A stretch of 64,000 bases of DNA, taken from Candidatus Acidiferrum typicum. GTDB lineage: Bacteria; Acidobacteriota; Terriglobia; Acidiferrales; UBA7541. A model generated the notes under the pieces. It searched no databases. It saw only the letters and a list, made by a program, of their open reading frames with translations, and had not been told where the DNA came from. The DNA lies in NCBI GenBank assembly GCA_025463055.1, contig JAOAPV010000005.1, forward strand, positions 62,001 to 126,000, written 5' to 3'. Positions within the stretch are counted from its first letter, which is position 1. Every line of letters starts with the position of its first letter. Shown piece by piece: positions 1 through 64,000 of the stretch. Made by a program: the position numbers and the translations under genes.

Positions 1-109
1 ATTGCTCGCTGCGCTCAGGCTATAACCAGTATCTAATGAACTTCGAAACACTCGACCTGATAATGGACGCCAGACGGCCTGATTGGATGACGTTGTCGGC
101 TCCGACCCG

Positions 110-170
110 GGTGCCCCATCCTTGCGTGTTTGGTTCATGCAAAGGTGGGTCTTGGGTTAACTTCGAAGGT
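110..170 (+). repeat. Diverged dispersed repeat, copy A
   Basis: About 60 bases here match 3631-3695 at roughly 85 percent identity, starting with GGTGCCCCATCCTTGCG and continuing through TTCATGC, AAGGTGGGT and CTTCGAAG. Within the unit CCTTGC can pair with GCAAGG and flanking CCCA with TGGG, so it can form a hairpin with a loop of about 10 bases. A further fragment, CCCCATCCTTGCGGGC, lies near 762-777. The form resembles a palindromic intergenic repeat; its spread in the genome cannot be judged from here. Confidence 0.6.
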
Positions 171-294
171 TCAAATTCTGGAGCGGTCGCTTAACATCGA
201 ATCCACGTCCGAATCTTTCGTGGGCTCCAAGGCACCGCTTAGGCTGGCTTCTTCTTCGCGTAAAGACTGCGATATACTCAGCCTCCAAAAAATA

Positions 295-744
295 ATGTGG
301 CGCGCCATACTTTTCCTAATGCTCGGGATAAATTGCACAGCCCCATTCGTTGACGCCATTTCCGTTTACGTTTTTCACGACGTGGATCAAGACAAAGTCG
401 GGCACTGGAATGAAGCATTTGCGGATTTGTCTATCGAAATGGTGGTATTTAGTCTAGTAATCAGCGGCCCAGTATGGCTTCTGGCCTTGTTGGGGCGGCA
501 TCTTTTCAATCTGCGCGGCTATTCCCCTCGCGCAAGAATTGGTCTTTTTCTCGGAATTGCAGCAATAGTTTTCCAATACCCCTTCGAATTCGTCGGAAGG
601 AAGCTCGTTCCAAACCACGCGGATTCATTTCTTTCTTTTTATTTGGTCGCCGCCATCTTCCTCTGTACCGCTGTTCTCCTCCGCGATACCTTCAAGCAAC
701 TGAAACTCCGAAAAGCACTCGAACCGCCGTCGACCCAGCTTTGA
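295..744 (+). CDS. Small polytopic membrane protein, unknown function
   Basis: I do not recognise this protein. From the ATG at 295 it would be 149 residues with four hydrophobic stretches (about residues 5-25, 45-70, 80-100 and 115-135) and a basic C-terminus, so an integral membrane protein is the reasonable reading. The frame is open further upstream to 130, but that extension is poorly hydrophobic and runs into the dispersed repeat at 110-170, so I prefer the internal start. No clear Shine-Dalgarno is visible. It stands alone upstream of the large permease gene and may be a lineage-specific gene or a remnant. Confidence 0.45.
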   Translation: MWRAILFLMLGINCTAPFVDAISVYVFHDVDQDKVGHWNEAFADLSIEMVVFSLVISGPVWLLALLGRHLFNLRGYSPRARIGLFLGIAAIVFQYPFEFVGRKLVPNHADSFLSFYLVAAIFLCTAVLLRDTFKQLKLRKALEPPSTQL

Positions 745-946
745 TTGTGACACTCCGGTTCCCCATCCTTGCGGGCCCTATTATTCGCTCACTTGAATCC
801 CACTTGTCCGACAATCCGACTACACGTCCATTGAGTTCTTCGCAAGTGTCCTGGGCCACCCCCATGAACAAAAAACTGCAGCTAGTGCGTATTCTCCTTT
901 AGGTTGCGTCTCAAGATCGGTTCTCACCAAGCGGTGTGTTGCCGCC

Positions 947-961
947 GCGTCCTTAGGACGC
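947..961. promoter_or_regulatory. 15-base palindrome upstream of permease gene
   Basis: GCGTCCT-T-AGGACGC is a perfect inverted repeat with 7-base arms, about 75 bases before the permease start at 1037. It could be an operator. The surrounding 745-1036 interval holds no convincing gene: open frames there are short and compositionally unconvincing. The only other item is a fragment of the dispersed repeat near 762-777. Confidence 0.3.
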
Positions 962-1036
962 AAATAAGAGTTTCGCGCGAACGGCCCGGGCGTGTAAATT
1001 TATGCGGAGCGCCCTCCGTATCGCCAGGAGTTAGCC

Positions 1037-3463
1037 ATGTCAACTGTGCTGCAAGACCTTCGGTTTTCCCTCCGGCAATTAATCAAAAGTCCAGAAGTTA
1101 CGTTGACGGCTTTGATTTCGCTCGCGCTTGGCATCGGCGCGAGCACGGCCATCTTCAGCGTGTTGTACGCGGGTCTTCTGAATCCATACCCCTACCGGAA
1201 CGCAGACCGCATCGTGCCCCTGACAATTTACAGCAAGGAGGGTGGAAGGAGTGGCGTGAATCCGAATGGGGCGCAAATCAGGGTCCTACAACAGCTACCG
1301 ATAGTGGAAAGCGTGCTAACAACCGGATCCCAATCCATGAATTTAACCGGGCACGAATTTCCAGAGAATGTCTCGGTAGCAGACCTATTCGGCGATACCT
1401 TCAGCGATTTGGGAGTTCCACCCCTTTTGGGCCGCGGAATCTTACCGTCGGACACGAATAAAGACCCGCAATCTGTGGTCGTTCTTTCTTACACATTTTG
1501 GCAGAGGCATTTCTTAGGCGATGTGGACGTACTCGGACGCACTCTGCAGCTAGATCACAAGAATTATCAGATTGTGGGTGTAGCGGCCCCGCGGTTCACC
1601 TGGTCAAGTGCGGATGTCTATGTGCCGATGAAACTGACGCAGGATCCGGATACAACTTTCATTGTTTATTTGCGATTGAGGCCAGGCGTGACGTATGGAG
1701 CCGCGAATGCTGCCCTGCAGCCCGTCGTCGAGCAGTTCGCCAGCGAGATGCCGAAGCACTTTCCAGATCACTTTAAGGTGAAAGTGGAAGCCCTGAATGC
1801 ATGGGCATTCCGGCGCGTCGGGGTCACGGTGTACGCCATGTTCGCCGCAGTCATGCTTCTCTTGGTGATTGGTTGTGGAAACGTATCCATCTTGCTGCTT
1901 GCGCAGGGCACTGCACGGCAACATGAACTGGCGGTGCGAGCTGCGATCGGCGCAGCTCGCGGACGTATCATGCGACAACTGCTGAGTGAGTCGTTACTGC
2001 TCGCTGGGATCGGCGCGGCTTTGGGCATTTGGATGTCGTACGCAATGCTCGCCGGCATTCGTTTGCTGCTGCCTCCGTACGCTTTCCCATCGGAGGCCGT
2101 GATCCGCATCAATTGGACGGTGCTCTTGTTTGGCGTCGGCGTTGCGCTGGCAATGGGCATACTTTTTGGAATATGGCCAGCACTGCAACTCTCGCGAACG
2201 CAGGTCGGCCAAATCATGCAATCCAGCGGGCCTCGTATGACTACAGGCGTGCGGTCGCGCCGAATACATAATGTGTTGATTGCGGGTCAGATCGCACTGA
2301 CGCTGCTGCTTCTGGTCGCCTCGGGCTCGGCGATAAAAGCCTTCGTCCACATGTTGCACCGGCCGCTTGGCTACGATCCTCACAATGTCATGTCGGTGGG
2401 AATCCCGCTCCACAACAATTCGTATACAACGTGGGCGGCGCGCGCGACTTATTTTGAACAAATCCGCGCGAGGGTTGCCGAAACAACTGGTGTAACTATA
2501 GCGGCGATTTCGATCTTTTCTAACCCGCCGCGCAGCGGTTGGAACGGACGATTTGAGGTGTTGGGAAAACCCTCGAGTGAACCGCAGATGGCACACGTTC
2601 ACCTCGTAAGCTCCGAATATTTTGCAGCCTTGCACATACCGTTGCTTCAGGGACGCGTGTGGGGCGCTACTGAAAATCACAATGCTGCACACCTCGCAGT
2701 CATCAATCGCACGCTCGCGCAGCGTTATTTTCCGAATGACGATCCCCTCGCGCATTCCGTGAAGCTGGGAATGGTCCAGGACTCTCAAATCCTCTCCGCC
2801 CCAAACCTCGCGGACTCGTGGTTGCCAATTGTGGGAATCGTGGACGATTTCCTCGACGACGGTTTGAGCAATCCGGTGCAACCTGCGATCTTTGTGCCCT
2901 ATACACTCAGTTTGCCTCCCGGATTCCAAATTTTGGTTAGGACTGAAGCACCTCCGCTCACTCTGATAAATACCGTGAAAACGCATCTGGCCCAGGTGAA
3001 TCCCGATCAGCAAACGCAGGGTCGGATCGAAGAGTTGGTCGCGTGGATCTCGAATGGACCGGAGTGGCAGCGCGAACATTTGGCGGCGTGGATTTTGGGG
3101 ATTTTTGCTTGGCTAGCTGTGGCGCTTGCGGCTGTTGGGTTGTACAGCGTCGTGTCTTATACCGTGGCGCAGCGGACGAATGAGTTTGGGATTCGTATGG
3201 CGCTGGGGGCGCAGCGCGGAAATTTGCTGCGGCTGGTTTTTGCATCGACTTTGGGGAGTGTAGGCGGAGGCATTGTTGCGGGCATTGGGCTATCGGTGGC
3301 GCTCAGCACGTTGATTGCGAAGTGGGCCCAGGGGAATGTGCGGGATCTGGTGATCCTTGCGGCCGCCGCAATTGTGCTTGTTGTGGTGGCGGCGATGGCC
3401 TGCGTAATTCCAGCTCAGCGTGCGGCGGCGATTGATCCGATAACGGCTTTGCGGTGTGAGTAG
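1037..3463 (+). CDS. MacB/FtsX-type ABC permease (acidobacterial orphan permease family)
   Basis: An 808-residue inner-membrane protein with the duplicated MacB-PCD/FtsX layout. It has TM1 at about 22-45, a periplasmic domain to about 250, three TM helices at about 262-383, a further helix near 410-432, a second periplasmic domain, and a final three-helix FtsX bundle ending in the typical IPAQRAAAIDPITALR motif. Members of this large acidobacterial family usually lack an adjacent ATPase, as here, and their substrate is unknown. Compared with the second copy at 58699-61362 it lacks the roughly 80-residue N-terminal cytoplasmic domain and has no PadR neighbour. The start is supported by AGGAG eight bases upstream. 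Family assignment is strong; function is inferred only as a transport or mechanotransmission permease. Confidence 0.88.
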   Translation: MSTVLQDLRFSLRQLIKSPEVTLTALISLALGIGASTAIFSVLYAGLLNPYPYRNADRIVPLTIYSKEGGRSGVNPNGAQIRVLQQLPIVESVLTTGSQSMNLTGHEFPENVSVADLFGDTFSDLGVPPLLGRGILPSDTNKDPQSVVVLSYTFWQRHFLGDVDVLGRTLQLDHKNYQIVGVAAPRFTWSSADVYVPMKLTQDPDTTFIVYLRLRPGVTYGAANAALQPVVEQFASEMPKHFPDHFKVKVEALNAWAFRRVGVTVYAMFAAVMLLLVIGCGNVSILLLAQGTARQHELAVRAAIGAARGRIMRQLLSESLLLAGIGAALGIWMSYAMLAGIRLLLPPYAFPSEAVIRINWTVLLFGVGVALAMGILFGIWPALQLSRTQVGQIMQSSGPRMTTGVRSRRIHNVLIAGQIALTLLLLVASGSAIKAFVHMLHRPLGYDPHNVMSVGIPLHNNSYTTWAARATYFEQIRARVAETTGVTIAAISIFSNPPRSGWNGRFEVLGKPSSEPQMAHVHLVSSEYFAALHIPLLQGRVWGATENHNAAHLAVINRTLAQRYFPNDDPLAHSVKLGMVQDSQILSAPNLADSWLPIVGIVDDFLDDGLSNPVQPAIFVPYTLSLPPGFQILVRTEAPPLTLINTVKTHLAQVNPDQQTQGRIEELVAWISNGPEWQREHLAAWILGIFAWLAVALAAVGLYSVVSYTVAQRTNEFGIRMALGAQRGNLLRLVFASTLGSVGGGIVAGIGLSVALSTLIAKWAQGNVRDLVILAAAAIVLVVVAAMACVIPAQRAAAIDPITALRCE

Positions 3464-3630
3464 GGATGAATTCGTGAATGAAAGTGTAACTGTGCCAGCT
3501 TTGGCACCGGAACATGATTGCTCTAAGCCTTGCTTTAGCAATTTGCGTTGTACTCTTCCCTCGCAATGCGGGAGCGCTGGTACATACATCGAGACACCGC
3601 TTTGACCGCGAATGTTCCAATGGAAGTGCC

Positions 3631-3695
3631 GGGTGCCCCATCCTTGCGCGTTCGGTTCATGCAAGGTGGGTGTCCTGGGTTTACCTTCGAAGATT
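3631..3695 (+). repeat. Diverged dispersed repeat, copy B
   Basis: Second copy of the unit at 110-170, same orientation. It starts GGGTGCCCCATCCTTGCG and carries the complementary GCAAGGTGGG about 10 bases later, so the CCTTGC/GCAAGG hairpin is conserved even though the loop differs. The two copies bracket the membrane protein and permease genes (about 3.5 kb). Confidence 0.6.
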
Positions 3696-3929
3696 GCGTC
3701 TTCCAAGGTGCGGTTTTGTTCCCGCGTAGTTAATACTAATTCTTAGATTGGTACTATACAAGATAGCTATCCGCCGTTACTATATCCCGTGAAATCGCCA
3801 CTCGCTACCCTTCCCGTCCCAGCAACACCCGCTAACTCCTTTCCTTTCTGCACGCACACTCTCAACCTTCAACTTCCAACACTCGATTCCCCGCGAGTTT
3901 CGATGTTCGCCTTTCAAGTTTCCAGTAAG

Positions 3930-3991
3930 TCCTTTATCTACCGCTTTTACGCCAAATCTCCTTCTATCTCCTTTATCTACCGCATTTACGC
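3930..3991 (+). repeat. Tandem 23-base direct repeat
   Basis: TCCTTTATCTACCGC followed by T or A and TTTACGC occurs at 3930-3952 and again at 3969-3991, one mismatch in 23 bases, with a start-to-start distance of 39 bases. It ends about 45 bases before the start codon of the small protein at 4037. It may be a regulatory direct repeat or slippage product; there is no evidence for either. Confidence 0.55.
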
Positions 3992-4036
3992 AAATCACCC
4001 GGGGTGTACCCTCAAGGCCCCCTCAAGGAATAAACA

Positions 4037-4474
4037 ATGAACGTCACGAAACCAAGCATCATCAATGAACCTGCAACCACCGCAACTCCCCGCTGCCAGC
4101 ATCGCAGTCTTAAAGGCCGTTGCCGCCAGCTCGCCACCGGCCCTGCCGCAACTCTCTGCTTCGATCACGCCCGCGCCGAGCAGCAAGCCAAGAATGACTT
4201 CACCCTGCTCGCCCCGCTTGTGCGCAAGAGCGAAGACTTTCAGTCCGCCGAAGCCCTCAACGAAACGCTCGGCAATCTCCACAATTTGCTCGCCGAAGGC
4301 CGCATCTCCCCGCGTCGCGCCGCCGTCATCGCCTACGTCGATAGCCTCATCCTCCGCACCCTCCCCGCCATGGCCAAGGAAGATGGCCACACATCCATCA
4401 TCTGTGACATGCCCGGTCCAGAACGGGACGAAACTCCACCGCCCGAGCCTACCTATGCCGACCTACGCACCTGA
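4037..4474 (+). CDS. Small protein with possible zinc-binding N-terminus, unknown function
   Basis: A 145-residue protein with no signal peptide or membrane segment. Residues about 20-45 carry a CxH-x6-C-x11-C-x2-H arrangement that could bind a zinc ion. The middle is helical with the motif RISPRRAAVIAYVDSL, and the tail is proline- and acid-rich. I have an impression of similar short proteins in other acidobacterial genomes but no named function. The ATG is preceded by AAGGAA at a good distance. The gene stands alone between the repeat region and the aldo/keto reductase. Confidence 0.6.
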   Translation: MNVTKPSIINEPATTATPRCQHRSLKGRCRQLATGPAATLCFDHARAEQQAKNDFTLLAPLVRKSEDFQSAEALNETLGNLHNLLAEGRISPRRAAVIAYVDSLILRTLPAMAKEDGHTSIICDMPGPERDETPPPEPTYADLRT

Positions 4475-4555
4475 TCGCGTGCGCCGGCCCTCTAACCTTT
4501 GCCCGAGTCTTACATCGAATCCATAGCAACCATCTAAACGCAAACGGGAGAAGCT

Positions 4556-5524
4556 ATGGATACGCGCAAGCTAGGCAATTCAGACCTGCACATAACCCGC
4601 GTGGGTTACGGAGCATGGGCGGTCGGCGGTGGCGGTTGGCAATTCGGCTGGGGCCCGCAAGATGACAATGATTCGATTGCCGCCATTCACCGTTCGCTCG
4701 AACTCGGCGTCAACTGGATCGATACCGCGGCGGTTTACGGCCTCGGTCACTCCGAGGAAGTGGTCGCCCGTGCCCTTCGAGACTGGAAAGGCCCCCGCCC
4801 GCACGTCTTCACCAAATGCGGCATGCGCTGGGACAAAAATGGCCAGGTAACAAAGGTGCACTCGGCGGAATCCATTCGCCAGGAATGCCAAGACAGTCTC
4901 CGCCGCTTGCAGGTCGATGTAATCGATCTGTATCAGATCCACTGGCCGCCGGAAGATAACGGCCCCGGTCTCGAAGAATCCTGGCGCACCATGGCCGCGC
5001 TCCAAAAAGAGGGAAAAGTCCGCTGGATTGGCGTTTCCAATTACGACGTTCCTCAGCTTCAGCGCTGCGAAAAAATCGCTCCCGTCACTTCCCTTCAACC
5101 GCCCTACTCCCTGATTCGCCGCCAGATCGAAAAGGAAATCCTGCCTTTCTGCGAACGCCGCGGCGTCGGCGTGATCGTCTATTCGCCGATGGCGTCGGGT
5201 TTGCTCACCGGAGCGATGACCCGCGAACGCATCGCGAAATTTCCGGAAGACGATTGGCGCAAGAACAGCCCGGAATTTCGCGAGCCGAAGCTTTCCAAAA
5301 ACCTTGAGTTGGTCGAGCGCTTGAAAAAAGTCGCAGCACGCTACAACGCGACTCCCGGCGCCATCGCCATCGCCTGGACCTTGCGCATTCCCGCCGTCAC
5401 CGGCGCAATTGTCGGCGCACGCAACGCCAAGCAAGCAGAAGAGGTCATGCGCGCCGGCGACATCAAGCTGTTGTCGCAAGATATAGCCGAAATCGAGGGC
5501 GTCACCGCGCAAGTGGCAAGGTAA
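4556..5524 (+). CDS. Aldo/keto reductase
   Basis: A 322-residue cytosolic NADPH-dependent oxidoreductase of the AKR TIM-barrel fold. Visible signatures are the N-terminal LGNSDLHITRVGYGAWAVGG, the catalytic Asp and Tyr in WIDTAAVYGLGHSEE, the Lys of VFTKCG, the active-site His in YQIHWP, the SNY segment, and the C-terminal cofactor loop GAIVGARNAKQ. The substrate cannot be told from sequence. GGGAG lies just upstream of the ATG. An SDR gene starts 35 bases downstream on the same strand, so the two oxidoreductases are probably cotranscribed. Confidence 0.93.
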   Translation: MDTRKLGNSDLHITRVGYGAWAVGGGGWQFGWGPQDDNDSIAAIHRSLELGVNWIDTAAVYGLGHSEEVVARALRDWKGPRPHVFTKCGMRWDKNGQVTKVHSAESIRQECQDSLRRLQVDVIDLYQIHWPPEDNGPGLEESWRTMAALQKEGKVRWIGVSNYDVPQLQRCEKIAPVTSLQPPYSLIRRQIEKEILPFCERRGVGVIVYSPMASGLLTGAMTRERIAKFPEDDWRKNSPEFREPKLSKNLELVERLKKVAARYNATPGAIAIAWTLRIPAVTGAIVGARNAKQAEEVMRAGDIKLLSQDIAEIEGVTAQVAR

Positions 5525-5559
5525 ATAGTTGGCAGACAAAGTCGCGTTAGGAGAGAAAC

Positions 5560-6354
5560 ATGGATCTGGGCCTGCGCGGAAAAATCGCCGTAGTGTCTGG
5601 CTCGACTGCCGGCATCGGCTTGGCTATTGCCACTGCGCTCGCCGCTGAAGGTGCAAAGGTTGTCGTAAATGGCCGCACGCAATCGCGCGTCGACGCCGCG
5701 CTCAAGACGATTCAAAAGAGCGTGGCCGGTGCGGATCTCCGCGGCGTTGCAGCCGATCTCGGCACCACCGCGGGCGTGGACGGATTCCTTCGCCAAGTTT
5801 CCGCTGCCGACGTGCTCGTCAATAATCTCGGCATCTTTGAGCCCAAGCCCTTTTTGGAAATTCCGGACGCCGACTGGATGCGTTTCTTTGAAGTGAACGT
5901 GCTAAGCGGTGTGCGCCTCTCGCGCGCCTATCTTCCGGGGATGCTGCAGAAGAATTGGGGCCGCATCATTTTCATCTCCAGCGAATCCGCGCAACAGATT
6001 CCCGCTGAAATGATTCACTACGGCGTCACAAAAACCGCGCAAGTGGCGGTCGCTCGAGGCCTCGCGGAATCCGTCGCAGGCACCGGCGTAACCGTCAACT
6101 CAGTTCTCCCCGGTCCAACTGCCTCCGAAGGTGTCGGCGGTTTCCTCGAGAGCATGGCCAAGCAGCAAAACATCTCGACCGCGGAGATCGAAAAACAGTT
6201 CTTCTTGAATGCCCGTCCCACTTCCCTGCTCAAGCGGTTTGAAACTCCGGAAGAAATTGGCTCGGTGGTCGCATTCGTGGCCAGCACGCAAGCCGTAGCC
6301 ATCAACGGCGCCGCGGTCCGCGCCGAAGGCGGCGTAGTCCGCAGCATCTTTTAG
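5560..6354 (+). CDS. Short-chain dehydrogenase/reductase (SDR)
   Basis: A 264-residue classical SDR with Rossmann fold. The cofactor motif is SGSTAGIGLAIA near residues 14-25, NNLG replaces the usual NNAG at about residues 88-91, and the catalytic Ser and YxxxK occur in ISSESAQQ and YGVTKTAQ. The segment after about 180 resembles SDRs of the 3-oxoacyl-reductase type, with a C-terminal GAAVRAEGGVV substrate/oligomer region. AGGAG precedes the ATG. It follows the aldo/keto reductase closely, suggesting joint expression in carbonyl reduction or detoxification, though the substrate is unknown. Confidence 0.93.
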   Translation: MDLGLRGKIAVVSGSTAGIGLAIATALAAEGAKVVVNGRTQSRVDAALKTIQKSVAGADLRGVAADLGTTAGVDGFLRQVSAADVLVNNLGIFEPKPFLEIPDADWMRFFEVNVLSGVRLSRAYLPGMLQKNWGRIIFISSESAQQIPAEMIHYGVTKTAQVAVARGLAESVAGTGVTVNSVLPGPTASEGVGGFLESMAKQQNISTAEIEKQFFLNARPTSLLKRFETPEEIGSVVAFVASTQAVAINGAAVRAEGGVVRSIF

Positions 6355-6431
6355 CCCGTGGGAAGTCCACCTCGGCCAAAGCGCCAATCATGCCCGATTT
6401 GCTACAATCTGGCGCCCTAGGGGGAATAACG

Positions 6432-6866
6432 ATGGCTGAACAGAGTTTTTCAAATCACGGCAGATTCGTTCCACCGTTTCACTTCTTTGTCATTCCGGTG
6501 CTGGCCATCAATTTAGTCCATGCGTTGTATACATGGGGAAAGTCGGGCTTTTCGCTGGCCGGATTTTTGCAAGTGCTCGTGGCGGTTGCGTTGCCCCTGG
6601 GATTTCTGAGCGCGCGCTTGATGGTATTGACAGTCCAGGATCGAGTGATCCGGCTGGAAGAGCAGTTACGCTACGAACGCGTCTTGCCGGCCGATTTGAA
6701 ACCCCGCATCGGGGAATTTGCCGTGGCCCAGCTTGTCTCGCTGCGATTTGCCAGCGATGCGGAACTTCCCGTATTGGCGCGCAAGGTGCTCGATGACAAA
6801 ATGAATGAGCGCAAGGCCATCAAACAACTGGTTAGGACTTGGAAACCGGATTACTTGCGCGCGTAG
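6432..6866 (+). CDS. DUF6526 family membrane protein
   Basis: A 144-residue protein with two hydrophobic stretches (about residues 15-35 and 42-66), then a soluble helical part with LEEQLRYERVLP and a C-terminal RxWKPDYLRA. This layout matches the small uncharacterised DUF6526 family common in Acidobacteria and Bacteroidetes. GGGGG lies close upstream of the ATG at 6432; the frame opens earlier at 6390, but those residues do not fit the family. A DUF427 gene follows 18 bases downstream on the same strand. Molecular function is unknown. Confidence 0.8.
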   Translation: MAEQSFSNHGRFVPPFHFFVIPVLAINLVHALYTWGKSGFSLAGFLQVLVAVALPLGFLSARLMVLTVQDRVIRLEEQLRYERVLPADLKPRIGEFAVAQLVSLRFASDAELPVLARKVLDDKMNERKAIKQLVRTWKPDYLRA

Positions 6867-6884
6867 CTGCAAGTGGGGACCGAA

Positions 6885-7169
6885 ATGCCAAAAGCAACGT
6901 GGGCGGGAAAAGTCATCGCGGATAGCAATCGCTGCGTCGTAGTCGAAGGCAATCAATATTTCCCCGCCAACGCGGTGAACAAGGAATTTCTTAAGCCGAG
7001 CCGGCACACCAGCGAATGCCCCTGGAAGGGGACCGCGCAGTATTACAATCTGGAAATCGACGGCATGAAAAACGAAAACGCCGCCTGGTATTACCCGCAG
7101 CCCAAACCCGCAGCCGCCGAAATCAAGGACCACATCGCCTTCTGGAAAGGCGTAAAAGTGGAAGCATGA
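6885..7169 (+). CDS. DUF427 domain protein
   Basis: A 94-residue single-domain protein matching the small DUF427 family. It has an N-terminal WAGKVIADS strand, the CVVVEGNQYFP segment, TSECPWKGTAQYYNL with a conserved Cys-Pro-Trp, and AAWYYPQPKPAA near the end. These proteins form compact beta folds of undefined biochemical role. The start at 6885 follows GGGGACCGAA; the frame also allows a GTG at 6873. It sits directly behind the DUF6526 gene, so they likely share a transcript. Confidence 0.85.
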   Translation: MPKATWAGKVIADSNRCVVVEGNQYFPANAVNKEFLKPSRHTSECPWKGTAQYYNLEIDGMKNENAAWYYPQPKPAAAEIKDHIAFWKGVKVEA

Positions 7170-7239
7170 TCACGATGACGCCAGCATTTGCCGGCACTCA
7201 AATTCGAGTCGCGCTTAGAGTCGAATGATGGCTTTAGTC

Positions 7240-8556
7240 CTACTTCGCTAGCTCGTTTTTGAATACCGCGCCATCCTTCATCACAAAGCGCACGTGCTCG
7301 AGCACGGTCACATCTTTAAGCGGATCGCCGCTCACCGCCACAATATCCGCAAACGCGCCGGGAGCGACGACGCCGATCTCACCTTTCATATCCAACATTT
7401 CCGCCGCGCGCGAAGTCGCGGACTGAATCGCATCCGCCGGCGCCATGCCCAATCCCACCATGCGCTTGAATTCTTGCGCAATCGACTCCGTCCAAGGCAT
7501 GCCCCCAATGTCCGTGCCAAAAACAATTTTCAAATGCGCATTAACCGCCTTCTTGAAACTAATTTCATGCGTAGCCGCACGCGCGCGATCGCGTTTTCCT
7601 CCTGGCGTGTCCGCGGGCGCCCAATCGCCATAATACGGAGTAATCGTCGGGCAATACCAAGTTCCCTGCTTCGCCATCTGCGCGATTTGTGCGTCCGTGA
7701 TTTCCAGGCCGTGTTCAATGGAATCGCATCCGCCATCTAAGGCGCGCTGCAATCCGATTCCGTTGTATGCGTGGCAGGCCACTTTTTTCTGCCAGCCGTG
7801 CGTTTCATCGACTATGGCTTTCAGCTCTTCTACTGTTAGCGTGGGTTGCGAAACTAAATTTCCCTGTTTGTCCACCCACGAACGATGGGTCATGTAAACT
7901 TTGATCCAGTCCGCACCATGTTCTAGTTGTTGCCGCGCGGCTTTGCGCGCTTCCACTGGACCGTCCACAAGTTGCGCGCCTTTTGGCATTTCCAATTCCG
8001 GGGCGTAGCCTTCCAGGTTGTATCCGCCGGTAGTGGAAATGGCGCGCGTCGCTCCGAAAATTCGCGGGCCGGGAATTGTGCCCTCTTCGATGGCTTGTTT
8101 TATTTCGATGTCTCCGTAACCGGCTCCTTCTGTTTCTAAATCGCGGATAGTGGTAAAGCCTTGCTCGAGTGCGCGGCGGCACGCGAATGTTGCGCGGGCT
8201 GCGCGCAAAGCGATGCCCGCATTCAAAATATTCGCGTCGTAGCCGCCCTTGGCGGGATCCTCGCCCCAGAGAAAAATGTGCGTATGCGAATCAATCAGGC
8301 CGGGCAAAACCGTTGCGGTGGACAAATCTATTACTGCAGCGCCAGCGGGAATTTGCGCGGATGCTTCCGTGACTTTATCTATGCGATTTGCGCGGACGAA
8401 AATTAGCTGGTTTTTTCGGGGCTGGGCGTTCGAACCGTCAATCAGAGTGCCGGCGCGAATGACCGTGATTTGATCGGCGGACGCAGCGGGAGATTGCGCG
8501 CGGATTGTAGTAGCAATCGCTAGCGAAAGAATCAGAAGCAAAAGGCACTTTTTCAT
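7240..8556 (-). CDS. Secreted amidohydrolase (imidazolonepropionase/prolidase-like)
   Basis: A 438-residue metal-dependent hydrolase of the amidohydrolase superfamily. The first 20 residues, MKKCLLLLILSLAIATTIRA, form a Sec signal peptide, placing it in the periplasm. Metal ligands are visible as the HTH of DSHTHIFLWGED, the His in KVACHAYNG, the His in SIEHGLEI and the Asp in FGTDIGG. Related acidobacterial enzymes are annotated as Xaa-Pro dipeptidases or imidazolonepropionases; the substrate here is not predictable. The frame opens further upstream to 8604, but GAGGA before the ATG at 8556 and the signal peptide decide the start. It converges with the DUF427 gene. Confidence 0.9.
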   Translation of the reverse strand: MKKCLLLLILSLAIATTIRAQSPAASADQITVIRAGTLIDGSNAQPRKNQLIFVRANRIDKVTEASAQIPAGAAVIDLSTATVLPGLIDSHTHIFLWGEDPAKGGYDANILNAGIALRAARATFACRRALEQGFTTIRDLETEGAGYGDIEIKQAIEEGTIPGPRIFGATRAISTTGGYNLEGYAPELEMPKGAQLVDGPVEARKAARQQLEHGADWIKVYMTHRSWVDKQGNLVSQPTLTVEELKAIVDETHGWQKKVACHAYNGIGLQRALDGGCDSIEHGLEITDAQIAQMAKQGTWYCPTITPYYGDWAPADTPGGKRDRARAATHEISFKKAVNAHLKIVFGTDIGGMPWTESIAQEFKRMVGLGMAPADAIQSATSRAAEMLDMKGEIGVVAPGAFADIVAVSGDPLKDVTVLEHVRFVMKDGAVFKNELAK

Positions 8557-8740
8557 TATTGGTCCTCGGTGACGCGCGATAGCTTGCCGTAAGCGGCGCC
8601 GCATTGCAACACGAGCAAGCTGTCCCCAAGAAGCCGATACGTGCCTTTTTACATACTTTTTAACGGACGGGCTATTGCTGGGCGCAAATCTTTACGTTGG
8701 GATAGAGGCGTAGCGAAATTCCACGTCCGTGGGGGGAACT

Positions 8741-9583
8741 ATGAAGCGCAGGGCACAAATATTTGCGTTTGTCTTTTGCCTTCTTTTACCGCTCAGGTGC
8801 AAGGCGCAGAAGCTTGGTCAGATTGAGTGCAGCCGGCAGGAAGGGTACGTTTACCTCTATAGTTCCATGGCTACCATGGAGATTAGTACGACGCTGAAGT
8901 GCGGACAGCGAGTGACGGTTCTCGATCGCTCCGACAATGTTCTCCACGTTCGAACGGACACCGGCGAAGAGGGCTTTGTGCCGCTGAGTAACGTCGGGTT
9001 CTTCAAGCCGGGCACAGCGCCGAAAAGCAGCGCTCCCGTGGCTACGAAGCGAGAGCTGACGCATTACGATAACCCGGGGCGCTTGCCCGCGACATCGCAA
9101 CCCACAGCTTCGGCTCAGGAAATCCTTTTGAAGAACCAGACGGCCGTACATCTGAAGCTTGGGCGAGAGCTTTCTTCTGCGGCAGCACACGTTGGTGAGG
9201 AAGTGAACTTTGAGGTGTCGCAGGACGTAGTTGTGAACGGTGTGGTCGTGATTGCCAAAGGAGCGCCGGCGGTTGGCGCAGTGACGGAGGCCGAACCGAA
9301 AAAGCGCGGGAAGGGCGGGAAGATCAACGCGAGCGTGGCATCCGTGCTCCTTGCGAACAACGAAAAGATTGCTTTGCGCTCATTTGGGATAGAGCAGCCT
9401 GCCGATCAGAAAACCGGCATGAGCATTCCGTTGATGCACGGCAAGGATGTGACGTTGGCGAAGGATACGGAAATGACAGCGTACGTGGACGGCGACCAGC
9501 ACCTGAGGGCAGCGAGCTTTGCTCCTGCGCATTCCGCTACGCAATCGGCTTCCCAGTCAAACGCTGCGCAGCAGCAAAACTGA
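8741..9583 (+). CDS. Secreted SH3-domain protein
   Basis: A 280-residue protein that begins with a Sec signal peptide (cleavage probably after RCKA near residue 22). Residues about 30-80 look like a bacterial SH3 domain: VYLYSSMATMEISTTLKCGQRVTVLDR and then the GEEGFVPLSNV strand. The second half is less familiar; it has a segment about avoiding or masking charged compounds such as NGVVVIAKGAPAVGAVTEAEPKKRGKGG, and a MHGKDVTLAKDTEMTAYVDG stretch. The tail is rich in Ala, Gln and Ser. GGGGGG precedes the ATG at 8741. A cell-wall-binding or periplasmic role is inferred from the SH3 domain. Confidence 0.75.
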   Translation: MKRRAQIFAFVFCLLLPLRCKAQKLGQIECSRQEGYVYLYSSMATMEISTTLKCGQRVTVLDRSDNVLHVRTDTGEEGFVPLSNVGFFKPGTAPKSSAPVATKRELTHYDNPGRLPATSQPTASAQEILLKNQTAVHLKLGRELSSAAAHVGEEVNFEVSQDVVVNGVVVIAKGAPAVGAVTEAEPKKRGKGGKINASVASVLLANNEKIALRSFGIEQPADQKTGMSIPLMHGKDVTLAKDTEMTAYVDGDQHLRAASFAPAHSATQSASQSNAAQQQN

Positions 9584-9709
9584 AATTTATCTTGGTAGCT
9601 CCCGCAACTTCCGGATTGCCGACCGCTCGCCCAGAATCGTCGGCTCCGCTGCACCCTGAAGAATGGCGAAATCCGGTTCGCGTTCACGAGCTTAACTTCG
9701 TATTAGTGC

Positions 9710-10216
9710 TTACCCTGCCCCGATCCACTCCGTGTGGAGCGCCGGTGGTCGGAGCAACGTTTGCATCACTACACAATATTGCTCTGTTTTTTCGCGCAAT
9801 CCGCGTAGTTCCTCCGCTGTCGCCTGCGGCGCAAGAATCTCGAAACGAAGACGAATGTGGTCAAAGCCGACGGACACGTCTTTTGATATACCCAGCGTGC
9901 CCCGAAGATCCAAGTCGCCTTCAATGGTGACATCGATATGTTCGGTCCTTACACCCATGGCCGAAGCAACCATCTGGCAGGTTATCTGTGCACACGCAGC
10001 CAAGGCTCCGAGCAGAAGATCGCCGGAGCAGGCGGCGGTTCCGGCGCCGCCGACTCCTGTGTGCGCTTGCGCCTGATATATCGTGCGTCCAATATCAACT
10101 GAGCAAGCTACCGGTGTTTCCGTTTGTCCGCCCCTTGCGGTAAGGGTGATCCGTGATTTATTCGGATCCTTGCGGTATTCGTCTTTTAACGGTTTTTGGA
10201 CGGATCTAATGTCCAT
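9710..10216 (-). CDS. OsmC/Ohr family protein
   Basis: A 168-residue cytosolic protein of the OsmC fold, whose members are thiol peroxidases acting on organic hydroperoxides. The two redox cysteines are in the expected contexts: GTAACSGDLLLGALAACA in the centre, and EQYCVVMQTLL before the C-terminus. The central stretch GDLDLRGTLGISKDVSVGFDHIRL matches the OsmC beta sheet. GAGG lies ahead of the ATG at 10216. It converges with the SH3 gene and is divergent from the DUF4242 gene. Confidence 0.88.
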   Translation of the reverse strand: MDIRSVQKPLKDEYRKDPNKSRITLTARGGQTETPVACSVDIGRTIYQAQAHTGVGGAGTAACSGDLLLGALAACAQITCQMVASAMGVRTEHIDVTIEGDLDLRGTLGISKDVSVGFDHIRLRFEILAPQATAEELRGLREKTEQYCVVMQTLLRPPALHTEWIGAG

Positions 10217-10384
10217 CGTGCACCTCGGTCGTCTTAATCATCATTGCCAGCCACTCGCGACTGACTCGGCGTGCAGGTAACCATGAACAAGTGCATCGAG
10301 GTATGTGAGAAGCCACATATTGCAGCCGCAAGCCGTCTTGAAGCAAGTCTCATTCATTGCTAGCATAAGTCAAAGGCGGCAGTC

Positions 10385-10657
10385 ATGCCCAAGTTCGTAA
10401 TCGAGCGCGAAATACCAGGAATCGGAAATCTATCCGATACCGAAGTGCGCGAAATCTCTCAAAAGTCTGTGAATGTTCTCAAGGGAATGGGTCCTGGCAT
10501 TCAGTGGCTGCATAGCTACGTCACCGGAGACAAGCTCTATTGTGTGTACCTCGCTGCAGACGAGGCGGCGGTCAGGGAACACGCACGAAGGGGAGGCTTC
10601 CCCGCGAATCGCATCTCCGCAGTCCGCAGACTAATCGACCCGACAACTGCGGAGTGA
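10385..10657 (+). CDS. DUF4242 (SCO4226-like nickel-binding) protein
   Basis: A 90-residue protein matching the DUF4242 family. It has the MPKFVIEREIPGIG start, the IQWLHSYVTGDKLYCVYLA core and the HARRGGFPANRI end; one family member from Streptomyces binds nickel. The fold is a ferredoxin-like dimeric barrel. AAGGCGG lies before the ATG. It is divergent from the OsmC-like gene (168-base spacer) and converges with the kinase gene. A role in metal handling is family-based inference only. Confidence 0.82.
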   Translation: MPKFVIEREIPGIGNLSDTEVREISQKSVNVLKGMGPGIQWLHSYVTGDKLYCVYLAADEAAVREHARRGGFPANRISAVRRLIDPTTAE

Positions 10658-10706
10658 GCATCGGCTTGTATGCCGGGCGCGAGCGGCCTAAACCGTTGGA
10701 CACCAC

Positions 10707-13700
10707 TCATGTGGCTGGGTCCTCTGCGCTCCGCGAGGCAGTAACCGAGCGAGCCGCAGAATGTGGTATCAGCACCTCCTCAATCACCTTCCCGACCGGC
10801 GCTGTCCAGCCCTCGAACCATACTGTGGTTCCCGTCGAGTTGGTCAGCATTTGCCGTGCTGGCTCCAGACCTCTCTCCAGCTTCGCTTGCTCCGAGGGTG
10901 TGAGTGGCGCGCCGACGGTTTGGCGGAGCGCAGCCGCCGCACCAGCCAGTCGGAGGGAACGGGCGGGCAGCCGGCGTGCCGCGACGGAGCACGCGAAGCA
11001 TTCCAGCACACGTGCAATACCCCTTTTGTGGCCAAGTGCCTGGAATATTCTCATGCTTTCCCTGTAGAGCGACTCCGCCATATCGTAGTTCTCCCGATCC
11101 CGAGCCAAGTTTCCCAAGTCGGCGAGTGAGCCAGCTATTCCCCATCGATCACCCTCGCGAAACGTTTCAAGGCCCTCCTCATAGAGCGACCGAGCGGAAT
11201 CAACGTCGCCTTGGTCACGCGCAACGTCTCCTTGATAGTTGAGAGACCATGCGATTCCTGTTCGGTTGTTCGATTTCCGGAAAATCGAGAGGCATTCCGC
11301 GTATAAGCAGCGTGCTCCTACATAGTCGCCGTGCAACCTCACAACACTCGCCAAATTGCTGAGGGAACGAGCGATAGTCAGTGGGTCGCCAAATCTCCTC
11401 CAAAGCGCCAGACACTCTTCAAAGAGGCGGCGAGACATGGCGATGTCACCGCGGTCACGGGCATGGACCGCCAGAGCGTTCAGACAAACAGCGACGCCTC
11501 GTTCGTCCCCCAATTTACGAGCGATCTGCAAACTCTCATCAATGAGTGTGTCCGCGGATGCATAGTCTCCCTGCTCGCCTGCTAAAACGCCCATAGCAAA
11601 AAGCGCTCGCCCTCGCGCTTCCGTTGGTGCCGCCGCTCCTTCCAGGTTGAGGATCTTGCCCAGGCGATCCCGTCCTTCCGTGAGATATTCGCGGGTCTCC
11701 CAGAAGCGAAAAAGAGCTGTCCCCAGGCGCAATGCCCAATCGGCATTCCTGGTATCCGTCAACCAATCGAGAGCGGAAAGGAGATTATTGTGTTCGGTTT
11801 CGAGGAAATTCAGCCATTCCGAATTTTCCGCGCCAGCTTCATCGGAAGCTCCCTCTTCCGCCAATACAAGGTAGTATGCTGCGTGAGCACGCTTCGTCAG
11901 CTCTCCTTCCCCACTTGCCGTCAATTTGTCCAGCGCATATTCGCGAATCGTTTCGAGCATCACGAAGCGCAAGTCCCCGGAAGGTTGGTCAACCTGCTGG
12001 ACCAGGCTTTTATCCACAATCGAGGCCATCCCATCGAGCAAGTCAAATCCAAGGTCGTTTTTCGTGTTGCACACCGCTTCCACGGCTTCCAGAGTACCTC
12101 CGCCCACGAAAACCGAAAGCCGCCTGAAAAGCTTTTGCTCGGCAGCGTTCAGAAGGTCATAACTCCAGTCTATTGCGCCACGAAGAGTCTGTTGCCTTGT
12201 CGGCAAGTCCCGCGCGCCGCCCGTCAAGAGCTGCAGCCGACTCGCCAACCGCGTCCGCATAGCGGAGGGTGACAGTAGCTTGATGCGGGCAGCGGCGAGC
12301 TCGATGGCAAGTGGCAGACCGTCCAGCCGCGCGCAAATTTCCGCGACAGCCGCTGCGTTCTGTTCGGCGAGTTCAAAATCCGGTTTGACCGCCGAGGCGC
12401 GCTGGACGAATAGCGCTATCGCCGAATATTGCGACAGCGCTGCGAGAGACGGCAACGACCGGCAATCTGGTAAAGCGAGTGGAGCGACTGGAAATTCCTG
12501 CTCCCCGTACACATGCAAAGGCGCACGACTGGTCACCAGGAATTTTAGACGACTACCACCAATAGCAAGGAGTTCGGCCAGCATAGATGCCGCCGAAATC
12601 AAGTGCTCGAAGTTATCGAAGACGATCAGCATTGGTGTGCACAGTAAATTCTGCAAGGATTCTTTCAGCGTCTCGATAGGCGCGTGGCCCCCATTTTCCG
12701 GGATTCCAAGCGTCTGTACGATGACAGAAGCAATCAAGCTTGGATCGCTGACAGCTGCAAGCGGGACAAAATAAACACCGCCGGGGAAGTCCTCAGTCAT
12801 TTCTCCCGCCAATTGCAAAGCCAGTCGGGTTTTTCCGATGCCACCCGGGCCGGTGATAGTAACCAATCTCATGTTCGGCCGACGCAAGAGCTCCTTGGCC
12901 GCAGACACTTCGAGGTCCCGCCCGACCAACCCGGTACGCTGTAGAGGTAAATTGCTTGGGCGCGTCTTGAGTGGTTTCAGTTGCGGGCCCGATAAATGGT
13001 CGCGCATAGAGGCGAGGTCGCGAGCAAGGTCACGTGTTGAGATGTAGCGCTTATCGGGCTCGCGGGCAAGGCAGCGCTCGATGACCCAGCACAGTGGAAT
13101 TGGCACATCCTGAGACAAAGAACCAATGGGCTCTGGTGTTTCCCGGAGAATTGCAACTAGCGCCTCCAGTTTTGTGGCCCTTTGATACGCCCGTTTTCCC
13201 GTCACCATCTCATAAAGTACGAGGCCGAACGAAAACTGGTCTGAGCGTAAATCGATCGATCCTCCGCTCGCCTGCTCAGGTGACATGTATTCGACAGTGC
13301 CAAGTACAGCGCCGGCGCTAGTTTGGAGATCGATAGTGCCCACGCCAACGAACTCGCCGCCCGTACCTGCAAGTTTTGCCAGCCCGAAGTCAAGAATCTT
13401 CACCAATCCTTCCGACGAGACCATCAGGTTCTCGGGCTTTAAATCCCTATGTACGATGCCAACCTCGTGGGCCTTTGCTAGACCATCGGCGATCTGCGCT
13501 GCGATCTGGATGACCTTTAGTACCGGCATGGAGCCGGAGACCAGCAACTGGCGCAGAGTTCGTCCCTCGATGAGCTCCATGGCGATGTAGTGCGTGGACT
13601 CAACGTGCCCGAGTTCGTAGATGGTGACGATGTTGGGGTGATTGAGAGCCGAAGCTGAACGCGCTTCCTGCTCGAACCGGTCGAGACGTTCCCGACTGAT

Positions 13701-13844
13701 GGTCAGATTGTCCGGCAGGAGCTTGATGGCAATGTCGCGGCGAAGTCGGAGGTCCCTGGCACGATAAACTTCGCCCATCCCGCCGGTTCCCAGCAGCGAA
13801 ATGATCTCATACGGTCCGCACCGAGCCCCGGCTGCAAGCGCCAT
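10707..13844 (-). CDS. Ser/Thr protein kinase fused to STAND ATPase and TPR repeats
   Basis: A 1045-residue soluble signalling protein. The kinase domain covers about residues 8-270 with the glycine loop [13 protein letters not shown], catalytic [14 protein letters not shown] and activation-loop [12 protein letters not shown], so all catalytic residues are present. From about 300 comes a STAND/NB-ARC-type ATPase with P-loop [12 protein letters not shown], Walker [11 protein letters not shown] and sensor LVTSRAP. The remainder is a helical domain and a TPR array (repeats such as [18 protein letters not shown]). No DNA-binding domain or membrane segment is present, unlike LuxR/AfsR relatives. 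GGAGGGAG precedes the ATG at 13844; nine extra upstream codons are unlikely. It starts 117 bases downstream of fdhE on the same strand. Confidence 0.92.
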
Positions 13845-13961
13845 AACTCCCTCCGGTCGGTCGCATTTCAATCATTATAGTCCCGCAATGATAAGGCGGA
13901 CATCTTGCAATGCGCCACAATTCAAAAAATTAAGCGTCGCCTCAGCGGGCTGGCTGTCTGG

Positions 13962-14801
13962 TTAGGTGCCGAGGAGATTTGAGTGTAGGCGGGTGTAGCC
14001 GTGTTCCTGGGCCCATAGGGTGAGGGGGATTGCGGCTAGGTCGTCCACTAGCGGCACGGCATTTCCGTCTTTGGTCAAATCGATTGTGCGGACGTAGATT
14101 TTGCAGGTTTCGCAGGTTTCTACGCGAATGTGCGGAAACTGCTCGGCCACATATACCGGCAATTTCTTTTCGTCTGCTTCGCCACAGGCCGGGCAATAAA
14201 TCCGGCGATAATCCCACTCCTGCAAACAAAACGAGCACATCATCCGGCGCTTGCCACCATCGCCCTCCGGGCGGAGCACGCCCAACAGCGGCTGGCCACC
14301 GCAAAGCGGACAATCGTGTGGGGTGCTCATTGCGGGAGGAGCGGTTGTGCGCGTTGCAAAGAGTTCGGCAAGGGGCTGCGCGAATGCGCGTGGAATGAAC
14401 TGCGCGAAGGGACCGACTAGTTGGTCGTTTACTCCTCCTAATTCCCAATAGGCCTGCAGCAGGCAGCGTTGCGAAGTTGCGTCGAGGTTGGAGACTGCGC
14501 GAGCCGCTGCCGCCAACGCCGGTGGCGCGGCCTGCTCAATCAAGTTAAGGAAGCTCGTTAGCTTCGGAAGAAGCTTGATCGCCTCGGCGGCGGGGAGACC
14601 TGGCCGAAAGGGAATGTGCACGCCCTCCGACGATTTCCCGCTGAGATCTTTTTTGACTTCCGCGTAGAGCTTTTTCTGGAACTCGGCGACTTGCGAATAG
14701 AAACGCAGTACTTCGGCGGCAAACGGATGTTTGGACGCTAGATCGTCGGCACGGCGAATGCGGGCGTCGTACTCAGACGCGCCAACTTGCGCGGCTTTCA
14801 T
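13962..14801 (-). CDS. fdhE: Formate dehydrogenase accessory protein FdhE
   Basis: A 279-residue cytosolic protein required for maturation of respiratory formate dehydrogenase, described as binding its catalytic subunits. The C-terminal half has the family's rubredoxin-like cysteine pairs: CPLCGGQP, CSFCLQEW, CPACGEAD and CETCKIY, which bind iron. The end DLAAIPLTLWAQEHGY is typical. It overlaps the gamma-subunit gene by four bases and is the last gene of the formate dehydrogenase operon. Confidence 0.93.
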   Translation of the reverse strand: MKAAQVGASEYDARIRRADDLASKHPFAAEVLRFYSQVAEFQKKLYAEVKKDLSGKSSEGVHIPFRPGLPAAEAIKLLPKLTSFLNLIEQAAPPALAAAARAVSNLDATSQRCLLQAYWELGGVNDQLVGPFAQFIPRAFAQPLAELFATRTTAPPAMSTPHDCPLCGGQPLLGVLRPEGDGGKRRMMCSFCLQEWDYRRIYCPACGEADEKKLPVYVAEQFPHIRVETCETCKIYVRTIDLTKDGNAVPLVDDLAAIPLTLWAQEHGYTRLHSNLLGT

Positions 14802-15481
14802 TTCCGACGAGGAGCCGATCCAAATAATTCTTTATACCAGGCAGGGTGGAAGCGCTTTGCAAAGTCTTCGGTTACGTCGCCATAAATGACAGAGTCAAAG
14901 GCTCCGCGCTCCGCGAAAACGCCCATGTAGACGTGAATCAAGAAGAGCCCGATGGTAAGCAGAGCGCTGGAGGCATGGATCAAAATAGCAGTGTAGCGGA
15001 GCCAGCGGAGACTCCACGGGATATATTCGGGGAACCACAAGACGAGGCCGCTGAGGAACAGGAGGATGCCGCACACGAAGAAGCCCCAGAAGAGGAGCTT
15101 TTGTCCGGCGTTGTAGCGGCCGACCGGCGGCATTTTGTCGTCTTCGTTACGAATGTAATAGCGCATGGAGCGGAACCAGGCACGGTCGTCGTCGGTGATT
15201 CCCATCTGCCGTGCCCATAGACCGTACATCTGCAGGACTCCGGCGATGAAGATGAGACCGATCCACGGATGCAACATGCGCGAAATCTGGCCGCCCCCGA
15301 GCGCAATGGCTAGCCAGAAGAGCCAGGGGGACCAGAATGCGAGGCCGGTCAGGAGGCAGTAGATGTAAGAGAGGGCGGCCAGCCAGTGAACGACGCGCTC
15401 TCTAAACGAGTAGCGAAGAATGCGGCCCGGAGGAACAGCTTGTGCCGGATGTTCGCGATATGGCGGAGCAGTCACGGTCAC
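14798..15481 (-). CDS. fdoI: Formate dehydrogenase gamma subunit, cytochrome b556
   Basis: A 227-residue membrane subunit that binds two b haems and passes electrons from the beta subunit to quinone. Four hydrophobic helices are visible, with likely haem ligands in the RVVHWLAALSYIYCLLTG, HPWIGLIFIAG, ILIHASSALLTIG and FLIHVYMG segments. The cytosolic end GRYNAGQKLLFWG matches the family. It overlaps the beta gene by four bases upstream and fdhE by four bases downstream, indicating tight translational coupling. Whether it should be called fdnI or fdoI cannot be told. Confidence 0.93.
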   Translation of the reverse strand: MTVTAPPYREHPAQAVPPGRILRYSFRERVVHWLAALSYIYCLLTGLAFWSPWLFWLAIALGGGQISRMLHPWIGLIFIAGVLQMYGLWARQMGITDDDRAWFRSMRYYIRNEDDKMPPVGRYNAGQKLLFWGFFVCGILLFLSGLVLWFPEYIPWSLRWLRYTAILIHASSALLTIGLFLIHVYMGVFAERGAFDSVIYGDVTEDFAKRFHPAWYKELFGSAPRRK

Positions 15482-16374
15482 GGCTGTTCTCCTTCGCGTT
15501 TTGTCTCAAATTCTTCATCGCGGGATTTTGGACCGAAGCGCAAATAGTGGACGAATAGGCCGATCAGCCCGCCGACCATGGCCAAATTGCCGAGCCACTT
15601 CAGCGGGCCCTTCCACAGCTTCACGGTCAGCGGTATGTGGGGATCTTTTGGCAGGCCGCCGTAATTTTCTGGCTCGGTGACGTCGTGCAGTACGTAGATT
15701 ACGCCGGTGCCGCCAACACCTGGCGGGTCATATACGCCGGCTTTCGGGAAATTGTAATGATCGCGGAGTTGCTTGGCTCGAGTTTCCGCGAGGTACTTCA
15801 TGTCGTCCTTCGAGCCAAAGTGCAGACAGCCGGTGGGGCAAGACTTAATGCAAGCGGGCTCAAGGCCTTCGCTGACGCGATCGGCGCAAAGAGTGCACTT
15901 GTAAACGCGTTTGGTTTCTGAATTGAACTTCGGGATGTTGAAGGGGCAGCCAGTAATGCAGTAGCCGCAGCCGATGCAGTTGGCTTGCTGAAAATCGACG
16001 ATGCCGTTGGTGTACTGGACGATGGCGCCATCGGAGGGACAAGCGGCGAGACATCCGGGGTCGGCGCAGTGCATGCACTGATCCTTGCGCATCAGCCACA
16101 TGAGCGTGCCGTCTTCGGTTTCGTGTTCGTTGAAGCGGATGAGGTTCCAATAATTCCACCGCGTGTCCGGCATGGTCTGGTAGGTGTTGTCGAAAACCGT
16201 CTGGCCGAAGGGCAGATCGTTCCACTCCATGCAGGCGACTTCGCAGGCCTTGCAGCCGATGCAGGTGGTGGTGTCGATAAGCTTGCAGACCTGGAATTCG
16301 CGCTGGGTGCCCTCGCCCGGAACCGCTCCGGCGTGAGCCGAGATTTTTTGGATTCGTAGAGTTTCCTGGCTCAT
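15478..16374 (-). CDS. fdoH: Formate dehydrogenase beta subunit, 4x[4Fe-4S]
   Basis: A 298-residue iron-sulfur electron-transfer subunit. Four ferredoxin-type cysteine clusters are visible, including CIGCKACEVAC, CMHCADPGCLAACP, CIGCGYCITGCPF and CTLCADRV...CIKSCPTG. A C-terminal transmembrane helix (about residues 252-272, LGNLAMVGGLIGLFVHYL) anchors it next to the gamma subunit. It carries no signal peptide, as expected for a subunit exported together with the alpha subunit. It starts eight bases after the alpha stop and overlaps the gamma gene by four bases. Confidence 0.95.
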   Translation of the reverse strand: MSQETLRIQKISAHAGAVPGEGTQREFQVCKLIDTTTCIGCKACEVACMEWNDLPFGQTVFDNTYQTMPDTRWNYWNLIRFNEHETEDGTLMWLMRKDQCMHCADPGCLAACPSDGAIVQYTNGIVDFQQANCIGCGYCITGCPFNIPKFNSETKRVYKCTLCADRVSEGLEPACIKSCPTGCLHFGSKDDMKYLAETRAKQLRDHYNFPKAGVYDPPGVGGTGVIYVLHDVTEPENYGGLPKDPHIPLTVKLWKGPLKWLGNLAMVGGLIGLFVHYLRFGPKSRDEEFETKREGEQP

Positions 16375-16382
16375 GAGCGCAC

Positions 16383-19300
16383 CTAGACCTTCTCTACCTT
16401 GACCAGGAAGCCCTTGAACTCCGGCGTGTATGCGTTCGGGTCGACGACCGTCGGGGTGAGAAGGTTTGCCAGCGTCCTGGCGTCCTTGCCCTCATCCTCG
16501 GCGATACCGCGATAGCCCTGATGAATGGGGAGGCCGATCGGGTAGACTTTCTTGCCGTCGATCATCAACGGCTTGATGCGCTTGGTGACCATCGCTTTTG
16601 CAATGTAGTCTCCACGGATGCTCGAGACTTTTATTTTTTCGCCGCCGGTGAAGCCCATTTCGTTGGCCATCTCCACCGAAATCTCGACAAACGGCTCAGG
16701 CACGAGCTGCACGTTCATGGGATTGTTCTTCGTCCAGTAGTGATAAAGCTCGGTGAGGCGATAGGTGGTGCAGACGACCGTGTAACCGTCCTTGGGCGTG
16801 CCGTATTTATCGTCCGGCGTTTTGAAGCGCTTCACCACGGGATTGTGGGTCTGCTGCGGATGGAAAGGATTGTCAATCGGACTTTCGATCGGTTCGTAGT
16901 GTTCGGGGAACGGCCCATCGGCAAAGGCCGAGAGCGGCGCAAAGATTCGCCCTACGCCCTCCGGGTTCATGATGAACGGGCCCATGTGATCTTTCGGCTT
17001 GGAATCGACCTTGAAATCCGGCACGTCGTTGCCAACCCATTTTTGCTGGCCTTCATTCCACCAGACTTGTTTTCGCGATGGATCCCAGGGCTTGCCGTCC
17101 ACGTCGCATGACGCGCGATTGTAGAGGACTCGGCGATTCGCAGGCCAGGACCAGCCCCATCCCGGATGCACACCCAGGCCCGAAGGATCCGAGGGATCGC
17201 GCCGCGCGGTCTGATTGCCAGCTTCGGTGAATGAGCCGGAGTAAATCCAGTTGCCGCAGGACGTCGTACCATCGTCTTTCAACCAAGCAAAGCCAGGAAG
17301 CTGCTGGCCGGCCTTGATTTGCTGCTTCGTCGCCGGGTCCTCGAGATCCGCCAGCGCCTTACCGTTAACTTCCTTCAATACCTCGGCCAGGGGCGGGCTC
17401 GATGGGTTGCTGTAATTCCAAGTCAGGTTCAGGACGGGATCGGGGAACTTGCCGCCTTCCTTCTTGTATAGCTCGCGGATTTTCAAGAAAATTTGGGCCA
17501 CGATGGCTTGGTCTAGCCGGGCATCTCCGGGCGTCGGCAAGGCGGTATTTTTCCATAGCAGCCAGCGCGCGGAATTGGTGAACGAACCGTCTTTCTCGGC
17601 AAATCCCGCGCAAGGCAAGCGGTACACGGTCGTTTGAATCTGCTTCATCTCGTCCGTGGTGATCCCGGGCGACTTCCAAAACTCGCTGGTTTCATCCGGA
17701 TAAATTTCCCCGACCACCAGGAAGTCCGCTTTTTTCAGCGCGTCGATGTTTTTCTTTGAGTTGGGACCAATCGCTACGCCGTTCATCCCAAAGGCAAGCA
17801 TGCCTTTTACGGTCCCGTTGTACATGTCGTCCCACATCTGCACCCACGAATAGTTGCGATCCACTTTCGGCAGATAATCGAAGGCCCAGCCGTTTTGTTT
17901 AGTGGCCGCGTCGCCATAGAGGGCTTTAAGATAGCTGACCGCGAATTTCGGCGTGTTGCTGGAGTAGTTGAACGAATCCCACGGGGCAGGCTTCGAGGGT
18001 GTCGGCGTAATGCGTTTAATCCAGGCATCGAAGGAAGTGTCCGCAGGCGTGGGAACTTTCAGATAGCCGGGCAAAGAGTCGAAAAGGCCGGCCATGTCTG
18101 TGGCGCCCTGAATGTTGGAGTGCCCGCGCAACGCGTTGACGCCACCGCCCGCGCGGCCAACATTGCCAAGCACTAGTTGCAAAATCGCCGCGGTTCGTAT
18201 GATTTGCGTGCCAAACGAGTGTTGCGTCCATCCGACGGCGTAAATGATCGTGCTGGCCTTCTTCATGTCGCCGTCTTTACGAATCGAAGTATAGAGGTCG
18301 GCGGCCTTGAGGAATTGTTCTTTGGGAATGCCAGTGATGCGCTCGACCATTTCCGGCGTATACCGCGAGTAATGTTTCCTCAGCAGTTGGAACACACAAT
18401 TGGGGTTCTGCAGCGACAGATCGAACTCGACCTTTTCCGGCAGCTTGGGAGCGGCCGGAGAGGTTCCGCCTGGTGGATGCGGCGAGCTATCTCCTCCACC
18501 CCCGCCGGTGCCCGCATAATTCCACGTGGACCTGTCGTAGCTTTGGGTCTTGGCATCGAACCCGGAGAAAACGCCGTCTGTATCACCCGGCAACTGAAAG
18601 CCGGGTCTGACGATAAATGCCGCGTTCGTGAAGTTGACCAGGTAATCTTTCGCGATGCGATTGTTCTCGATGGCATAGCGAATGACGCCGCCGAGGAACG
18701 CGATGTCTGACCCGGCGCGAATCTGGCAAAAGAGATCGGCGACGGCGGATGTGCGCGTGAAGCGCGGGTCCACGGAGATTATTTTTGCGCCCCGCGTGCG
18801 CTTGGCTTCGATGGGCCACTTGAATCCGCAGGGATGGTTCTCGGCAGGATTACCGCCCATGATGAGCATCATGTCGGTATTCTTCATGTCAACCCAGCCG
18901 TTGGTCATCGCCCCGCGTCCGAACGTTGGTCCCAAACTTGAGACCGTGGGGCCGTGTCAAACCCTGGCCTGGTTTTCTAAATGCACGACCCCCAGGGCGT
19001 GCATCGCTTTCACAACCAGATAGTTAAACTCATTGGTATCGGTACAGCCGCCGATCCACGCGAGCGATTCGAGGCGATTTACGGTGTGGCCGGCTGCGTC
19101 CTTTTCGATAAAGGTGTCGTCGCGTGTTTTCTTTACGCGAGCGGCGATTTCATTTAACGCATCATCCCAGGAAATGTCTTGCCAATCGGTTGCACCGGGC
19201 CGCCGCACTTGCGGCTTGAGCAGGCGACGGTCGTTCATAATTTCTTGCTGCAGCGAGGAACCCTTCGGGCAGAGGGTGCCGCGGTTGGTCGGATGATCAG

Positions 19301-19538
19301 GGTCGCCCTCGACGTGCACTACCTGGGCGGTTACATTCTTCGCGCGGTCGCCAATCGTATAGATGATGGTGCCGCAGCCCACCGCGCAGTATGGGCAGGT
19401 GGAGCGCGTTTCGCTGGCACGCGCAATTTTCAGCGTGCGCAACTGTGCGTAAGCAGGCTGGAGGTCGAATCCAAAAACTGCCGCCGCTGTGCCGCCCACC
19501 GCTGTGTACTTAAGGAAGTCACGACGTGAAGGATTCAT
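16383..19538 (-). CDS. fdoG: Formate dehydrogenase alpha subunit, selenocysteine-containing
   Basis: One 1051-residue Mo/W-bis-MGD enzyme oxidising formate to CO2 in the periplasm. It is read through an in-frame TGA at 18957-18959, which appears to split it into 193- and 850-residue pieces. The junction NQARV-U-HGPTVSSLGPTFGRGAMTN matches the active site of the E. coli FdnG/FdoG selenoproteins almost exactly, with Sec at residue 194 (about 196 in E. coli). The N-terminus has a Tat signal (SRRDFLK, then a hydrophobic stretch to AYA), and the [4Fe-4S] cysteines are in CPYCAVGCG and LCPKGSS. GAGG lies six bases before the ATG. It leads the alpha-beta-gamma-fdhE operon. A stop-at-TGA annotation would be wrong. 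Confidence 0.95.
18928..18945 (-). promoter_or_regulatory. SECIS stem-loop of formate dehydrogenase alpha
   Basis: In the mRNA, counting the U of UGA as 1, GGUCUC (15-20) pairs fully with GGGACC (27-32) and leaves the loop AAGUUU (21-26). G23 and U24 fall in the loop exactly where the E. coli fdhF and fdnG elements have the residues recognised by SelB (loops AGGUCU and AAGUCU as I recall them). The stem lies inside the coding sequence just after the Sec codon, as bacterial SECIS elements do. Confidence 0.8.
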
Positions 19539-19591
19539 CGGGGACCTCAGTCCGCGAGAAGAGAAGGCAGGCAGCGTCTCGCAGAATGCTA

Positions 19592-19620
19592 TTCATAGAA
19601 CGTCAATTAGAAACTGTCAA
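19592..19620 (-). promoter_or_regulatory. Sigma-70 type promoter of the formate dehydrogenase operon
   Basis: On the minus strand TTGACA (19620-19615) is followed after exactly 17 bases by TATGAA (19597-19592). That predicts transcription starting near 19585 and a leader of about 45 bases before the alpha-subunit ATG. It lies in the only spacer (132 bases) between the upstream phosphatase gene and the operon. The match to a housekeeping promoter is good; activity is not demonstrated. Confidence 0.65.
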
Positions 19621-19670
19621 GCACGGATTTGATGCAGAAGAAGTTGCGGGCGATACAGAGGAGTAAGGTG

Positions 19671-21419
19671 TCAGCCGGCTGACGCGGAGGTTATCGATCG
19701 CGGCAAGTCGGCCTCGGTAGCGGCTCCAGCGGTGCGATACCGCACCAGGAGGAGCGTCAGGTCGTCTGCCTGGCTGGCGCCGCGCGCGAAATTCTCCACC
19801 GATTCCAACAGCAGTTTCTGCAATTCATCGAGCGGTGTTTCATTGTGTCCCATTAGGAATTGCTTCAGGCGCGGTACGCCGAAGAGTTCTTCCTGGGGAT
19901 CCATTGCTTCGGTTACGCCGTCGCTGAAGAGGACGAGCGTGTCGCCTGGATCCAGCTTCACGCAAGCGGTGGAATATTCGGCCTCTGGGACCAACCCAAC
20001 TGGAAATGATCCTTCGGTGAAGGCTTCTTCCGGGCACCCGTTTCGCCGAATCAAAATCGGAGACGGATGCCCGGCATTGATGTAATCGAGCGAGCCTTTT
20101 TCATCGAGGATCCCGAAAAACATGGTCGCGTAGCGGCCGACCTCCGCGTGATTGCACAGAAAACGATTGAGATGATTAAAAACGCGCACAGGGTCGGTGC
20201 CCAGGGTCAGGGCGGACAAAGCGCCTTGCAACAATTGCGTCAGCAAAGCTGCACCCAGCCCCTTGCCGGAAACGTCCGCGATGAGAAAGGCGGTTCGCCG
20301 ATCCTCGAGCGGAAAAACGTCGAAATAATCGCCTCCTACCGAGAGGCAGGGGAAATTGCAGCCAGCCACAGCCAAATGCGGGTAATCGCCGAAATTTTTA
20401 GGTAACAATGCTTGCTGGATATCGCGCGCGATGTTGATTTCCGCCTCGAGGCGCTGGCGTTCGCGTTCGCGGGCTACTAGCCGGGCGTTGTCCAGGATGC
20501 TGGCGGCTTGGTCGGTGAACGCGTCGAGGAGTTGGCGGTCGAGCTTGGAAAACGCAGCAGGCCGGCGGGAATCCAGGTAGAGGACGCCTAGAAATTGACC
20601 TTGCTTCAGGTTGGCCACGGATTCGGTAGTCTTGGCGTGAGAAAACGCGTACAGCGGAATGACTACTACGGCGCGGAGACGCTGCGCGACGATACTTTGC
20701 GCTGCTTGCAAATCCATTTCGGCTTGCGCGAGATCTTCGGTGATTACGGCTTCTCGTTTTCGCAGGGCGAGTTGAATGGCGGTTTGGCTCGGCGCGAGAC
20801 TCTCGGGCGGCAGGCGGAGACCGCCGCTGCGGCGGGCCAGGCGGACATGCAGCGCTGCTTTGTCGTCGGATTCCAGCAATAGGCCGCGGTCCGCGTCCAT
20901 AACGGAAATGGCGTGGTCGAGCATCATGCCCAACACTTCGTCGAGAGGAAGCTGCGAATGGAGGAGCGCGGTGGCGGCGAGAAGTTGATCGAGCTTGCTG
21001 AGACGGGCACCAGCGCTGGCTACCACGTCGGAGCCGGTGATGTGCTCCATGCGAGTGAGCAAGTTTGGAATCGATTGCTCGCCGGCGGATGCGGCGGAGC
21101 GGTAAATAATCTCGTACGAGTCTTCTACACCGAAAGTGATTATGTCGCCGTGCTGCAGTTCGCGGCTCTCAACCTTTTGGCCATTTACGAAGAGGCCGCG
21201 ACGCTGTCCGCGATCCTCGACGTAATGTTTGTTGGCCTCCATGACCATGGCGGCGCAATTGCGGGAAATGCGGCGGTCGGAGAGCTGCAGATGATTGCCG
21301 GTTTCAGTCCCGCGGCCGATCAGGAACGGGCTCTGTGTCACACGGACGAAGCGGCGGGCTCCGTCTGGAGAAACTACCTCCAGCACAGTTTCCGCTACGA
21401 TTGGCACGGTATCCGGCAT
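19671..21419 (-). CDS. FHA-GAF-SpoIIE (RsbU-like) protein phosphatase
   Basis: A 582-residue soluble PP2C-type serine phosphatase. Residues about 10-105 form an FHA domain that should bind phosphothreonine (SPFLIGRGTETGNHLQLSDRRISRNCA, broken here by no gap). About 145-310 is a GAF domain (HAISVMDADRGLLLE). From about 340 comes the SpoIIE catalytic domain with metal-binding GGDYFDVF, IADVSGKGLGAALL, INAGHPSP and LFSDGVTEA. It probably dephosphorylates an anti-anti-sigma or similar partner, which is not encoded nearby. The FHA domain suggests input from a Ser/Thr kinase; the kinase at 10707-13844 is a candidate by proximity only. Confidence 0.93.
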   Translation of the reverse strand: MPDTVPIVAETVLEVVSPDGARRFVRVTQSPFLIGRGTETGNHLQLSDRRISRNCAAMVMEANKHYVEDRGQRRGLFVNGQKVESRELQHGDIITFGVEDSYEIIYRSAASAGEQSIPNLLTRMEHITGSDVVASAGARLSKLDQLLAATALLHSQLPLDEVLGMMLDHAISVMDADRGLLLESDDKAALHVRLARRSGGLRLPPESLAPSQTAIQLALRKREAVITEDLAQAEMDLQAAQSIVAQRLRAVVVIPLYAFSHAKTTESVANLKQGQFLGVLYLDSRRPAAFSKLDRQLLDAFTDQAASILDNARLVARERERQRLEAEINIARDIQQALLPKNFGDYPHLAVAGCNFPCLSVGGDYFDVFPLEDRRTAFLIADVSGKGLGAALLTQLLQGALSALTLGTDPVRVFNHLNRFLCNHAEVGRYATMFFGILDEKGSLDYINAGHPSPILIRRNGCPEEAFTEGSFPVGLVPEAEYSTACVKLDPGDTLVLFSDGVTEAMDPQEELFGVPRLKQFLMGHNETPLDELQKLLLESVENFARGASQADDLTLLLVRYRTAGAATEADLPRSITSASAG

Positions 21420-21552
21420 AGGACCTGCTTATTTGCGGATTGTAGCACGCGAAACGAGCAAGGCGACCGTTCGAGTAGATTGGCAGTGACCGCACGCGAC
21501 TTCACGGGCTCGCGCGAGGGAGCGCTTTTGGATTTCCCCGGCGGTCAAAATC

Positions 21553-22443
21553 CTAGAGCATCTCCAGAGGGACCTTCTTGTCTGGGGGTGGGAACGCTTG
21601 ATCGAGCATGTACAGGTCATTTTGGGTTAGTTGGATGTCCAGGGCTGCACGATTCTCCTGGACGTGCTCCGGTTTCGAGGCTCGGGGAATGGCGATTACG
21701 CCTTCCTGGCGGAGCACCCATGCGAGCGCGATCTGAGCGGGAGTGGCGCCATGCTGCTCCGCGATGAGCTGCAGCGTCGAATGGCCGAGAAGCCAGCCTT
21801 GCTCAATCGGAGAGTACGCCATGATCGGCAAGCCTCGTTCCCTACACCACGGCAGCAAGTCGTACTCGATACCGCGGCGTGTCAGATTGTAGAGGACTTG
21901 GTTGGTTTGCACGGCGTCGCCGCCGGGCAGCTCGACGAGCTCTTCCATATCTGACAGATCAAAATTGCTGACGCCCCAGTAGCGGATCTTCCCCGAGCGT
22001 AGGAGGGACTCGAATCCCGCAATGGTCTCCTCCAAAGGCACAGTTTCGCGCCAATGGAGGAGATAGAGGTCTAGCCGATCGGTTGCGAGACGGCGGAGAC
22101 TGCGTTCGCAGGCGACGATAGTGCCGCTGCGAGTGGCGTGGCTTGGCAAAACTTTGCTTACCAGGAAAACTTCCTTGCGGCGGCCGGCGATTGCCTCGCC
22201 CACCAGTTCCTCGGCGCCGCCGTCCGCGTACATTTCCGCAGTATCGATGAGCGTCAGACCTAGGTCCAGACCGGAGCGCAAGGCGGCAACTTCCTGGTCG
22301 TGGAGCCGCGGATCTTCCGCCATGTGCCAAGTGCCTTGACCGAGGACGGGAACCGCGGCACCGGACGGTAGCGTTGTCGTACATAGGGGCGAAGCCTTTG
22401 CGTGGCCGCGAGGTGCGCGGCGCGCTGCAGAATGTGTAGCCAC
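21553..22443 (-). CDS. Aldo/keto reductase
   Basis: A 296-residue NADPH-dependent reductase of the AKR5-like/YeaE type. Signatures: LGQGTWHMAED, active-site DTAEMYADGGAEE, the Lys in VFLVSKVLP, LYLLHWRETVPLEE, and WGVSNFDLSDMEEL. The C-terminal cofactor stretch AIPRASKPEHVQENRAAL is also present. The start is GTG at 22443 with GAGG six bases upstream; the first 20 residues are unlike the family and may be non-native. A DJ-1-type gene ends 27 bases upstream on the same strand, so both may be on one transcript for carbonyl or glyoxal detoxification (inference). Confidence 0.92.
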   Translation of the reverse strand: MATHSAARRAPRGHAKASPLCTTTLPSGAAVPVLGQGTWHMAEDPRLHDQEVAALRSGLDLGLTLIDTAEMYADGGAEELVGEAIAGRRKEVFLVSKVLPSHATRSGTIVACERSLRRLATDRLDLYLLHWRETVPLEETIAGFESLLRSGKIRYWGVSNFDLSDMEELVELPGGDAVQTNQVLYNLTRRGIEYDLLPWCRERGLPIMAYSPIEQGWLLGHSTLQLIAEQHGATPAQIALAWVLRQEGVIAIPRASKPEHVQENRAALDIQLTQNDLYMLDQAFPPPDKKVPLEML

Positions 22444-22470
22444 TAGGAGCCTCGAATTCTTTGTAGAGCT

Positions 22471-23031
22471 TTACGCGTGTTTTGCCTTTGCGCGCGAGCC
22501 GCTGAAAAGATCGATCATCGCGCGATTGAAAGCAGGAATATCGTCAGGTTTGCGGGCAGAAACCAGATTACCGTCAACAACGGACTCCTGATCCATCCAT
22601 TCGGCCCCCGCATTGCGCAGGTCGGTCTTGAGCGACGGCCAGGAAGCAATGCGCCTGCCGCGGGCCTCATCTGCTTCGATAATGGTCCACGGGCCATGGC
22701 AAATTGCGGCGACTGGCTTGTTTGCAGTGAAAAACGATTTCACGAAGCTTACGGCTTTGGGAATCATGCGAAGTGTGTCGGGGTTGATGACACCTCCGGG
22801 TAAGAGTAGTGCTTCAAAATTTTCCGGTTGGGTTTTATCGAGAGGCACATCCACCGGCAGCTCGTCGCCCCATTCAGTAAACTTCCAGCCTCGAACACGA
22901 TCGTTCTTGGGCGAGACGACCTTTGTTTCGGCCCCTGCCTGATCAAGAGCCTTGCGCGGCTCTACAAGCTCGACTTGCTCGAATCCGTCGGTGACGAGGA
23001 TTGCAACTTTCAGTCCATTAAGATTTGCCAT
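22471..23031 (-). CDS. DJ-1/PfpI family protein (class I GATase-like)
   Basis: A 186-residue cytosolic protein with the flavodoxin-like DJ-1/PfpI fold. The nucleophile elbow is visible as AAICHGPWTII, with Cys followed by His, and an upstream acidic residue in VTDGFEQVEL. This pattern fits the PfpI branch, called proteases in older work and glyoxalase/deglycase in later reports. GGAGA precedes the ATG. A downstream aldo/keto reductase follows after 27 bases, consistent with a reactive-carbonyl stress pair, though that is inferred. Confidence 0.9.
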   Translation of the reverse strand: MANLNGLKVAILVTDGFEQVELVEPRKALDQAGAETKVVSPKNDRVRGWKFTEWGDELPVDVPLDKTQPENFEALLLPGGVINPDTLRMIPKAVSFVKSFFTANKPVAAICHGPWTIIEADEARGRRIASWPSLKTDLRNAGAEWMDQESVVDGNLVSARKPDDIPAFNRAMIDLFSGSRAKAKHA

Positions 23032-23042
23032 TGCTGTCTCCG

Positions 23043-23068
23043 CTAGGCGTCCGGTATGTCGGACCTAG
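23043..23068. promoter_or_regulatory. Imperfect palindrome upstream of the DJ-1 gene
   Basis: CTAGG-cg-TCCG, loop GTATGT, CGGACCTAG: a near-perfect inverted repeat interrupted by two extra bases. It ends 12 bases before the DJ-1/PfpI start codon, overlapping the place where a promoter or ribosome site would lie, so it could be an operator or a leader hairpin. Confidence 0.35.
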
Positions 23069-23408
23069 ATTTTGAGTTTTGCGCCGACCCCGGCATCAAG
23101 CCTCAGCTTCCGGGCGACATCCTCAGATGGTCACGATGCTCAAAGCGATTCAATACTGCAATGAGGGTAGGGAGTCCTATCGAAAAAAGTAAGGGAGAGA
23201 AGGAGGCAGCGCTGTTTAAACACAAGTGGTATAACAGCAAAGCGTGACATGAGCGCAGGAAAACCGTATGCGCATGCCCGGCCTTCTCGGGGAATTTCGA
23301 TATTCAGTCGGGTCGGCAAGGAACAAAGATCGAGGTTAAGTTGCCACTACAAAAAGCAGCGGCGCACGCTAATTAAATCCTGAAAAATGACGGGAATTTT
23401 AGCTAGCG
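23069..23408. other. Intergenic region, no gene seen
   Basis: Between the DJ-1 gene and the metallopeptidase gene. A 63-codon frame on the plus strand (23056-23247) has no recognisable sequence or ribosome site. The part after 23150 is richer in A and T than the flanking genes. No RNA gene or repeat was recognised. Confidence 0.4.
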
Positions 23409-24275
23409 CTACTGAGCCTGGGCAAACGTATTGCAGGCGGTTACTGTGCCGTTGTCCAGGCCCGTGGTGAACCAGTGCATGCGCTGCTGTGAAGTGCCGT
23501 GAGTGAAAGACTCCGGGACCACGTGGCCGGTGGCCTTTTTTTGCAGGCGGTCGTCGCCGACAGCAGAGGCAGCGCCGAGCGCCGACTGCACATCTCCCTT
23601 CTCCAAGAGGCCGCGTTGTTGCGTGGATTGCGCCCAGACACCCGCAAAGCAATCCGCTTGCAATTCCAGTTTCACGGAGAGCGGGTTGGCTTCGCGCGAA
23701 TTGTTTTCCTGCATCTGATGCACTTTGCCCTCGATGCCCAGCAGTTTTTGAACGTGATGGCCAAGTTCGTGCGCGACGACGTAAGCCTGCGCAAATTGTC
23801 CCGGCGCTCCGAACCTGCGATTAAGCTCATCGAAAAAACCGAGGTCAATGTAAACCTTTTCGTCCTCCGGGCAGTAGAAAGGTCCAGTGGCTGACTGCGC
23901 GCCGCCGCAACCGGATTGCGTGTAGTCGCGGAAGAGCACTAGCTTTGCATGCCGATACGACTTCCCCGTTTGCTCAGGTAGAAGCTGCGTCCATGTCCTT
24001 TGCGTGTCGTCGAGGACAAACGAAACGAATTCAACTAGTGGCCGCTCGGCGGCATCACGAGCGGGATTTGGCTGCCGGACCGCGGCGGGTCCGGAGTCTG
24101 CGCCGCCGCTAAGCAGGGTGAAAAGATTGGTTTTGAATACGAAGCTGAGAATTAAGAGGATGATCGCGCCGCCGATGCCGATGTGCAGGCCGCCGAACTG
24201 GAATCCGCCACCTCCGCCGCTTTCATCGCGACGGTCTTCGATATCCTGGCTCTCGCCGCCGGGGTTCCATCTCAT
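23409..24275 (-). CDS. ypfJ: Neutral zinc metallopeptidase, YpfJ family
   Basis: A 288-residue membrane-anchored protein. The N-terminus is RWxxxxxSxDIEDRRDxSGGGG, a family hallmark, followed by one transmembrane helix at about residues 33-53. The rest is expected outside the membrane. The zinc motif HELGHHVQ is at about residues 165-172, with the third-ligand glutamate in LELQADCFAGVWA. Substrate and cellular role of YpfJ are not established. AAGGAG sits six bases before the ATG. It is divergent from the ECF sigma operon. Confidence 0.93.
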   Translation of the reverse strand: MRWNPGGESQDIEDRRDESGGGGGFQFGGLHIGIGGAIILLILSFVFKTNLFTLLSGGADSGPAAVRQPNPARDAAERPLVEFVSFVLDDTQRTWTQLLPEQTGKSYRHAKLVLFRDYTQSGCGGAQSATGPFYCPEDEKVYIDLGFFDELNRRFGAPGQFAQAYVVAHELGHHVQKLLGIEGKVHQMQENNSREANPLSVKLELQADCFAGVWAQSTQQRGLLEKGDVQSALGAASAVGDDRLQKKATGHVVPESFTHGTSQQRMHWFTTGLDNGTVTACNTFAQAQ

Positions 24276-24369
24276 GGATTTCTCCTTGGGAAAAATGCAA
24301 CAGGCTGCGGATTCTTATGCGCGACCGGCTGGTTCGGCTTGAATCTACCAGTCAATGAAGGAAGGGAAC

Positions 24370-24389
24370 AATACCTTCATTGAGGTATT
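24370..24389. promoter_or_regulatory. Inverted repeat in the metallopeptidase/ECF sigma divergent region
   Basis: AATACCT-TCATTG-AGGTATT has perfect 7-base arms. It lies directly upstream of an ECF-like promoter candidate at 24394-24420 and 165 bases before the sigma-factor start, so an operator for either divergent gene is plausible. Confidence 0.35.
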
Positions 24390-24393
24390 CCAT

Positions 24394-24420
24394 GGAACCT
24401 TTTGCCCGTGGGCGGTCAGA
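24394..24420 (+). promoter_or_regulatory. ECF-type promoter candidate ahead of the sigma operon
   Basis: GGAACC at 24394-24399 and GTCAGA at 24415-24420 are 15 bases apart, resembling the GGAAC / GTC pattern used by ECF sigma factors, which often transcribe their own operon. The match rests on two short motifs only. Confidence 0.3.
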
Positions 24421-24554
24421 AGGCAGCCAGGCTGCCCTGATATGTTTAGATATCAGCAACTTACCGGGACTTTGATGCGCTTCGAATGCATGTCCACGCC
24501 AGGCGCACCCTGACGTTTTGCCCCTTTCGGTCGTCTGTACCCAAGGAGCATCGC

Positions 24555-25247
24555 ATGGGAAATATGGGACTTGCGCTGGCTTGGGAGACTAGAATCCCTC
24601 CCATAGCGCAACGGGGGAGGCGGTTGGAACCTTTCCGTGAACAAATCGCCGCTCCTGACCGCGGAGCGGACGCAAACCGGATGGAGGACGCGGCGCTGGC
24701 GGCGGCGTGCCGGTCCGGCGACCTGCATGCTTATGAGCGCCTGTATACGCAGCAAGGCGCGCGCATGAAAAACCTTGCCCGCAATATCCTTGGCAGCTCT
24801 ACAGACGCGGAAGACGCGGTGCAAGAAACCTTTCTAAAGGTTCAGCGCAGCATTGCCAGTTTTCGCGGGCAATCCAGTTTTGTTACCTGGACCTTCCGGA
24901 TCCTGGTGAACACCTGCTATGACGCGCGACGCAGCCGTTTACGCAAGAAAGAAGTCGCGACGGATGACGAGCAGCAGCACGGCGATGCTGCTCCGCGGGC
25001 GGAGCCTAGGGCGGCGGTCTCCCATCCGTCACTACGGCTGGCGCTGGAACGCGCACTCGCCAAATTGACGCGCCATCAGCGCGACGTTTTCTTACTTTAC
25101 GAGGTAGAAGGTTTTCGCCACGCGGAGATTTCCGAGATGCTGGAAATCACGGAAACGGCATCAAAGAACACGCTTTTCCAGGCGAAGAAAAATCTTCGCC
25201 AGATGCTGGAATCTCCTCGCGCGAGCAATGTCGCGGGACCACGGTGA
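24555..25247 (+). CDS. ECF-type RNA polymerase sigma factor
   Basis: A 230-residue sigma-70 family protein with only region 2 (about residues 45-125, with NLARNILGSSTDAEDAVQET and SFVTWTFRILVNTCYDARR) and region 4 (about 160-215, LTRHQRDVFLLYEVEGFRH and the helix-turn-helix after it). The preferred start is the ATG at 24555, preceded by AAGGAG; the frame also extends upstream. A zinc-finger anti-sigma gene starts four bases after the stop, followed by a DUF4097 protein, so the sigma factor probably controls an envelope-related regulon. Confidence 0.93.
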   Translation: MGNMGLALAWETRIPPIAQRGRRLEPFREQIAAPDRGADANRMEDAALAAACRSGDLHAYERLYTQQGARMKNLARNILGSSTDAEDAVQETFLKVQRSIASFRGQSSFVTWTFRILVNTCYDARRSRLRKKEVATDDEQQHGDAAPRAEPRAAVSHPSLRLALERALAKLTRHQRDVFLLYEVEGFRHAEISEMLEITETASKNTLFQAKKNLRQMLESPRASNVAGPR

Positions 25248-25251
25248 ACCG

Positions 25252-25911
25252 ATGAATCTAAGCTGCAAGGATCGGGATCGAATTTTCGAGGATGGCAGCG
25301 CGGCGGAGTGGGCCTCGCTCGAGACTCATGCAGCGACATGCGCGGCCTGTGCCGAGGAGCTTCGTTCCTGGAAGTCTCTCAGTATTGCGGCGGCCGAACT
25401 TCGCGATCGTACAGATAGCCCTGCACTGTGGCCAAGTATCCAGCAGGCTCTTGTTAAGCAAGGCGCCACAATCGGGAAGCGACGCGAAGGCTGGGGCTGG
25501 CGCTCACTCTTCGCAAACTTTTCTGTTTCCTGGCAAACCGCGGCGGCTACTGCATTTGTGATTTTGCTGATGGTGTCCGGCATTTGGATTCTGCGACGAC
25601 CTTTCACCTCGCTGCCCCAGCAGGGCAGCCTATTGAAGAGCAGGGCTCTGGTCGACGTGAAAAACGCGGAATCCGCTTACGTGCAAGCAATCGACAAGCT
25701 TGCGGTGGATGCCAAACCGCAATTGGAAAATCCCGCAACGCCGCTCATGGCCAATTACCGCGAGAAGATCCTGGTGCTGGACAGCGCTATCGACGAACTG
25801 CGCGCGCAGACCGGGCAAAACCCGTCGAATGCGCACCTGCGTTATGAATTGCTTGCGATGTATCGGGAAAAACAGCGCACGCTGGAGGAAATTTTGGAGG
25901 AGAAGCGATGA
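25252..25911 (+). CDS. Zinc-finger anti-sigma factor, membrane-anchored
   Basis: A 219-residue partner of the sigma factor. The zf-HC2 motif H26-x3-C30-x2-C33 (THAATCAACAEEL) is intact. A transmembrane helix at about residues 96-115 divides the cytosolic sigma-binding part from the outer part. The outer part is helical with charged residues (SAIDELRAQTGQNP, REKQRTLEEILEEKR) and may be the sensory domain. The start overlaps nothing but lies four bases after the sigma stop, and the stop overlaps the next gene by four bases. Confidence 0.88.
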   Translation: MNLSCKDRDRIFEDGSAAEWASLETHAATCAACAEELRSWKSLSIAAAELRDRTDSPALWPSIQQALVKQGATIGKRREGWGWRSLFANFSVSWQTAAATAFVILLMVSGIWILRRPFTSLPQQGSLLKSRALVDVKNAESAYVQAIDKLAVDAKPQLENPATPLMANYREKILVLDSAIDELRAQTGQNPSNAHLRYELLAMYREKQRTLEEILEEKR

Positions 25912-27566
25912 TCGGCCCCTGTCCCGAGAGTGCGCGGAAGCTGCTGTCAAGAATGCGGCGGAGCTTGCGCGCACTGCTTTGCTTCGCGCCTTTGGTCGGA
26001 CTTGGAGTTGCGCCCGCGGCAACGGCAGATCCTGGACAAGAGCAGGTCACGCGGGACTTCCAGAAAAGCCTCTCTCTGGGCGCGGGACAGTGGTTTCGTA
26101 TCGAAAATAAATTTGGCGAAGTGCGCATTCACGGCGAGTCTGGCCGCGAGCTGAAAATCTCGGCAACCATCCGCGCGCAGGCCGACTCACGCGAACAGGC
26201 GCAAGGTTTTGCGGATAAAGTGCGGATTGATGTGGAGCAGACGGCGCAAGGGGTGCAGGTCCGCACGAACTACCCGGAAGACAATCGAAACTGGTTCGGG
26301 CGCAAGAACGCTTCGTATTCGGTCGACTATGACATCGCGATGCCCGCCGACGCGCCGCTTTTTGTCAGAAACAGCTTCGGCAGCGTAAATGCTACTGGTG
26401 TGCGGAGTAAATCCGAGTTTGATAACAGCCATGGATCGCTCAATGTTCGGGAATCGGGTGCTACGCGTCTCAGCAATTCGTTCGGCAGCATTGAGCTACG
26501 CGGCGCGGCGGGCGACTCCACGGTCAGCGACAACAATGGCTCCGTGCAGGTTTCGCAAGTGAAAGGCTCGCTCGAGGTGCACAACCGTTTTGGCAGCATA
26601 ACGGTCCGCGAGATTCAAGGGGCGGCCAACATCACTGGTGGCAATGGAGCCGTCAATCTCACTGACGCCGGATCCGCAAACATCACAACTTCGTTCGGCA
26701 GCGTCGAGGCGCGCAACATCCGCGGCGATCTCATAGTTCGCGACAATAATGGCAATGTCGATGTCTCGACCGTTGGCGGCGGCGCCGATATTACGGACAG
26801 CTTTGGGAACGTAACGTTTTCTGATGTGAAGGGCCGGGTGATCTGCACGACTAGCAATGGTCGTGTTTCCGGGAGTTCGCTGTCCGGCAGCGCCGTAACC
26901 ATTCGGAATTCCTTCGGCAATCTTGATTTGAGCAATATCGCTGGCGCTCTGAACGCAGAAACCTCCAATGGAAAGATCACGCTGCGCTCCGCGCATGGCA
27001 TGGTGGAATTGAGATCTTCCTTCGGGGCCATCGAAGCTTCCGACGTTTCCAAGGGCATTCGCGCTATCACTGGCAACGGCAGCATTACGCTTACCGACAT
27101 TGGCGGCGAAACCTTTGCCAAGACCAGTTTTGGCAGCGTTTCCGCGGAGCGCATCAGTGGCAATCTCATGGTGGAAAATACAAACGGTTCGGTGAGCGCG
27201 CGCAACGTGAAGGGCGACGCGAGCGTCACGACGTCGTTTGCCGGCGTAACGCTCGAATCGGTCGGCGGCAAGATTACGGTGAACAATCAGAACGGCGGAA
27301 TTTCCGTCGCGGCTGCGCGCCCGGCTAGCGGTTGCCGCGACATCGCGCTCAAGACGTCCTTTTCTTCCATCCGCGTCAGCATCCCGCCAGGTGTAGGCTA
27401 CAATGTCACGGCGCGCACATCCTTCGGACGCATCTCCACGGACTTGCCGATCACCGCCACTGGCAGCATGGCTCCTGATTCGCTCAACGGCACGATCGGC
27501 TCGGGTGGCTGCCAGCTCCAGCTAACGGATGCCAATGGCAGCATCGAAATCACCAAGGGACAATGA
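25908..27566 (+). CDS. DUF4097 beta-helix secreted protein
   Basis: A 552-residue exported protein with an N-terminal signal (about residues 16-42, ending in ATADPG). From about residue 135 it is a repeating beta-solenoid of roughly 20-residue rungs that alternate SFG and NG turns: SFGSVNAT, NSHGSLNV, SFGSIELRG, NNGSVQVSQ and so on for more than 15 rungs. This is the DUF4097/putative-adhesin architecture, usually found with sigma/anti-sigma pairs. It starts within the anti-sigma stop (ATGA). Function is unknown; envelope surface or stress role is inferred from operon context. Confidence 0.87.
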   Translation: MIGPCPESARKLLSRMRRSLRALLCFAPLVGLGVAPAATADPGQEQVTRDFQKSLSLGAGQWFRIENKFGEVRIHGESGRELKISATIRAQADSREQAQGFADKVRIDVEQTAQGVQVRTNYPEDNRNWFGRKNASYSVDYDIAMPADAPLFVRNSFGSVNATGVRSKSEFDNSHGSLNVRESGATRLSNSFGSIELRGAAGDSTVSDNNGSVQVSQVKGSLEVHNRFGSITVREIQGAANITGGNGAVNLTDAGSANITTSFGSVEARNIRGDLIVRDNNGNVDVSTVGGGADITDSFGNVTFSDVKGRVICTTSNGRVSGSSLSGSAVTIRNSFGNLDLSNIAGALNAETSNGKITLRSAHGMVELRSSFGAIEASDVSKGIRAITGNGSITLTDIGGETFAKTSFGSVSAERISGNLMVENTNGSVSARNVKGDASVTTSFAGVTLESVGGKITVNNQNGGISVAAARPASGCRDIALKTSFSSIRVSIPPGVGYNVTARTSFGRISTDLPITATGSMAPDSLNGTIGSGGCQLQLTDANGSIEITKGQ

Positions 27567-27593
27567 CAAGTGCGCATCTTCCGCCTTCCGCTT

Positions 27594-28061
27594 TCAGCGC
27601 CGTCTCAATCGTTCCATAGCGAATGCCTTCTTCAGAATCCGCGTAGCCGTCTCTGTGAGTTTGTACTTGTCTAGCTCTTCTTCGCTCGCGAATACGACCT
27701 CCGTCACATCGCTGCCCGCCACCGCTTCGCCCGCAATCCGCTCACAGAGGTAGTCGACGATCACGTAGTGGAATCGCGGCCCCTTCTTCCTTTCATTCGC
27801 GCCTGCGGTACTCGCCACGTAAATTCGATCGAAGACTTCTATCAACTCGATTACGCGGACGGTGAGGCCCGTTTCTTCCAGCAGCTCCCGAGCGACACCC
27901 TCCTCCAGCGTCTCGCCCAGCTCAAGCATGCCACCCGGAATCGACCATTCTCCGAGCAGCGGCTCGCTGCCGCGCCGAATCAGCAAGGCGCGACCCTGAA
28001 TGATAATCACGCCGCCCACGCCGACCATCGGCCGTTGCGGATACTCTCGCGAAGAGGCCAT
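27594..28061 (-). CDS. NUDIX hydrolase
   Basis: A 155-residue pyrophosphohydrolase. The Nudix box is complete: GGMLELGETLEEGVARELLE continuing ETGL, with the REXXEE catalytic glutamates. VGGVIIIQGRALLIRRG opens the fold. The nearest relatives are ADP-ribose/NADH-type or mutator-like NUDIX enzymes; the substrate is not determined. It converges with the DUF4097 gene, 27 bases apart, and is divergent from the LysW-like gene. Confidence 0.92.
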   Translation of the reverse strand: MASSREYPQRPMVGVGGVIIIQGRALLIRRGSEPLLGEWSIPGGMLELGETLEEGVARELLEETGLTVRVIELIEVFDRIYVASTAGANERKKGPRFHYVIVDYLCERIAGEAVAGSDVTEVVFASEEELDKYKLTETATRILKKAFAMERLRRR

Positions 28062-28127
28062 TTATGAGCTGTATACCTGTTCCCCAGGGCTCGATATACA
28101 TAAGCGCTACGGCCCGCCTGGATGGTG

Positions 28128-28155
28128 TTGACTTCACGCCGGTATATAATACGCT
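28128..28155 (+). promoter_or_regulatory. Promoter candidate for the LysW-like gene
   Basis: TTGACT (28128-28133) is followed after 16 bases by TACGCT (28150-28155); an alternative TATAAT at 28145-28150 has too short a spacer for that -35. A small hairpin CGCCG-GTTAG-CGGCG (28169-28183) and a T run follow before the GTG start, so the leader may be structured. Confidence 0.4.
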
Positions 28156-28216
28156 CGATAGTGGTGGTCGCCGGTTAGCGGCGCCGACTTTTTGAATCAC
28201 GTACGGAGGATGGATC

Positions 28217-28474
28217 GTGATCCGCTGCCCTGAATGTTCCGCCGAGATCGACGTCGACGAAGACGAGGTGGAAGAAGGCGAAATTCTGAGTTGCCCCGAA
28301 TGCGAGTCTGAACTGGAGGTATCGCAAATCCATCCTGTCCATCTGAACATCATCTCCGAAGATCTGGATGATGATGATGATGAAGACGATGAAGAGGAGG
28401 AGAAGGAAGCTACCGAGAACGGCGACCTCCCGGAGGATGAAGAAGACGACGATGAGGAAGAAGACGAAGAGTAA
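28217..28474 (+). CDS. LysW-like zinc-ribbon protein with hyperacidic tail
   Basis: An 85-residue protein. Residues 1-40 match the LysW amino-group carrier: MIRCPECSAEIDVDEDEVEE, then GEILSCPECESELEV, with C4/C7 and C26/C29 forming a zinc ribbon. LysW carries the growing lysine or arginine intermediate on its C-terminal Glu of an EDWGE tail. Here the tail is replaced by about 35 Asp/Glu residues ending in glutamate. No lysX, argX or other lysine genes are nearby. The start is GTG at 28217, preceded by GGAGGA; an ATG at 28210 is out of frame. Carrier function is uncertain. Confidence 0.75.
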   Translation: MIRCPECSAEIDVDEDEVEEGEILSCPECESELEVSQIHPVHLNIISEDLDDDDDEDDEEEEKEATENGDLPEDEEDDDEEEDEE

Positions 28475-28560
28475 TTCAATGTCGACCAGAATCGCCGTCC
28501 AGTTCGTTCTGGCATCTTCTTTCCTGCCCCTTGCCATCTAAGGAGTTAAGGAGCGGTGCC

Positions 28561-28989
28561 ATGCATGTTCGTTGGGTCGTTGCCTTATGGGCCGCGGCGT
28601 TGCTGGTTCCGTCGGCTGCTTTCCCAATCCCAATTCCGCAGGACGCGCCGGCTTCTCAGCCGCAATCTTCGTCGTCCTCAAAAAATAGCAAACCGAAATA
28701 TAGCCATGCAAACGACTTTTTGATCCGCGGGACTGTGTTCACCGAGAAAGCTCTGTCCTTTCCGGACGTGCAACTCCGCATTCGGCGCTCGGGGGAAAAG
28801 AAATTTCGTTGGGAGGATCGCACCAATTCGCGTGGCGAATTCGCGATTCGCGTGCCGCAAGGTACTCAATATGAGATGGTAGTGCACGCCAAGGGTTTCG
28901 CCGATCAGGCTAAGACTATCGATGCCCGGAGCGGCTCCGGGGAGAACAACGTGGTTTTCCGGATGGAACCGGCTAAGAGAGGAAGATGA
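28561..28989 (+). CDS. Secreted Cna-B/carboxypeptidase-regulatory-like domain protein
   Basis: A 142-residue exported protein. The Sec signal (MHVRWVVALWAAALLVPSAA) is followed by a Ser/Pro-rich linker, then a beta-sandwich domain of about 90 residues (FLIRGTVFTEKALSFPDVQLRI, RTNSRGEFAIRVPQGTQYEM, VVHAKGFADQAKTI) resembling a carboxypeptidase regulatory or Cna-B fold. AAGGAG precedes the ATG at 28561. It overlaps the next, similar gene by four bases. A surface or binding role is typical, with no catalytic residues visible. Confidence 0.82.
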   Translation: MHVRWVVALWAAALLVPSAAFPIPIPQDAPASQPQSSSSSKNSKPKYSHANDFLIRGTVFTEKALSFPDVQLRIRRSGEKKFRWEDRTNSRGEFAIRVPQGTQYEMVVHAKGFADQAKTIDARSGSGENNVVFRMEPAKRGR

Positions 28990-29354
28990 TGAGCCCACGC
29001 CTTCGTTTGCTATGTGTGGTTCTGGCTTTAGCCGTATGTGCTTGCGTGGGCATGGCGCAGGATGCCAAGCACGAGGCGCAGCTTCGCACGGTACGCGGCG
29101 TTGTGGTGGATAAATCCTCCGAATCTCCCATACCCTCGGCCGTAGTCTTCCTGAAAAATACGCGCACCAATGCAGTTCGCAGCTACATTGCCGATGACGA
29201 AGGCAATTATCGCTTCAGCGGCCTCGATCCCAACGTCGATTATGAAATTCACGCCGAAAAGGATGGCGCCAAGTCCGCGACTCGAACGATCTCCAGCTTC
29301 GACAACAAGAAAGAGATCGTGCTGCCCCTGAAACTGGACAAGAAAAAAGCATAG
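28986..29354 (+). CDS. Secreted Cna-B-like domain protein
   Basis: A 122-residue exported protein: signal peptide to about residue 24 (VCACVGMAQ) and one beta-sandwich with RTVRGVVVDKSSESPIPSAV, RSYIADDEGNYRFSGLDPNV and YEIHAEKDGAKSATRTIS. The pattern is a clean carboxypeptidase-regulatory-like domain. It starts inside the end of the preceding gene (ATGATG at 28986), so the two are translated together. They are likely a pair of small surface proteins of unknown partner. Confidence 0.82.
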   Translation: MMSPRLRLLCVVLALAVCACVGMAQDAKHEAQLRTVRGVVVDKSSESPIPSAVVFLKNTRTNAVRSYIADDEGNYRFSGLDPNVDYEIHAEKDGAKSATRTISSFDNKKEIVLPLKLDKKKA

Positions 29355-29485
29355 TCCTTTGTTTGACTCTGGTTTTTCCTTTTGCCCTCTCCCAGGTCGT
29401 CCCTCCTATAAAAAAATAAGCTTGTCTTTAGTTGAGTGTGGTTGTAGGTTTTCGCGCAACCACCCGCAAGACTAAAGGAGGGTCC

Positions 29486-31348
29486 ATGACCAATCACAAG
29501 CGAGATGACGGAATTAAGCGACGCGACTTTATCAATGGAATGCTGATCGCGGCAGGGACCGCGAGTGTCGGCGGGTCAATTCCGATGAGAGCGTTTGCAC
29601 AACTCGCTCCGTCCGCAACATTTCCATGCGACGGCGCCATCGGCACTGATTCAAATGTCACGCGTGGCGGCAACCTACGCTCAGTTTTCAATATTGCGCA
29701 TTGGTTGCGAGACAACCGGCTGACGTTCAAGACCAGCTCGGTGGTGATTTCGCCGTCGCCCTGCGATAGCTACCAAGGTAGCCAGCCGATTCTGGCCGAC
29801 AACGGCAACTACGATGTAATTATCGTTGGCGCTGGAATGTCCGGATGCTCTGCAGCCTTCTACATTACGCAGCAGCGGCCAGGCACAAAGATTCTGATTC
29901 TCGATGGGCAGGTAACGCCGGGTGGCAATGCGAATCGAGACGATGCGGTGCCAATTCCGGATATTGCCTCTACAGCGACGGCGTACGCGGTGCAGCCTTA
30001 CGCGACATTCCTGAACAATATTTACAACACAACGGGAATTCTCTGGCAGAACTACGTTGTGCCCTCCCCGTTCTACAGCTATTTCTTCGACAGCGCGACT
30101 CCGTACGTTAATCCGGGGACGAGAAGCTGGAACATCGATACATACGGCAAAGGATTAGACAGCGTTCCATATTCGACCCAAATCGTAAATGATTTGAAAG
30201 CGGCCCGGGCTGATCTGATGAACTGGTATCACAAGCCAGGTGCGCCGACCGATCCTGCAGACAACAGCGATCCCAAATACGATTACCTGTCGCCCATGAC
30301 GTTTGACAACTACTTGACGCAGGTGAAGGGATTTCATCCCGCGGTATCGGACTTTTACACACGTTACGCCGTAGACGCGCTGGATGGGACCACAGCGCAG
30401 GCAAGCGCATACACCTCGATCAGTTTTCTCGGCGCCGAATATTTTCCGGCCTTCGCGTATCCCGGCGGCAACTCAGGAATGCTGCGGCATGTCTTGAAAT
30501 GGCTGATACCCTCAGCGATTAACGGCAGCACGGACGCCGAGCTACTCTCCAATCCCTTCAACCTTGCGGCCATGGACAATCCCAACAACAGCGTTCGCGT
30601 CCGCCAAGGTGCCATGGTGCTGCGCGGCGATACGACCAGCAGCAATGCCAGTGTGGTGTACTTCCAGAATGGACAGTTCCACCGCGCCACAGGGAAGGCG
30701 GTGATATTTGCAGGCCAATCCCACACTGCTCGCACGGCTTGCGCACAGTTGCTCAGCACGTCGCAGGCGAACGCTTTTGACCAGGTGACGTTGAGCCCGG
30801 TGGTGGTTGCGAATGTGACTATCCGCAGCGCCGCGCCGGTCGTGGACCTGGGCTACGACGGGTACTATTGGGGCAGCCAATACTGGGCGGACTTTGTTGT
30901 GGCGGATTGGGTGGGCGCTAATCGCAGCAATCCCAACCGACAAACGGTCCTGACGTTTTACGGCGGAAACACTGCGCCCGTGGCGGATCAACCGAACGAA
31001 CGAATCAAATTGCTGACCACCCCGTTCTCCAGCTATGAAGATTCGCTGCGCGCGGATATGAACCGTGTGCTCGCCGGCCGGGGTTTTGATTTTGATCGCG
31101 ACGTCATCGCCGTGTATCTCTACCGCTGGGGACACAGTATGGTGTACCCAAAACCAGGGTGGCCATTTTCCGCTCCCAGGATCGGATCGAATGGCCAGGT
31201 TACGCGCGTGCCTTCGCCGCGCTTTTATGCGCGACAACAGATCGGTCGCATCTCCTTTGGTGCGCAGGACGTGGAATCCAGCCCCGCAAACGAAAGTGCC
31301 ATTGGTGCCGGCCTCCGCACCAGTGGCGAAGTTCTCCCGCTGCTCTGA
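29486..31348 (+). CDS. Tat-exported FAD-dependent oxidoreductase (spermidine-dehydrogenase-like)
   Basis: A 620-residue flavoprotein. The Tat signal is KRRDFINGML followed by a hydrophobic stretch ending AFAQ, placing it in the periplasm. The FAD Rossmann motif VIIVGAGMSGCSAAFYI is at about residues 113-129. RGGNLRSVFNIAHWLRD and RRDFINGM recall the spermidine dehydrogenase-like group of amine oxidases, but the resemblance is only moderate. AAAGGAGGG before the ATG at 29486 fixes the start; upstream codons are not signal-like. A hairpin terminator follows the gene. Confidence 0.82.
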   Translation: MTNHKRDDGIKRRDFINGMLIAAGTASVGGSIPMRAFAQLAPSATFPCDGAIGTDSNVTRGGNLRSVFNIAHWLRDNRLTFKTSSVVISPSPCDSYQGSQPILADNGNYDVIIVGAGMSGCSAAFYITQQRPGTKILILDGQVTPGGNANRDDAVPIPDIASTATAYAVQPYATFLNNIYNTTGILWQNYVVPSPFYSYFFDSATPYVNPGTRSWNIDTYGKGLDSVPYSTQIVNDLKAARADLMNWYHKPGAPTDPADNSDPKYDYLSPMTFDNYLTQVKGFHPAVSDFYTRYAVDALDGTTAQASAYTSISFLGAEYFPAFAYPGGNSGMLRHVLKWLIPSAINGSTDAELLSNPFNLAAMDNPNNSVRVRQGAMVLRGDTTSSNASVVYFQNGQFHRATGKAVIFAGQSHTARTACAQLLSTSQANAFDQVTLSPVVVANVTIRSAAPVVDLGYDGYYWGSQYWADFVVADWVGANRSNPNRQTVLTFYGGNTAPVADQPNERIKLLTTPFSSYEDSLRADMNRVLAGRGFDFDRDVIAVYLYRWGHSMVYPKPGWPFSAPRIGSNGQVTRVPSPRFYARQQIGRISFGAQDVESSPANESAIGAGLRTSGEVLPLL

Positions 31349-31369
31349 CGCGAGAGGCGAATTACACAA

Positions 31370-31392
31370 AAGGGCGCCGAACAGGCGCCCTT
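31370..31392. terminator. Bidirectional terminator hairpin
   Basis: AAGGGCGCC-GAACA-GGCGCCCTT forms a perfect 9-base-pair stem with a 5-base loop between the convergent flavoprotein and secreted-protein genes. The minus-strand side continues with TTTTG after the stem; the plus-strand side has TTCT. It probably stops transcription in both directions. Confidence 0.75.
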
Positions 31393-31444
31393 CTGACCTT
31401 CTCGAGGCAGCAGTGCTCGCGGTGCCCTGCGGCGATGCGCAAGC

Positions 31445-31921
31445 TCAGGACGAAGCGTCTTTAATGTCTTCCTGGGCGCGTCTCTCGGCGCTCTTGGCTT
31501 CTGCCTTTGCATCGGCATCAGGTTTCAGCGTCTGAATTGCCTTGCTCAGGCTTAGCGGCTTCCCGCCATCAGGAGCGCTGCACGTAGAAATGTTTCCCTT
31601 CACCGGCTGAGTCCCTGTGACGTCCCACTTCAAACAATTGAACTTGATCTTGAGATTGTGACTGACGTGCAGCGCGGCAACACACTCGCTCAACTGCCGA
31701 AACGCGGTGCAAGCATCTTCGAGCTTCGTCTTTGGCGGCAAAATGGCTTGCAGTTCGGACGCAAGTCTTTTGCTTTGGTCGGTATTGGCGGCAAGTTGCT
31801 CGCTGGCGGTTGGGCCTTTTTTCAGCCAGTGAACCGGATTATACGATTGCGCCGCGGCCTTCGCGGCTCCAAGGAACATCAGTGCTGCTGTCAGTCCGGC
31901 AATGATCCACTTGTTTCTCAT
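31445..31921 (-). CDS. Secreted hypothetical protein
   Basis: A 158-residue exported protein with a clear Sec signal (MRNKWIIAGLTAALMFLGAAKAAAQ). The mature part is helical, with four cysteines (two in CTAFRQLSEC, one in FNCLKW, one in STCSAP) that may form disulfides, and a charged Ala/Lys/Glu-rich tail. I do not recognise the family. GGAGGG lies ahead of the ATG. It converges with the flavoprotein gene and is divergent from the GGDEF gene. Confidence 0.75.
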   Translation of the reverse strand: MRNKWIIAGLTAALMFLGAAKAAAQSYNPVHWLKKGPTASEQLAANTDQSKRLASELQAILPPKTKLEDACTAFRQLSECVAALHVSHNLKIKFNCLKWDVTGTQPVKGNISTCSAPDGGKPLSLSKAIQTLKPDADAKAEAKSAERRAQEDIKDASS

Positions 31922-32202
31922 TTGTACCCTTCCCTCCGGCGATCCTTTGCAAGCGGATCGCGAGTGACAAGCACAAGTGAAAGGGCTGGTCTTCCCTTGG
32001 GCATAGGCTGCGCGAACGCGGCCTAACTTCCTTCAGTAGGCCACCTCGGCAAATGCAATTTCGAGGACTTCGCAGGCCGGTACTCCCACAATGCGTCACT
32101 CCTGCCCATGCGTTCAGTTTTGCAGCTCGGCGGACCTGTACTCTTTGACGATTGCCCCACCGACACTGCGCGTCTACAGTTATCTTGGATCCATAAGGCT
32201 TG

Positions 32203-33066
32203 ATGAACTCCTTGCTGGGCCTTCGCGCGCGCACTCCGGAACCTTCTCCCCTGGAAGGCTCGGGCGCTTTCCGTGCGCTTCAGATCGAAACGGAGCTGCG
32301 GCATCTCGCGCGTAGCGAGTGGTGGCTGTGGTTGTCCGCTGCTGCCGTCACGCTTCTTGCCACATCGGCCTTGGTACTCTCTTTCCTGCCTTCTCTTTTC
32401 CGCCAAGCCAATCACTTCTACGAAATTCGATCCGATCAGACGCAGTGGGGCACGGCAGGTCTCGTGCTCGTTTTCAATTTTTGGCTTGTACACCGGGAAT
32501 GGTCCTTCCGGCGCCGCAGAAAGCTCCTTACGGCTCAGAATCCGTTCCCGGAAAAGGGCAGTGGCGAATTCGTGGATTCTTCCGGATTCGACCCGATCAC
32601 CGGCCTGTATACGCGAGTTTCCATTGAACAGCAACTCGGCAAAGAAATAGGCCGCGCGCGCCGCGAAAACACCGCGCTAAGCGTCGCAACGATCCATATC
32701 GACGAATTCCCGCAGGTCACTCAGCGATATGGCAAGTCCGCTGTGGACTCATTACTGAAGGAGTTTGCAAGGCGAATGAAAAAAGCCATCCGTGGCTCCG
32801 ACTTTGCCGTGCGTTTCGGAAGCAGCGATTTCCTGCTAATTCTGACAGAATGCACGCTTGGCGAGGTAAAGCTAATTTTGAACCGCGTCGGTCCCCTGGA
32901 AATCGTCTCCGGGGGAGAGAAAATAGCTTTGCCTTACTCCACAGGATGGGTCGACTACCAACCGGGTGAACTTCCCTCGGACTTACTGAAACGCGCCACA
33001 CAAATTCTTCACCTCTACGAAAACGCGGCTAAGGATATGCTCTCCCCCACCCTAACTTCCCGCTAA
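32203..33066 (+). CDS. Membrane GGDEF-like protein with degenerate active site
   Basis: A 287-residue inner-membrane protein with two transmembrane helices (about residues 42-63 and 83-101) and a cytosolic GGDEF-fold domain from about 125. Diguanylate cyclase features are present (DPITGLYTRVSIEQQL, IHIDEFPQVTQRYGKSAVDSLLKEF), but the catalytic motif reads RFGSSDFLLIL, i.e. GSSDF in place of GGDEF. That should abolish cyclase activity and may leave a GTP-binding or effector role. The ATG at 32203 follows a TTG. The gene stands alone. Confidence 0.85.
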   Translation: MNSLLGLRARTPEPSPLEGSGAFRALQIETELRHLARSEWWLWLSAAAVTLLATSALVLSFLPSLFRQANHFYEIRSDQTQWGTAGLVLVFNFWLVHREWSFRRRRKLLTAQNPFPEKGSGEFVDSSGFDPITGLYTRVSIEQQLGKEIGRARRENTALSVATIHIDEFPQVTQRYGKSAVDSLLKEFARRMKKAIRGSDFAVRFGSSDFLLILTECTLGEVKLILNRVGPLEIVSGGEKIALPYSTGWVDYQPGELPSDLLKRATQILHLYENAAKDMLSPTLTSR

Positions 33067-33196
33067 GTCCTTTAGAATCTCTCTTGCAAGATTAGCTACG
33101 GAGGGGTGTACACAAGGATGCTCGCGATCGAATGGTTTCACGAAACGATCCAGCGCATGGCGCATCTCATCGGTGAACTGAACGAAGGAGAGCATC

Positions 33197-33970
33197 GTGG
33201 CAAATCGATTGGAAGGCAAAGTGGCTGCCGTAACGGGCGGCGATCAGGGAATTGGCCGCGCCATTGTCGAGCGGCTAGCCGCGGAAGGCGCTGACGTTGC
33301 GCTATGTTATCGCGCCAATAAAGCCGGAGCCGACGAAGTCGTGGCGGCCGTGCAAAAGGGAGGCCGAAGAGCCGCAGCTTTCCAGTGCGACGTGAGCAAC
33401 GTCGCCGAAGGGCAACGCTTTGTCGCCGACGCCGTGAAGCAACTGGGGCGTATCGACATGTTGGTGAACAACGCCGGGCTGGAACGCCGGGCTGACTTCT
33501 GGGATGTGAGCGAGCAAGACTACGACCTCGTTCTGAACGTGAATCTGAAGGGTCCCTTCTTCGTAACCCAGGCATTCGTGAAGCACCGTATGGTGGCCAA
33601 GGCCGGGGGCAAGGTTATTAACATTAGCTCGGTGCATGAGGAGCTGCCATTCCCGCACTTCGCGTCTTATTGCGCAAGCAAAGGGGGCATCAAGATGCTG
33701 ACTCGGAATCTGTCGATCGAGCTGGCACCGCTTGGGATCACCATCAACTCGATTGCTCCGGGCGCGATCGAGACGCCCATCAACAAGAAACTGCTGAACG
33801 ACCCAGTAAAGCTAAATTCGCTGCTGGAAAATATTCCTCTGAAGCGCCTCGGCAGACCGGAAGATGTGGCTTCGGTGGCGGCGTTCCTGGCGTCTTCGGA
33901 TGCCGATTACGTGACGGGAGCAACTTACTTCGTCGATGGCGGCTTAACCTGGAATTACGAGGAGCAGTGA
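33197..33970 (+). CDS. Short-chain dehydrogenase (glucose 1-dehydrogenase-like)
   Basis: A 257-residue classical SDR. Signatures: TGGDQGIGRAIV cofactor loop at about 13-24, NNAG at about 91-94, Ser in NISSVHEELP, YCASKGG catalytic Tyr and Lys, and a C-terminal VDGGLTWNYE. The overall pattern is that of glucose 1-dehydrogenase/3-oxoacyl reductase relatives; the sugar or ketone substrate is not certain. The start is GTG at 33197, preceded by GAAGGAG at a good distance. It converges with the epimerase gene. Confidence 0.92.
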   Translation: MANRLEGKVAAVTGGDQGIGRAIVERLAAEGADVALCYRANKAGADEVVAAVQKGGRRAAAFQCDVSNVAEGQRFVADAVKQLGRIDMLVNNAGLERRADFWDVSEQDYDLVLNVNLKGPFFVTQAFVKHRMVAKAGGKVINISSVHEELPFPHFASYCASKGGIKMLTRNLSIELAPLGITINSIAPGAIETPINKKLLNDPVKLNSLLENIPLKRLGRPEDVASVAAFLASSDADYVTGATYFVDGGLTWNYEEQ

Positions 33971-33992
33971 AATCTTTTCCGCGGGATGCGGT

Positions 33993-34670
33993 TTAGGCGC
34001 GCATCGCCGTTGCACTACGGGCGGCTTGCAGCAGCTTGCGAGCATTTTCGCGAATGTCGCCATGGGCAAACACCGCATTGCCCGCAACCAGCAAATCCGC
34101 GCCGGCGCGAACCACGTCGCCGACCGTTGTTAGATCGACGCCACCATCGACTTCGATGCGGAAGGAAAGTCCGCGCCGCTCGCGAATCTGAACCAGCGTC
34201 TCAATTTTGTGTAGCGAGCCAGGAATAAACTTCTGCGCGCCAAAGCCCGGATTCACAGACATAACCAACACGTGATGCACGATGTCCAGGACTTCGTCGA
34301 GCATGTGCACCGGTGTGGCGGGATTAATGACTACCGCAGGCTCGCAATTGTGCGATGCGATCAGGTGCAATGTGCGATTCAGGTGCACGCAGGCTTCCTG
34401 GTGCACGGAAATCCAATTGGCGCCGGCTTCTGCAAAAGCGCCGATGTAGTCGTCCGGATTTTCAATCATCAAGTGGCAATCAAATGGCACCTTCGGGATC
34501 GTCTTGCGCAGCGAAGCCACAACTGGCGGCCCAATCGTAAGATTCGGAACGAAGTGCCCATCCATCACGTCCAGATGCAAGACCGTACCGCCAGCCTCGA
34601 TCGCGGCGAGCGCTTCGGCGCCGAGCTGCGCGAAATTGGCGGAAAGGATGGAAGGTGCGAGTTCGATCAA
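33993..34670 (-). CDS. rpe: Ribulose-phosphate 3-epimerase
   Basis: A 225-residue TIM-barrel enzyme that interconverts ribulose 5-phosphate and xylulose 5-phosphate. Signatures: LAPSILSANF, LHLDVMDGHFVPNLTIG with the metal-binding His and Asp, FDCHLMIENP, the VMSVNPGFGAQKF phosphate/metal loop, and EVDGGVDLTT. The TTG at 34670 is chosen because GGGAG lies seven bases upstream and the length then matches the family; the longer open frame would overlap the neighbouring gene. It follows the Gfo/Idh/MocA gene by 70 bases on the same strand. Confidence 0.93.
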   Translation of the reverse strand: MIELAPSILSANFAQLGAEALAAIEAGGTVLHLDVMDGHFVPNLTIGPPVVASLRKTIPKVPFDCHLMIENPDDYIGAFAEAGANWISVHQEACVHLNRTLHLIASHNCEPAVVINPATPVHMLDEVLDIVHHVLVMSVNPGFGAQKFIPGSLHKIETLVQIRERRGLSFRIEVDGGVDLTTVGDVVRAGADLLVAGNAVFAHGDIRENARKLLQAARSATAMRA

Positions 34671-34740
34671 CGTGGCGCTCCCTTTATCGTGATTATACGC
34701 GGAAGCAGCAGCTATTCCGTTGTCAATGTTGGGCAAAGCT

Positions 34741-35793
34741 TCAGTCCGGCCACGGCTCTGTGCGGCGCCCGGCGCTGCTTTGGCGGGCAAGTTCGAGTAT
34801 TTGCATGACGTCGAACGCGTGTTGTGGTGTGACCGCAGGCGCCGCTATGCCTAGCAAGGCATCCCGGATATTTGCGTAATACGCGCGGTAATCGCTGGGC
34901 GCGGGTGGCACGAGCCGTTCGGTGGCGTCCCCGTTCGCATCCACGAGCGTGAGGACGCCAGAGTTTTCTTCTTGTTCCGCTTCGCTGGGCGTTTCATTCC
35001 ACGGGAGGCGACCGGCGCGCAATTTTGGCTCTTGCACGTCGAAGGCATGCTTCACGTATGCGCCGCTGCTGCCGTGAAGAATGAAACGCGGGCGCGTAAC
35101 CGCGGCGAGCATCGTGGCGCGAAGTACTGCGCGCAGTCCGCCAGCATAATGCAGTGCGATATCGAAAGAATCGTCGGCCACTGCATGCTCACGCTCGATG
35201 CGGATATCGGCAGTGACCGCCTCCGGAAGTCCGAAAAGCACGAGCGCATGGTCAAGCAGGTGTGGCGCGAGGTCGAAGAGAATGCCAGTACCAGGGCCGG
35301 GGCGTTCACGCCAGGCGTTTGCTTTCAGCTGAGGACGGAAACGGTCGTAATTCGATTCGAATCGCACGATGCGGCCGAGACGGCCACTGGTAACAATCTG
35401 ATGCACGGCTTGAAAATCGCCGTCATAGCGACGGTTCTGGTAAACGGAAAGGAGGCGGCCCCTTTCTCGGGCGAACCTAACCAGGTCGCGGGCTTCTTCC
35501 AACGTTGGTGTCAGCGGTTTATCCACTACTACATCGCGATCCGCCGCGAGACATTGCCGCGCTATGGAATGGTGCGTGTCATTCGGCGTGGCGATTACAA
35601 TCAGTCGAATATCGGAAAGCGCCAGCAACTCTTTGGCGCTGCGGACAATGCGCGCGTCCGGGTACATCTCTGAAGCCTCGTTGCCGCTGCGTTGCACAAT
35701 GGCCGCCAGCTTCAGGCCGTGAACAGCGTGAATCACCGGAGCGTGGAAAGCGCGCCCCGCCAAGCCGAATCCGATAAGTCCGACCTTAATCAT
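34741..35793 (-). CDS. Gfo/Idh/MocA family oxidoreductase
   Basis: A 350-residue NAD(P)-dependent oxidoreductase. The Rossmann motif is GLIGFGLAGRAFHAP near residues 4-18, the catalytic EKP-type motif appears as DVVVDKPLTPTLEEA, and the substrate half carries VYQNRRYDGDFQ and LFDLAPHLLDHALVLFG. Family members act on sugars, inositol or biliverdin; the substrate is unknown. The ATG at 35793 is chosen because the upstream extension is not fold-like. Just ahead of rpe, it may serve a sugar pathway. Confidence 0.9.
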   Translation of the reverse strand: MIKVGLIGFGLAGRAFHAPVIHAVHGLKLAAIVQRSGNEASEMYPDARIVRSAKELLALSDIRLIVIATPNDTHHSIARQCLAADRDVVVDKPLTPTLEEARDLVRFARERGRLLSVYQNRRYDGDFQAVHQIVTSGRLGRIVRFESNYDRFRPQLKANAWRERPGPGTGILFDLAPHLLDHALVLFGLPEAVTADIRIEREHAVADDSFDIALHYAGGLRAVLRATMLAAVTRPRFILHGSSGAYVKHAFDVQEPKLRAGRLPWNETPSEAEQEENSGVLTLVDANGDATERLVPPAPSDYRAYYANIRDALLGIAAPAVTPQHAFDVMQILELARQSSAGRRTEPWPD

Positions 35794-35916
35794 TTGGGTG
35801 CCAAGTAGCTCACAGATTTCGACGAAGAGCGTACACGAATTTTCTGACACGAAGTAGTTGCCGCCTTCAACTCAAGTTGCCTATGAAGGCTGGCTCCGTC
35901 AGAATGTTTTGCAGGC

Positions 35917-37107
35917 ATGTCTACGACCACGACGGTGGCAATTCCAGAACGCAGCACGAACCGCCGCACCGCCTTGATGGCTGTGCTTTTCATTGGCTTC
36001 ATATTGAGTGGAATCGCCACCACGATTGTCGGGCCAATGCTGCCGGTGTTCATTCGCAAGTGGAGCCTCGATGACGGGCAAGCCGGCCTCTTCTCGAGCA
36101 TCCAGTTCCTCGCTTCATTGGTAGGCACCGTTGTATCTGGCGCGTGGATGGCTTGGCGCGGTTATCGACCCTCGTTGGTCGCGGGCTACGCCTTTATCGG
36201 ATTGGGCCTCGCCACCCTAAATGCAAACACCCACGCGAATGCTCTGGCGGCCACTGCGGCATTCGGGCTCGGGTATGGACTCATCACACCGGGCACAAAT
36301 TTGTACGTGGCGGAAGCTGGTGGCGCTCGCAGTGCTTCGTTGTTGAATCTGCTTAACTTTACGTGGGGAATAGGAGCAATGGCCTGCTCGCCCCTGATCG
36401 CGATGGCGCTGAGAAACAATCGCTTGCCTGGCTTGCTCATTGGCTATGGGATATTCGGCGCTCTGCTGGCGCTGGCGCTTCTGTTTGCACGCTTCGGTCC
36501 CGAAAAACACGAAAAACACTTGGAGAGCGCCGGAACTGCGTCGCGTGCTGTTGGACGAAAAGTGACCATCGCCATGGCAGTCCTTTTCTTTACCTATGTC
36601 TGCATGGAGACGAGCATTGGCGTGTGGTCCGCCGAATACTCGCGTCGCATCGCAAATGGAATCTCAAACCTGACCACGCTGGCGCCCATGTTCTTCTATG
36701 CTGGGCTTACAGCTGGACGCGGCCTTGCGCCGCTGGTCTTACTATCTGTGTCGGAAGGGCCGCTGGTGATTGCCGCCCTGAGTCTGACAGCCGTGGGAAC
36801 CACGGTGATCATTTTTTCCACCACTCTCAAGGTAACTATCATCGGAGTTTTTCTAGCCGGATTGGGATGTGCCTCAATTTACCCCATCTATATCGCCTGG
36901 CTTTCCAAATGGTATGGAGCGCGGACGAAACGCATCGGAGGATTTCTGTTTGCGCTCGCGTCGCTGGGTGGATCGGCGGGCCCGTGGCTTGTTGGCACAT
37001 TCTCGAAATATTCCGGGAGCTTGCGGGTGGGTTTTGCTGTGCCGCTGCTCAGCGCCCTGTTGATGATCTGGGTTGTCGTGGGCTTGCGCCGCCAGCCCGC
37101 GCAGTGA
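35917..37107 (+). CDS. Major facilitator superfamily transporter
   Basis: A 396-residue inner-membrane transporter with about 12 hydrophobic helices in the usual 6+6 layout. A conserved loop resembling the MFS motif lies between TM2 and TM3 (WMAWRGYRPSLVAGYA). The N-terminus is short and basic. The fold resembles the fucose/glucose-type or drug-type MFS branches; the substrate is unknown. Its TGA overlaps the next gene's GTG, so it is coupled to a two-component sensor kinase, which suggests transport linked to signalling. Confidence 0.88.
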   Translation: MSTTTTVAIPERSTNRRTALMAVLFIGFILSGIATTIVGPMLPVFIRKWSLDDGQAGLFSSIQFLASLVGTVVSGAWMAWRGYRPSLVAGYAFIGLGLATLNANTHANALAATAAFGLGYGLITPGTNLYVAEAGGARSASLLNLLNFTWGIGAMACSPLIAMALRNNRLPGLLIGYGIFGALLALALLFARFGPEKHEKHLESAGTASRAVGRKVTIAMAVLFFTYVCMETSIGVWSAEYSRRIANGISNLTTLAPMFFYAGLTAGRGLAPLVLLSVSEGPLVIAALSLTAVGTTVIIFSTTLKVTIIGVFLAGLGCASIYPIYIAWLSKWYGARTKRIGGFLFALASLGGSAGPWLVGTFSKYSGSLRVGFAVPLLSALLMIWVVVGLRRQPAQ

Positions 37108-38465
37108 GGTATTCTCTGTCCGTGCAACCGCCTTCGCGATCGGAACGATCACCCACCACGGCGCTTCTCTTAGGTTTAGTGATCACCCTTGCGGTAGTGG
37201 TGGCTTACTCGGCGTACATTCGCGTGCAGCTCGCGGGTTTGCGTAAGCTGCAAAGCGATATGGTCGATCGTGGGCGCAAGGATTCATTGCAATTGCTCAG
37301 GCTACAAAATGATTTGAACACGATTGCATTGGCCATGCGCGACATGCTGGATGCCGGCGAACCTTACCCCCTGATCGCATGGTCAGCACAATTCGAGCGC
37401 GTGCGCGGCGATTTGGATTCAGCTCTGCGGCTCGAGGAGCAATACACTGAAGTGCACCGCACTCCCGAGCAACGCGCCTATCTGAGCCAGCAGCTTTTCC
37501 AATTCTGGGATGCGGTGGACAGGATGTTTGGGCTGGCACGCGATGGAAAAGACAGCGAAGCGCGCGACCAGATTCGACTCTCGCTGCAGGCGCGGCAAGC
37601 GGCGCTGGGCACAGCGGTCTCACGTTTACTCGTGGAGAATAATGAAGGAGAGCAGCAGGCCGCCGGCCAAATCGCAAAGATCTACGATGGCGTGCAACGG
37701 CAACTATATATTTTCCTGACCGCCGCGCTCATTGCCATTGCGCTCACCAGCTTGTACCTGATCCGCTCCAACCGGCAGATTTTTGCGCGTCTGGCTACCC
37801 TTTCCGAGCAACGTAGCGATTTGGCACAGAAGCTCATTGCGACGCAGGAATCCACACTGCGCCACATTTCGCGCGAGCTGCACGACGAATTCGGGCAAGT
37901 ACTGACCGCAATTGGGTCGCTCCTGAGCCGCGTCGAAAAGCAGGTGCCGCAGGGCGCGCCGCTGCGCGAAGATTTGCAAGAGGTTCGCGAAATCGCGCAA
38001 TCGACGCTAAACAACATTCGTACGTTGTCGCAGGCGCTGCACCCAGTGCTCCTGGATGAACAGGGGCTCGAGAGCACGCTCGATTGGTATATTCCAACTG
38101 TGGAGCACCAGACGGGTTTAAAGCTCCATTACGAAAAATCGGGAGCAGCCTTTCCGCTTGACGGCAATGCCGGCGTTCAGGTGTATCGTGTGCTGCAAGA
38201 GGCGTTGAACAATGTGAAGCGCCATGCGGGAGCGCAAGAAGCCTGGATCCGCCTACAATTTGATGAGGATGCCATAAGTCTGGAAGTGGAAGATCATGGC
38301 CGCGGATTTGCGCCGGATGCAAGGCACCAGGGTATCGGTCTCGTTGGAATGCGCGAGCGCGCGGAGCTTGTGGGAGGCACTCTGCAGATAGTGCGGCGCG
38401 AGGGCGGCGGAACTATAGTGCGGCTCGTCGTGCCGATGGAGAAGGTCGAAGCGCATGGCGGATAA
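37104..38465 (+). CDS. NarL-type sensor histidine kinase
   Basis: A 453-residue membrane kinase. Two transmembrane helices at about residues 18-36 and 198-219 flank a predominantly helical sensor region. The HisKA_3 phosphoacceptor is in HISRELHDEFGQVLTAIG, followed by an HATPase_c domain with EALNNVKRHAG, DHGRGFAP and GIGLVGMRERAELVGG. The start is GTG overlapping the MFS stop as GTGA; a GTG at 37122 is also possible. The open frame continues far upstream across the MFS gene but that part is not real. It overlaps the response regulator by 11 bases. Confidence 0.9.
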   Translation: MRYSLSVQPPSRSERSPTTALLLGLVITLAVVVAYSAYIRVQLAGLRKLQSDMVDRGRKDSLQLLRLQNDLNTIALAMRDMLDAGEPYPLIAWSAQFERVRGDLDSALRLEEQYTEVHRTPEQRAYLSQQLFQFWDAVDRMFGLARDGKDSEARDQIRLSLQARQAALGTAVSRLLVENNEGEQQAAGQIAKIYDGVQRQLYIFLTAALIAIALTSLYLIRSNRQIFARLATLSEQRSDLAQKLIATQESTLRHISRELHDEFGQVLTAIGSLLSRVEKQVPQGAPLREDLQEVREIAQSTLNNIRTLSQALHPVLLDEQGLESTLDWYIPTVEHQTGLKLHYEKSGAAFPLDGNAGVQVYRVLQEALNNVKRHAGAQEAWIRLQFDEDAISLEVEDHGRGFAPDARHQGIGLVGMRERAELVGGTLQIVRREGGGTIVRLVVPMEKVEAHGG

Positions 38466-39084
38466 GCTCACAGTTCTGCTGGTGGACGATCACGCCCTGG
38501 TGCGCAAAGGATTCCGTCGCATGCTGGAGGACGACGCCGCGATCTCTGTTGTCGGGGAAGCCAGCGAGGGCGAGGAAGCAGTGCGGCTGGCGCTTGAGTT
38601 GAGACCGAAGGTTATCGTGATGGATTGCGCGCTCCCCGGTGTCAGCGGTATCGATGCGACGCGGCGCATTCGTGCCAAGATGCCGGATGCTACGGTGCTG
38701 ATGCTGAGCATGCATTCTGAGGACACTTTGGTGCGCCAGGCGTTCGAGGCGGGAGCCCGCGGCTACATCCTAAAAAATGCACTGGAACTGGATTTAGTCA
38801 GCGCTATCAAGCGCGTAGCCGAAGGCCATTTAGTGCTGGATCCGCAACTCACCAAACCCGCGTCGCTCAAAGGCGAGCGAGACAGTGGACTGACCGCACG
38901 CGAACTGGAGATTTTGCGGCACATTGTGGCGGGCAAATCTAACAAGGAAATTGCCGCGGAACTGGGTCTGAGCGCAAATACCGTGGGCGTGCACCGCGCC
39001 AACATCATGGACACGCTCGGAATTCATAAGACGGCCGAGTTGGTGGTTTATGCCATTCGCCACGGCTTGGTGAGCCTTACTTGA
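38455..39084 (+). CDS. NarL/FixJ-type response regulator
   Basis: A 209-residue regulator. The receiver domain covers about residues 5-120, with the acidic pair DDH near 11-13, phosphoacceptor Asp57 in VIVMDCALPG and the Lys in YILKNALELD. The LuxR-type helix-turn-helix is at about 145-205 (LTAREIEILRHI-like LTARELEILRHIVAGKSNKE, NTVGVHRANIMDTLGI). It is encoded directly behind its cognate kinase (11-base overlap) and overlaps the next gene's TTG by four bases. Confidence 0.93.
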   Translation: MADKLTVLLVDDHALVRKGFRRMLEDDAAISVVGEASEGEEAVRLALELRPKVIVMDCALPGVSGIDATRRIRAKMPDATVLMLSMHSEDTLVRQAFEAGARGYILKNALELDLVSAIKRVAEGHLVLDPQLTKPASLKGERDSGLTARELEILRHIVAGKSNKEIAAELGLSANTVGVHRANIMDTLGIHKTAELVVYAIRHGLVSLT

Positions 39085-40775
39085 ACCGCCGCGACTTTTT
39101 GTCACGCTACGGCAAAGCAGGACTTCTCTCGTTAACTATCCCAAGACGACTTACCGCAACATCCGCCGCGCCAACTTTTCGCCTTGTCGACGTCACGCAG
39201 CACGCAGGCATTCAGTTCCAGCACAACAGCGGCGCCTATGGAGGCAAATTGCTTCCGGAGACGCTTGGCTCCGGCTGCGCGTTCCTCGATTACGATGCCG
39301 ACGGCTGGCAAGACATTCTATTGACCAACGGGATGGAGTGGCCCGGCCACAAGCGTCAGCGGTCCACCCTGCGGCTCTACAAGAATAATCGAAACGGCAC
39401 TTTTGCCGACGTGACCAAAGCTGCTGGTCTCGATGTCGAGATGTATGGAATGGGCGTCGCGGTCGGCGACTACAACAACGATGGCTTTCCCGATATTTTG
39501 GTCACCTGCGTGGGGCAAAACAGGCTATTTCGCAACACCGGCAAAGGCACTTTCCTCGATGTGACGCGCGCAAGCGGCTTGAGCGCTCGACAAGCCTTCA
39601 GCACGTCCGCCCTGTGGTTCGATTACGATCGCGACGGCTTGCTCGATCTCTTCGTCTGCAATTATGTGCGCTGGTCACCGGAGCATGACGTCTTTTGCAG
39701 CTTGGACGGAAAGCACAAATCCTTTTGCACGCCGGAAGCATATCGCGGGGATACTTGCTGGCTGTTCCACAATCGGGGAGACGGAACATTTGAGGACGTC
39801 ACGGCGACGAGCGGAATCTTTGACAGCAGCTCCAAATCCCTCGGCGTCGCCATGCTCGACTATGACCAGGACGGCTGGCCGGACTTGCTCGTGGCAAATG
39901 ACACGCAGCCCAATAAACTCTACAAGAACCTTCGCAACGGCAAATTCAAAGACGTCGCTGTCGAAGCTGGCCTCGCGTTCAGCACCGAAGGCAAAGCGCG
40001 GGCCGGCATGGGCGTCGACGCAGCGGATTTCGAGAATTCAGGCAAACCAGGAATCGCCATTACGAATTTTGACAATGAGATGATCGGACTCTATCGAGCT
40101 GCCAGCCCCGGGACCTACGACGATATCTCGATAGCCGCGGGCGTGGGTCTCCCCTCGAAAAACACGTTGGGCTTTGGCTGCTCATTTCTCGACCTCGATC
40201 TTGATGGTGCACTCGATCTTGCCGTCGCCAATGGACACATCGAGGAAACGGTGCGCAACATTCATGGCAATGTCGGCTACGCACAGCCACCGCAGCTTTT
40301 TCTGAATCTGGGCGCAGGAAAATTTCAAGATGTCACCGCCAACGTGGACGGCGGATTTGCCGAGCCCAAGGTCGGCCGCGGTTTGGCATACGGTGATTTT
40401 GATCGCGACGGCGATCTAGATATTTTGCTGACCACAAATAACGGTCCCGCGTATCTGTATCGCAATGATCAGCTCGCCGGAAATCGCAGCGTTCGGTTTC
40501 GGCTCGTGGGGGCAAAATCCAACCGCGACGCCATCGGCGCAATCGTTCGGATTTTTTACAACGGGCAAAGTCAGAGCCGCATGGTGAAGGGCGGTTCAAG
40601 CTATCTCTCGCAATCGGAATTGCCCGTTACCTTCGGATTGGGCAAGCGCGACAAAATTGAGCGCATGCAGATCGAATGGCCTAGCGGAGCGAAGGAAGAG
40701 TTCAAAGATTTGGCTGCAGGCCAAAGCTACCAATGTACAGAAAACAAAGGCATTACACCCATGGCCGGGTTCTAA
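39081..40775 (+). CDS. Tat-exported CRTAC1-like beta-propeller protein (ASPIC/UnbV)
   Basis: A 564-residue exported protein. The Tat-type N-terminus is NRRDFLSRYGKAGLLSL. The body has repeated FG-GAP/VCBS calcium-binding motifs such as DYDADGWQDI, DYNNDGFPDI, DYDRDGLLDL, DYDQDGWPDL and DFDRDGDLDI, implying a beta-propeller. The ASPIC/UnbV domain occupies the last about 90 residues (GAIVRIFYNGQ, IEWPSGAKEEF). The TTG start overlaps the regulator's stop as TTGA. A paralogue at 44427-46133 is very similar. Function is not known. Confidence 0.87.
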   Translation: MNRRDFLSRYGKAGLLSLTIPRRLTATSAAPTFRLVDVTQHAGIQFQHNSGAYGGKLLPETLGSGCAFLDYDADGWQDILLTNGMEWPGHKRQRSTLRLYKNNRNGTFADVTKAAGLDVEMYGMGVAVGDYNNDGFPDILVTCVGQNRLFRNTGKGTFLDVTRASGLSARQAFSTSALWFDYDRDGLLDLFVCNYVRWSPEHDVFCSLDGKHKSFCTPEAYRGDTCWLFHNRGDGTFEDVTATSGIFDSSSKSLGVAMLDYDQDGWPDLLVANDTQPNKLYKNLRNGKFKDVAVEAGLAFSTEGKARAGMGVDAADFENSGKPGIAITNFDNEMIGLYRAASPGTYDDISIAAGVGLPSKNTLGFGCSFLDLDLDGALDLAVANGHIEETVRNIHGNVGYAQPPQLFLNLGAGKFQDVTANVDGGFAEPKVGRGLAYGDFDRDGDLDILLTTNNGPAYLYRNDQLAGNRSVRFRLVGAKSNRDAIGAIVRIFYNGQSQSRMVKGGSSYLSQSELPVTFGLGKRDKIERMQIEWPSGAKEEFKDLAAGQSYQCTENKGITPMAGF

Positions 40776-40878
40776 TGCTTTAACGTTATTGCGGGGTGTG
40801 TAGCGGGACGATATAAAACCCACACATCGCCTTCCTGCGAGCTTCTTTTAGCGCCGCCCGGAGGCACCCCAAGCATTC

Positions 40879-40912
40879 GCGGCCGGGTAGCACCCATCCG
40901 GCCGCATTTTTT
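40879..40912 (+). terminator. Terminator-like hairpin ahead of the cytochrome gene
   Basis: GCGGCCGG, 11-base loop, CCGGCCGC, then ATTTTTT: an 8-base-pair GC-rich stem followed by a T run, the form of an intrinsic terminator. It probably ends the kinase-regulator-CRTAC1 transcript. Because it sits just before the cytochrome ATG at 40953, it could also act as an attenuator in that gene's leader; an upstream GTGT/ACAC pairing near 40795-40826 is weaker. Confidence 0.65.
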
Positions 40913-40952
40913 GGCAGATGCGTCGAGGCGTTCAAGAGTGGAGAAACGCGCG

Positions 40953-43811
40953 ATGGAACGTTGGCGCTTGCGAAGCCTGTTGGCCCTTGTGGCAAGCGCG
41001 ATTTATTTGTACGGATTTCCTTCCGCCACAATTACATACGGAACGCTTGTTCTCTTCCACGTCGCCGCTGGCATTCTGCTCACCGCCCTGCTGCTTCCCT
41101 ATCTTTTCCGACTGCTACGTGTGGATGCGCCGCTCGCTCGCCTCGGCTGGGTATTTTTGGCCATGGGCGCAGTGCTCGGCATCGCTTTGATTTTTGTCGG
41201 CACGCTCAATCGCCTGAAGCCGTGGCTATACGCCCACATCGCTCTATGTGTGGTCGGTACCCTGTTCGTCGCGACCGCGTGGTTGGCGTCGCGGGGTTGG
41301 CTGGGAAGCACAGCACCTCAACGTGTTTCCCGGTTTGCGGGGCTGGTACTCGCCACAGCGGTAATCGCCGCGGGAGCGTGGTGGTCCCGTGAAATCGCAT
41401 GGAAGAATGCGAATCGCATCGTGAACCCGCAGATGCCCGCTGCGTCGATGGATGGCGAAGGCGACGGTCCCCAGGGCAAGTTCTTCCCCAGCTCCGCGCA
41501 AACCAAACATAATGGCTACATCCCCGCAAAATATTTCATGCAGTCCGATGCCTGCCAGCGTTGCCACGCGGACATATACAAGCAGTGGTACAGCTCGGCC
41601 CATCATTTCTCGTCGTTTAACAATCAGTGGTATCGCAAGAGCATAGAGTACATGCAAGGGGTCGCCGGAGTACGCGCTTCGAAGTGGTGTGCGGGCTGCC
41701 ACGATCCAGCGCTGCTTTTCAGCGGACTTTTTGACAAGCCAATCAAGGAAATCGTCGATCGGCCGGAAGCAAAAGCGGGACTGAGCTGCCTGATGTGCCA
41801 CAGCATCGTGCAAGTGAAAAGCACGATGGGGCAGGGCGATTTTGTTTTGGAGTACCCGAAGTTGCACGAACTGGCGGCCAGCGACAACCCCGTTATCCGT
41901 ACACTTCACGATTTCCTGGTGCGCGTAAATCCGGAGCCGCATCGCAGAACCTTTTTAAAGCCGTTCATGCGCACGCAGACCGCGGAGTTCTGCGCGTCGT
42001 GCCATAAAGTTCATCTCGATGTCCCAGTGAACCATTACCGCTGGGTGCGCGGCTTCAACGAATACGATAATTGGCAAGCCAGCGGCGTTTCCGGCCAAGG
42101 CGCGCGTTCTTTCTATTATCCGGCGAACTCCATGATGTGCGCGGATTGCCACATGCCGCAGGTGCGCTCCGCCGATCTCGGCAATATTAATGGTTTCGTG
42201 CATTCTCACCGCTTTCCGGGCGCAAACACCGCTGTCCCCACGGCGAATCAGGATCAAACGCAACTCGAGCTGAGTCAGAAATTCTTGCAGGACAAGCAGC
42301 TCAGTGTGGATATCTTTGCGATTTCACCCGCAACGAACGAAATTGCTGCTCCGGCTGGCGTGAAAATGGGCCGCCCAGAGTTGTCCACTTCATTTGCTGT
42401 GGGCGAAGAGGCGGAGACTTCTTTGCCAAACGGCCCCGCAGGCGAGGCGCGCCCCATCACTGCGCCGCTCGGACGGGTGGATGCTGCCGTGCGCCGGGGC
42501 GACGACGTCCGCGTCGACGTCGTTGTTCGAACGCGGAAGGTCGGCCACTTTTTTCCTGGCGGAACCATCGACGCCTTCGATGTGTGGCTCGAGCTACAGG
42601 CCGTCGATGAAAAAGGGCAGACCCTTTTCTGGAGCGGTAAGGTCGAGGATGACGGCAAGGGTCCCGTCGAAAAAGGGGCGCATTTCTACAAGTCGCTGCT
42701 CATCGACGCGCATGGAAATCCGATTAATAAACGAAATGCCTGGGCCAATCGTGCCACGGTCTACGTGCATTTGATCCCGCCGGGTGCGGCGGACACTGCG
42801 CACTACCGCCTGCACATTCCGGAAAATGCGGGCGAGAAGATCACGCTGCACGCCAAGCTGAACTATCGGAAATTCATGTGGTCCAATACGCAGTTCGCCT
42901 TCGCCGCCGCGGCGGATTCTCAGCAGGCACCCAATGCAGTGACTCCCGACTATGACGACCGCAAATGGCTCTTCAAGGGCATCGACCCGAAACTAATCGC
43001 CGGCGAGCTGAAAACCATTCCAAATTTGCCTGTTATTACCGTGGCAGAAGATACGAAGACGCTGAATGTGGTGGCGAGAGCGGCTGCCGCAGCTCAACCT
43101 AAGGTTTCTCTTGCGAAAGAAGATTGGTCACGCTGGAACGATTTCGGCATCGGTCTGTTCCTGCAAGGCGACCTGAGAGGTGCCGCGGCGGCCTTTCAAA
43201 AAGCCGCGGACGTCGACCCGCAAAATGCCGATGGTTGGGTGAACATTGGTCGCGCCTTAGTTCAGGAGGGCGACACCGGCGGGGCGCGTATAGTGTTGGA
43301 AAAAGCGCTGGCGCTGAAACCCGGACTGGCGCGCGCAAATTTCTTTTATGCACGAATTTTGAAAGAAGAAGGCAAATACGACGACGCTATTGCGCGATTG
43401 AGAGATGTGCTCGCGAAATATCCGCGCGACCGCGTCGTGCGCAATGAAGTCGGACGCATCTTATTTCTGCAGAAGGAATATGCTGGCGCCATCGCGGAAT
43501 TCAATCAAACGCTCTTGATTGACCCCGAGGATCTGCAAGCCCATTACAACTTGATGCTTTGCTACAGCGGGCTGGGCGATGAAGCCCACGCCAACGAGCA
43601 CAAGGAACGCTATCTTCGATTCAAGGCCGATGAATCTGCGCAGGCCATCACCGGTCCGTACAGGCAGACGCACCCCGAAGATAACAACGAGCGGCAACCG
43701 ATTCACGAACATGTCTCTGTCGCACTGAACGCTCCTCCAAAGAGAGCGTTGAAACGCCGGACGATAACGCCATCGACCGGCAGCGCAAGTCAATCCGGCG
43801 GTTCGCATTGA
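40953..43811 (+). CDS. Membrane-anchored pentahaem cytochrome c with TPR domain
   Basis: A 952-residue protein. About four hydrophobic helices fill the first 140 residues. Five CxxCH haem sites follow: CQRCH (201), CAGCH (246), CLMCH (279), CASCH (347) and CADCH (396). A beta-rich region comes next, and TPR repeats occupy about 715-890 (WVNIGRALVQEGDTGGARIV, IARLRDVLAKYPRDRVV). The haem region should be periplasmic. The ATG at 40953 is preceded by GGAG at a moderate distance. The AhpD-like gene starts 34 bases after the stop, so the two are probably in one operon. Exact electron partners are unknown. Confidence 0.88.
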   Translation: MERWRLRSLLALVASAIYLYGFPSATITYGTLVLFHVAAGILLTALLLPYLFRLLRVDAPLARLGWVFLAMGAVLGIALIFVGTLNRLKPWLYAHIALCVVGTLFVATAWLASRGWLGSTAPQRVSRFAGLVLATAVIAAGAWWSREIAWKNANRIVNPQMPAASMDGEGDGPQGKFFPSSAQTKHNGYIPAKYFMQSDACQRCHADIYKQWYSSAHHFSSFNNQWYRKSIEYMQGVAGVRASKWCAGCHDPALLFSGLFDKPIKEIVDRPEAKAGLSCLMCHSIVQVKSTMGQGDFVLEYPKLHELAASDNPVIRTLHDFLVRVNPEPHRRTFLKPFMRTQTAEFCASCHKVHLDVPVNHYRWVRGFNEYDNWQASGVSGQGARSFYYPANSMMCADCHMPQVRSADLGNINGFVHSHRFPGANTAVPTANQDQTQLELSQKFLQDKQLSVDIFAISPATNEIAAPAGVKMGRPELSTSFAVGEEAETSLPNGPAGEARPITAPLGRVDAAVRRGDDVRVDVVVRTRKVGHFFPGGTIDAFDVWLELQAVDEKGQTLFWSGKVEDDGKGPVEKGAHFYKSLLIDAHGNPINKRNAWANRATVYVHLIPPGAADTAHYRLHIPENAGEKITLHAKLNYRKFMWSNTQFAFAAAADSQQAPNAVTPDYDDRKWLFKGIDPKLIAGELKTIPNLPVITVAEDTKTLNVVARAAAAAQPKVSLAKEDWSRWNDFGIGLFLQGDLRGAAAAFQKAADVDPQNADGWVNIGRALVQEGDTGGARIVLEKALALKPGLARANFFYARILKEEGKYDDAIARLRDVLAKYPRDRVVRNEVGRILFLQKEYAGAIAEFNQTLLIDPEDLQAHYNLMLCYSGLGDEAHANEHKERYLRFKADESAQAITGPYRQTHPEDNNERQPIHEHVSVALNAPPKRALKRRTITPSTGSASQSGGSH

Positions 43812-43845
43812 TCTCACTCGAAGCTGAATGCACAGGACCTGATTC

Positions 43846-44412
43846 ATGACTTGGATCAAGACTGTTTCGATGGAAGACGACGAGCGCGTTAAGAAAGCTA
43901 TGTTGGCGCAGCGCGCGGTCTATCCCATCGAGTATGCGACGCCAGTCCATCCCGAAAACAATGGCGAAAGCTCGAGCATTGTGGCATCTCACTCGCTGAT
44001 TCCTGATGCCCTGTTTCACGCCTTCAGCACGTTTGGTGCTTTGATGTCTCCAGACCTGCCATTGCAGCGCCGGCAGCATGAAATGATTGCAACCATGGTT
44101 TCCGTCGCGAACCGGTGCGTGTATTGAATCGAATCCCACGCAGAGTTTCTGCGTCGCGTCACTTTGGATAAAGCGCTCGTGGAGTCCCTGCAGAGCGACT
44201 ACCAATCGGCGGAAATTAGCACGCAGGATCGCACGATGCTCGATTACGTGGTGAAGCTGACGAAGGATGCGACCAAAGTTTCCCGCGATGATCACGCGAA
44301 ACTTAGAGCCGTTGGCTTCGACGACCGCGGCATCTTGCAAATCACGCTAATCGCATCCTGGTTCAATTACATCAATCGCGTCGCGGATGCGCTGGGAGTC
44401 GGCCGCGATTAA
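43846..44412 (+). CDS. AhpD-like (carboxymuconolactone decarboxylase) protein, predicted selenoprotein
   Basis: One 188-residue protein read through an in-frame TGA at 44125-44127, which otherwise splits it into a 93-residue and a later fragment. The TGA codon falls at residue 94 within NRCVY-U-IESH. In peroxidase-related AhpD/CMD proteins this position is the second catalytic cysteine of CxxCxxxH, so the site becomes C91-x2-U94-x3-H98. The rest is full length and intact, with the family's [15 protein letters not shown] and [16 protein letters not shown] end. A perfect hairpin follows the TGA (44138-44154). The genome must decode Sec for the formate dehydrogenase. Probably a thiol/selenol peroxidase-type enzyme. 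Confidence 0.82.
44138..44154 (+). promoter_or_regulatory. SECIS-like stem-loop of the AhpD-like gene
   Basis: Starting 11 bases after the TGA, ACGCAGA pairs perfectly with UCUGCGU around GUU; opening the last A-U pair gives a 5-base loop AGUUU. The loop is the same as the core of the formate dehydrogenase element (AAGUUU) and contains the GU needed for SelB recognition. Seven uninterrupted pairs so near the codon are unlikely to be chance. Confidence 0.75.
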
Positions 44413-44426
44413 ACAATGAGGCTACC

Positions 44427-46133
44427 TTGAAGCAATTCAACGTCCTATTGGCTGCATTTGCGCTCATTGCCGCAGCGACTGTTGCGGCACATAACGGCGG
44501 AACGGCGGGAACCTCTGCCGTCACGTTTCGCGATATCACGCAGCAATCTGGAATTCATTTCACCCACAACAATGGAGCATTCGGAAAGAAATTTTTGCCG
44601 GAAACGCTGGGCCCAGGTGTCGCTTTCATTGATTACGACAATGATGGCTGGCCCGATATTTTGCTGGTCAACGGTATGGATTGGCCAGGCCACGCCCAGA
44701 GGCACACCACACCCAAGCTCTATCACAACAATCACGACGGAACGTTCACCGACGTAACGCACAAGGCCGGTCTCGACGTGGAGATGTACGGCATGGGTGT
44801 TGCCGTAGGCGACTACGACAACGATGGCTTGGCCGATCTCTTTATCACCGCGCTGGGACAAAGCCGCCTCTTTCACAACCACGGTAACGGCACATTCACC
44901 GACGTGACGCAGAAGGCCGGACTCAGCGGTCCTCGCGAGCTGAGCACAAGCGCCGCATGGGTGGATTACGATAAGGATGGCCGCCTGGACCTCGTGGTTG
45001 GCAACTACGTGCAATGGACACAGGAATCCGATCTCTACTGTACGCTGGACGGCAAGAACAAATCGTACTGCACTCCCGAATCCTACAAGGGCACGGCGGC
45101 GCGGCTCTGGCATAACCGGGGTGACGGAACGTTTGAAGATGTTACGCAGAAAGCGGGGCTTGGCGAACCCACCTCCAAAACAATGGGCATCGCCGTCCTC
45201 GATTATGACAATGACGGCTGGCCCGATCTTCTGTTTTCAAATGACACGCAGCCCAACAAGCTCTACCGCAACAATGGCAACGGTTCCTTCTCCGAAAAGG
45301 GCGTGATCGCCGGCGTGGCATTCAGCGAAGATGGCGTCGCGCGTGCCGGCATGGGCGTGGACGCCTCAGATTACGATCATTCCGGCTTTTCCAGCGTTAT
45401 GATCACCAACTTTTCGAACCAGATGCTCTCGCTCTATCACAACGAGGGCAAGGGCTTGTTCGTTGATGAAGCACCGCAATCTGCGATCGGACGCGCCACA
45501 CTTCTCACACTAGGCTTCGGCTGCTTCTTCTTCGATTACGACCTTGACGGCTGGCCAGATATTTTTGTGGCCAACGGTCACATCGATCCTGAAATTCAAA
45601 AAGTGCAAGCGAACGTCAAGTACGCGATGCCACCACACCTGTTTCGCAACCTTGGGAAAGGAAAATTCGAAGAAGTGACGAGCACGATGGGGTCCGCATT
45701 CATCGTTCCGCGCGTCGGCCGCGGCGCCGCTTATGCGGACATCAACAATGACGGACGCCTCGATTTGCTGCTCTCCACGAATGGCGGTCCTGTCTATCTA
45801 TTTCGCAACGAAGCGCAAGCTGCCGCTGCCTCGAATCGCAGCTTGCGACTCAAGCTCGTGGGCACAAAATCCAACAAGGATGGGATCGGCGCTGTCGCGC
45901 GAGTTACTTCCGGTGGCGACACACAAACCCAGATGCTGCGCAGTGGCTCGAGTTATCTCTCTTCGAGCGAACTCGTCCTAACTTTTGGCCTGGGCCAGCA
46001 CGACAAAGCTGACGGCATTGAAATTCGCTGGCCCAGCGGCCAGGTCGATCACCTATCAAGTGTAGCTGCCGGTCAGACCGTTACCATTACAGAGGGAAAA
46101 GCCCAAACCTCAGCTCGTCCGTACGCGAAATAA
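44427..46133 (+). CDS. Secreted CRTAC1-like beta-propeller protein (ASPIC/UnbV)
   Basis: A 568-residue paralogue of the protein at 39081-40775. It has a Sec-type signal (about residues 1-21) where the other has a Tat signal. Calcium-type FG-GAP/VCBS motifs include DYDNDGWPDI, DYDNDGLADL, DYDKDGRLDL, DYDLDGWPDI and DINNDGRLDL, and the ASPIC/UnbV domain ends the protein (IEIRWPSGQVDHLSSV). The start is TTG at 44427 with GAGG close by. It is 14 bases downstream of the AhpD-like gene, and a hairpin follows the stop. Confidence 0.88.
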   Translation: MKQFNVLLAAFALIAAATVAAHNGGTAGTSAVTFRDITQQSGIHFTHNNGAFGKKFLPETLGPGVAFIDYDNDGWPDILLVNGMDWPGHAQRHTTPKLYHNNHDGTFTDVTHKAGLDVEMYGMGVAVGDYDNDGLADLFITALGQSRLFHNHGNGTFTDVTQKAGLSGPRELSTSAAWVDYDKDGRLDLVVGNYVQWTQESDLYCTLDGKNKSYCTPESYKGTAARLWHNRGDGTFEDVTQKAGLGEPTSKTMGIAVLDYDNDGWPDLLFSNDTQPNKLYRNNGNGSFSEKGVIAGVAFSEDGVARAGMGVDASDYDHSGFSSVMITNFSNQMLSLYHNEGKGLFVDEAPQSAIGRATLLTLGFGCFFFDYDLDGWPDIFVANGHIDPEIQKVQANVKYAMPPHLFRNLGKGKFEEVTSTMGSAFIVPRVGRGAAYADINNDGRLDLLLSTNGGPVYLFRNEAQAAAASNRSLRLKLVGTKSNKDGIGAVARVTSGGDTQTQMLRSGSSYLSSSELVLTFGLGQHDKADGIEIRWPSGQVDHLSSVAAGQTVTITEGKAQTSARPYAK

Positions 46134-46145
46134 TTTTGGGGAGTG

Positions 46146-46166
46146 CGGTGGCTGCCACCGGTTTTG
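46146..46166 (+). terminator. Terminator-like hairpin
   Basis: CGGTGG-CTG-CCACCG (46146-46160) forms a 6-base-pair stem with a 3-base loop and is followed by GTTTTG. It lies between the convergent CRTAC1-like and RND genes, as expected for a transcription stop, though the T run is short. Confidence 0.5.
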
Positions 46167-46191
46167 CAGCTGATCTAAACGGCCGAACCGA

Positions 46192-49100
46192 TCAAACGGC
46201 TTGCGCTTTGCTTCGATACAGATAGTAGTGAATCGCGGGCGTGAAAATCAGTGACAGAACCATGGAGCTAAGCAGCCCGCCAACCACGGCAATCGCCAGC
46301 GGCTGCAGCATCTGCGACCCCTTCCCGATGGCAAACGCAAGCGGCAGCATCCCCGCAATCGTTGCGAGCGCCGTCATCGCAATCGGCCGTAACCTGCGCC
46401 GGCCAGCCTGGATCATCGCCTCTTCCGCAGAGAGCCCAATATCGCGGAACCGATGTTCGGCATCCAGCAGCAAGATTCCGTTCTTCGCCACGATGCCAAT
46501 GACCATAATCATGCCCATGAACGACGCAACGTTGAAGCTCATTCTGGTTACGAGCAACGCCACAAAACCGCCGAATGTAGAAAGCAATGCCGAAGCCAGG
46601 ATTGCAGTCGGCGCGGAGAACGTGCGAAATTCAAACAGCAACACCGCAAACAAGAGCACCAACGCAAGAAACAAGACAATCAGCAAATCGTGAAACGACT
46701 TCTGCTGTTCCTGGTACAGCCCTCCATATTCCACCCGGATCGTCGACGGAAGATGTAGATCGTTGACCGCTTTCTGCACAGCCGCAATGCCGGAGCCCAG
46801 GCCCACGCCTTCGAACCGGCCTGTCACCTGCACCAGACGCTGCAGATTTTCGCGCCGAATCTCCGTCTCGCCTGGGTCCGTGGCCACGGTTGCCAAGGAT
46901 CCGAGTGTAGCGGTGCGGCCGCTCGCGCTGTTGAGCAGCGTATTGCTCATCTGATCCAACGAAGCGCGGCTCTGATCGGGAAATCGCACGCGAATCGTAT
47001 AAGAACGATCATTCAAAATCACCGGTGTAGCCGCCGGCTCGCCCCCTAAGACCGCCGACGCATCGATGGCAACTTCCTCGGGAGCAAATCCTGCTCGCGC
47101 CGCCACCATCGGGTCCACTTGATAGGTAACTGACGGTCCGCTGACCGTGTTTTCCACGCCGTTCAGCACATCCACCACGCCTTTGATCTTGCTGATCGCC
47201 TCGCCAACTTTTGAAGCCGTGTCATTCAAGAGTTTGCCGTCCTGAGCAAACAGCTTGATCACGATGGGTTCGGGCTGGCTGGTCAGGTCGCCGATCATAT
47301 CTTGCAGAAGCTGGATGAATTCCACCTTGGTGGCCGGCTCGCTCTCTTCAATTTGCGAGCGCACATCCGCCATTACTTCATCGATGCCGCGATCCCGGTT
47401 ACTCTTCAGCTTCACGGTAAAGTCGCCGTTGTTCGCCTCAGTAACTGCGGCCGGACCCAATTGCAAGCCGGTGCGGCGGGAGGTATTCTCCACCTCCTTT
47501 GTGTGTCGCAGAATGTCTTCGATGCGCAAGAGGATTTGGTTGGATTCGGCCAGCGAACTCCCCGGGGGCGTGAAGTAGTCCAGAATGAACCCGCCTTCAT
47601 CCATGCCCGGCAGCAGATCCGTCTCGAGAAATTTGTAGCACACGAAAGAAAGAACCACGATGGCCACGGATCCGGCAATCAGGGTCCACGGCTGCCTCAA
47701 GGCCGCCCGCATCACTCGACTATAGAACTCCACCACGCGCCCGAAGAAGCCGGAGAGGTGTGCTTCCTCCGCGGCCAGCAACGCTGCCATGTCCGGTCCT
47801 TCGGACGAACTAGCGGCAGCTGGCGCGGTGTCCTTCCTGCGGACAAGATATTGGCTGAGTGCCGGCGTCCACGACAGCGCCAGAAGAAGGGAAGTGAGCA
47901 GCGAAACTGTCATCGTAATCGCTAAAGCTCGAAAGAAACTGCCGGTAACACCTGTGATCGAAACCAGCGGAAGAAAAACGACGATTGGAGTAATCGTCGA
48001 ACCGATCAGCGGGACCGTGAGCTCACTTAGTGCGCTCTGGATGGCCTGCAGTCGCTTTTGCCCCGCGTCGCGGTGCAACACGATATTTTCAAGGACGACG
48101 ATAGCGTCATCGATCACCAGTCCGACCGCCGCCGCAAGTCCCCCAAGCGTCATCAGATTGAAACTCTGATTCGTCATTTTCAGGACGATGAACGTGATCA
48201 GCAGCGTGATTGGGATCACCAAGCCTGCAACCAGCGACGTGCCCCAATCTCGCAAAAACAGCACCAAAATAATGGAAGAGAGCACAATCCCCAGCAGCAC
48301 GGCATCCCGAACGCTGGAAATCGAGTCATGCACAATGGTCGACTGATCGTAGAACGGTTCGAGATGCACACCCGGCGGCAGCCCAGGCGCAAGCTCATGA
48401 ACCAGCGTATGAACTTCGTTCGCCACATCAAGCGTATTGCTTTCCGGCTGACGATTCACGTTCAGCAGCACGGCGGGCTTGCCGTTAGCCGTCACGATGG
48501 TGTACGTCGGCGCAACGGATGGCGTTACTTTCGCAATGTCACCGAGGCGTACCGGGACGCCGGTCGGTGGAGACTTGACTACGATTTGCCCGATCTGGTC
48601 TGGCGAGCGCACCTGTCCACTGATCAGTCCAAGGACGAGCTGATGCTCGTGCTCAATCAAACCAGGCGAATCGATCAGGTTGGTCTTCTTAATGGAATCG
48701 AGGATGTCTTGTACGGTGACGCCGGTAGAAAGCAGTCGCACCGGATCGGGCGTCACCAGAAACTCCGGCACGCGTCCGCCCTGCACAACCACCGACGCGA
48801 CGCCATTCAACCTGTTCATGCGCGGCTTGAGATCGTATGTCGCGATCTCCCACAGTCTGTTTTGCGGAATCACGTCGGACGTGAGGCTGTATCCGATGAT
48901 TGGAAACGCGGCAAACGATAGCCGGCGCGTCTCCATCTTTGCCGTCGGCGGCATCTCCGCTTGCATACGCGCCACTACTGCGTCCACGCGTTGCAATGTC
49001 AAAATCATGTCGGAGTTCCAGTCGAAGAAAAGGTCGACTTCAGCGGAACCTCGGCTCGTGACTGACCTCACACTCGTCAGCCCTGGCACGCTATTTACAG

Positions 49101-49353
49101 CCTCTTCGATTGGACGCGTGATCGTGACCAACATCTGATCGATCGGCATCACGCCGTTGTCGACACCGATGACAATTCGCGGGAAGTCCGTGTTGGGAAA
49201 AACCGAAATCGGAATACTGAAGGCGAGATAGCCGCCGATTAAGGCCAGAATGATTGTAAGGAACAGCACTGGCCGCGACAGCCTGTGAAACCAGGGCGTG
49301 CGTTCTTCCTTGGGTCGCGGCCCACCGCTCTTCAGATCCGAACGAGGCTCCAT
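46192..49353 (-). CDS. RND efflux transporter, inner-membrane pump
   Basis: A 1053-residue AcrB/CusA-type proton-driven pump with twelve helices and two large periplasmic loops. Signatures: PVLFLTIILALIGGYLAFS for TM1, TRPIEEAVNSVPG, the TM4 motif with tandem acidic residues in AAVGLVIDDAIVVLENI, and the second-half MSFNVASFMGMIMVIGIVAKNGI. The type (hydrophobe or metal export) is not clear from sequence alone. The adaptor stop is six bases upstream, so adaptor and pump are cotranslated. The membrane-fusion and TolC-like genes and a two-component system complete the locus. Confidence 0.94.
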   Translation of the reverse strand: MEPRSDLKSGGPRPKEERTPWFHRLSRPVLFLTIILALIGGYLAFSIPISVFPNTDFPRIVIGVDNGVMPIDQMLVTITRPIEEAVNSVPGLTSVRSVTSRGSAEVDLFFDWNSDMILTLQRVDAVVARMQAEMPPTAKMETRRLSFAAFPIIGYSLTSDVIPQNRLWEIATYDLKPRMNRLNGVASVVVQGGRVPEFLVTPDPVRLLSTGVTVQDILDSIKKTNLIDSPGLIEHEHQLVLGLISGQVRSPDQIGQIVVKSPPTGVPVRLGDIAKVTPSVAPTYTIVTANGKPAVLLNVNRQPESNTLDVANEVHTLVHELAPGLPPGVHLEPFYDQSTIVHDSISSVRDAVLLGIVLSSIILVLFLRDWGTSLVAGLVIPITLLITFIVLKMTNQSFNLMTLGGLAAAVGLVIDDAIVVLENIVLHRDAGQKRLQAIQSALSELTVPLIGSTITPIVVFLPLVSITGVTGSFFRALAITMTVSLLTSLLLALSWTPALSQYLVRRKDTAPAAASSSEGPDMAALLAAEEAHLSGFFGRVVEFYSRVMRAALRQPWTLIAGSVAIVVLSFVCYKFLETDLLPGMDEGGFILDYFTPPGSSLAESNQILLRIEDILRHTKEVENTSRRTGLQLGPAAVTEANNGDFTVKLKSNRDRGIDEVMADVRSQIEESEPATKVEFIQLLQDMIGDLTSQPEPIVIKLFAQDGKLLNDTASKVGEAISKIKGVVDVLNGVENTVSGPSVTYQVDPMVAARAGFAPEEVAIDASAVLGGEPAATPVILNDRSYTIRVRFPDQSRASLDQMSNTLLNSASGRTATLGSLATVATDPGETEIRRENLQRLVQVTGRFEGVGLGSGIAAVQKAVNDLHLPSTIRVEYGGLYQEQQKSFHDLLIVLFLALVLLFAVLLFEFRTFSAPTAILASALLSTFGGFVALLVTRMSFNVASFMGMIMVIGIVAKNGILLLDAEHRFRDIGLSAEEAMIQAGRRRLRPIAMTALATIAGMLPLAFAIGKGSQMLQPLAIAVVGGLLSSMVLSLIFTPAIHYYLYRSKAQAV

Positions 49354-49359
49354 CTGCGG

Positions 49360-50754
49360 CTACTCCTTACCGTTTCCTGCAGATTTTGCCGCACCGCCCG
49401 GACTTGCTTTCTTCTTTTCGTCGGTCTTTTTCTCCGCGGTATCGTTCTCACCCTTCTTTTCGTCGCCCGCGTCGGCGCTCGCCTTGTCCTCCGCGGCCGC
49501 TTTTTCGATCTTGATCTGCGTCCCGTCCGGCAGTGCGTACCCGCCGGAGGTAATCACCGGATCTCCTTGATTAATCCCAGCCACTATCTGGGCCTCGTCT
49601 CCGCTTCGAATGCCCACCTGTACCTTTTTCTGATGTGCCTTTTCGTCCGAACCAGCCAGCACCACGTATTCGGCGCCTTCCGCATTCTTGAAAACCGCTG
49701 CCGTCGGCACCACGACGGCATCCTTTGCGGTCTTCGCCGTCATCGCAACCGTGACGGTGATCCCCGGGCGCAGCGCCGGATCGGGCTTGCGCGCCTCCAC
49801 CCACACTTCAACCGTCGTGCTTCCGGGATCAAGCGCTGGGCTCACGAGACTCACACGAGCCTTCAGCGGCTCGTCCAAACCTGCAACCCTGATTTCCGCC
49901 GGATTCCCAACGCTAAGCGGCGCCGCTTCGGACTGTGGGATATGCGATTTCGCAATCAGCCTGCTCAAGTTCATCACCGTGAGCATCGGTTGATTCGCCG
50001 TCGCCAAGTCGCCTTCATACAGCGGCCGATCCGTCACAACTCCATCGATTGGGCTTTTGATCATCGAATAGCTGAGCTGTGCTATCGTGCTGCGATACTT
50101 CCCTTCCGCCGATTCTTTCGTCCCCTGTGCGGACTTCAATTGCGCTTCTTTTCCGAGGCGCCGCATGTCGGCGACCTGCCTCTCCGCTTGTTCGTACTGG
50201 CTCCGAGCTTGCGCCAGCGCCACTTCCGCGGCATCCACGTCACGCCGCGCAATTGCGCCCTGCTGCAGAAGTTCTTTTCGGCTCTCATAAATCTTCTGCT
50301 GCGCCTCGTATGCAGCCTTCGCAGCCTGTGCGTCTAATTCCGCCTTTTGAATTTGCTGCGGCAAAGTCATTCCCACCGTCATTACGTAATTCGCTTCCGC
50401 TATATCGTAATCGCCTTTGCTCGCCTCCGCGGACGCCGACAGGTCCGCATTCTCCAACTCCGCGATCAATTGGCCTTTTTTCACGCGCGAGCCTCGTTGC
50501 ACCAGAAACTTCTTCACGGTCGATGTAATCTTGGGCGCCACCGACGCCTGTTCCAGCGGGAACACTACCGCTTCCACCGTAATGATCTGCGCTATCGAGC
50601 CGCGCTCTGCGGGCGTGACTTCCACACTGACCACCGGCTCCTTTTCCTGTTGTTGCCCGCCACAACCCGCCGCGATCAGTAAGACCCCCGCGATCGTAGC
50701 CAGCAGCATCGAGCCTTTATTTGGTGGAAATTTAGATTTCAGTGCTGTTCTCAT
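49360..50754 (-). CDS. RND periplasmic adaptor (membrane-fusion) lipoprotein
   Basis: A 464-residue adaptor. The N-terminus has a lipobox, LLIAAGC, so it is tethered to the inner membrane through lipid. The HlyD/AcrA-type layout follows: biotinyl-lipoyl half-motif in ITSTVKKFLVQRGSRVKKGQLIAEL, a coiled-coil hairpin (EAQQKIYESRKELLQQGAIA), and the second half-motif in YSMIKSPIDGVVTDRPLYEGD. The tail is rich in Lys, Glu and Asp. The ATG at 50754 overlaps the TolC-like gene's TGA as ATGA; the longer open frame into that gene is not used. Confidence 0.93.
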   Translation of the reverse strand: MRTALKSKFPPNKGSMLLATIAGVLLIAAGCGGQQQEKEPVVSVEVTPAERGSIAQIITVEAVVFPLEQASVAPKITSTVKKFLVQRGSRVKKGQLIAELENADLSASAEASKGDYDIAEANYVMTVGMTLPQQIQKAELDAQAAKAAYEAQQKIYESRKELLQQGAIARRDVDAAEVALAQARSQYEQAERQVADMRRLGKEAQLKSAQGTKESAEGKYRSTIAQLSYSMIKSPIDGVVTDRPLYEGDLATANQPMLTVMNLSRLIAKSHIPQSEAAPLSVGNPAEIRVAGLDEPLKARVSLVSPALDPGSTTVEVWVEARKPDPALRPGITVTVAMTAKTAKDAVVVPTAAVFKNAEGAEYVVLAGSDEKAHQKKVQVGIRSGDEAQIVAGINQGDPVITSGGYALPDGTQIKIEKAAAEDKASADAGDEKKGENDTAEKKTDEKKKASPGGAAKSAGNGKE

Positions 50755-52175
50755 GGAGTCGTCAACACTCCTGTCAAAGTCTGCAAATTCGCCAGTGCCA
50801 CGCGGTACCGCACCGCGCCATCCTGATACGCAGCATTTGCCGCCGCAAACGTGGTTTGCGCATCCACAACCTCTAAAACCGTCGACTCGCCGTTTCGATA
50901 GCGAAGCGTTATCAATTTCTGGCTTTCCTCCGCCAACTGTGCGGAGCGTTGTAAGCCTTCTAACTCGTTCAGCGCCGTTTCCGCTTCCGCGTACAGCGAT
51001 TGAATTTCCGCAAGCAATTTCCTTTGCGCAAACGAAAGTTCGCGTTTCACCTGCGCCTGGCGCAACCCTGCTTGCTTCACGCGGCTTTGCGTAGTGCCCC
51101 AATTCCATACTGGAATATTCAGGGTCGCCACAATTGAAGAGCCCAGGTTTGAAACCTTGCCGCCACCTCGAATGGCGGTATTCGCCGCGAAATGGGATGC
51201 ATCAATCCCATAGAAATAATCGATCGATAAAACTGGTAAATACCCGGCGCGCGCACCGAAAACATCGTGACCGGCCTGCTGAACGGCAGCGAGTGCCGCG
51301 CGAAGATCGGGATTGTCCCGCGCCGCTCTCTGCTGTACTTCCGCGAGCGTAGGCAAGGGAACGGACTGATGTAAGTCCTCCGCGACTTCGAAATTTTCGT
51401 TAAAATCAGGAAAAATCAGCACTGCCAGATTGAGGCGCGCGTTCAAATAGCCAAGCTGTGCTTCCCGAAGTTGTCGCTGGCGATCCCGCGCTTGTAGTTC
51501 CGCCTTGATCACGTCGGAATGTGCGATCTCGCCGCCGTTTTCAAGTTCCTGAGTAACTTTCAGAAACCGATCGCCCTCCTCTGCAAGCCTTTTCGACGCC
51601 TCCAATTTCAGCTGCGCGGCCGAAATCGCGTAATAATTCTGGACGATAGTAACCACTAGCCCTCGCGAGGCGATTTCTGCCTGCGCTTTCGCAACCGCGG
51701 CTGCTGCGCCCATTCGCCGAAAATTCGCAACAGCCGCTGCATCGAAGACTTGGTGCACGTCCGCCTGGCTGAGGTATTCGTGCACCGCGTTATTCGCAAT
51801 GAATATGACCGGCGCTCCGATGAATGGCTCAGTGCCCAGCGGAATGCCTTGCGTATAGATTGCCGAATTGTTGTACGTAACTGTCGGAAGTAGCGCGTTG
51901 CGCGCTTGCGTGCGATCTTGGCGTGCCAGCGCCGCGGTAGTCAGTGCCGCTTGAAATGGCACGCTGTTTTTGCGACCGCGGTCCAGCGCATCTTGCAATG
52001 TCACACGCAGCGGCGCTGCGGCGGGAGCGCTTGCCGGCTCTGCTTGATGTGCTGGCTGTGCGGTTTGGGGGGCCGGAACCGGCTCCGTATTTGCCTCCTG
52101 CGCAACCGAAGGCAGCGTACAAACGAAGAATATGAGCCCCGCCGCGGCCCACCGCACCCTACAACGCCCTTTCAT
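50751..52175 (-). CDS. TolC-family outer membrane efflux protein
   Basis: A 474-residue exported outer-membrane channel. The signal peptide at the start (MKGRCRVRWAAAGLIFFVCT, ending about SVAQ) decides the ATG at 52175, supported by AGGAG 10 bases upstream. Two copies of the OEP helical-hairpin repeat are visible, with typical segments NSAIYTQGIPLG and long coiled-coil helices (RYRNGESTVLEVVDAQTTFA). It forms the exit duct for the RND pump encoded behind it and is overlapped by the adaptor gene. Confidence 0.92.
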   Translation of the reverse strand: MKGRCRVRWAAAGLIFFVCTLPSVAQEANTEPVPAPQTAQPAHQAEPASAPAAAPLRVTLQDALDRGRKNSVPFQAALTTAALARQDRTQARNALLPTVTYNNSAIYTQGIPLGTEPFIGAPVIFIANNAVHEYLSQADVHQVFDAAAVANFRRMGAAAAVAKAQAEIASRGLVVTIVQNYYAISAAQLKLEASKRLAEEGDRFLKVTQELENGGEIAHSDVIKAELQARDRQRQLREAQLGYLNARLNLAVLIFPDFNENFEVAEDLHQSVPLPTLAEVQQRAARDNPDLRAALAAVQQAGHDVFGARAGYLPVLSIDYFYGIDASHFAANTAIRGGGKVSNLGSSIVATLNIPVWNWGTTQSRVKQAGLRQAQVKRELSFAQRKLLAEIQSLYAEAETALNELEGLQRSAQLAEESQKLITLRYRNGESTVLEVVDAQTTFAAANAAYQDGAVRYRVALANLQTLTGVLTTP

Positions 52176-52343
52176 AAGCTGTTGCTCCTGAAACTGCCGA
52201 CCGCCTGAGCCCCACATGCGCAAATGAGATTCCTCCGGCCTGGGTAAGGACTGCACCCGAAACTGCGCTGCAATGCTCGCAAGCTGCGAGCATCGCACAC
52301 AGGTCCGCAACCACACGCTAGCGTGGTAAAGATAAACTGGCGA

Positions 52344-53813
52344 TTAACGGATGAGCGGCGCGGCAGGTAAAGGCACGGAGGCTTGTGCAGGCAGAAGCGC
52401 GCTGAACGTGCTGCCGCTTGAGTCGGACCGTGCCAGGATCAAGCGCCCATGATGGGCTTCGGTAATCCATCTCGCGATCGACAGCCCGAGTCCCGCCCCG
52501 CCGCCGTCATTCTCCGACCGCGTCCTAGCTTTGTCCGCGCGGAAAAAGCGCTCGAACACGCGTTCCTGCAACTCCTCAGGGATGCCCGGACCGGAATCTG
52601 TCACGCTCAGCGCGTACTCAACACCGGAGCGTCCGCACGAAACCGTAACACGACCTCCCGCGGGCGTGTACTTGATCGCGTTGTCCAGCAGATTCAGAAT
52701 CATCCGCCCCAGCAGCGCTTCATCCGCGCAAATCGGCAATTCCTCCAGGACTTCGCAAGTGAGCGTAATCTGCTTCGCTGACGCTAGCGACCGGGCCGCA
52801 TGCGTGCAATCCGCAACCAATTCGTCCAGATAGAAACCCCGCGGCGACAGTGGGTACTGCCCCGCGTCTGCTCGCGTCAGCGTGAAGAGATCCTCCACGA
52901 TCTGTGTCAGCCGGTGCGCCTCCGCGTGCAGCACCGCCAGGGACTCGCGATACTCCTCCGCCGGCCGCTCCGCGCGCGAAAGCGCCACTTCTGACTCACC
53001 CCGCAAAATCGCAGCAGGCGTACGCAACTCGTGCGACGCATCGGACATAAATCGCCGCTGCCGCTCGAACGATTGGTCCACGCGCTCCAGCAGCTCGTTG
53101 AACGATGCCGCCAAGCGGCCGAGTTCATCCCTGGCGTTTTGAATCGGCAAGCGCTCGTGCAAATTCTCCGCGCTGATCCGCCCAGCCTGGCTGCTCATGG
53201 CCACCACTGGCGCGAGACTTTTCCTGGCCAAGAAATACCCGCCCACGCTCGCGAGAAATATCGCAATCGGAATCACCCAAGCGAATGTGGCGCGTACCTC
53301 TTCCAACATTTCCTGTTGCGGATGAAGCGATTGCAGAATGACCAGCGTATAGGTCTGGCCCTTAAGCGGAAATTTCCGAACGAATGCGCGGTAGCCGCTC
53401 CTGCCGCCCTTCATATTTTCAAACAAGCGGTCCACACCGGCAGAATCCGCCAGCAGTTTTTGGAATGCCGCCGAAGAAAGCAGCCCGCTAGGCGGCGGCT
53501 CATTCGGCAGATCCTGTGAAGAAGTCAGCATTCCCCCGTTTGGCTCAAGCACCGCGAAAACGTGATCGCGGTAGTGATGTTCGGTGATTGCCTCTTGTAC
53601 CGCATGGCGCGGAGCATCTGCGCCATAATCATCCAAAACTTCAGCCCGTACAGTACTTAAGAAGGCTTCCGAAAGTTCCGCCAGGTTGCCATCGGTCCGC
53701 TGCAACGTGCTGCGCCAAAAAATAAAATAGGTAATTAGCGCCAGCAACACCAGAAAAAGCGCAAGCAAGCCCGTGTACCACAGCGTGAGCCGGACCCGCA
53801 CCGAATCAAGCAT
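52344..53813 (-). CDS. Sensor histidine kinase of the RND locus
   Basis: A 489-residue membrane kinase of the CusS/BaeS type. TM1 is at about 8-32 and TM2 near 170-190, a HAMP linker follows (ARKSLAPVVAMSSQAGRIS), the HisKA phosphoacceptor is in FMSDASHELRTPAAI, and the ATPase domain has NLLDNAIKYTP, DSGPGIP and GGAGLGLSIAR. The ATG at 53813 overlaps the response regulator's stop by eight bases; the frame upstream of it is not real. It likely senses a substrate of the pump and drives its expression. Confidence 0.93.
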   Translation of the reverse strand: MLDSVRVRLTLWYTGLLALFLVLLALITYFIFWRSTLQRTDGNLAELSEAFLSTVRAEVLDDYGADAPRHAVQEAITEHHYRDHVFAVLEPNGGMLTSSQDLPNEPPPSGLLSSAAFQKLLADSAGVDRLFENMKGGRSGYRAFVRKFPLKGQTYTLVILQSLHPQQEMLEEVRATFAWVIPIAIFLASVGGYFLARKSLAPVVAMSSQAGRISAENLHERLPIQNARDELGRLAASFNELLERVDQSFERQRRFMSDASHELRTPAAILRGESEVALSRAERPAEEYRESLAVLHAEAHRLTQIVEDLFTLTRADAGQYPLSPRGFYLDELVADCTHAARSLASAKQITLTCEVLEELPICADEALLGRMILNLLDNAIKYTPAGGRVTVSCGRSGVEYALSVTDSGPGIPEELQERVFERFFRADKARTRSENDGGGAGLGLSIARWITEAHHGRLILARSDSSGSTFSALLPAQASVPLPAAPLIR

Positions 53814-54564
53814 GGCTCTTTCTCGTCGAAGAATTGCCTTTGCCGCGATTCTGCGTCGGGCTATCCGCTTCCTGTTCCACAGCCACCGCCTCGCCGGCAA
53901 TGCCAAAAAAGTAGCCCGCCCCGCGCCGCGTGTGCAGTAGCGGCTTCCCTGCTCCCGAATCAATTTTCCGCCGCACTCGGTTCACGTAAACCTCGATCAA
54001 GTTCGAAAACGGGTCGAAACTCTCATCCCACACGTGCTCAGCAATTTCCGCGCGGCCCACAACGCGCCCGGCATTGCGCGCTAGAAACTCGATCAACGCA
54101 TACTCCTTGGTGGTGACCGGAATATTCCGCCCTCCCCGCGCCACAGTTTGCGCACCAGTATCCAGCACGAGGTCCGCCACCGTGATTTGCGCCGGCCGCA
54201 ATTCCCCGGACCGCCGCAGCAGCGCGCGCAGCCGCGCCAGCAGCTCGCGAAATTCAAACGGCTTGGTCAGATAATCATCCGCGCCATGATCCAGTCCGGT
54301 GATGCGGTCCTCCACGGCATCGCGCGCGGTGAGCATTAGGATCGGCATGCGCTGTCCGGCGCGCCGCAGTTCCCGGCACACCTCAAATCCGTTGCGCCCA
54401 GGAATCATCACGTCCAGGATTATTAGGTCGTACGTGTTGATCGCCGCTTGGTACAGCGCATCATCTCCGTTCACACTCACGTCGACCGCATAGGCTTCCT
54501 CGCGCAGCCCTTTCGCCACAAACCGCGCAATGCGCGGATCATCCTCAACAAGCAGCAGCCGCAT
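53806..54564 (-). CDS. OmpR-type response regulator of the RND locus
   Basis: A 252-residue regulator. Receiver domain with acidic VEDD near residue 6-9, phosphoacceptor Asp51 in LIILDVMIPG, and LTARDAVEDRITGLDHGADD and TKPFEFRELLARLRALLRR beyond it. The winged-helix DNA-binding domain spans about 128-225 (VTTKEYALIEFLARNAGRVV, VYVNRVRRKID). Followed by a basic tail. The ATG at 54564 is preferred over the upstream ATG. It is the first gene of the RND operon region and overlaps its kinase gene. Confidence 0.94.
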   Translation of the reverse strand: MRLLLVEDDPRIARFVAKGLREEAYAVDVSVNGDDALYQAAINTYDLIILDVMIPGRNGFEVCRELRRAGQRMPILMLTARDAVEDRITGLDHGADDYLTKPFEFRELLARLRALLRRSGELRPAQITVADLVLDTGAQTVARGGRNIPVTTKEYALIEFLARNAGRVVGRAEIAEHVWDESFDPFSNLIEVYVNRVRRKIDSGAGKPLLHTRRGAGYFFGIAGEAVAVEQEADSPTQNRGKGNSSTRKSHA

Positions 54565-54794
54565 GGCAAACACTCTTTCTGCGCAAAATACCCGAGGCCC
54601 GATCTTACGCCAACTATACAGCCGTCACGAAAAAAGACGCATCCGAAAGCCAGCGGCAAGCACCAGATTCTTCGCAGCGCGGGAGGCTCCCGCGAACCGT
54701 GGTGATGCCAGAACAAAGAGCAACCAATCCCGGCACAAACTCCGCAGGCTCTTTCCGACGTTTACGAAAGTTATTTCCGACTTTCAGGCATATT

Positions 54795-55673
54795 TCAGAC
54801 TCGATCTGCGATGTTCGTCTCCATGCGTTGGAAGAAGAACAGCCCGCCAAGCAACACAACCCCCACGCCGACCGCCGATGCGGCCATCGCGACTCCGGGC
54901 GGTTGCCCATGTCCTGTCAGTGCCCAGCGGAATCCATCGATGACCCCGGCCATCGGATTTAGTCCGTACAGCCAACGCCATCGCATCGGCACGAGCGAGC
55001 TTGGATACGCCACCGGTGAAGCCAGCATCCAAAACTGCACCACAAACGGCATTACCGCGCGTACGTCGCGATAAAGCGCGTTCAACGCCGAAGTCCACAG
55101 ACCGACCCCGAGCGCCGTGAGCACTGCCAGCACAATCAAAACTGGTAACAGCAGCACAGTGGCTGGCGGGTGGATTCCAAAAGAAAGCGTCAAAATTACC
55201 ATTACAACCAGACCAATCGCGAAATCTACTAATCCCGAAAATACGGCCGCAACCGGCAGAATTAGCCGCGGAAAATATACTTTCGTGATCACGTTCTGAT
55301 TATCCACCACAATGTTGGTACAGTTGGTCAGCGCTTGCGAGAAATACGCCCAGGGCACCAGCGCCGCAAAGTAAAAAACGGGATAAGGCAATCCCTGCGA
55401 AGGTAATTTCGCCAGGCGCCCGAAAAAAACTGTAAAAACACCCAAGGTCATGAGCGGTTGCAGCACCACCCACAAAACTCCGATGGCCGTTTGCTTGTAG
55501 CGGATTTTTATGTCGCGCATCGCGAAAAAATATAGTAGCTCGCGATACTCCCAGACTTCCGCGAGGCGCAGCTCTAGCCAGCCGCGCGGCGGCTCGATGC
55601 GCACCACAGTGGGTGCGCTTGCCGGCATGGGCAGCGGCGCAGCGGGTTGTGGAGGGGCGGTAATTGTAACCAT
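54795..55673 (-). CDS. ABC-2 type permease (polysaccharide export, Wzm-like)
   Basis: A 292-residue permease with about six hydrophobic helices. RELLYFFAMRDIKIRYKQTAIG near residue 44 is the family's cytosolic entry, and the body resembles Wzm/TagG-type O-antigen or teichoic exporters (VLWVVLQPLMTLGVFT, ISPVAYPSS-like LASPVAYPSSLVP). The N-terminus is Pro/Ala-rich. No ATP-binding partner (wzt/tagH) is adjacent; upstream is an unrelated membrane gene and downstream is the RND locus. Function is export of a surface glycan by family inference. Confidence 0.88.
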   Translation of the reverse strand: MVTITAPPQPAAPLPMPASAPTVVRIEPPRGWLELRLAEVWEYRELLYFFAMRDIKIRYKQTAIGVLWVVLQPLMTLGVFTVFFGRLAKLPSQGLPYPVFYFAALVPWAYFSQALTNCTNIVVDNQNVITKVYFPRLILPVAAVFSGLVDFAIGLVVMVILTLSFGIHPPATVLLLPVLIVLAVLTALGVGLWTSALNALYRDVRAVMPFVVQFWMLASPVAYPSSLVPMRWRWLYGLNPMAGVIDGFRWALTGHGQPPGVAMAASAVGVGVVLLGGLFFFQRMETNIADRV

Positions 55674-55840
55674 TACGCGGTATTGGCCATAATGCAGCGA
55701 ACAAACATTTGTAAGCGAGCTGACGAAACGCCAATTAGATTACCAGAGATTGCTCGGGGCGCGAGCAGCGAAGCGGCTGTTTCGAATGCTGGTGGTTCGG
55801 CGACAAAGGATTGCGGCAGCCTAAACCCGAATTGACATTC

Positions 55841-57307
55841 CTAAGGCGCGGATTGCTTTTTCAATTGGTCGATGTCGCGGTCTTCGATTTGGCGCATCAG
55901 ATCGTGGCGGTGAAAAAGATAATTTCCGAAATGCGTGGCCATTTGGCGCGGCACAACGCTGAATTGATTGCGGATCATTGTGCTCCAGGAGATTGGTCCG
56001 CGCGGCGGAATCAGGTGCGCGCCCCACTGAAACATGAATTCCGCGTTCCAGAGCATGAATGCGGCGAGGACTACGGAAGCGGTGGCAACGGCCGCGCGCT
56101 GAGTGCGAAACAATGTGGACACGCGTTTGAGGAAGAAGCTGAGGCCAAGAATAAATAGCGGTGTCAGCGAAACGAAAAATCGATTCCCGAACGAAGAGAT
56201 GCCGGCCCAATCCGGATAACACGCAATAAAAATATAAAACGCCAGCGTGGCCGCAAGCAGCGGCGTGCCCACGCGCGGGTCGCGCCATCTAAACAGAACC
56301 AATCCCACAGTGGCGAGCAAAAGCAACGGAGTCCAGGAAAACAGACCGTGCTCGGAAGAAAACAACACGGCCAGAAAGTACGGCGAGCGCCATGCCCAGT
56401 TTTGGACCGCGCCGTAGCCGGTGGCAAACGGATTGCCATAAACGATGTAACGAGTCACAAACGTAGGAAGCAAACAGAGCAGCGTAATTGCGGCGAATAG
56501 AAAGTGTCGCGCAACAAGTTGCAAAACCGCGGCTTTCGCAGCAGCGCCGCTGCGAAACGCCGCTGCGTAGTCACGCAGGGCCTCTACCACAAGAATCATC
56601 AGCAGCATGGCGTTGGCGTAATACACATTCAGCATCAAGCCTCCGATCAGCGCGAGCACTAACCACTGGCGCACGGTGCGCTGCTCAAGAGTGCGATGCC
56701 AATAGAAGACAAATAGCGAAACAGCAAATGCCGAATGCGCATGCCACCAAGACGGATTGAAGTACATGTACACAGGAAGCGAACTGGCCCACCAAATCGC
56801 GACGGTGGCGAGAAAGGCCCACACGTCTCCGGTATATTGACGCGCCAAGCGAAATGCCAATAGCAGGCCAAGGAATCCCCAGAACGCGGTGCCAAAAGCC
56901 ATGGCCACACGGTATGGCGCGGAGAATCCGTCCGCGGCCACGTGCGAGCCTAGAGCGCGCGCCAACAACACGCCACCATGCGCGACCAGCAAAAAAGGCG
57001 CCCACAGCATTGCCGGACCGACAGTAAAGTGGTTATCGAGGTGGCCGGTGCGGGTTCGAAAGAATTCCTTGGGCTGGCCGCGCGCATCGAGGCGCGCCTC
57101 GCGAAAGCCGGTGTTCGCACTGATATAGTCCTGCGCGAAATTGAAGCTGTGCTCGATTAGCGGCGCGCGCACGAAAGCGTAATAGCCCACGCCATCGCCG
57201 CGCACCCACGGATTCAAAAGGGCGAGGGAGACTAGAAAGAACAGGAGGAGCCAGCGCTCGGAAGTTATTCGCCACGTATGCGGCGTGCTCGACGATCGAC
57301 TTTCCAC
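55841..57307 (-). CDS. Polytopic membrane protein, GT-C glycosyltransferase-like
   Basis: A 488-residue protein with about ten hydrophobic helices. The first periplasmic loop contains charged FREARLDARGQPKEFFRTRTGHLDNHF; in GT-C transferases the first loop carries the catalytic acid, and the general shape fits that superfamily (GT39/GT83 type), but no signature is decisive. A GTG at 57307 is the first start in frame; no clear ribosome site is visible. It lies 167 bases from the ABC permease, so a joint role in cell-surface polysaccharide assembly is an inference. Confidence 0.7.
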   Translation of the reverse strand: MESRSSSTPHTWRITSERWLLLFFLVSLALLNPWVRGDGVGYYAFVRAPLIEHSFNFAQDYISANTGFREARLDARGQPKEFFRTRTGHLDNHFTVGPAMLWAPFLLVAHGGVLLARALGSHVAADGFSAPYRVAMAFGTAFWGFLGLLLAFRLARQYTGDVWAFLATVAIWWASSLPVYMYFNPSWWHAHSAFAVSLFVFYWHRTLEQRTVRQWLVLALIGGLMLNVYYANAMLLMILVVEALRDYAAAFRSGAAAKAAVLQLVARHFLFAAITLLCLLPTFVTRYIVYGNPFATGYGAVQNWAWRSPYFLAVLFSSEHGLFSWTPLLLLATVGLVLFRWRDPRVGTPLLAATLAFYIFIACYPDWAGISSFGNRFFVSLTPLFILGLSFFLKRVSTLFRTQRAAVATASVVLAAFMLWNAEFMFQWGAHLIPPRGPISWSTMIRNQFSVVPRQMATHFGNYLFHRHDLMRQIEDRDIDQLKKQSAP

Positions 57308-57716
57308 TTACAAACGTCCGTTCTTATGGCATGCTGCCCGCGCAATGTGTGGGCCAGCCACGTTCGAAACCATCAAGCCGCAGGGACAACCGGAGGACTA
57401 CGGCAGGGACTTGTACTTTTGACAACTGTACTTAAAATGGTCCACAAAGTAAACAAAGGGCGGATTGGACCGCGAAGAATCACGGAGCGTGATGCCAGTG
57501 CAGATCACCACGTCCGTAATAGCGCCGCAGAGGATTGCGCGTGACAAACCAAAAAGAAGAGTCAACCTCCGCACCCTTAGAAACGAAGGGAGCGGCACCC
57601 TCGCTTATGCGCGCAAGGTACGTTGGTGCCAGGATCGGCCCTTGATTTGGCAGGCACTACAAGTTCAGGATAGCTCCAATTAACGGTCGCATCCCTAGCA
57701 AACATTAGAGAAGTGT
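57308..57716. other. Divergent intergenic region, no gene seen
   Basis: A 409-base spacer between the GT-C-like protein and the hydrolase gene. TGTACTT occurs twice within about 20 bases near 57413-57434. A 34-codon frame after 57541 and several shorter ones lack signals or recognisable sequence. No RNA gene or repeat was seen. Confidence 0.35.
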
Positions 57717-58385
57717 ATGCCTTCCATCACAACAGTCGCACCTGCCGAGCAATCGATAGGCGGGTATCACGCAGTGCGGTATGGGCCGGGTGAATCTGTA
57801 GCTGTAGGAGCCTCTGTAGTTGGCCTTATTGCTGGACGGCCACATGCGCGCCAAGGCGACTTCATCCTCACTCACTCCACCGGTCTCTATGGAACGCTAA
57901 TCCGGTTCGGTGAGGGACTCCGATACTGGGGAACGGACGCGCAGTTCGCGCATTGGAACCATGCAGCCATATTTGCGGATGACGACGGCACCATTATCGA
58001 GGCGCTAGGCGGCGGAGTACAGAAGCGCAACATCTCCGTCTACCACGACACCGAGTACGTGGTCGTTTACCTGCCAGTGAGCACCAGCGGCCCTGACCGG
58101 CAGCAGGCCGCAGACTTCGCGGACGTTAGCATTGGGCTGTCTCTGCTCACGGGCGGAAAGTTAGGTTTCGGCATCGACGGCCAGCAGATATGCTCCGCGT
58201 TAGTTGCGCGCTGTATTGAACGAATTGGTGAAATCTTTAAGGAAAGTGAGCCGTGGCACATCATGCCTGCCGATCTGGCAAAACATTTTGACGTGCGGCT
58301 CATGGGAGACCGGGGACGCCCACCGGAACGCGGCGAAGGTGTGGTCGCCGCATCACGACCGGGATGGAGGCAAAACGGGACGTGA
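57717..58385 (+). CDS. Permuted NlpC/P60-like cysteine hydrolase (YiiX/YebB-like)
   Basis: A 222-residue protein. The order of catalytic residues is the permuted papain type: His first in FAHWNHAAIFADDDGTIIEA, then the nucleophile Cys in GQQICSALVARCIERIG. GDFILTHSTGLYGTLIRFG is also typical of the YiiX/YebB-like group. No signal peptide or membrane helix was seen. It may act on peptides, lipids or toxins, but the substrate is unknown. The ATG at 57717 has only a weak ribosome site (AGAAGTGT). Confidence 0.7.
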   Translation: MPSITTVAPAEQSIGGYHAVRYGPGESVAVGASVVGLIAGRPHARQGDFILTHSTGLYGTLIRFGEGLRYWGTDAQFAHWNHAAIFADDDGTIIEALGGGVQKRNISVYHDTEYVVVYLPVSTSGPDRQQAADFADVSIGLSLLTGGKLGFGIDGQQICSALVARCIERIGEIFKESEPWHIMPADLAKHFDVRLMGDRGRPPERGEGVVAASRPGWRQNGT

Positions 58386-58698
58386 ACTTCGCCTCGCGTG
58401 TACCGAGCAGCAGGACTCAGGGTGCGGGGAAAGATGCGCAAACGGGTAGTACGCGAGGCGGTCTCACCAGAGATGAACGCGAAGACGCCTCGGAAACCCT
58501 TCAGATCGATCTTCGCGGGAGAATCCTATTGAAATCCAAACCGCAAAGCAGCGGACGCAGAAACGTCAAACCCCGCATCCTTGAACACCACAAGGGCTGC
58601 GGCACCCCGCTGTACGTCGGCGCTCGATTTCGGTAACGAGGAACTCATCGAGTCTCTTCTCCACCCGCCACGTTAGCTCGACGGGTTGAGCAGACTCT
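58386..58698. other. Intergenic region, no gene supported
   Basis: A 313-base stretch after the hydrolase gene. One 90-codon frame on the plus strand (58364-58636) overlaps the end of that gene and encodes a basic, low-complexity sequence without domain features, so I do not call it. The sequence near 58640-58690 lies beyond the permease stop and shows no clear terminator. Confidence 0.35.
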
Positions 58699-61362
58699 CT
58701 ACTCGGCGAGAGTCTCCATCGGGGATATTCGCGCGGCGCGTTGAGATGGCAGCAGACAAGCGACCAGAGACATCAACGCCATCACGAACACCGCACCTGC
58801 GAGTATCGCCAGGTTAAAAGCCGGTACGTGGAAAAGCACCGCCTGCATGGCTTGGCCTGACAGCCAGGCTCCAATGACGCCCAAGATGACTCCGCCGGCG
58901 AGAAGGCGCAGGGAGAGATACAAAAACTGGCTGCGGATTTGCGCGGGCTGCGCCCCCAAGGCCATGCGCAGGCCGATTTCGCGGCGACGCTGTGCCACGG
59001 CGTAACTCAACACGCCATAGGTGCCGATGGCGGTGAGCAACAGAGCTATGCCAGAGAAGAGACCAGCCAGCAATGCCGGCGAACGACGCGCGACAAGGCT
59101 ATCGACAATGCGAGTTTCCATCGAGCGGAGGTCATTGACCGGTATGTCGGGGTCGATTTGCCGAACCGCTTGTTGCAGCGCCAACCCGAGCGATTCCGGT
59201 GGGAGGCTCGTGCGGACGGCGACGAAGACGCTGTCACCGATACGGAAGACATAGGGATAATAAATCGCGCCCTGGGCTTCGTCTTCGGTGAGCCCCGCTT
59301 GTTTCACACCACCAACAACGCCGACAACCGTGAATGCTTCACTATCCTTTCCCTGTTCGGAGCCATCCCACAAACGCTGGCCAATAGCGCTAGTGTTCGG
59401 CCAGTAGTATCGCGCGAAGTCCTCATCCACAACGCAGACCCGTTCGGCGCGACGTGAATCAGCAGCCGTGAGGAATCGTCCTGCCCTCAAGGAGAAGCCC
59501 ATGGCGCGAAAGTAGTCGCCCTCCACGCCGTAAGAGTAGTGCCCTCTCGGTGATTCGCCTGGGCGGAGAACGTGACCCATTACCGTGGCGGCGCTTTTGC
59601 CGGTGTTGCCACTGAAGGGCACATTGTTGACCACGCCTACGGACAACACTCCCGGTAGGTGGCCGATTTTGTCCGTCAAGCTTTCAATAAATGTCAGGCG
59701 GGCTGCGTCCGGGTAGTCTGCCCATGGAAGCAAGATTTGCCCAGTGAGGATGTGGTCGGACTGGAAGCCCGGAGAAACGGCCATCGCACGCTGAAGACTG
59801 AGGGCGAGCAGACCCGCTCCGGCCAACAGCATGAATGCCAACGCAATCTGAGAGACGATGAAGCTATGGCGCAGGATTTGAGCGGCGCGGCCGCTCGTTC
59901 CACCCCGGCTCTCCGATTGAAGCGCATTACCGAGATGCCGTCGAAGATTGAACCAAGCGATGGGCACTGCGAACACGATGCCCAGGATGATGGCTGCGAC
60001 CAGGGCGACCAACGCGAATCGCGCATCGAAGACGATGCGACTTCCCAAAGGTAGGCGATCAGCACCCAAGACGCGCAGAAGGTGGATTCCACCGGCGCCG
60101 ACGGCGAGTCCGAGTAGTCCACCGACTAACGTGAGCAAGGTGGTCTCGACTACCACTTCGCTCACGACGTATCCCCGACTTGCGCCAAGCGCCTGACGAA
60201 CGGCTAATTCTTTAACTCGACCGCTGGCACGGACGAGAAGCAGGTTTACAAGGTTGACTGCGCCGATTAAGAGAAGGGCAATCGCGCCTGCTTGCAACAG
60301 CAGTAGAGTGGGACGGATTGCTGCGACGTGGTCGGCATGCAATGACACCACTATGGAACGGAAGCCCGCATCGGCGATCATTTTGGCCTGGGGGTCATCT
60401 GCCTCCAACGTGGCATTCTGCGCATCGATCTGAGACTGGGCTTGCGTGAGAGTGGCGTCCGGTTTAAGCCGGGCGATCATTTGGGTGACGTTTCCCCCGG
60501 CATGCCGTTGCAAGGGCGTGCGATCTTCAGCGCGCGACGCAAGGGGGAGGAACAGCCGGGCATCGGAAGAGAGAAAGTGGAAGGCGGGAGGCAAGACGCC
60601 GATCACCGTTCTGGGAACACTGTTTACACGAATCTGCCTTCCGATCACGTTGGGATCGGCGTTGTATCGTTGCCGCCAAAATGTGTCGGAAAGAATGGCA
60701 ACATGGTCGGTTTGAGAAGTGGTTTCCTCTTCTGTGAAAGTACGTCCGATCACAGGGGCGAGCCGAAGAGTAGCGAAAAAATCCGGAGATACTCGCATGG
60801 TCTGCTCGCGTTCCGTTGAGCCAGCCTCACCGATGATCTCCGTGCCATAGCGATAGATCGCGAGCGAGGTGAAGGCGGAAATATGACCACGTCGTTCGTA
60901 GTAGTTGGTCAGCGAGGAGCCATCGCGCTCGACGCCAGCTTTCGGATACGTATTGAATATCGTCATGAGCCGGTCGGGCTCGGGAAATGGCAGCGGACGG
61001 AGCAGGACTGAGTCGATCACGGCAAAAATCGTTAGATTGGCACCGAGACAAACGGCGAGCGTCAGAAGAGCAGTAGCTGTGAATCCGGGCGTCTTTCGCA
61101 GCAATCGGGCGGCGTAACTCAGCTGCCTTCGAAACTCATCAAACAGGTGAACGCCAAATGCCTCGCGGCAATCCGCTTTGATATTGATAGAGCTGCCGAG
61201 TTCTCTCCGTGCGAGGCGGGCTGCTTTCTCCGGTGACACGCCCGAGCGCACGAGGTCATCGGTGTATTGCTCGAAGTGAAAGCGCAGCTCCTCGGACATA
61301 CCATCTTCAAATTCACGCCGCCGAGTGAGCACACGAAACAAAGAACGAAAGCGCTTGAACAT
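58699..61362 (-). CDS. MacB/FtsX-type ABC permease with N-terminal cytosolic domain (acidobacterial orphan permease)
   Basis: An 887-residue inner-membrane protein. Residues about 1-75 are cytosolic (RRREFEDGMSEELRFHFEQY and VSPEKAARLARRELG), a domain typical of orphan permeases paired with PadR regulators. The rest is the duplicated MacB-PCD/FtsX arrangement: TM1 at about 90-110, a large periplasmic domain, three helices, a second periplasmic domain and a last FtsX bundle ending in PSQRAARISPMETLAE. The ATG at 61362 has AGGAGG seven bases upstream; a GTG at 61368 is too close to it. It lies two bases after the PadR stop. Confidence 0.92.
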   Translation of the reverse strand: MFKRFRSLFRVLTRRREFEDGMSEELRFHFEQYTDDLVRSGVSPEKAARLARRELGSSINIKADCREAFGVHLFDEFRRQLSYAARLLRKTPGFTATALLTLAVCLGANLTIFAVIDSVLLRPLPFPEPDRLMTIFNTYPKAGVERDGSSLTNYYERRGHISAFTSLAIYRYGTEIIGEAGSTEREQTMRVSPDFFATLRLAPVIGRTFTEEETTSQTDHVAILSDTFWRQRYNADPNVIGRQIRVNSVPRTVIGVLPPAFHFLSSDARLFLPLASRAEDRTPLQRHAGGNVTQMIARLKPDATLTQAQSQIDAQNATLEADDPQAKMIADAGFRSIVVSLHADHVAAIRPTLLLLQAGAIALLLIGAVNLVNLLLVRASGRVKELAVRQALGASRGYVVSEVVVETTLLTLVGGLLGLAVGAGGIHLLRVLGADRLPLGSRIVFDARFALVALVAAIILGIVFAVPIAWFNLRRHLGNALQSESRGGTSGRAAQILRHSFIVSQIALAFMLLAGAGLLALSLQRAMAVSPGFQSDHILTGQILLPWADYPDAARLTFIESLTDKIGHLPGVLSVGVVNNVPFSGNTGKSAATVMGHVLRPGESPRGHYSYGVEGDYFRAMGFSLRAGRFLTAADSRRAERVCVVDEDFARYYWPNTSAIGQRLWDGSEQGKDSEAFTVVGVVGGVKQAGLTEDEAQGAIYYPYVFRIGDSVFVAVRTSLPPESLGLALQQAVRQIDPDIPVNDLRSMETRIVDSLVARRSPALLAGLFSGIALLLTAIGTYGVLSYAVAQRRREIGLRMALGAQPAQIRSQFLYLSLRLLAGGVILGVIGAWLSGQAMQAVLFHVPAFNLAILAGAVFVMALMSLVACLLPSQRAARISPMETLAE

Positions 61363-61364
61363 GT

Positions 61365-61706
61365 TCACACCTCCTCTGACGTCGTGCTCAAGGCAGCTGC
61401 AATCGCGGACGCCAGCCGGTTCCAGCCAGCGGTTTCGTCACGTAGCCTGCGACGCCCCGCGGCGGTCAAGGTGTAGTACTTCGCCCGACGGTTGTTCTCG
61501 CTCTGACCCCATTCAGCGGCGATGAGATCGTGATGCTCCAACCGGTAGAGAGCCGGATACAACGATCCTTGTGGAATCTCAAGCGCATCTCTTGAGATCT
61601 GCTGGATGCGCAGCAAGACACCGTATCCGTGCAGCGGTTTCAAGGACACCGCTTTGAGGATCAGCATGTCCAGTGTGCCCGGGAGTAGTTCCGCGGTTTT
61701 TCCCAC
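61365..61706 (-). CDS. PadR-family transcriptional regulator
   Basis: A 113-residue repressor-type winged-helix protein: LLPGTLDMLILKAVSLKPLH, GYGVLLRIQQIS, GSLYPALYRLEHHDLIAAEW and KYYTLTAAGRRRL match PadR. The GTG at 61706 gives the family's normal N-terminus; the frame also opens upstream at 61778, but that extension crosses the palindrome at 61720-61740. Its stop overlaps the permease ribosome site, so it is the first gene of a two-gene operon and probably autoregulates it. Confidence 0.92.
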   Translation of the reverse strand: MGKTAELLPGTLDMLILKAVSLKPLHGYGVLLRIQQISRDALEIPQGSLYPALYRLEHHDLIAAEWGQSENNRRAKYYTLTAAGRRRLRDETAGWNRLASAIAAALSTTSEEV

Positions 61707-61719
61707 AGTGTGATGGCCT

Positions 61720-61740
61720 ACTCCTAGCCTAACTAGGAGT
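61720..61740. promoter_or_regulatory. Palindromic operator ahead of padR
   Basis: ACTCCTAG-CCTAA-CTAGGAGT is a perfect inverted repeat with 8-base arms. A further half-site, CTCCTAG, lies at 61755-61761. It sits 14 bases before the padR start codon. Location and symmetry fit a PadR binding site; identity of the bound protein is inferred. Confidence 0.6.
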
Positions 61741-61878
61741 GTAACGGATGCTCTCCTAGTTTGAGAAGGGGAAAGCACGGCACTAGGCGAGTGGCGTTAT
61801 CGTAGCTGAGATTCGCAGCGCTTAGGAGATTGAGAGAGCGGGCGAAGGTGGATAGAATACGTGCCGATGAGGGGGACT

Positions 61879-62685
61879 ATGAGCGGGTGTGGACTTCCTT
61901 GGAATAGGCGAGTAGCGCAATTGTTGATTGCCGGTGCGGGGCTCGTCCTGGTTATGAGCTTACAAAATTCGACGGCCGAGCAGAAGGCTGACGGGGCCGG
62001 AGCAGCGGCGGTTGCTGCGGAGCGCGGACGCAAGCAGTTCGAACAGTCTTGCGGCTTCTGTCATGGCGCGGATGCGACGGGCGCTCGCGGGCCGGATCTT
62101 GTGCGTTCGCCGCTTGTGGCGCATGACGTGAAGGGCGAGCAGATTAGCGAGGTAATACGGCAGGGGCGCCCGGATAGGGGGATGCCACCGCTGCCGCTAA
62201 GCGATTTGCAAATTCAGGACGTTTCCGCATTCTTGCATGCGCGTGCAGCGGAGGCTTTACATTCGGCGAGCGTGCCGAAGGCGTATCCGGTGGAGAAGCT
62301 GCTTACGGGCAACGCCGAGGCCGGGAAAGCGTTCTTTAACGGAGCGGGCGGCTGCGACAAATGCCACTCGCCGGCGGGCGATCTGGCGGGCATCGCCGGA
62401 AAGCACACTCCTATTAATCTCGAGGCGCGGATGCTCTATCCCGGAGGGAAGCACACGACGGCGGTGGTGACGCTGCATTCCGGAGAACAGGTGAAAGGCT
62501 TGGTGGAACACGCTGACGATTTTGTGATTGCGCTGCGTGACGAAAATGGCTGGTACCGTTCGTTCCGGCGGGATAGCGTGAACGTGGAGTTGCAAGACGG
62601 GCTTGCGGCGCATCGCGAACTGCTGAACAAGCTGACGCAGGCAGATGTGCACAACCTTTTTGCGTATATCGAAACATTGAAATAG
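61879..62685 (+). CDS. Periplasmic dihaem cytochrome c
   Basis: A 268-residue exported protein. An N-terminal hydrophobic segment (LLIAGAGLVLVMSL) serves as signal or anchor. Two c-type haem sites are visible: CGFCH near residue 58 and CDKCH near 150, each followed by cytochrome-c-like segments including a Met ligand candidate (RGMPPLPLSDLQ). Further down is a beta-rich tail (YPGGKHTTAVVTLHSGEQV). GGGGGA lies just before the ATG at 61879. A PQQ-dependent dehydrogenase gene follows 35 bases downstream, so this cytochrome is its likely electron acceptor. Confidence 0.88.
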   Translation: MSGCGLPWNRRVAQLLIAGAGLVLVMSLQNSTAEQKADGAGAAAVAAERGRKQFEQSCGFCHGADATGARGPDLVRSPLVAHDVKGEQISEVIRQGRPDRGMPPLPLSDLQIQDVSAFLHARAAEALHSASVPKAYPVEKLLTGNAEAGKAFFNGAGGCDKCHSPAGDLAGIAGKHTPINLEARMLYPGGKHTTAVVTLHSGEQVKGLVEHADDFVIALRDENGWYRSFRRDSVNVELQDGLAAHRELLNKLTQADVHNLFAYIETLK

Positions 62686-62720
62686 CGATACGGAATAGTG
62701 ACACGAAGACAGGAGCCAGA

Positions 62721-64000
62721 ATGCTTTCTCAGTTCCGCAGAAATTCAAGATTTTGCGCGATGCTTTTCGCTCTTCTTTTTCTGCTGTCTCTTGGGGCGCC
62801 TTTCGCTGCGGCGCAGGGGCTTGACGCTGCGGCTCTGCTGAAACCGGCGACAGACACCTGGCCGACTTACAACGGAGATTATTCAGGTAAACGCTACAGC
62901 ACGCTAAACCAAATCAATGCCAGCAACGTCAACTCGCTTACGCTCGCCTGGGCTTTCCATACGCACACTGCCGTGATCAAGTCCACGCCGCTGGAAGTGA
63001 ACGGGATTCTCTATTTCTCGACGCCGGACAATGTGTGGGCGATTGACGCGCGCTTTGGGCGGCAGATCTGGCATTACCAGCGCACTTCCGAGGGCGACCA
63101 TATCGGGCACCGCGGTCTGGGAATGTACAAGAACTGGCTGTACTTCACGACTCCGGACGCGCATTTGGTTTGCCTGGACGCCAAAGATGGCAAAGTGCAT
63201 TGGGACGTGGAACTTGCGGACGTGAAGCTGGGCTATTTTTCGACAATGGCACCGCTAGTCATTCGAGATCACGTAATTGTGGGAGTCTCCGGCGATGTTA
63301 CCGATGTGCGGGGGTATCTCAAGTCCATCGATCCGGAAACAGGAAGCACGCAGTGGACCTGGTATACCGACCCCGATCCGGGTCAACCGGGCTCGGAGAC
63401 GTGGCCGAAGGACAGCGATGCGATCTTGCACGGCGGCGGCATGACGTGGATGACGGGTACTTACGATCCGGAGTTGAACTTGCTTTACTGGGGCACAGGC
63501 AATCCCAATCCTGTAATGGCCGGCGAGGGTCGTCCCGGCGACAATCTTTATACGTGTTCCATTGTGGCACTGAATCCGGATACCGGAAAACTGGTGTGGC
63601 ATTTCCAACCATCTCCGCATGACGTGCACGACTGGGACGCAGTGGAGACGCCGGTTTTGCTGGACGCCGAATACAAAGGGAAGCCGCGCAAGCTGCTGGC
63701 GCAGGCCAGCCGCAACGGGTTTTATTTTCTTCTGGATCGGACGAATGGAACGTATTTGGCAGGGGCGCCGTTTATCGATCAGACGTGGGCTACGGGACTT
63801 GACGCGCACGGACGACCGATTCCTAAACCAGACGCAGCACCGAGCCCGGACGGTACGCTGATCACACCTGGTTCGGACGGAGCGACGAACTGGATGGCCC
63901 CAAGCTTCGATCCGCAGACGAATTTGTTTTACGTTACGGCGCGGCGTGTTTTTAGCATTTACTACCTGACAGTAACGGGAAAAGCGGAAGGGTGGGGAGG
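62721..64000 (+). CDS. PQQ-dependent dehydrogenase (quinoprotein), truncated by window end
   Basis: An open frame of about 426 codons that runs off the end. The start has a Sec signal (about residues 1-32, ending AAAQ), with AGGAG five bases before the ATG. The rest is the beta-propeller of quinoprotein alcohol or glucose dehydrogenases: WPTYNGDYSGKRYSTLNQIN, VWAIDARFGRQIWHYQ, LVCLDAKDGKVHWDVEL, YWGTGNPNPV and FQPSPHDVHDWDA. A periplasmic oxidation feeding the neighbouring cytochrome c is inferred; the substrate is unknown. The lower end and any cytochrome domain lie outside the window. Confidence 0.9.
   Translation, partial: MLSQFRRNSRFCAMLFALLFLLSLGAPFAAAQGLDAAALLKPATDTWPTYNGDYSGKRYSTLNQINASNVNSLTLAWAFHTHTAVIKSTPLEVNGILYFSTPDNVWAIDARFGRQIWHYQRTSEGDHIGHRGLGMYKNWLYFTTPDAHLVCLDAKDGKVHWDVELADVKLGYFSTMAPLVIRDHVIVGVSGDVTDVRGYLKSIDPETGSTQWTWYTDPDPGQPGSETWPKDSDAILHGGGMTWMTGTYDPELNLLYWGTGNPNPVMAGEGRPGDNLYTCSIVALNPDTGKLVWHFQPSPHDVHDWDAVETPVLLDAEYKGKPRKLLAQASRNGFYFLLDRTNGTYLAGAPFIDQTWATGLDAHGRPIPKPDAAPSPDGTLITPGSDGATNWMAPSFDPQTNLFYVTARRVFSIYYLTVTGKAEGWG

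Follow-up and report, generated by a model that had tools for sequence, protein, structure and literature searches.

A predicted AhpD-like selenoprotein with an in-frame UGA codon and adjoining hairpin conserved among Acidobacteria

Within a 64,000-nucleotide stretch of the Candidatus Acidiferrum typicum genome (hereafter the window), we identified a gene of the AhpD/CMD family that very probably makes a full-length AhpD-like selenoprotein, with its one in-frame UGA read as selenocysteine by way of SelB and a hairpin adjoining the codon. This reading had been proposed in a first-pass annotation of the same DNA, and from comparative sequence analysis it is now strongly supported by a conserved TGA, by synonymous codons frozen at the hairpin and by the presence of Sec genes in the genome. 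Translation confirmed that the frame is broken solely by the TGA and ends in a TAA (Table 1). The codon also lies where it had been placed, at the midpoint of the protein and at the position of the second Cys of AhpD/CMD proteins, as homologues with Cys there demonstrate. In profile searches the read-through protein passed the cut-off of 81.8 bits for TIGR01926 ('peroxidase-related enzyme') with a score of 116.2, and it scored 32.8 bits against the Pfam CMD family (PF02627; gathering score 23). Its active-site motif reads R-C91-V-Y-U94-I-E-S-H98, and the first codon is an aligned ATG in 88 of 91 distinct relatives. Membership of two NCBIfam families, NF041238 (AhpD_rel_CFYUT) and NF053654 (GroundWater_YciW), was considered and rejected, as the scores of 59.4 and 30.7 bits lie far under the respective thresholds of 175 and 310. 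The marks of an AhpD-like selenoprotein found here are a TIGR01926 score over the cut-off, a UGA aligned with the Cys of homologues as CxxU, a hairpin within the bacterial SECIS limits and Sec machinery in the genome. Both the machinery and the element can be read from the sequence; in the decoding step, SelB carrying Sec-tRNA would bind the hairpin just 3' of the UGA, leading to insertion of selenocysteine at residue 94.

Table 1. Features discussed in the text, by position in the window (alignment A3 comprises 28 chosen rows and is a selection of loci)
Feature	Position	Strand	Details
AhpD/CMD-family selenoprotein gene (predicted)	43846..44412	+	188 aa, Sec at residue 94, stop TAA included
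In-frame TGA, probably read as selenocysteine, second residue of CxxU	44125..44127	+	TGA in 110/110 loci (91 distinct genes)
TGC, Cys91, first residue of CxxU, putative resolving cysteine	44116..44118	+	Cys in 91/91 distinct close genes; >90% in alignment A3
CAC, His98, active-site histidine; codon overlaps hairpin foot	44137..44139	+	Invariant across 28 A3 rows; CAC in 90/91
GAA, Glu79, active-site glutamate, proton relay by analogy	44080..44082	+	Invariant across 28 A3 rows; spacing as in M. tuberculosis AhpD
SECIS hairpin (predicted)	44138..44154	+	7-bp stem 44138-44144/44148-44154, loop GUU 44145-44147
Formate dehydrogenase-N alpha subunit, UHGP motif	16386-19592, TGA at 18959	-	TIGR01553 1339 bits

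The hairpin and conservation of the UGA codon

Folding bore out the perfect 7-bp stem and GUU loop described in the first-pass annotation, the strands ACGCAGA and UCUGCGU being joined by seven Watson-Crick pairs. The distance of 11 bases it gave between TGA and stem was incorrect, as the stem starts after 10 bases and the loop after 17. With a loop of 3 nt, a stem of 7 bp, G in first place, a spacing of 17 nt and an MFE of -9.0 kcal/mol (44125-44165), the hairpin satisfies the limits of the bacterial SECIS model set out in the Fig. 2 legend of PMC13188914 (a loop of 3-9 nt with G as its first or second base, a stem of 4-16 bp, a spacing of 16-37 nt and an MFE <= -7.5). The window holds a second selenoprotein gene, for a formate dehydrogenase, whose TGA has a 7-bp hairpin with the loop AGUU; the likeness between the two loops that had been pointed out holds, GUU occurring in both. 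Judged on one sequence, the hairpin is weak evidence, because its folding energy is ordinary when compared with shuffles (z 0.0 to -1.1 over four stretches). The two strands of the window contain 1656 TGA triplets, of which nine have a Watson-Crick stem of at least 7 with G as the first or second loop base; allowing G-U pairs raises the number to 77. An Rfam search of the window and of the hairpin stretch gave zero matches. What lifts the hairpin far above chance is its conservation in relatives.

A scan of genome contigs yielded 279 pattern matches and 247 confirmed relatives, the best 80 of which were kept; together with 30 from a genome search these made up 110 loci with 91 distinct coding sequences, some contigs having been reached twice. 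TGA stood at codon 94 in every one of these loci, whilst the final stops of the 91 genes varied (41 TGA, 32 TAG and 18 TAA). As deposited, the records of the best 80 relatives are mostly labelled Acidobacteria (including groups 1, 2 and 4), Pyrinomonadaceae and the like, with a few labelled KSB1, Latescibacterota, Gemmatimonadetes or Betaproteobacteria; one locus with the last label (L103) is probably a mislabelled record. A draw of 396 genomes supplied 18 more loci, 58-74% identical, which all carried the TGA, and in 14 of them the 17 hairpin bases were identical to those of the window (L175, L184, L185 and L186 differ by at least one base).

The standard code does put a stop in mid-gene here, and the TGA might be a random nonsense mutation in an AhpD gene that is decaying or was misread. 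We consider such a pseudogene or sequencing error exceedingly improbable and reject it on conservation in relatives: the same codon is TGA in 91 distinct genes from many assemblies, change on both sides of it falls mostly on third positions, and the active-site residues after it are invariant. Relaxed selection past the TGA, which had been named as a sign against a selenoprotein, was absent, the ratio of nonsynonymous to synonymous codon change (N/S) being 0.55 after the TGA versus 0.84 before it in a random fifth of gene pairs; third codon positions change most on either side. We measured codon entropy in the 91 distinct genes over 116 degenerate codons with amino-acid conservation of at least 80%. 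Mean relative entropy was 0.06 in hairpin codons 98-103 (CAC GCA GAG TTT CTG CGT) versus 0.88 in the 110 others (Mann-Whitney p 2e-5), and all but one of those 110 exceeded the highest value among the hairpin codons, the one being codon 93. Third-position change on both sides of the TGA, taken together with frozen codons at the hairpin, argues that the protein is under selection along its whole length and the RNA in addition at the hairpin.

Codon 93 (44122-44124), directly 5' of the TGA, is TAT in 90 of the 91 close genes and so is frozen like the hairpin; among additional orthologues and the distant relatives, both TAT and TAC occur at this place. This frozen TAT may matter for the context of the UGA.

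The hairpin was also followed into 28 TGA-bearing relatives of 33-75% identity (L132-L160 without the Cys orthologue L142, which was left out of the pairing counts), ten of which are orthologues at 62-75% identity and the rest more distant. When position and loop were left free, a stem of at least six pairs was possible in 27 of the 28, at most two or three bases away from the same position (for example, ACGGGGC-GGG-GCUCCGU and ACGGAGA-GGA-UCUCCGU), and L143 reaches five at best under the same freedom; four rows carry stems of the CCGGCGC type in another register. In a set of 109 distinct TGA sequences, in-register pairing holds for 95.8% of stem cells, and shifting the register by 1-6 bases lowers this to 67.1% at most; an individual stem pair fails in up to seven of the 28 diverged sequences. 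In an alignment of the window gene with the 28 TGA rows (A1, 29 rows), 86.7% of cells pair in the fixed register; shuffles give 80.7%, and shifts of 1-3 bases no more than 55.2%. The covariation score of A1 was 0.220 versus 0.138 shuffled, and none of 500 shuffles scored as high; double-change pairs and further pair types were not above shuffles, 338 and 337 of the 500 being as high. Run on the full set of 29 A1 rows, RNAalifold gave no consensus structure. On 19 chosen rows (A2), it returned a 6-bp stem with two compensated pairs; this set excluded the other-register rows L154, L157, L159 and L160 as well as L133, L134, L135, L136, L138 and L139, which have the same hairpin sequence as the window. 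The stem is largely kept in the 28 diverged relatives, partly through compensatory changes. TGA-bearing TIGR01926-like proteins only 33-46% identical to the window protein, the rows L143-L160 among them, occur in Acidobacteriota, some genomes having two copies.

Selenocysteine machinery and a cysteine orthologue

The selenocysteine genes that the first-pass annotation proposed looking for are present in the genome itself, where profile searches recovered selA (560.7 bits), selB (353.8 bits) and selD (348.9 bits), along with one clear tRNA-Sec (65.2 bits) that ARAGORN calls tRNA-SeC with anticodon TCA. Orthologues at E <= 1e-50 were found in 32 of 61 genomes, every one with TGA, and selA was over the cut-off in 30 of these 32; of the other two, G012 has a partial selA at a contig end and G026 mere scraps of it, and their assemblies run to 740 and 800 contigs. 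A selA match is lacking altogether in four of the 61 genomes, none of which has a TGA copy. Weaker, stop-free matches from the same search are, judging by their low identity, probably paralogues or other AhpD proteins. Ten further genomes with a TGA orthologue (among 16 chosen) all had selA over the cut-off, and no selA at E <= 1e-20 was detected in G138, a 75% complete genome with a distant TGA copy. When 149 genomes of the phylum were drawn, 36 of 39 matches at E <= 1e-18 carried one TGA; the three without a stop were a Cys orthologue in G073 and two copies in G186, which are 31-32% identical and come from a genome that has selA. In the draw of 396 genomes, which overlaps with that of 149, 29 of 30 matches at E <= 1e-45 carried TGA. 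The gene is patchy in the phylum, as a match at E <= 1e-45 occurs in only 29 of the 396 genomes. Homologues with neither Cys nor TGA at the position had been proposed as refuting evidence; among the close relatives examined, all but one have TGA, and that one has Cys.

The exception is L142, from the 99% complete genome G073. It shares ∼61-62% identity with the window protein, and its frame is open, with TGC in place of the TGA. Its hairpin is lost and the first active-site Cys has become Thr (T-R-Y-C, or TxxC); it is the sole Cys orthologue found. In a tree of 28 rows it pairs with the Sec-bearing L136 (support 92/88, not starred), and both lie inside a starred group of 18 rows that is otherwise TGA-bearing. 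No selA was detected in G073 at E <= 1e-20, and the best selB match is a 403-aa frame under the cut-off, which we took for EF-Tu. With 150 of 503 tRNA candidates scored, the best tRNA-Sec match (47.1 bits, just above the gathering score) is a tRNA-Ser by ARAGORN and a second falls below the gathering score. In G073, therefore, the TGA and the hairpin are missing along with, as far as tested, the Sec machinery.

This orthologue bears on two other explanations. The UGA might be decoded as one of the ordinary amino acids, Cys or Trp, giving a selenium-free protein, and any form of recoding would presumably conserve the codon alike. We regard this as very unlikely and reject it on the Sec set carried by the genome and the linked loss in G073, where the gene encodes Cys and has neither TGA nor hairpin and where, as far as tested, searches detected no selA, selB or true tRNA-Sec; in addition, the hairpin fits the bacterial SECIS model, and UGA serves as the final stop in 41 of these same 91 genes. 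Alternatively, two separate chains might be made, a 93-aa first half and a second half restarted at TTG 44164, from which an 82-aa ORF does exist past the TGA. Such a split, which we think scarcely credible, would omit residue 94, His98 and the hairpin codons, all among the most conserved parts of the gene, and the Cys orthologue is a single stop-free frame; it was rejected on both counts. Returning to the selenoprotein, we tentatively suggest, with rather less than even confidence, that it belongs to a separate AhpD-like subfamily with a nearly obligate need for Sec. On this view Sec has hardly ever given way to Cys in Acidobacteriota, the one escape found has changed both active-site residues (TxxC for CxxU) in a genome where Sec genes went undetected, and a plain exchange of Sec for Cys would not work in this enzyme. 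The naturally occurring TxxC orthologue is a useful comparison for understanding why Sec is kept.

Predicted fold, genomic context and relation to known selenoproteins

The structure model of the protein has a mean pLDDT of 92.3 and is predicted to adopt an all-helical AhpD/CMD fold, its best solved match being 6k40 (TM 0.84). Residues E79, C91, U94 and H98 are spaced by 12, 3 and 4 residues. The protein would most likely act as a thiol/selenol peroxidase in which Sec takes the second position of CxxU in the active site E79-C91-U94-H98: the selenol of Sec94 would attack a peroxide or disulfide and Cys91 would resolve the product, in a peroxidase or thiol-disulfide step.

Gene neighbours indicated no pathway. 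At 39081-46133 of the window, the AhpD gene and a cytochrome c554/TPR gene lie between two genes of the FG-GAP/UnbV (CRTAC-like) type. Of 80 loci, some with short flanks, 16 show the order cytochrome/TPR, AhpD, CRTAC-like (FG-GAP/UnbV). No neighbour family was found in more than 27 of the 80, and at least four loci matching contigs of the same genus (L059, L077, L103 and L119) have no cytochrome gene within the available flanks. The gene looks like that of a free-standing enzyme, because most of the 80 loci share none of the window's neighbours.

A gene that reads as broken in soil Acidobacteria would be an intact selenoprotein gene. Moreover, the frozen synonymous codons, together with a Cys version found where Sec genes went undetected, indicate that predicted TIGR01926 selenoproteins are under real selection, and the conserved 17-base hairpin could serve as a handy annotation signature in soil metagenomes.

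The first-pass annotation pointed to AhpD-like selenoproteins in earlier surveys, and rightly so (PMC1088965, PMC2398784, PMC9312934, PMC13188914). The Sargasso Sea survey lists 27 AhpD-like selenoprotein sequences with CxxU under COG2128 (PMC1088965), and 299 'AhpD-like 1' and 70 'AhpD-like 2' sequences are given for ocean samples (PMC2398784). Another study has two 'AhpD-like (COG2128)' selenoproteins and, separately, four Acidobacteria selenoproteins in three families (PMC1794560). Reviews list AhpD-like (COG2128 or TIGR01926, CxxU) as a selenoprotein family predicted in the 2005 survey (PMC9312934; PMC13188914, Table 1), their tables naming one representative, MCB9421940.1, and one of them places the family under 'predicted with high confidence' (PMC13188914). 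Our literature search found nothing joining AhpD, Acidobacteriota and selenocysteine, and only PMC1794560 with the spelling Acidobacteria. The type of selenoprotein had thus already been predicted; what the sequence comparisons add is a well-supported member of that type, conserved across many Acidobacteria.

Among known systems, the AhpD-like 'peroxidase-related' proteins of the solved structures 3c1l, 2pfx, 6k40, 2prr and 2oyo are similar in sequence and fold; in the alignments, 3c1l and 2pfx have Cys where the acidobacterial protein would have Sec. The catalytic residues of M. tuberculosis AhpD are given as Glu118, Cys130, His132, Cys133 and His137 (PMC3141380), and Glu118-Cys130-Cys133-His137 have a spacing identical to that of E79-C91-U94-H98; the fold, however, is remote from our model (TM ∼0.5, E 0.04 or worse), and the fifth relay residue, His132, is Tyr93 in the acidobacterial protein. 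NF041238 and NF053654 comprise, by name and by weak scores, related AhpD-domain (seleno)proteins, families to which the acidobacterial protein does not belong. The Sargasso Sea and ocean AhpD-like selenoproteins, as described in PMC1088965 and PMC2398784, belong to the same TIGR01926 family, with CxxU and a predicted SECIS element after the UGA with a loop G; whereas those are marine metagenome sequences, the present case is an acidobacterial clade with dense evidence of conservation and a Cys orthologue.
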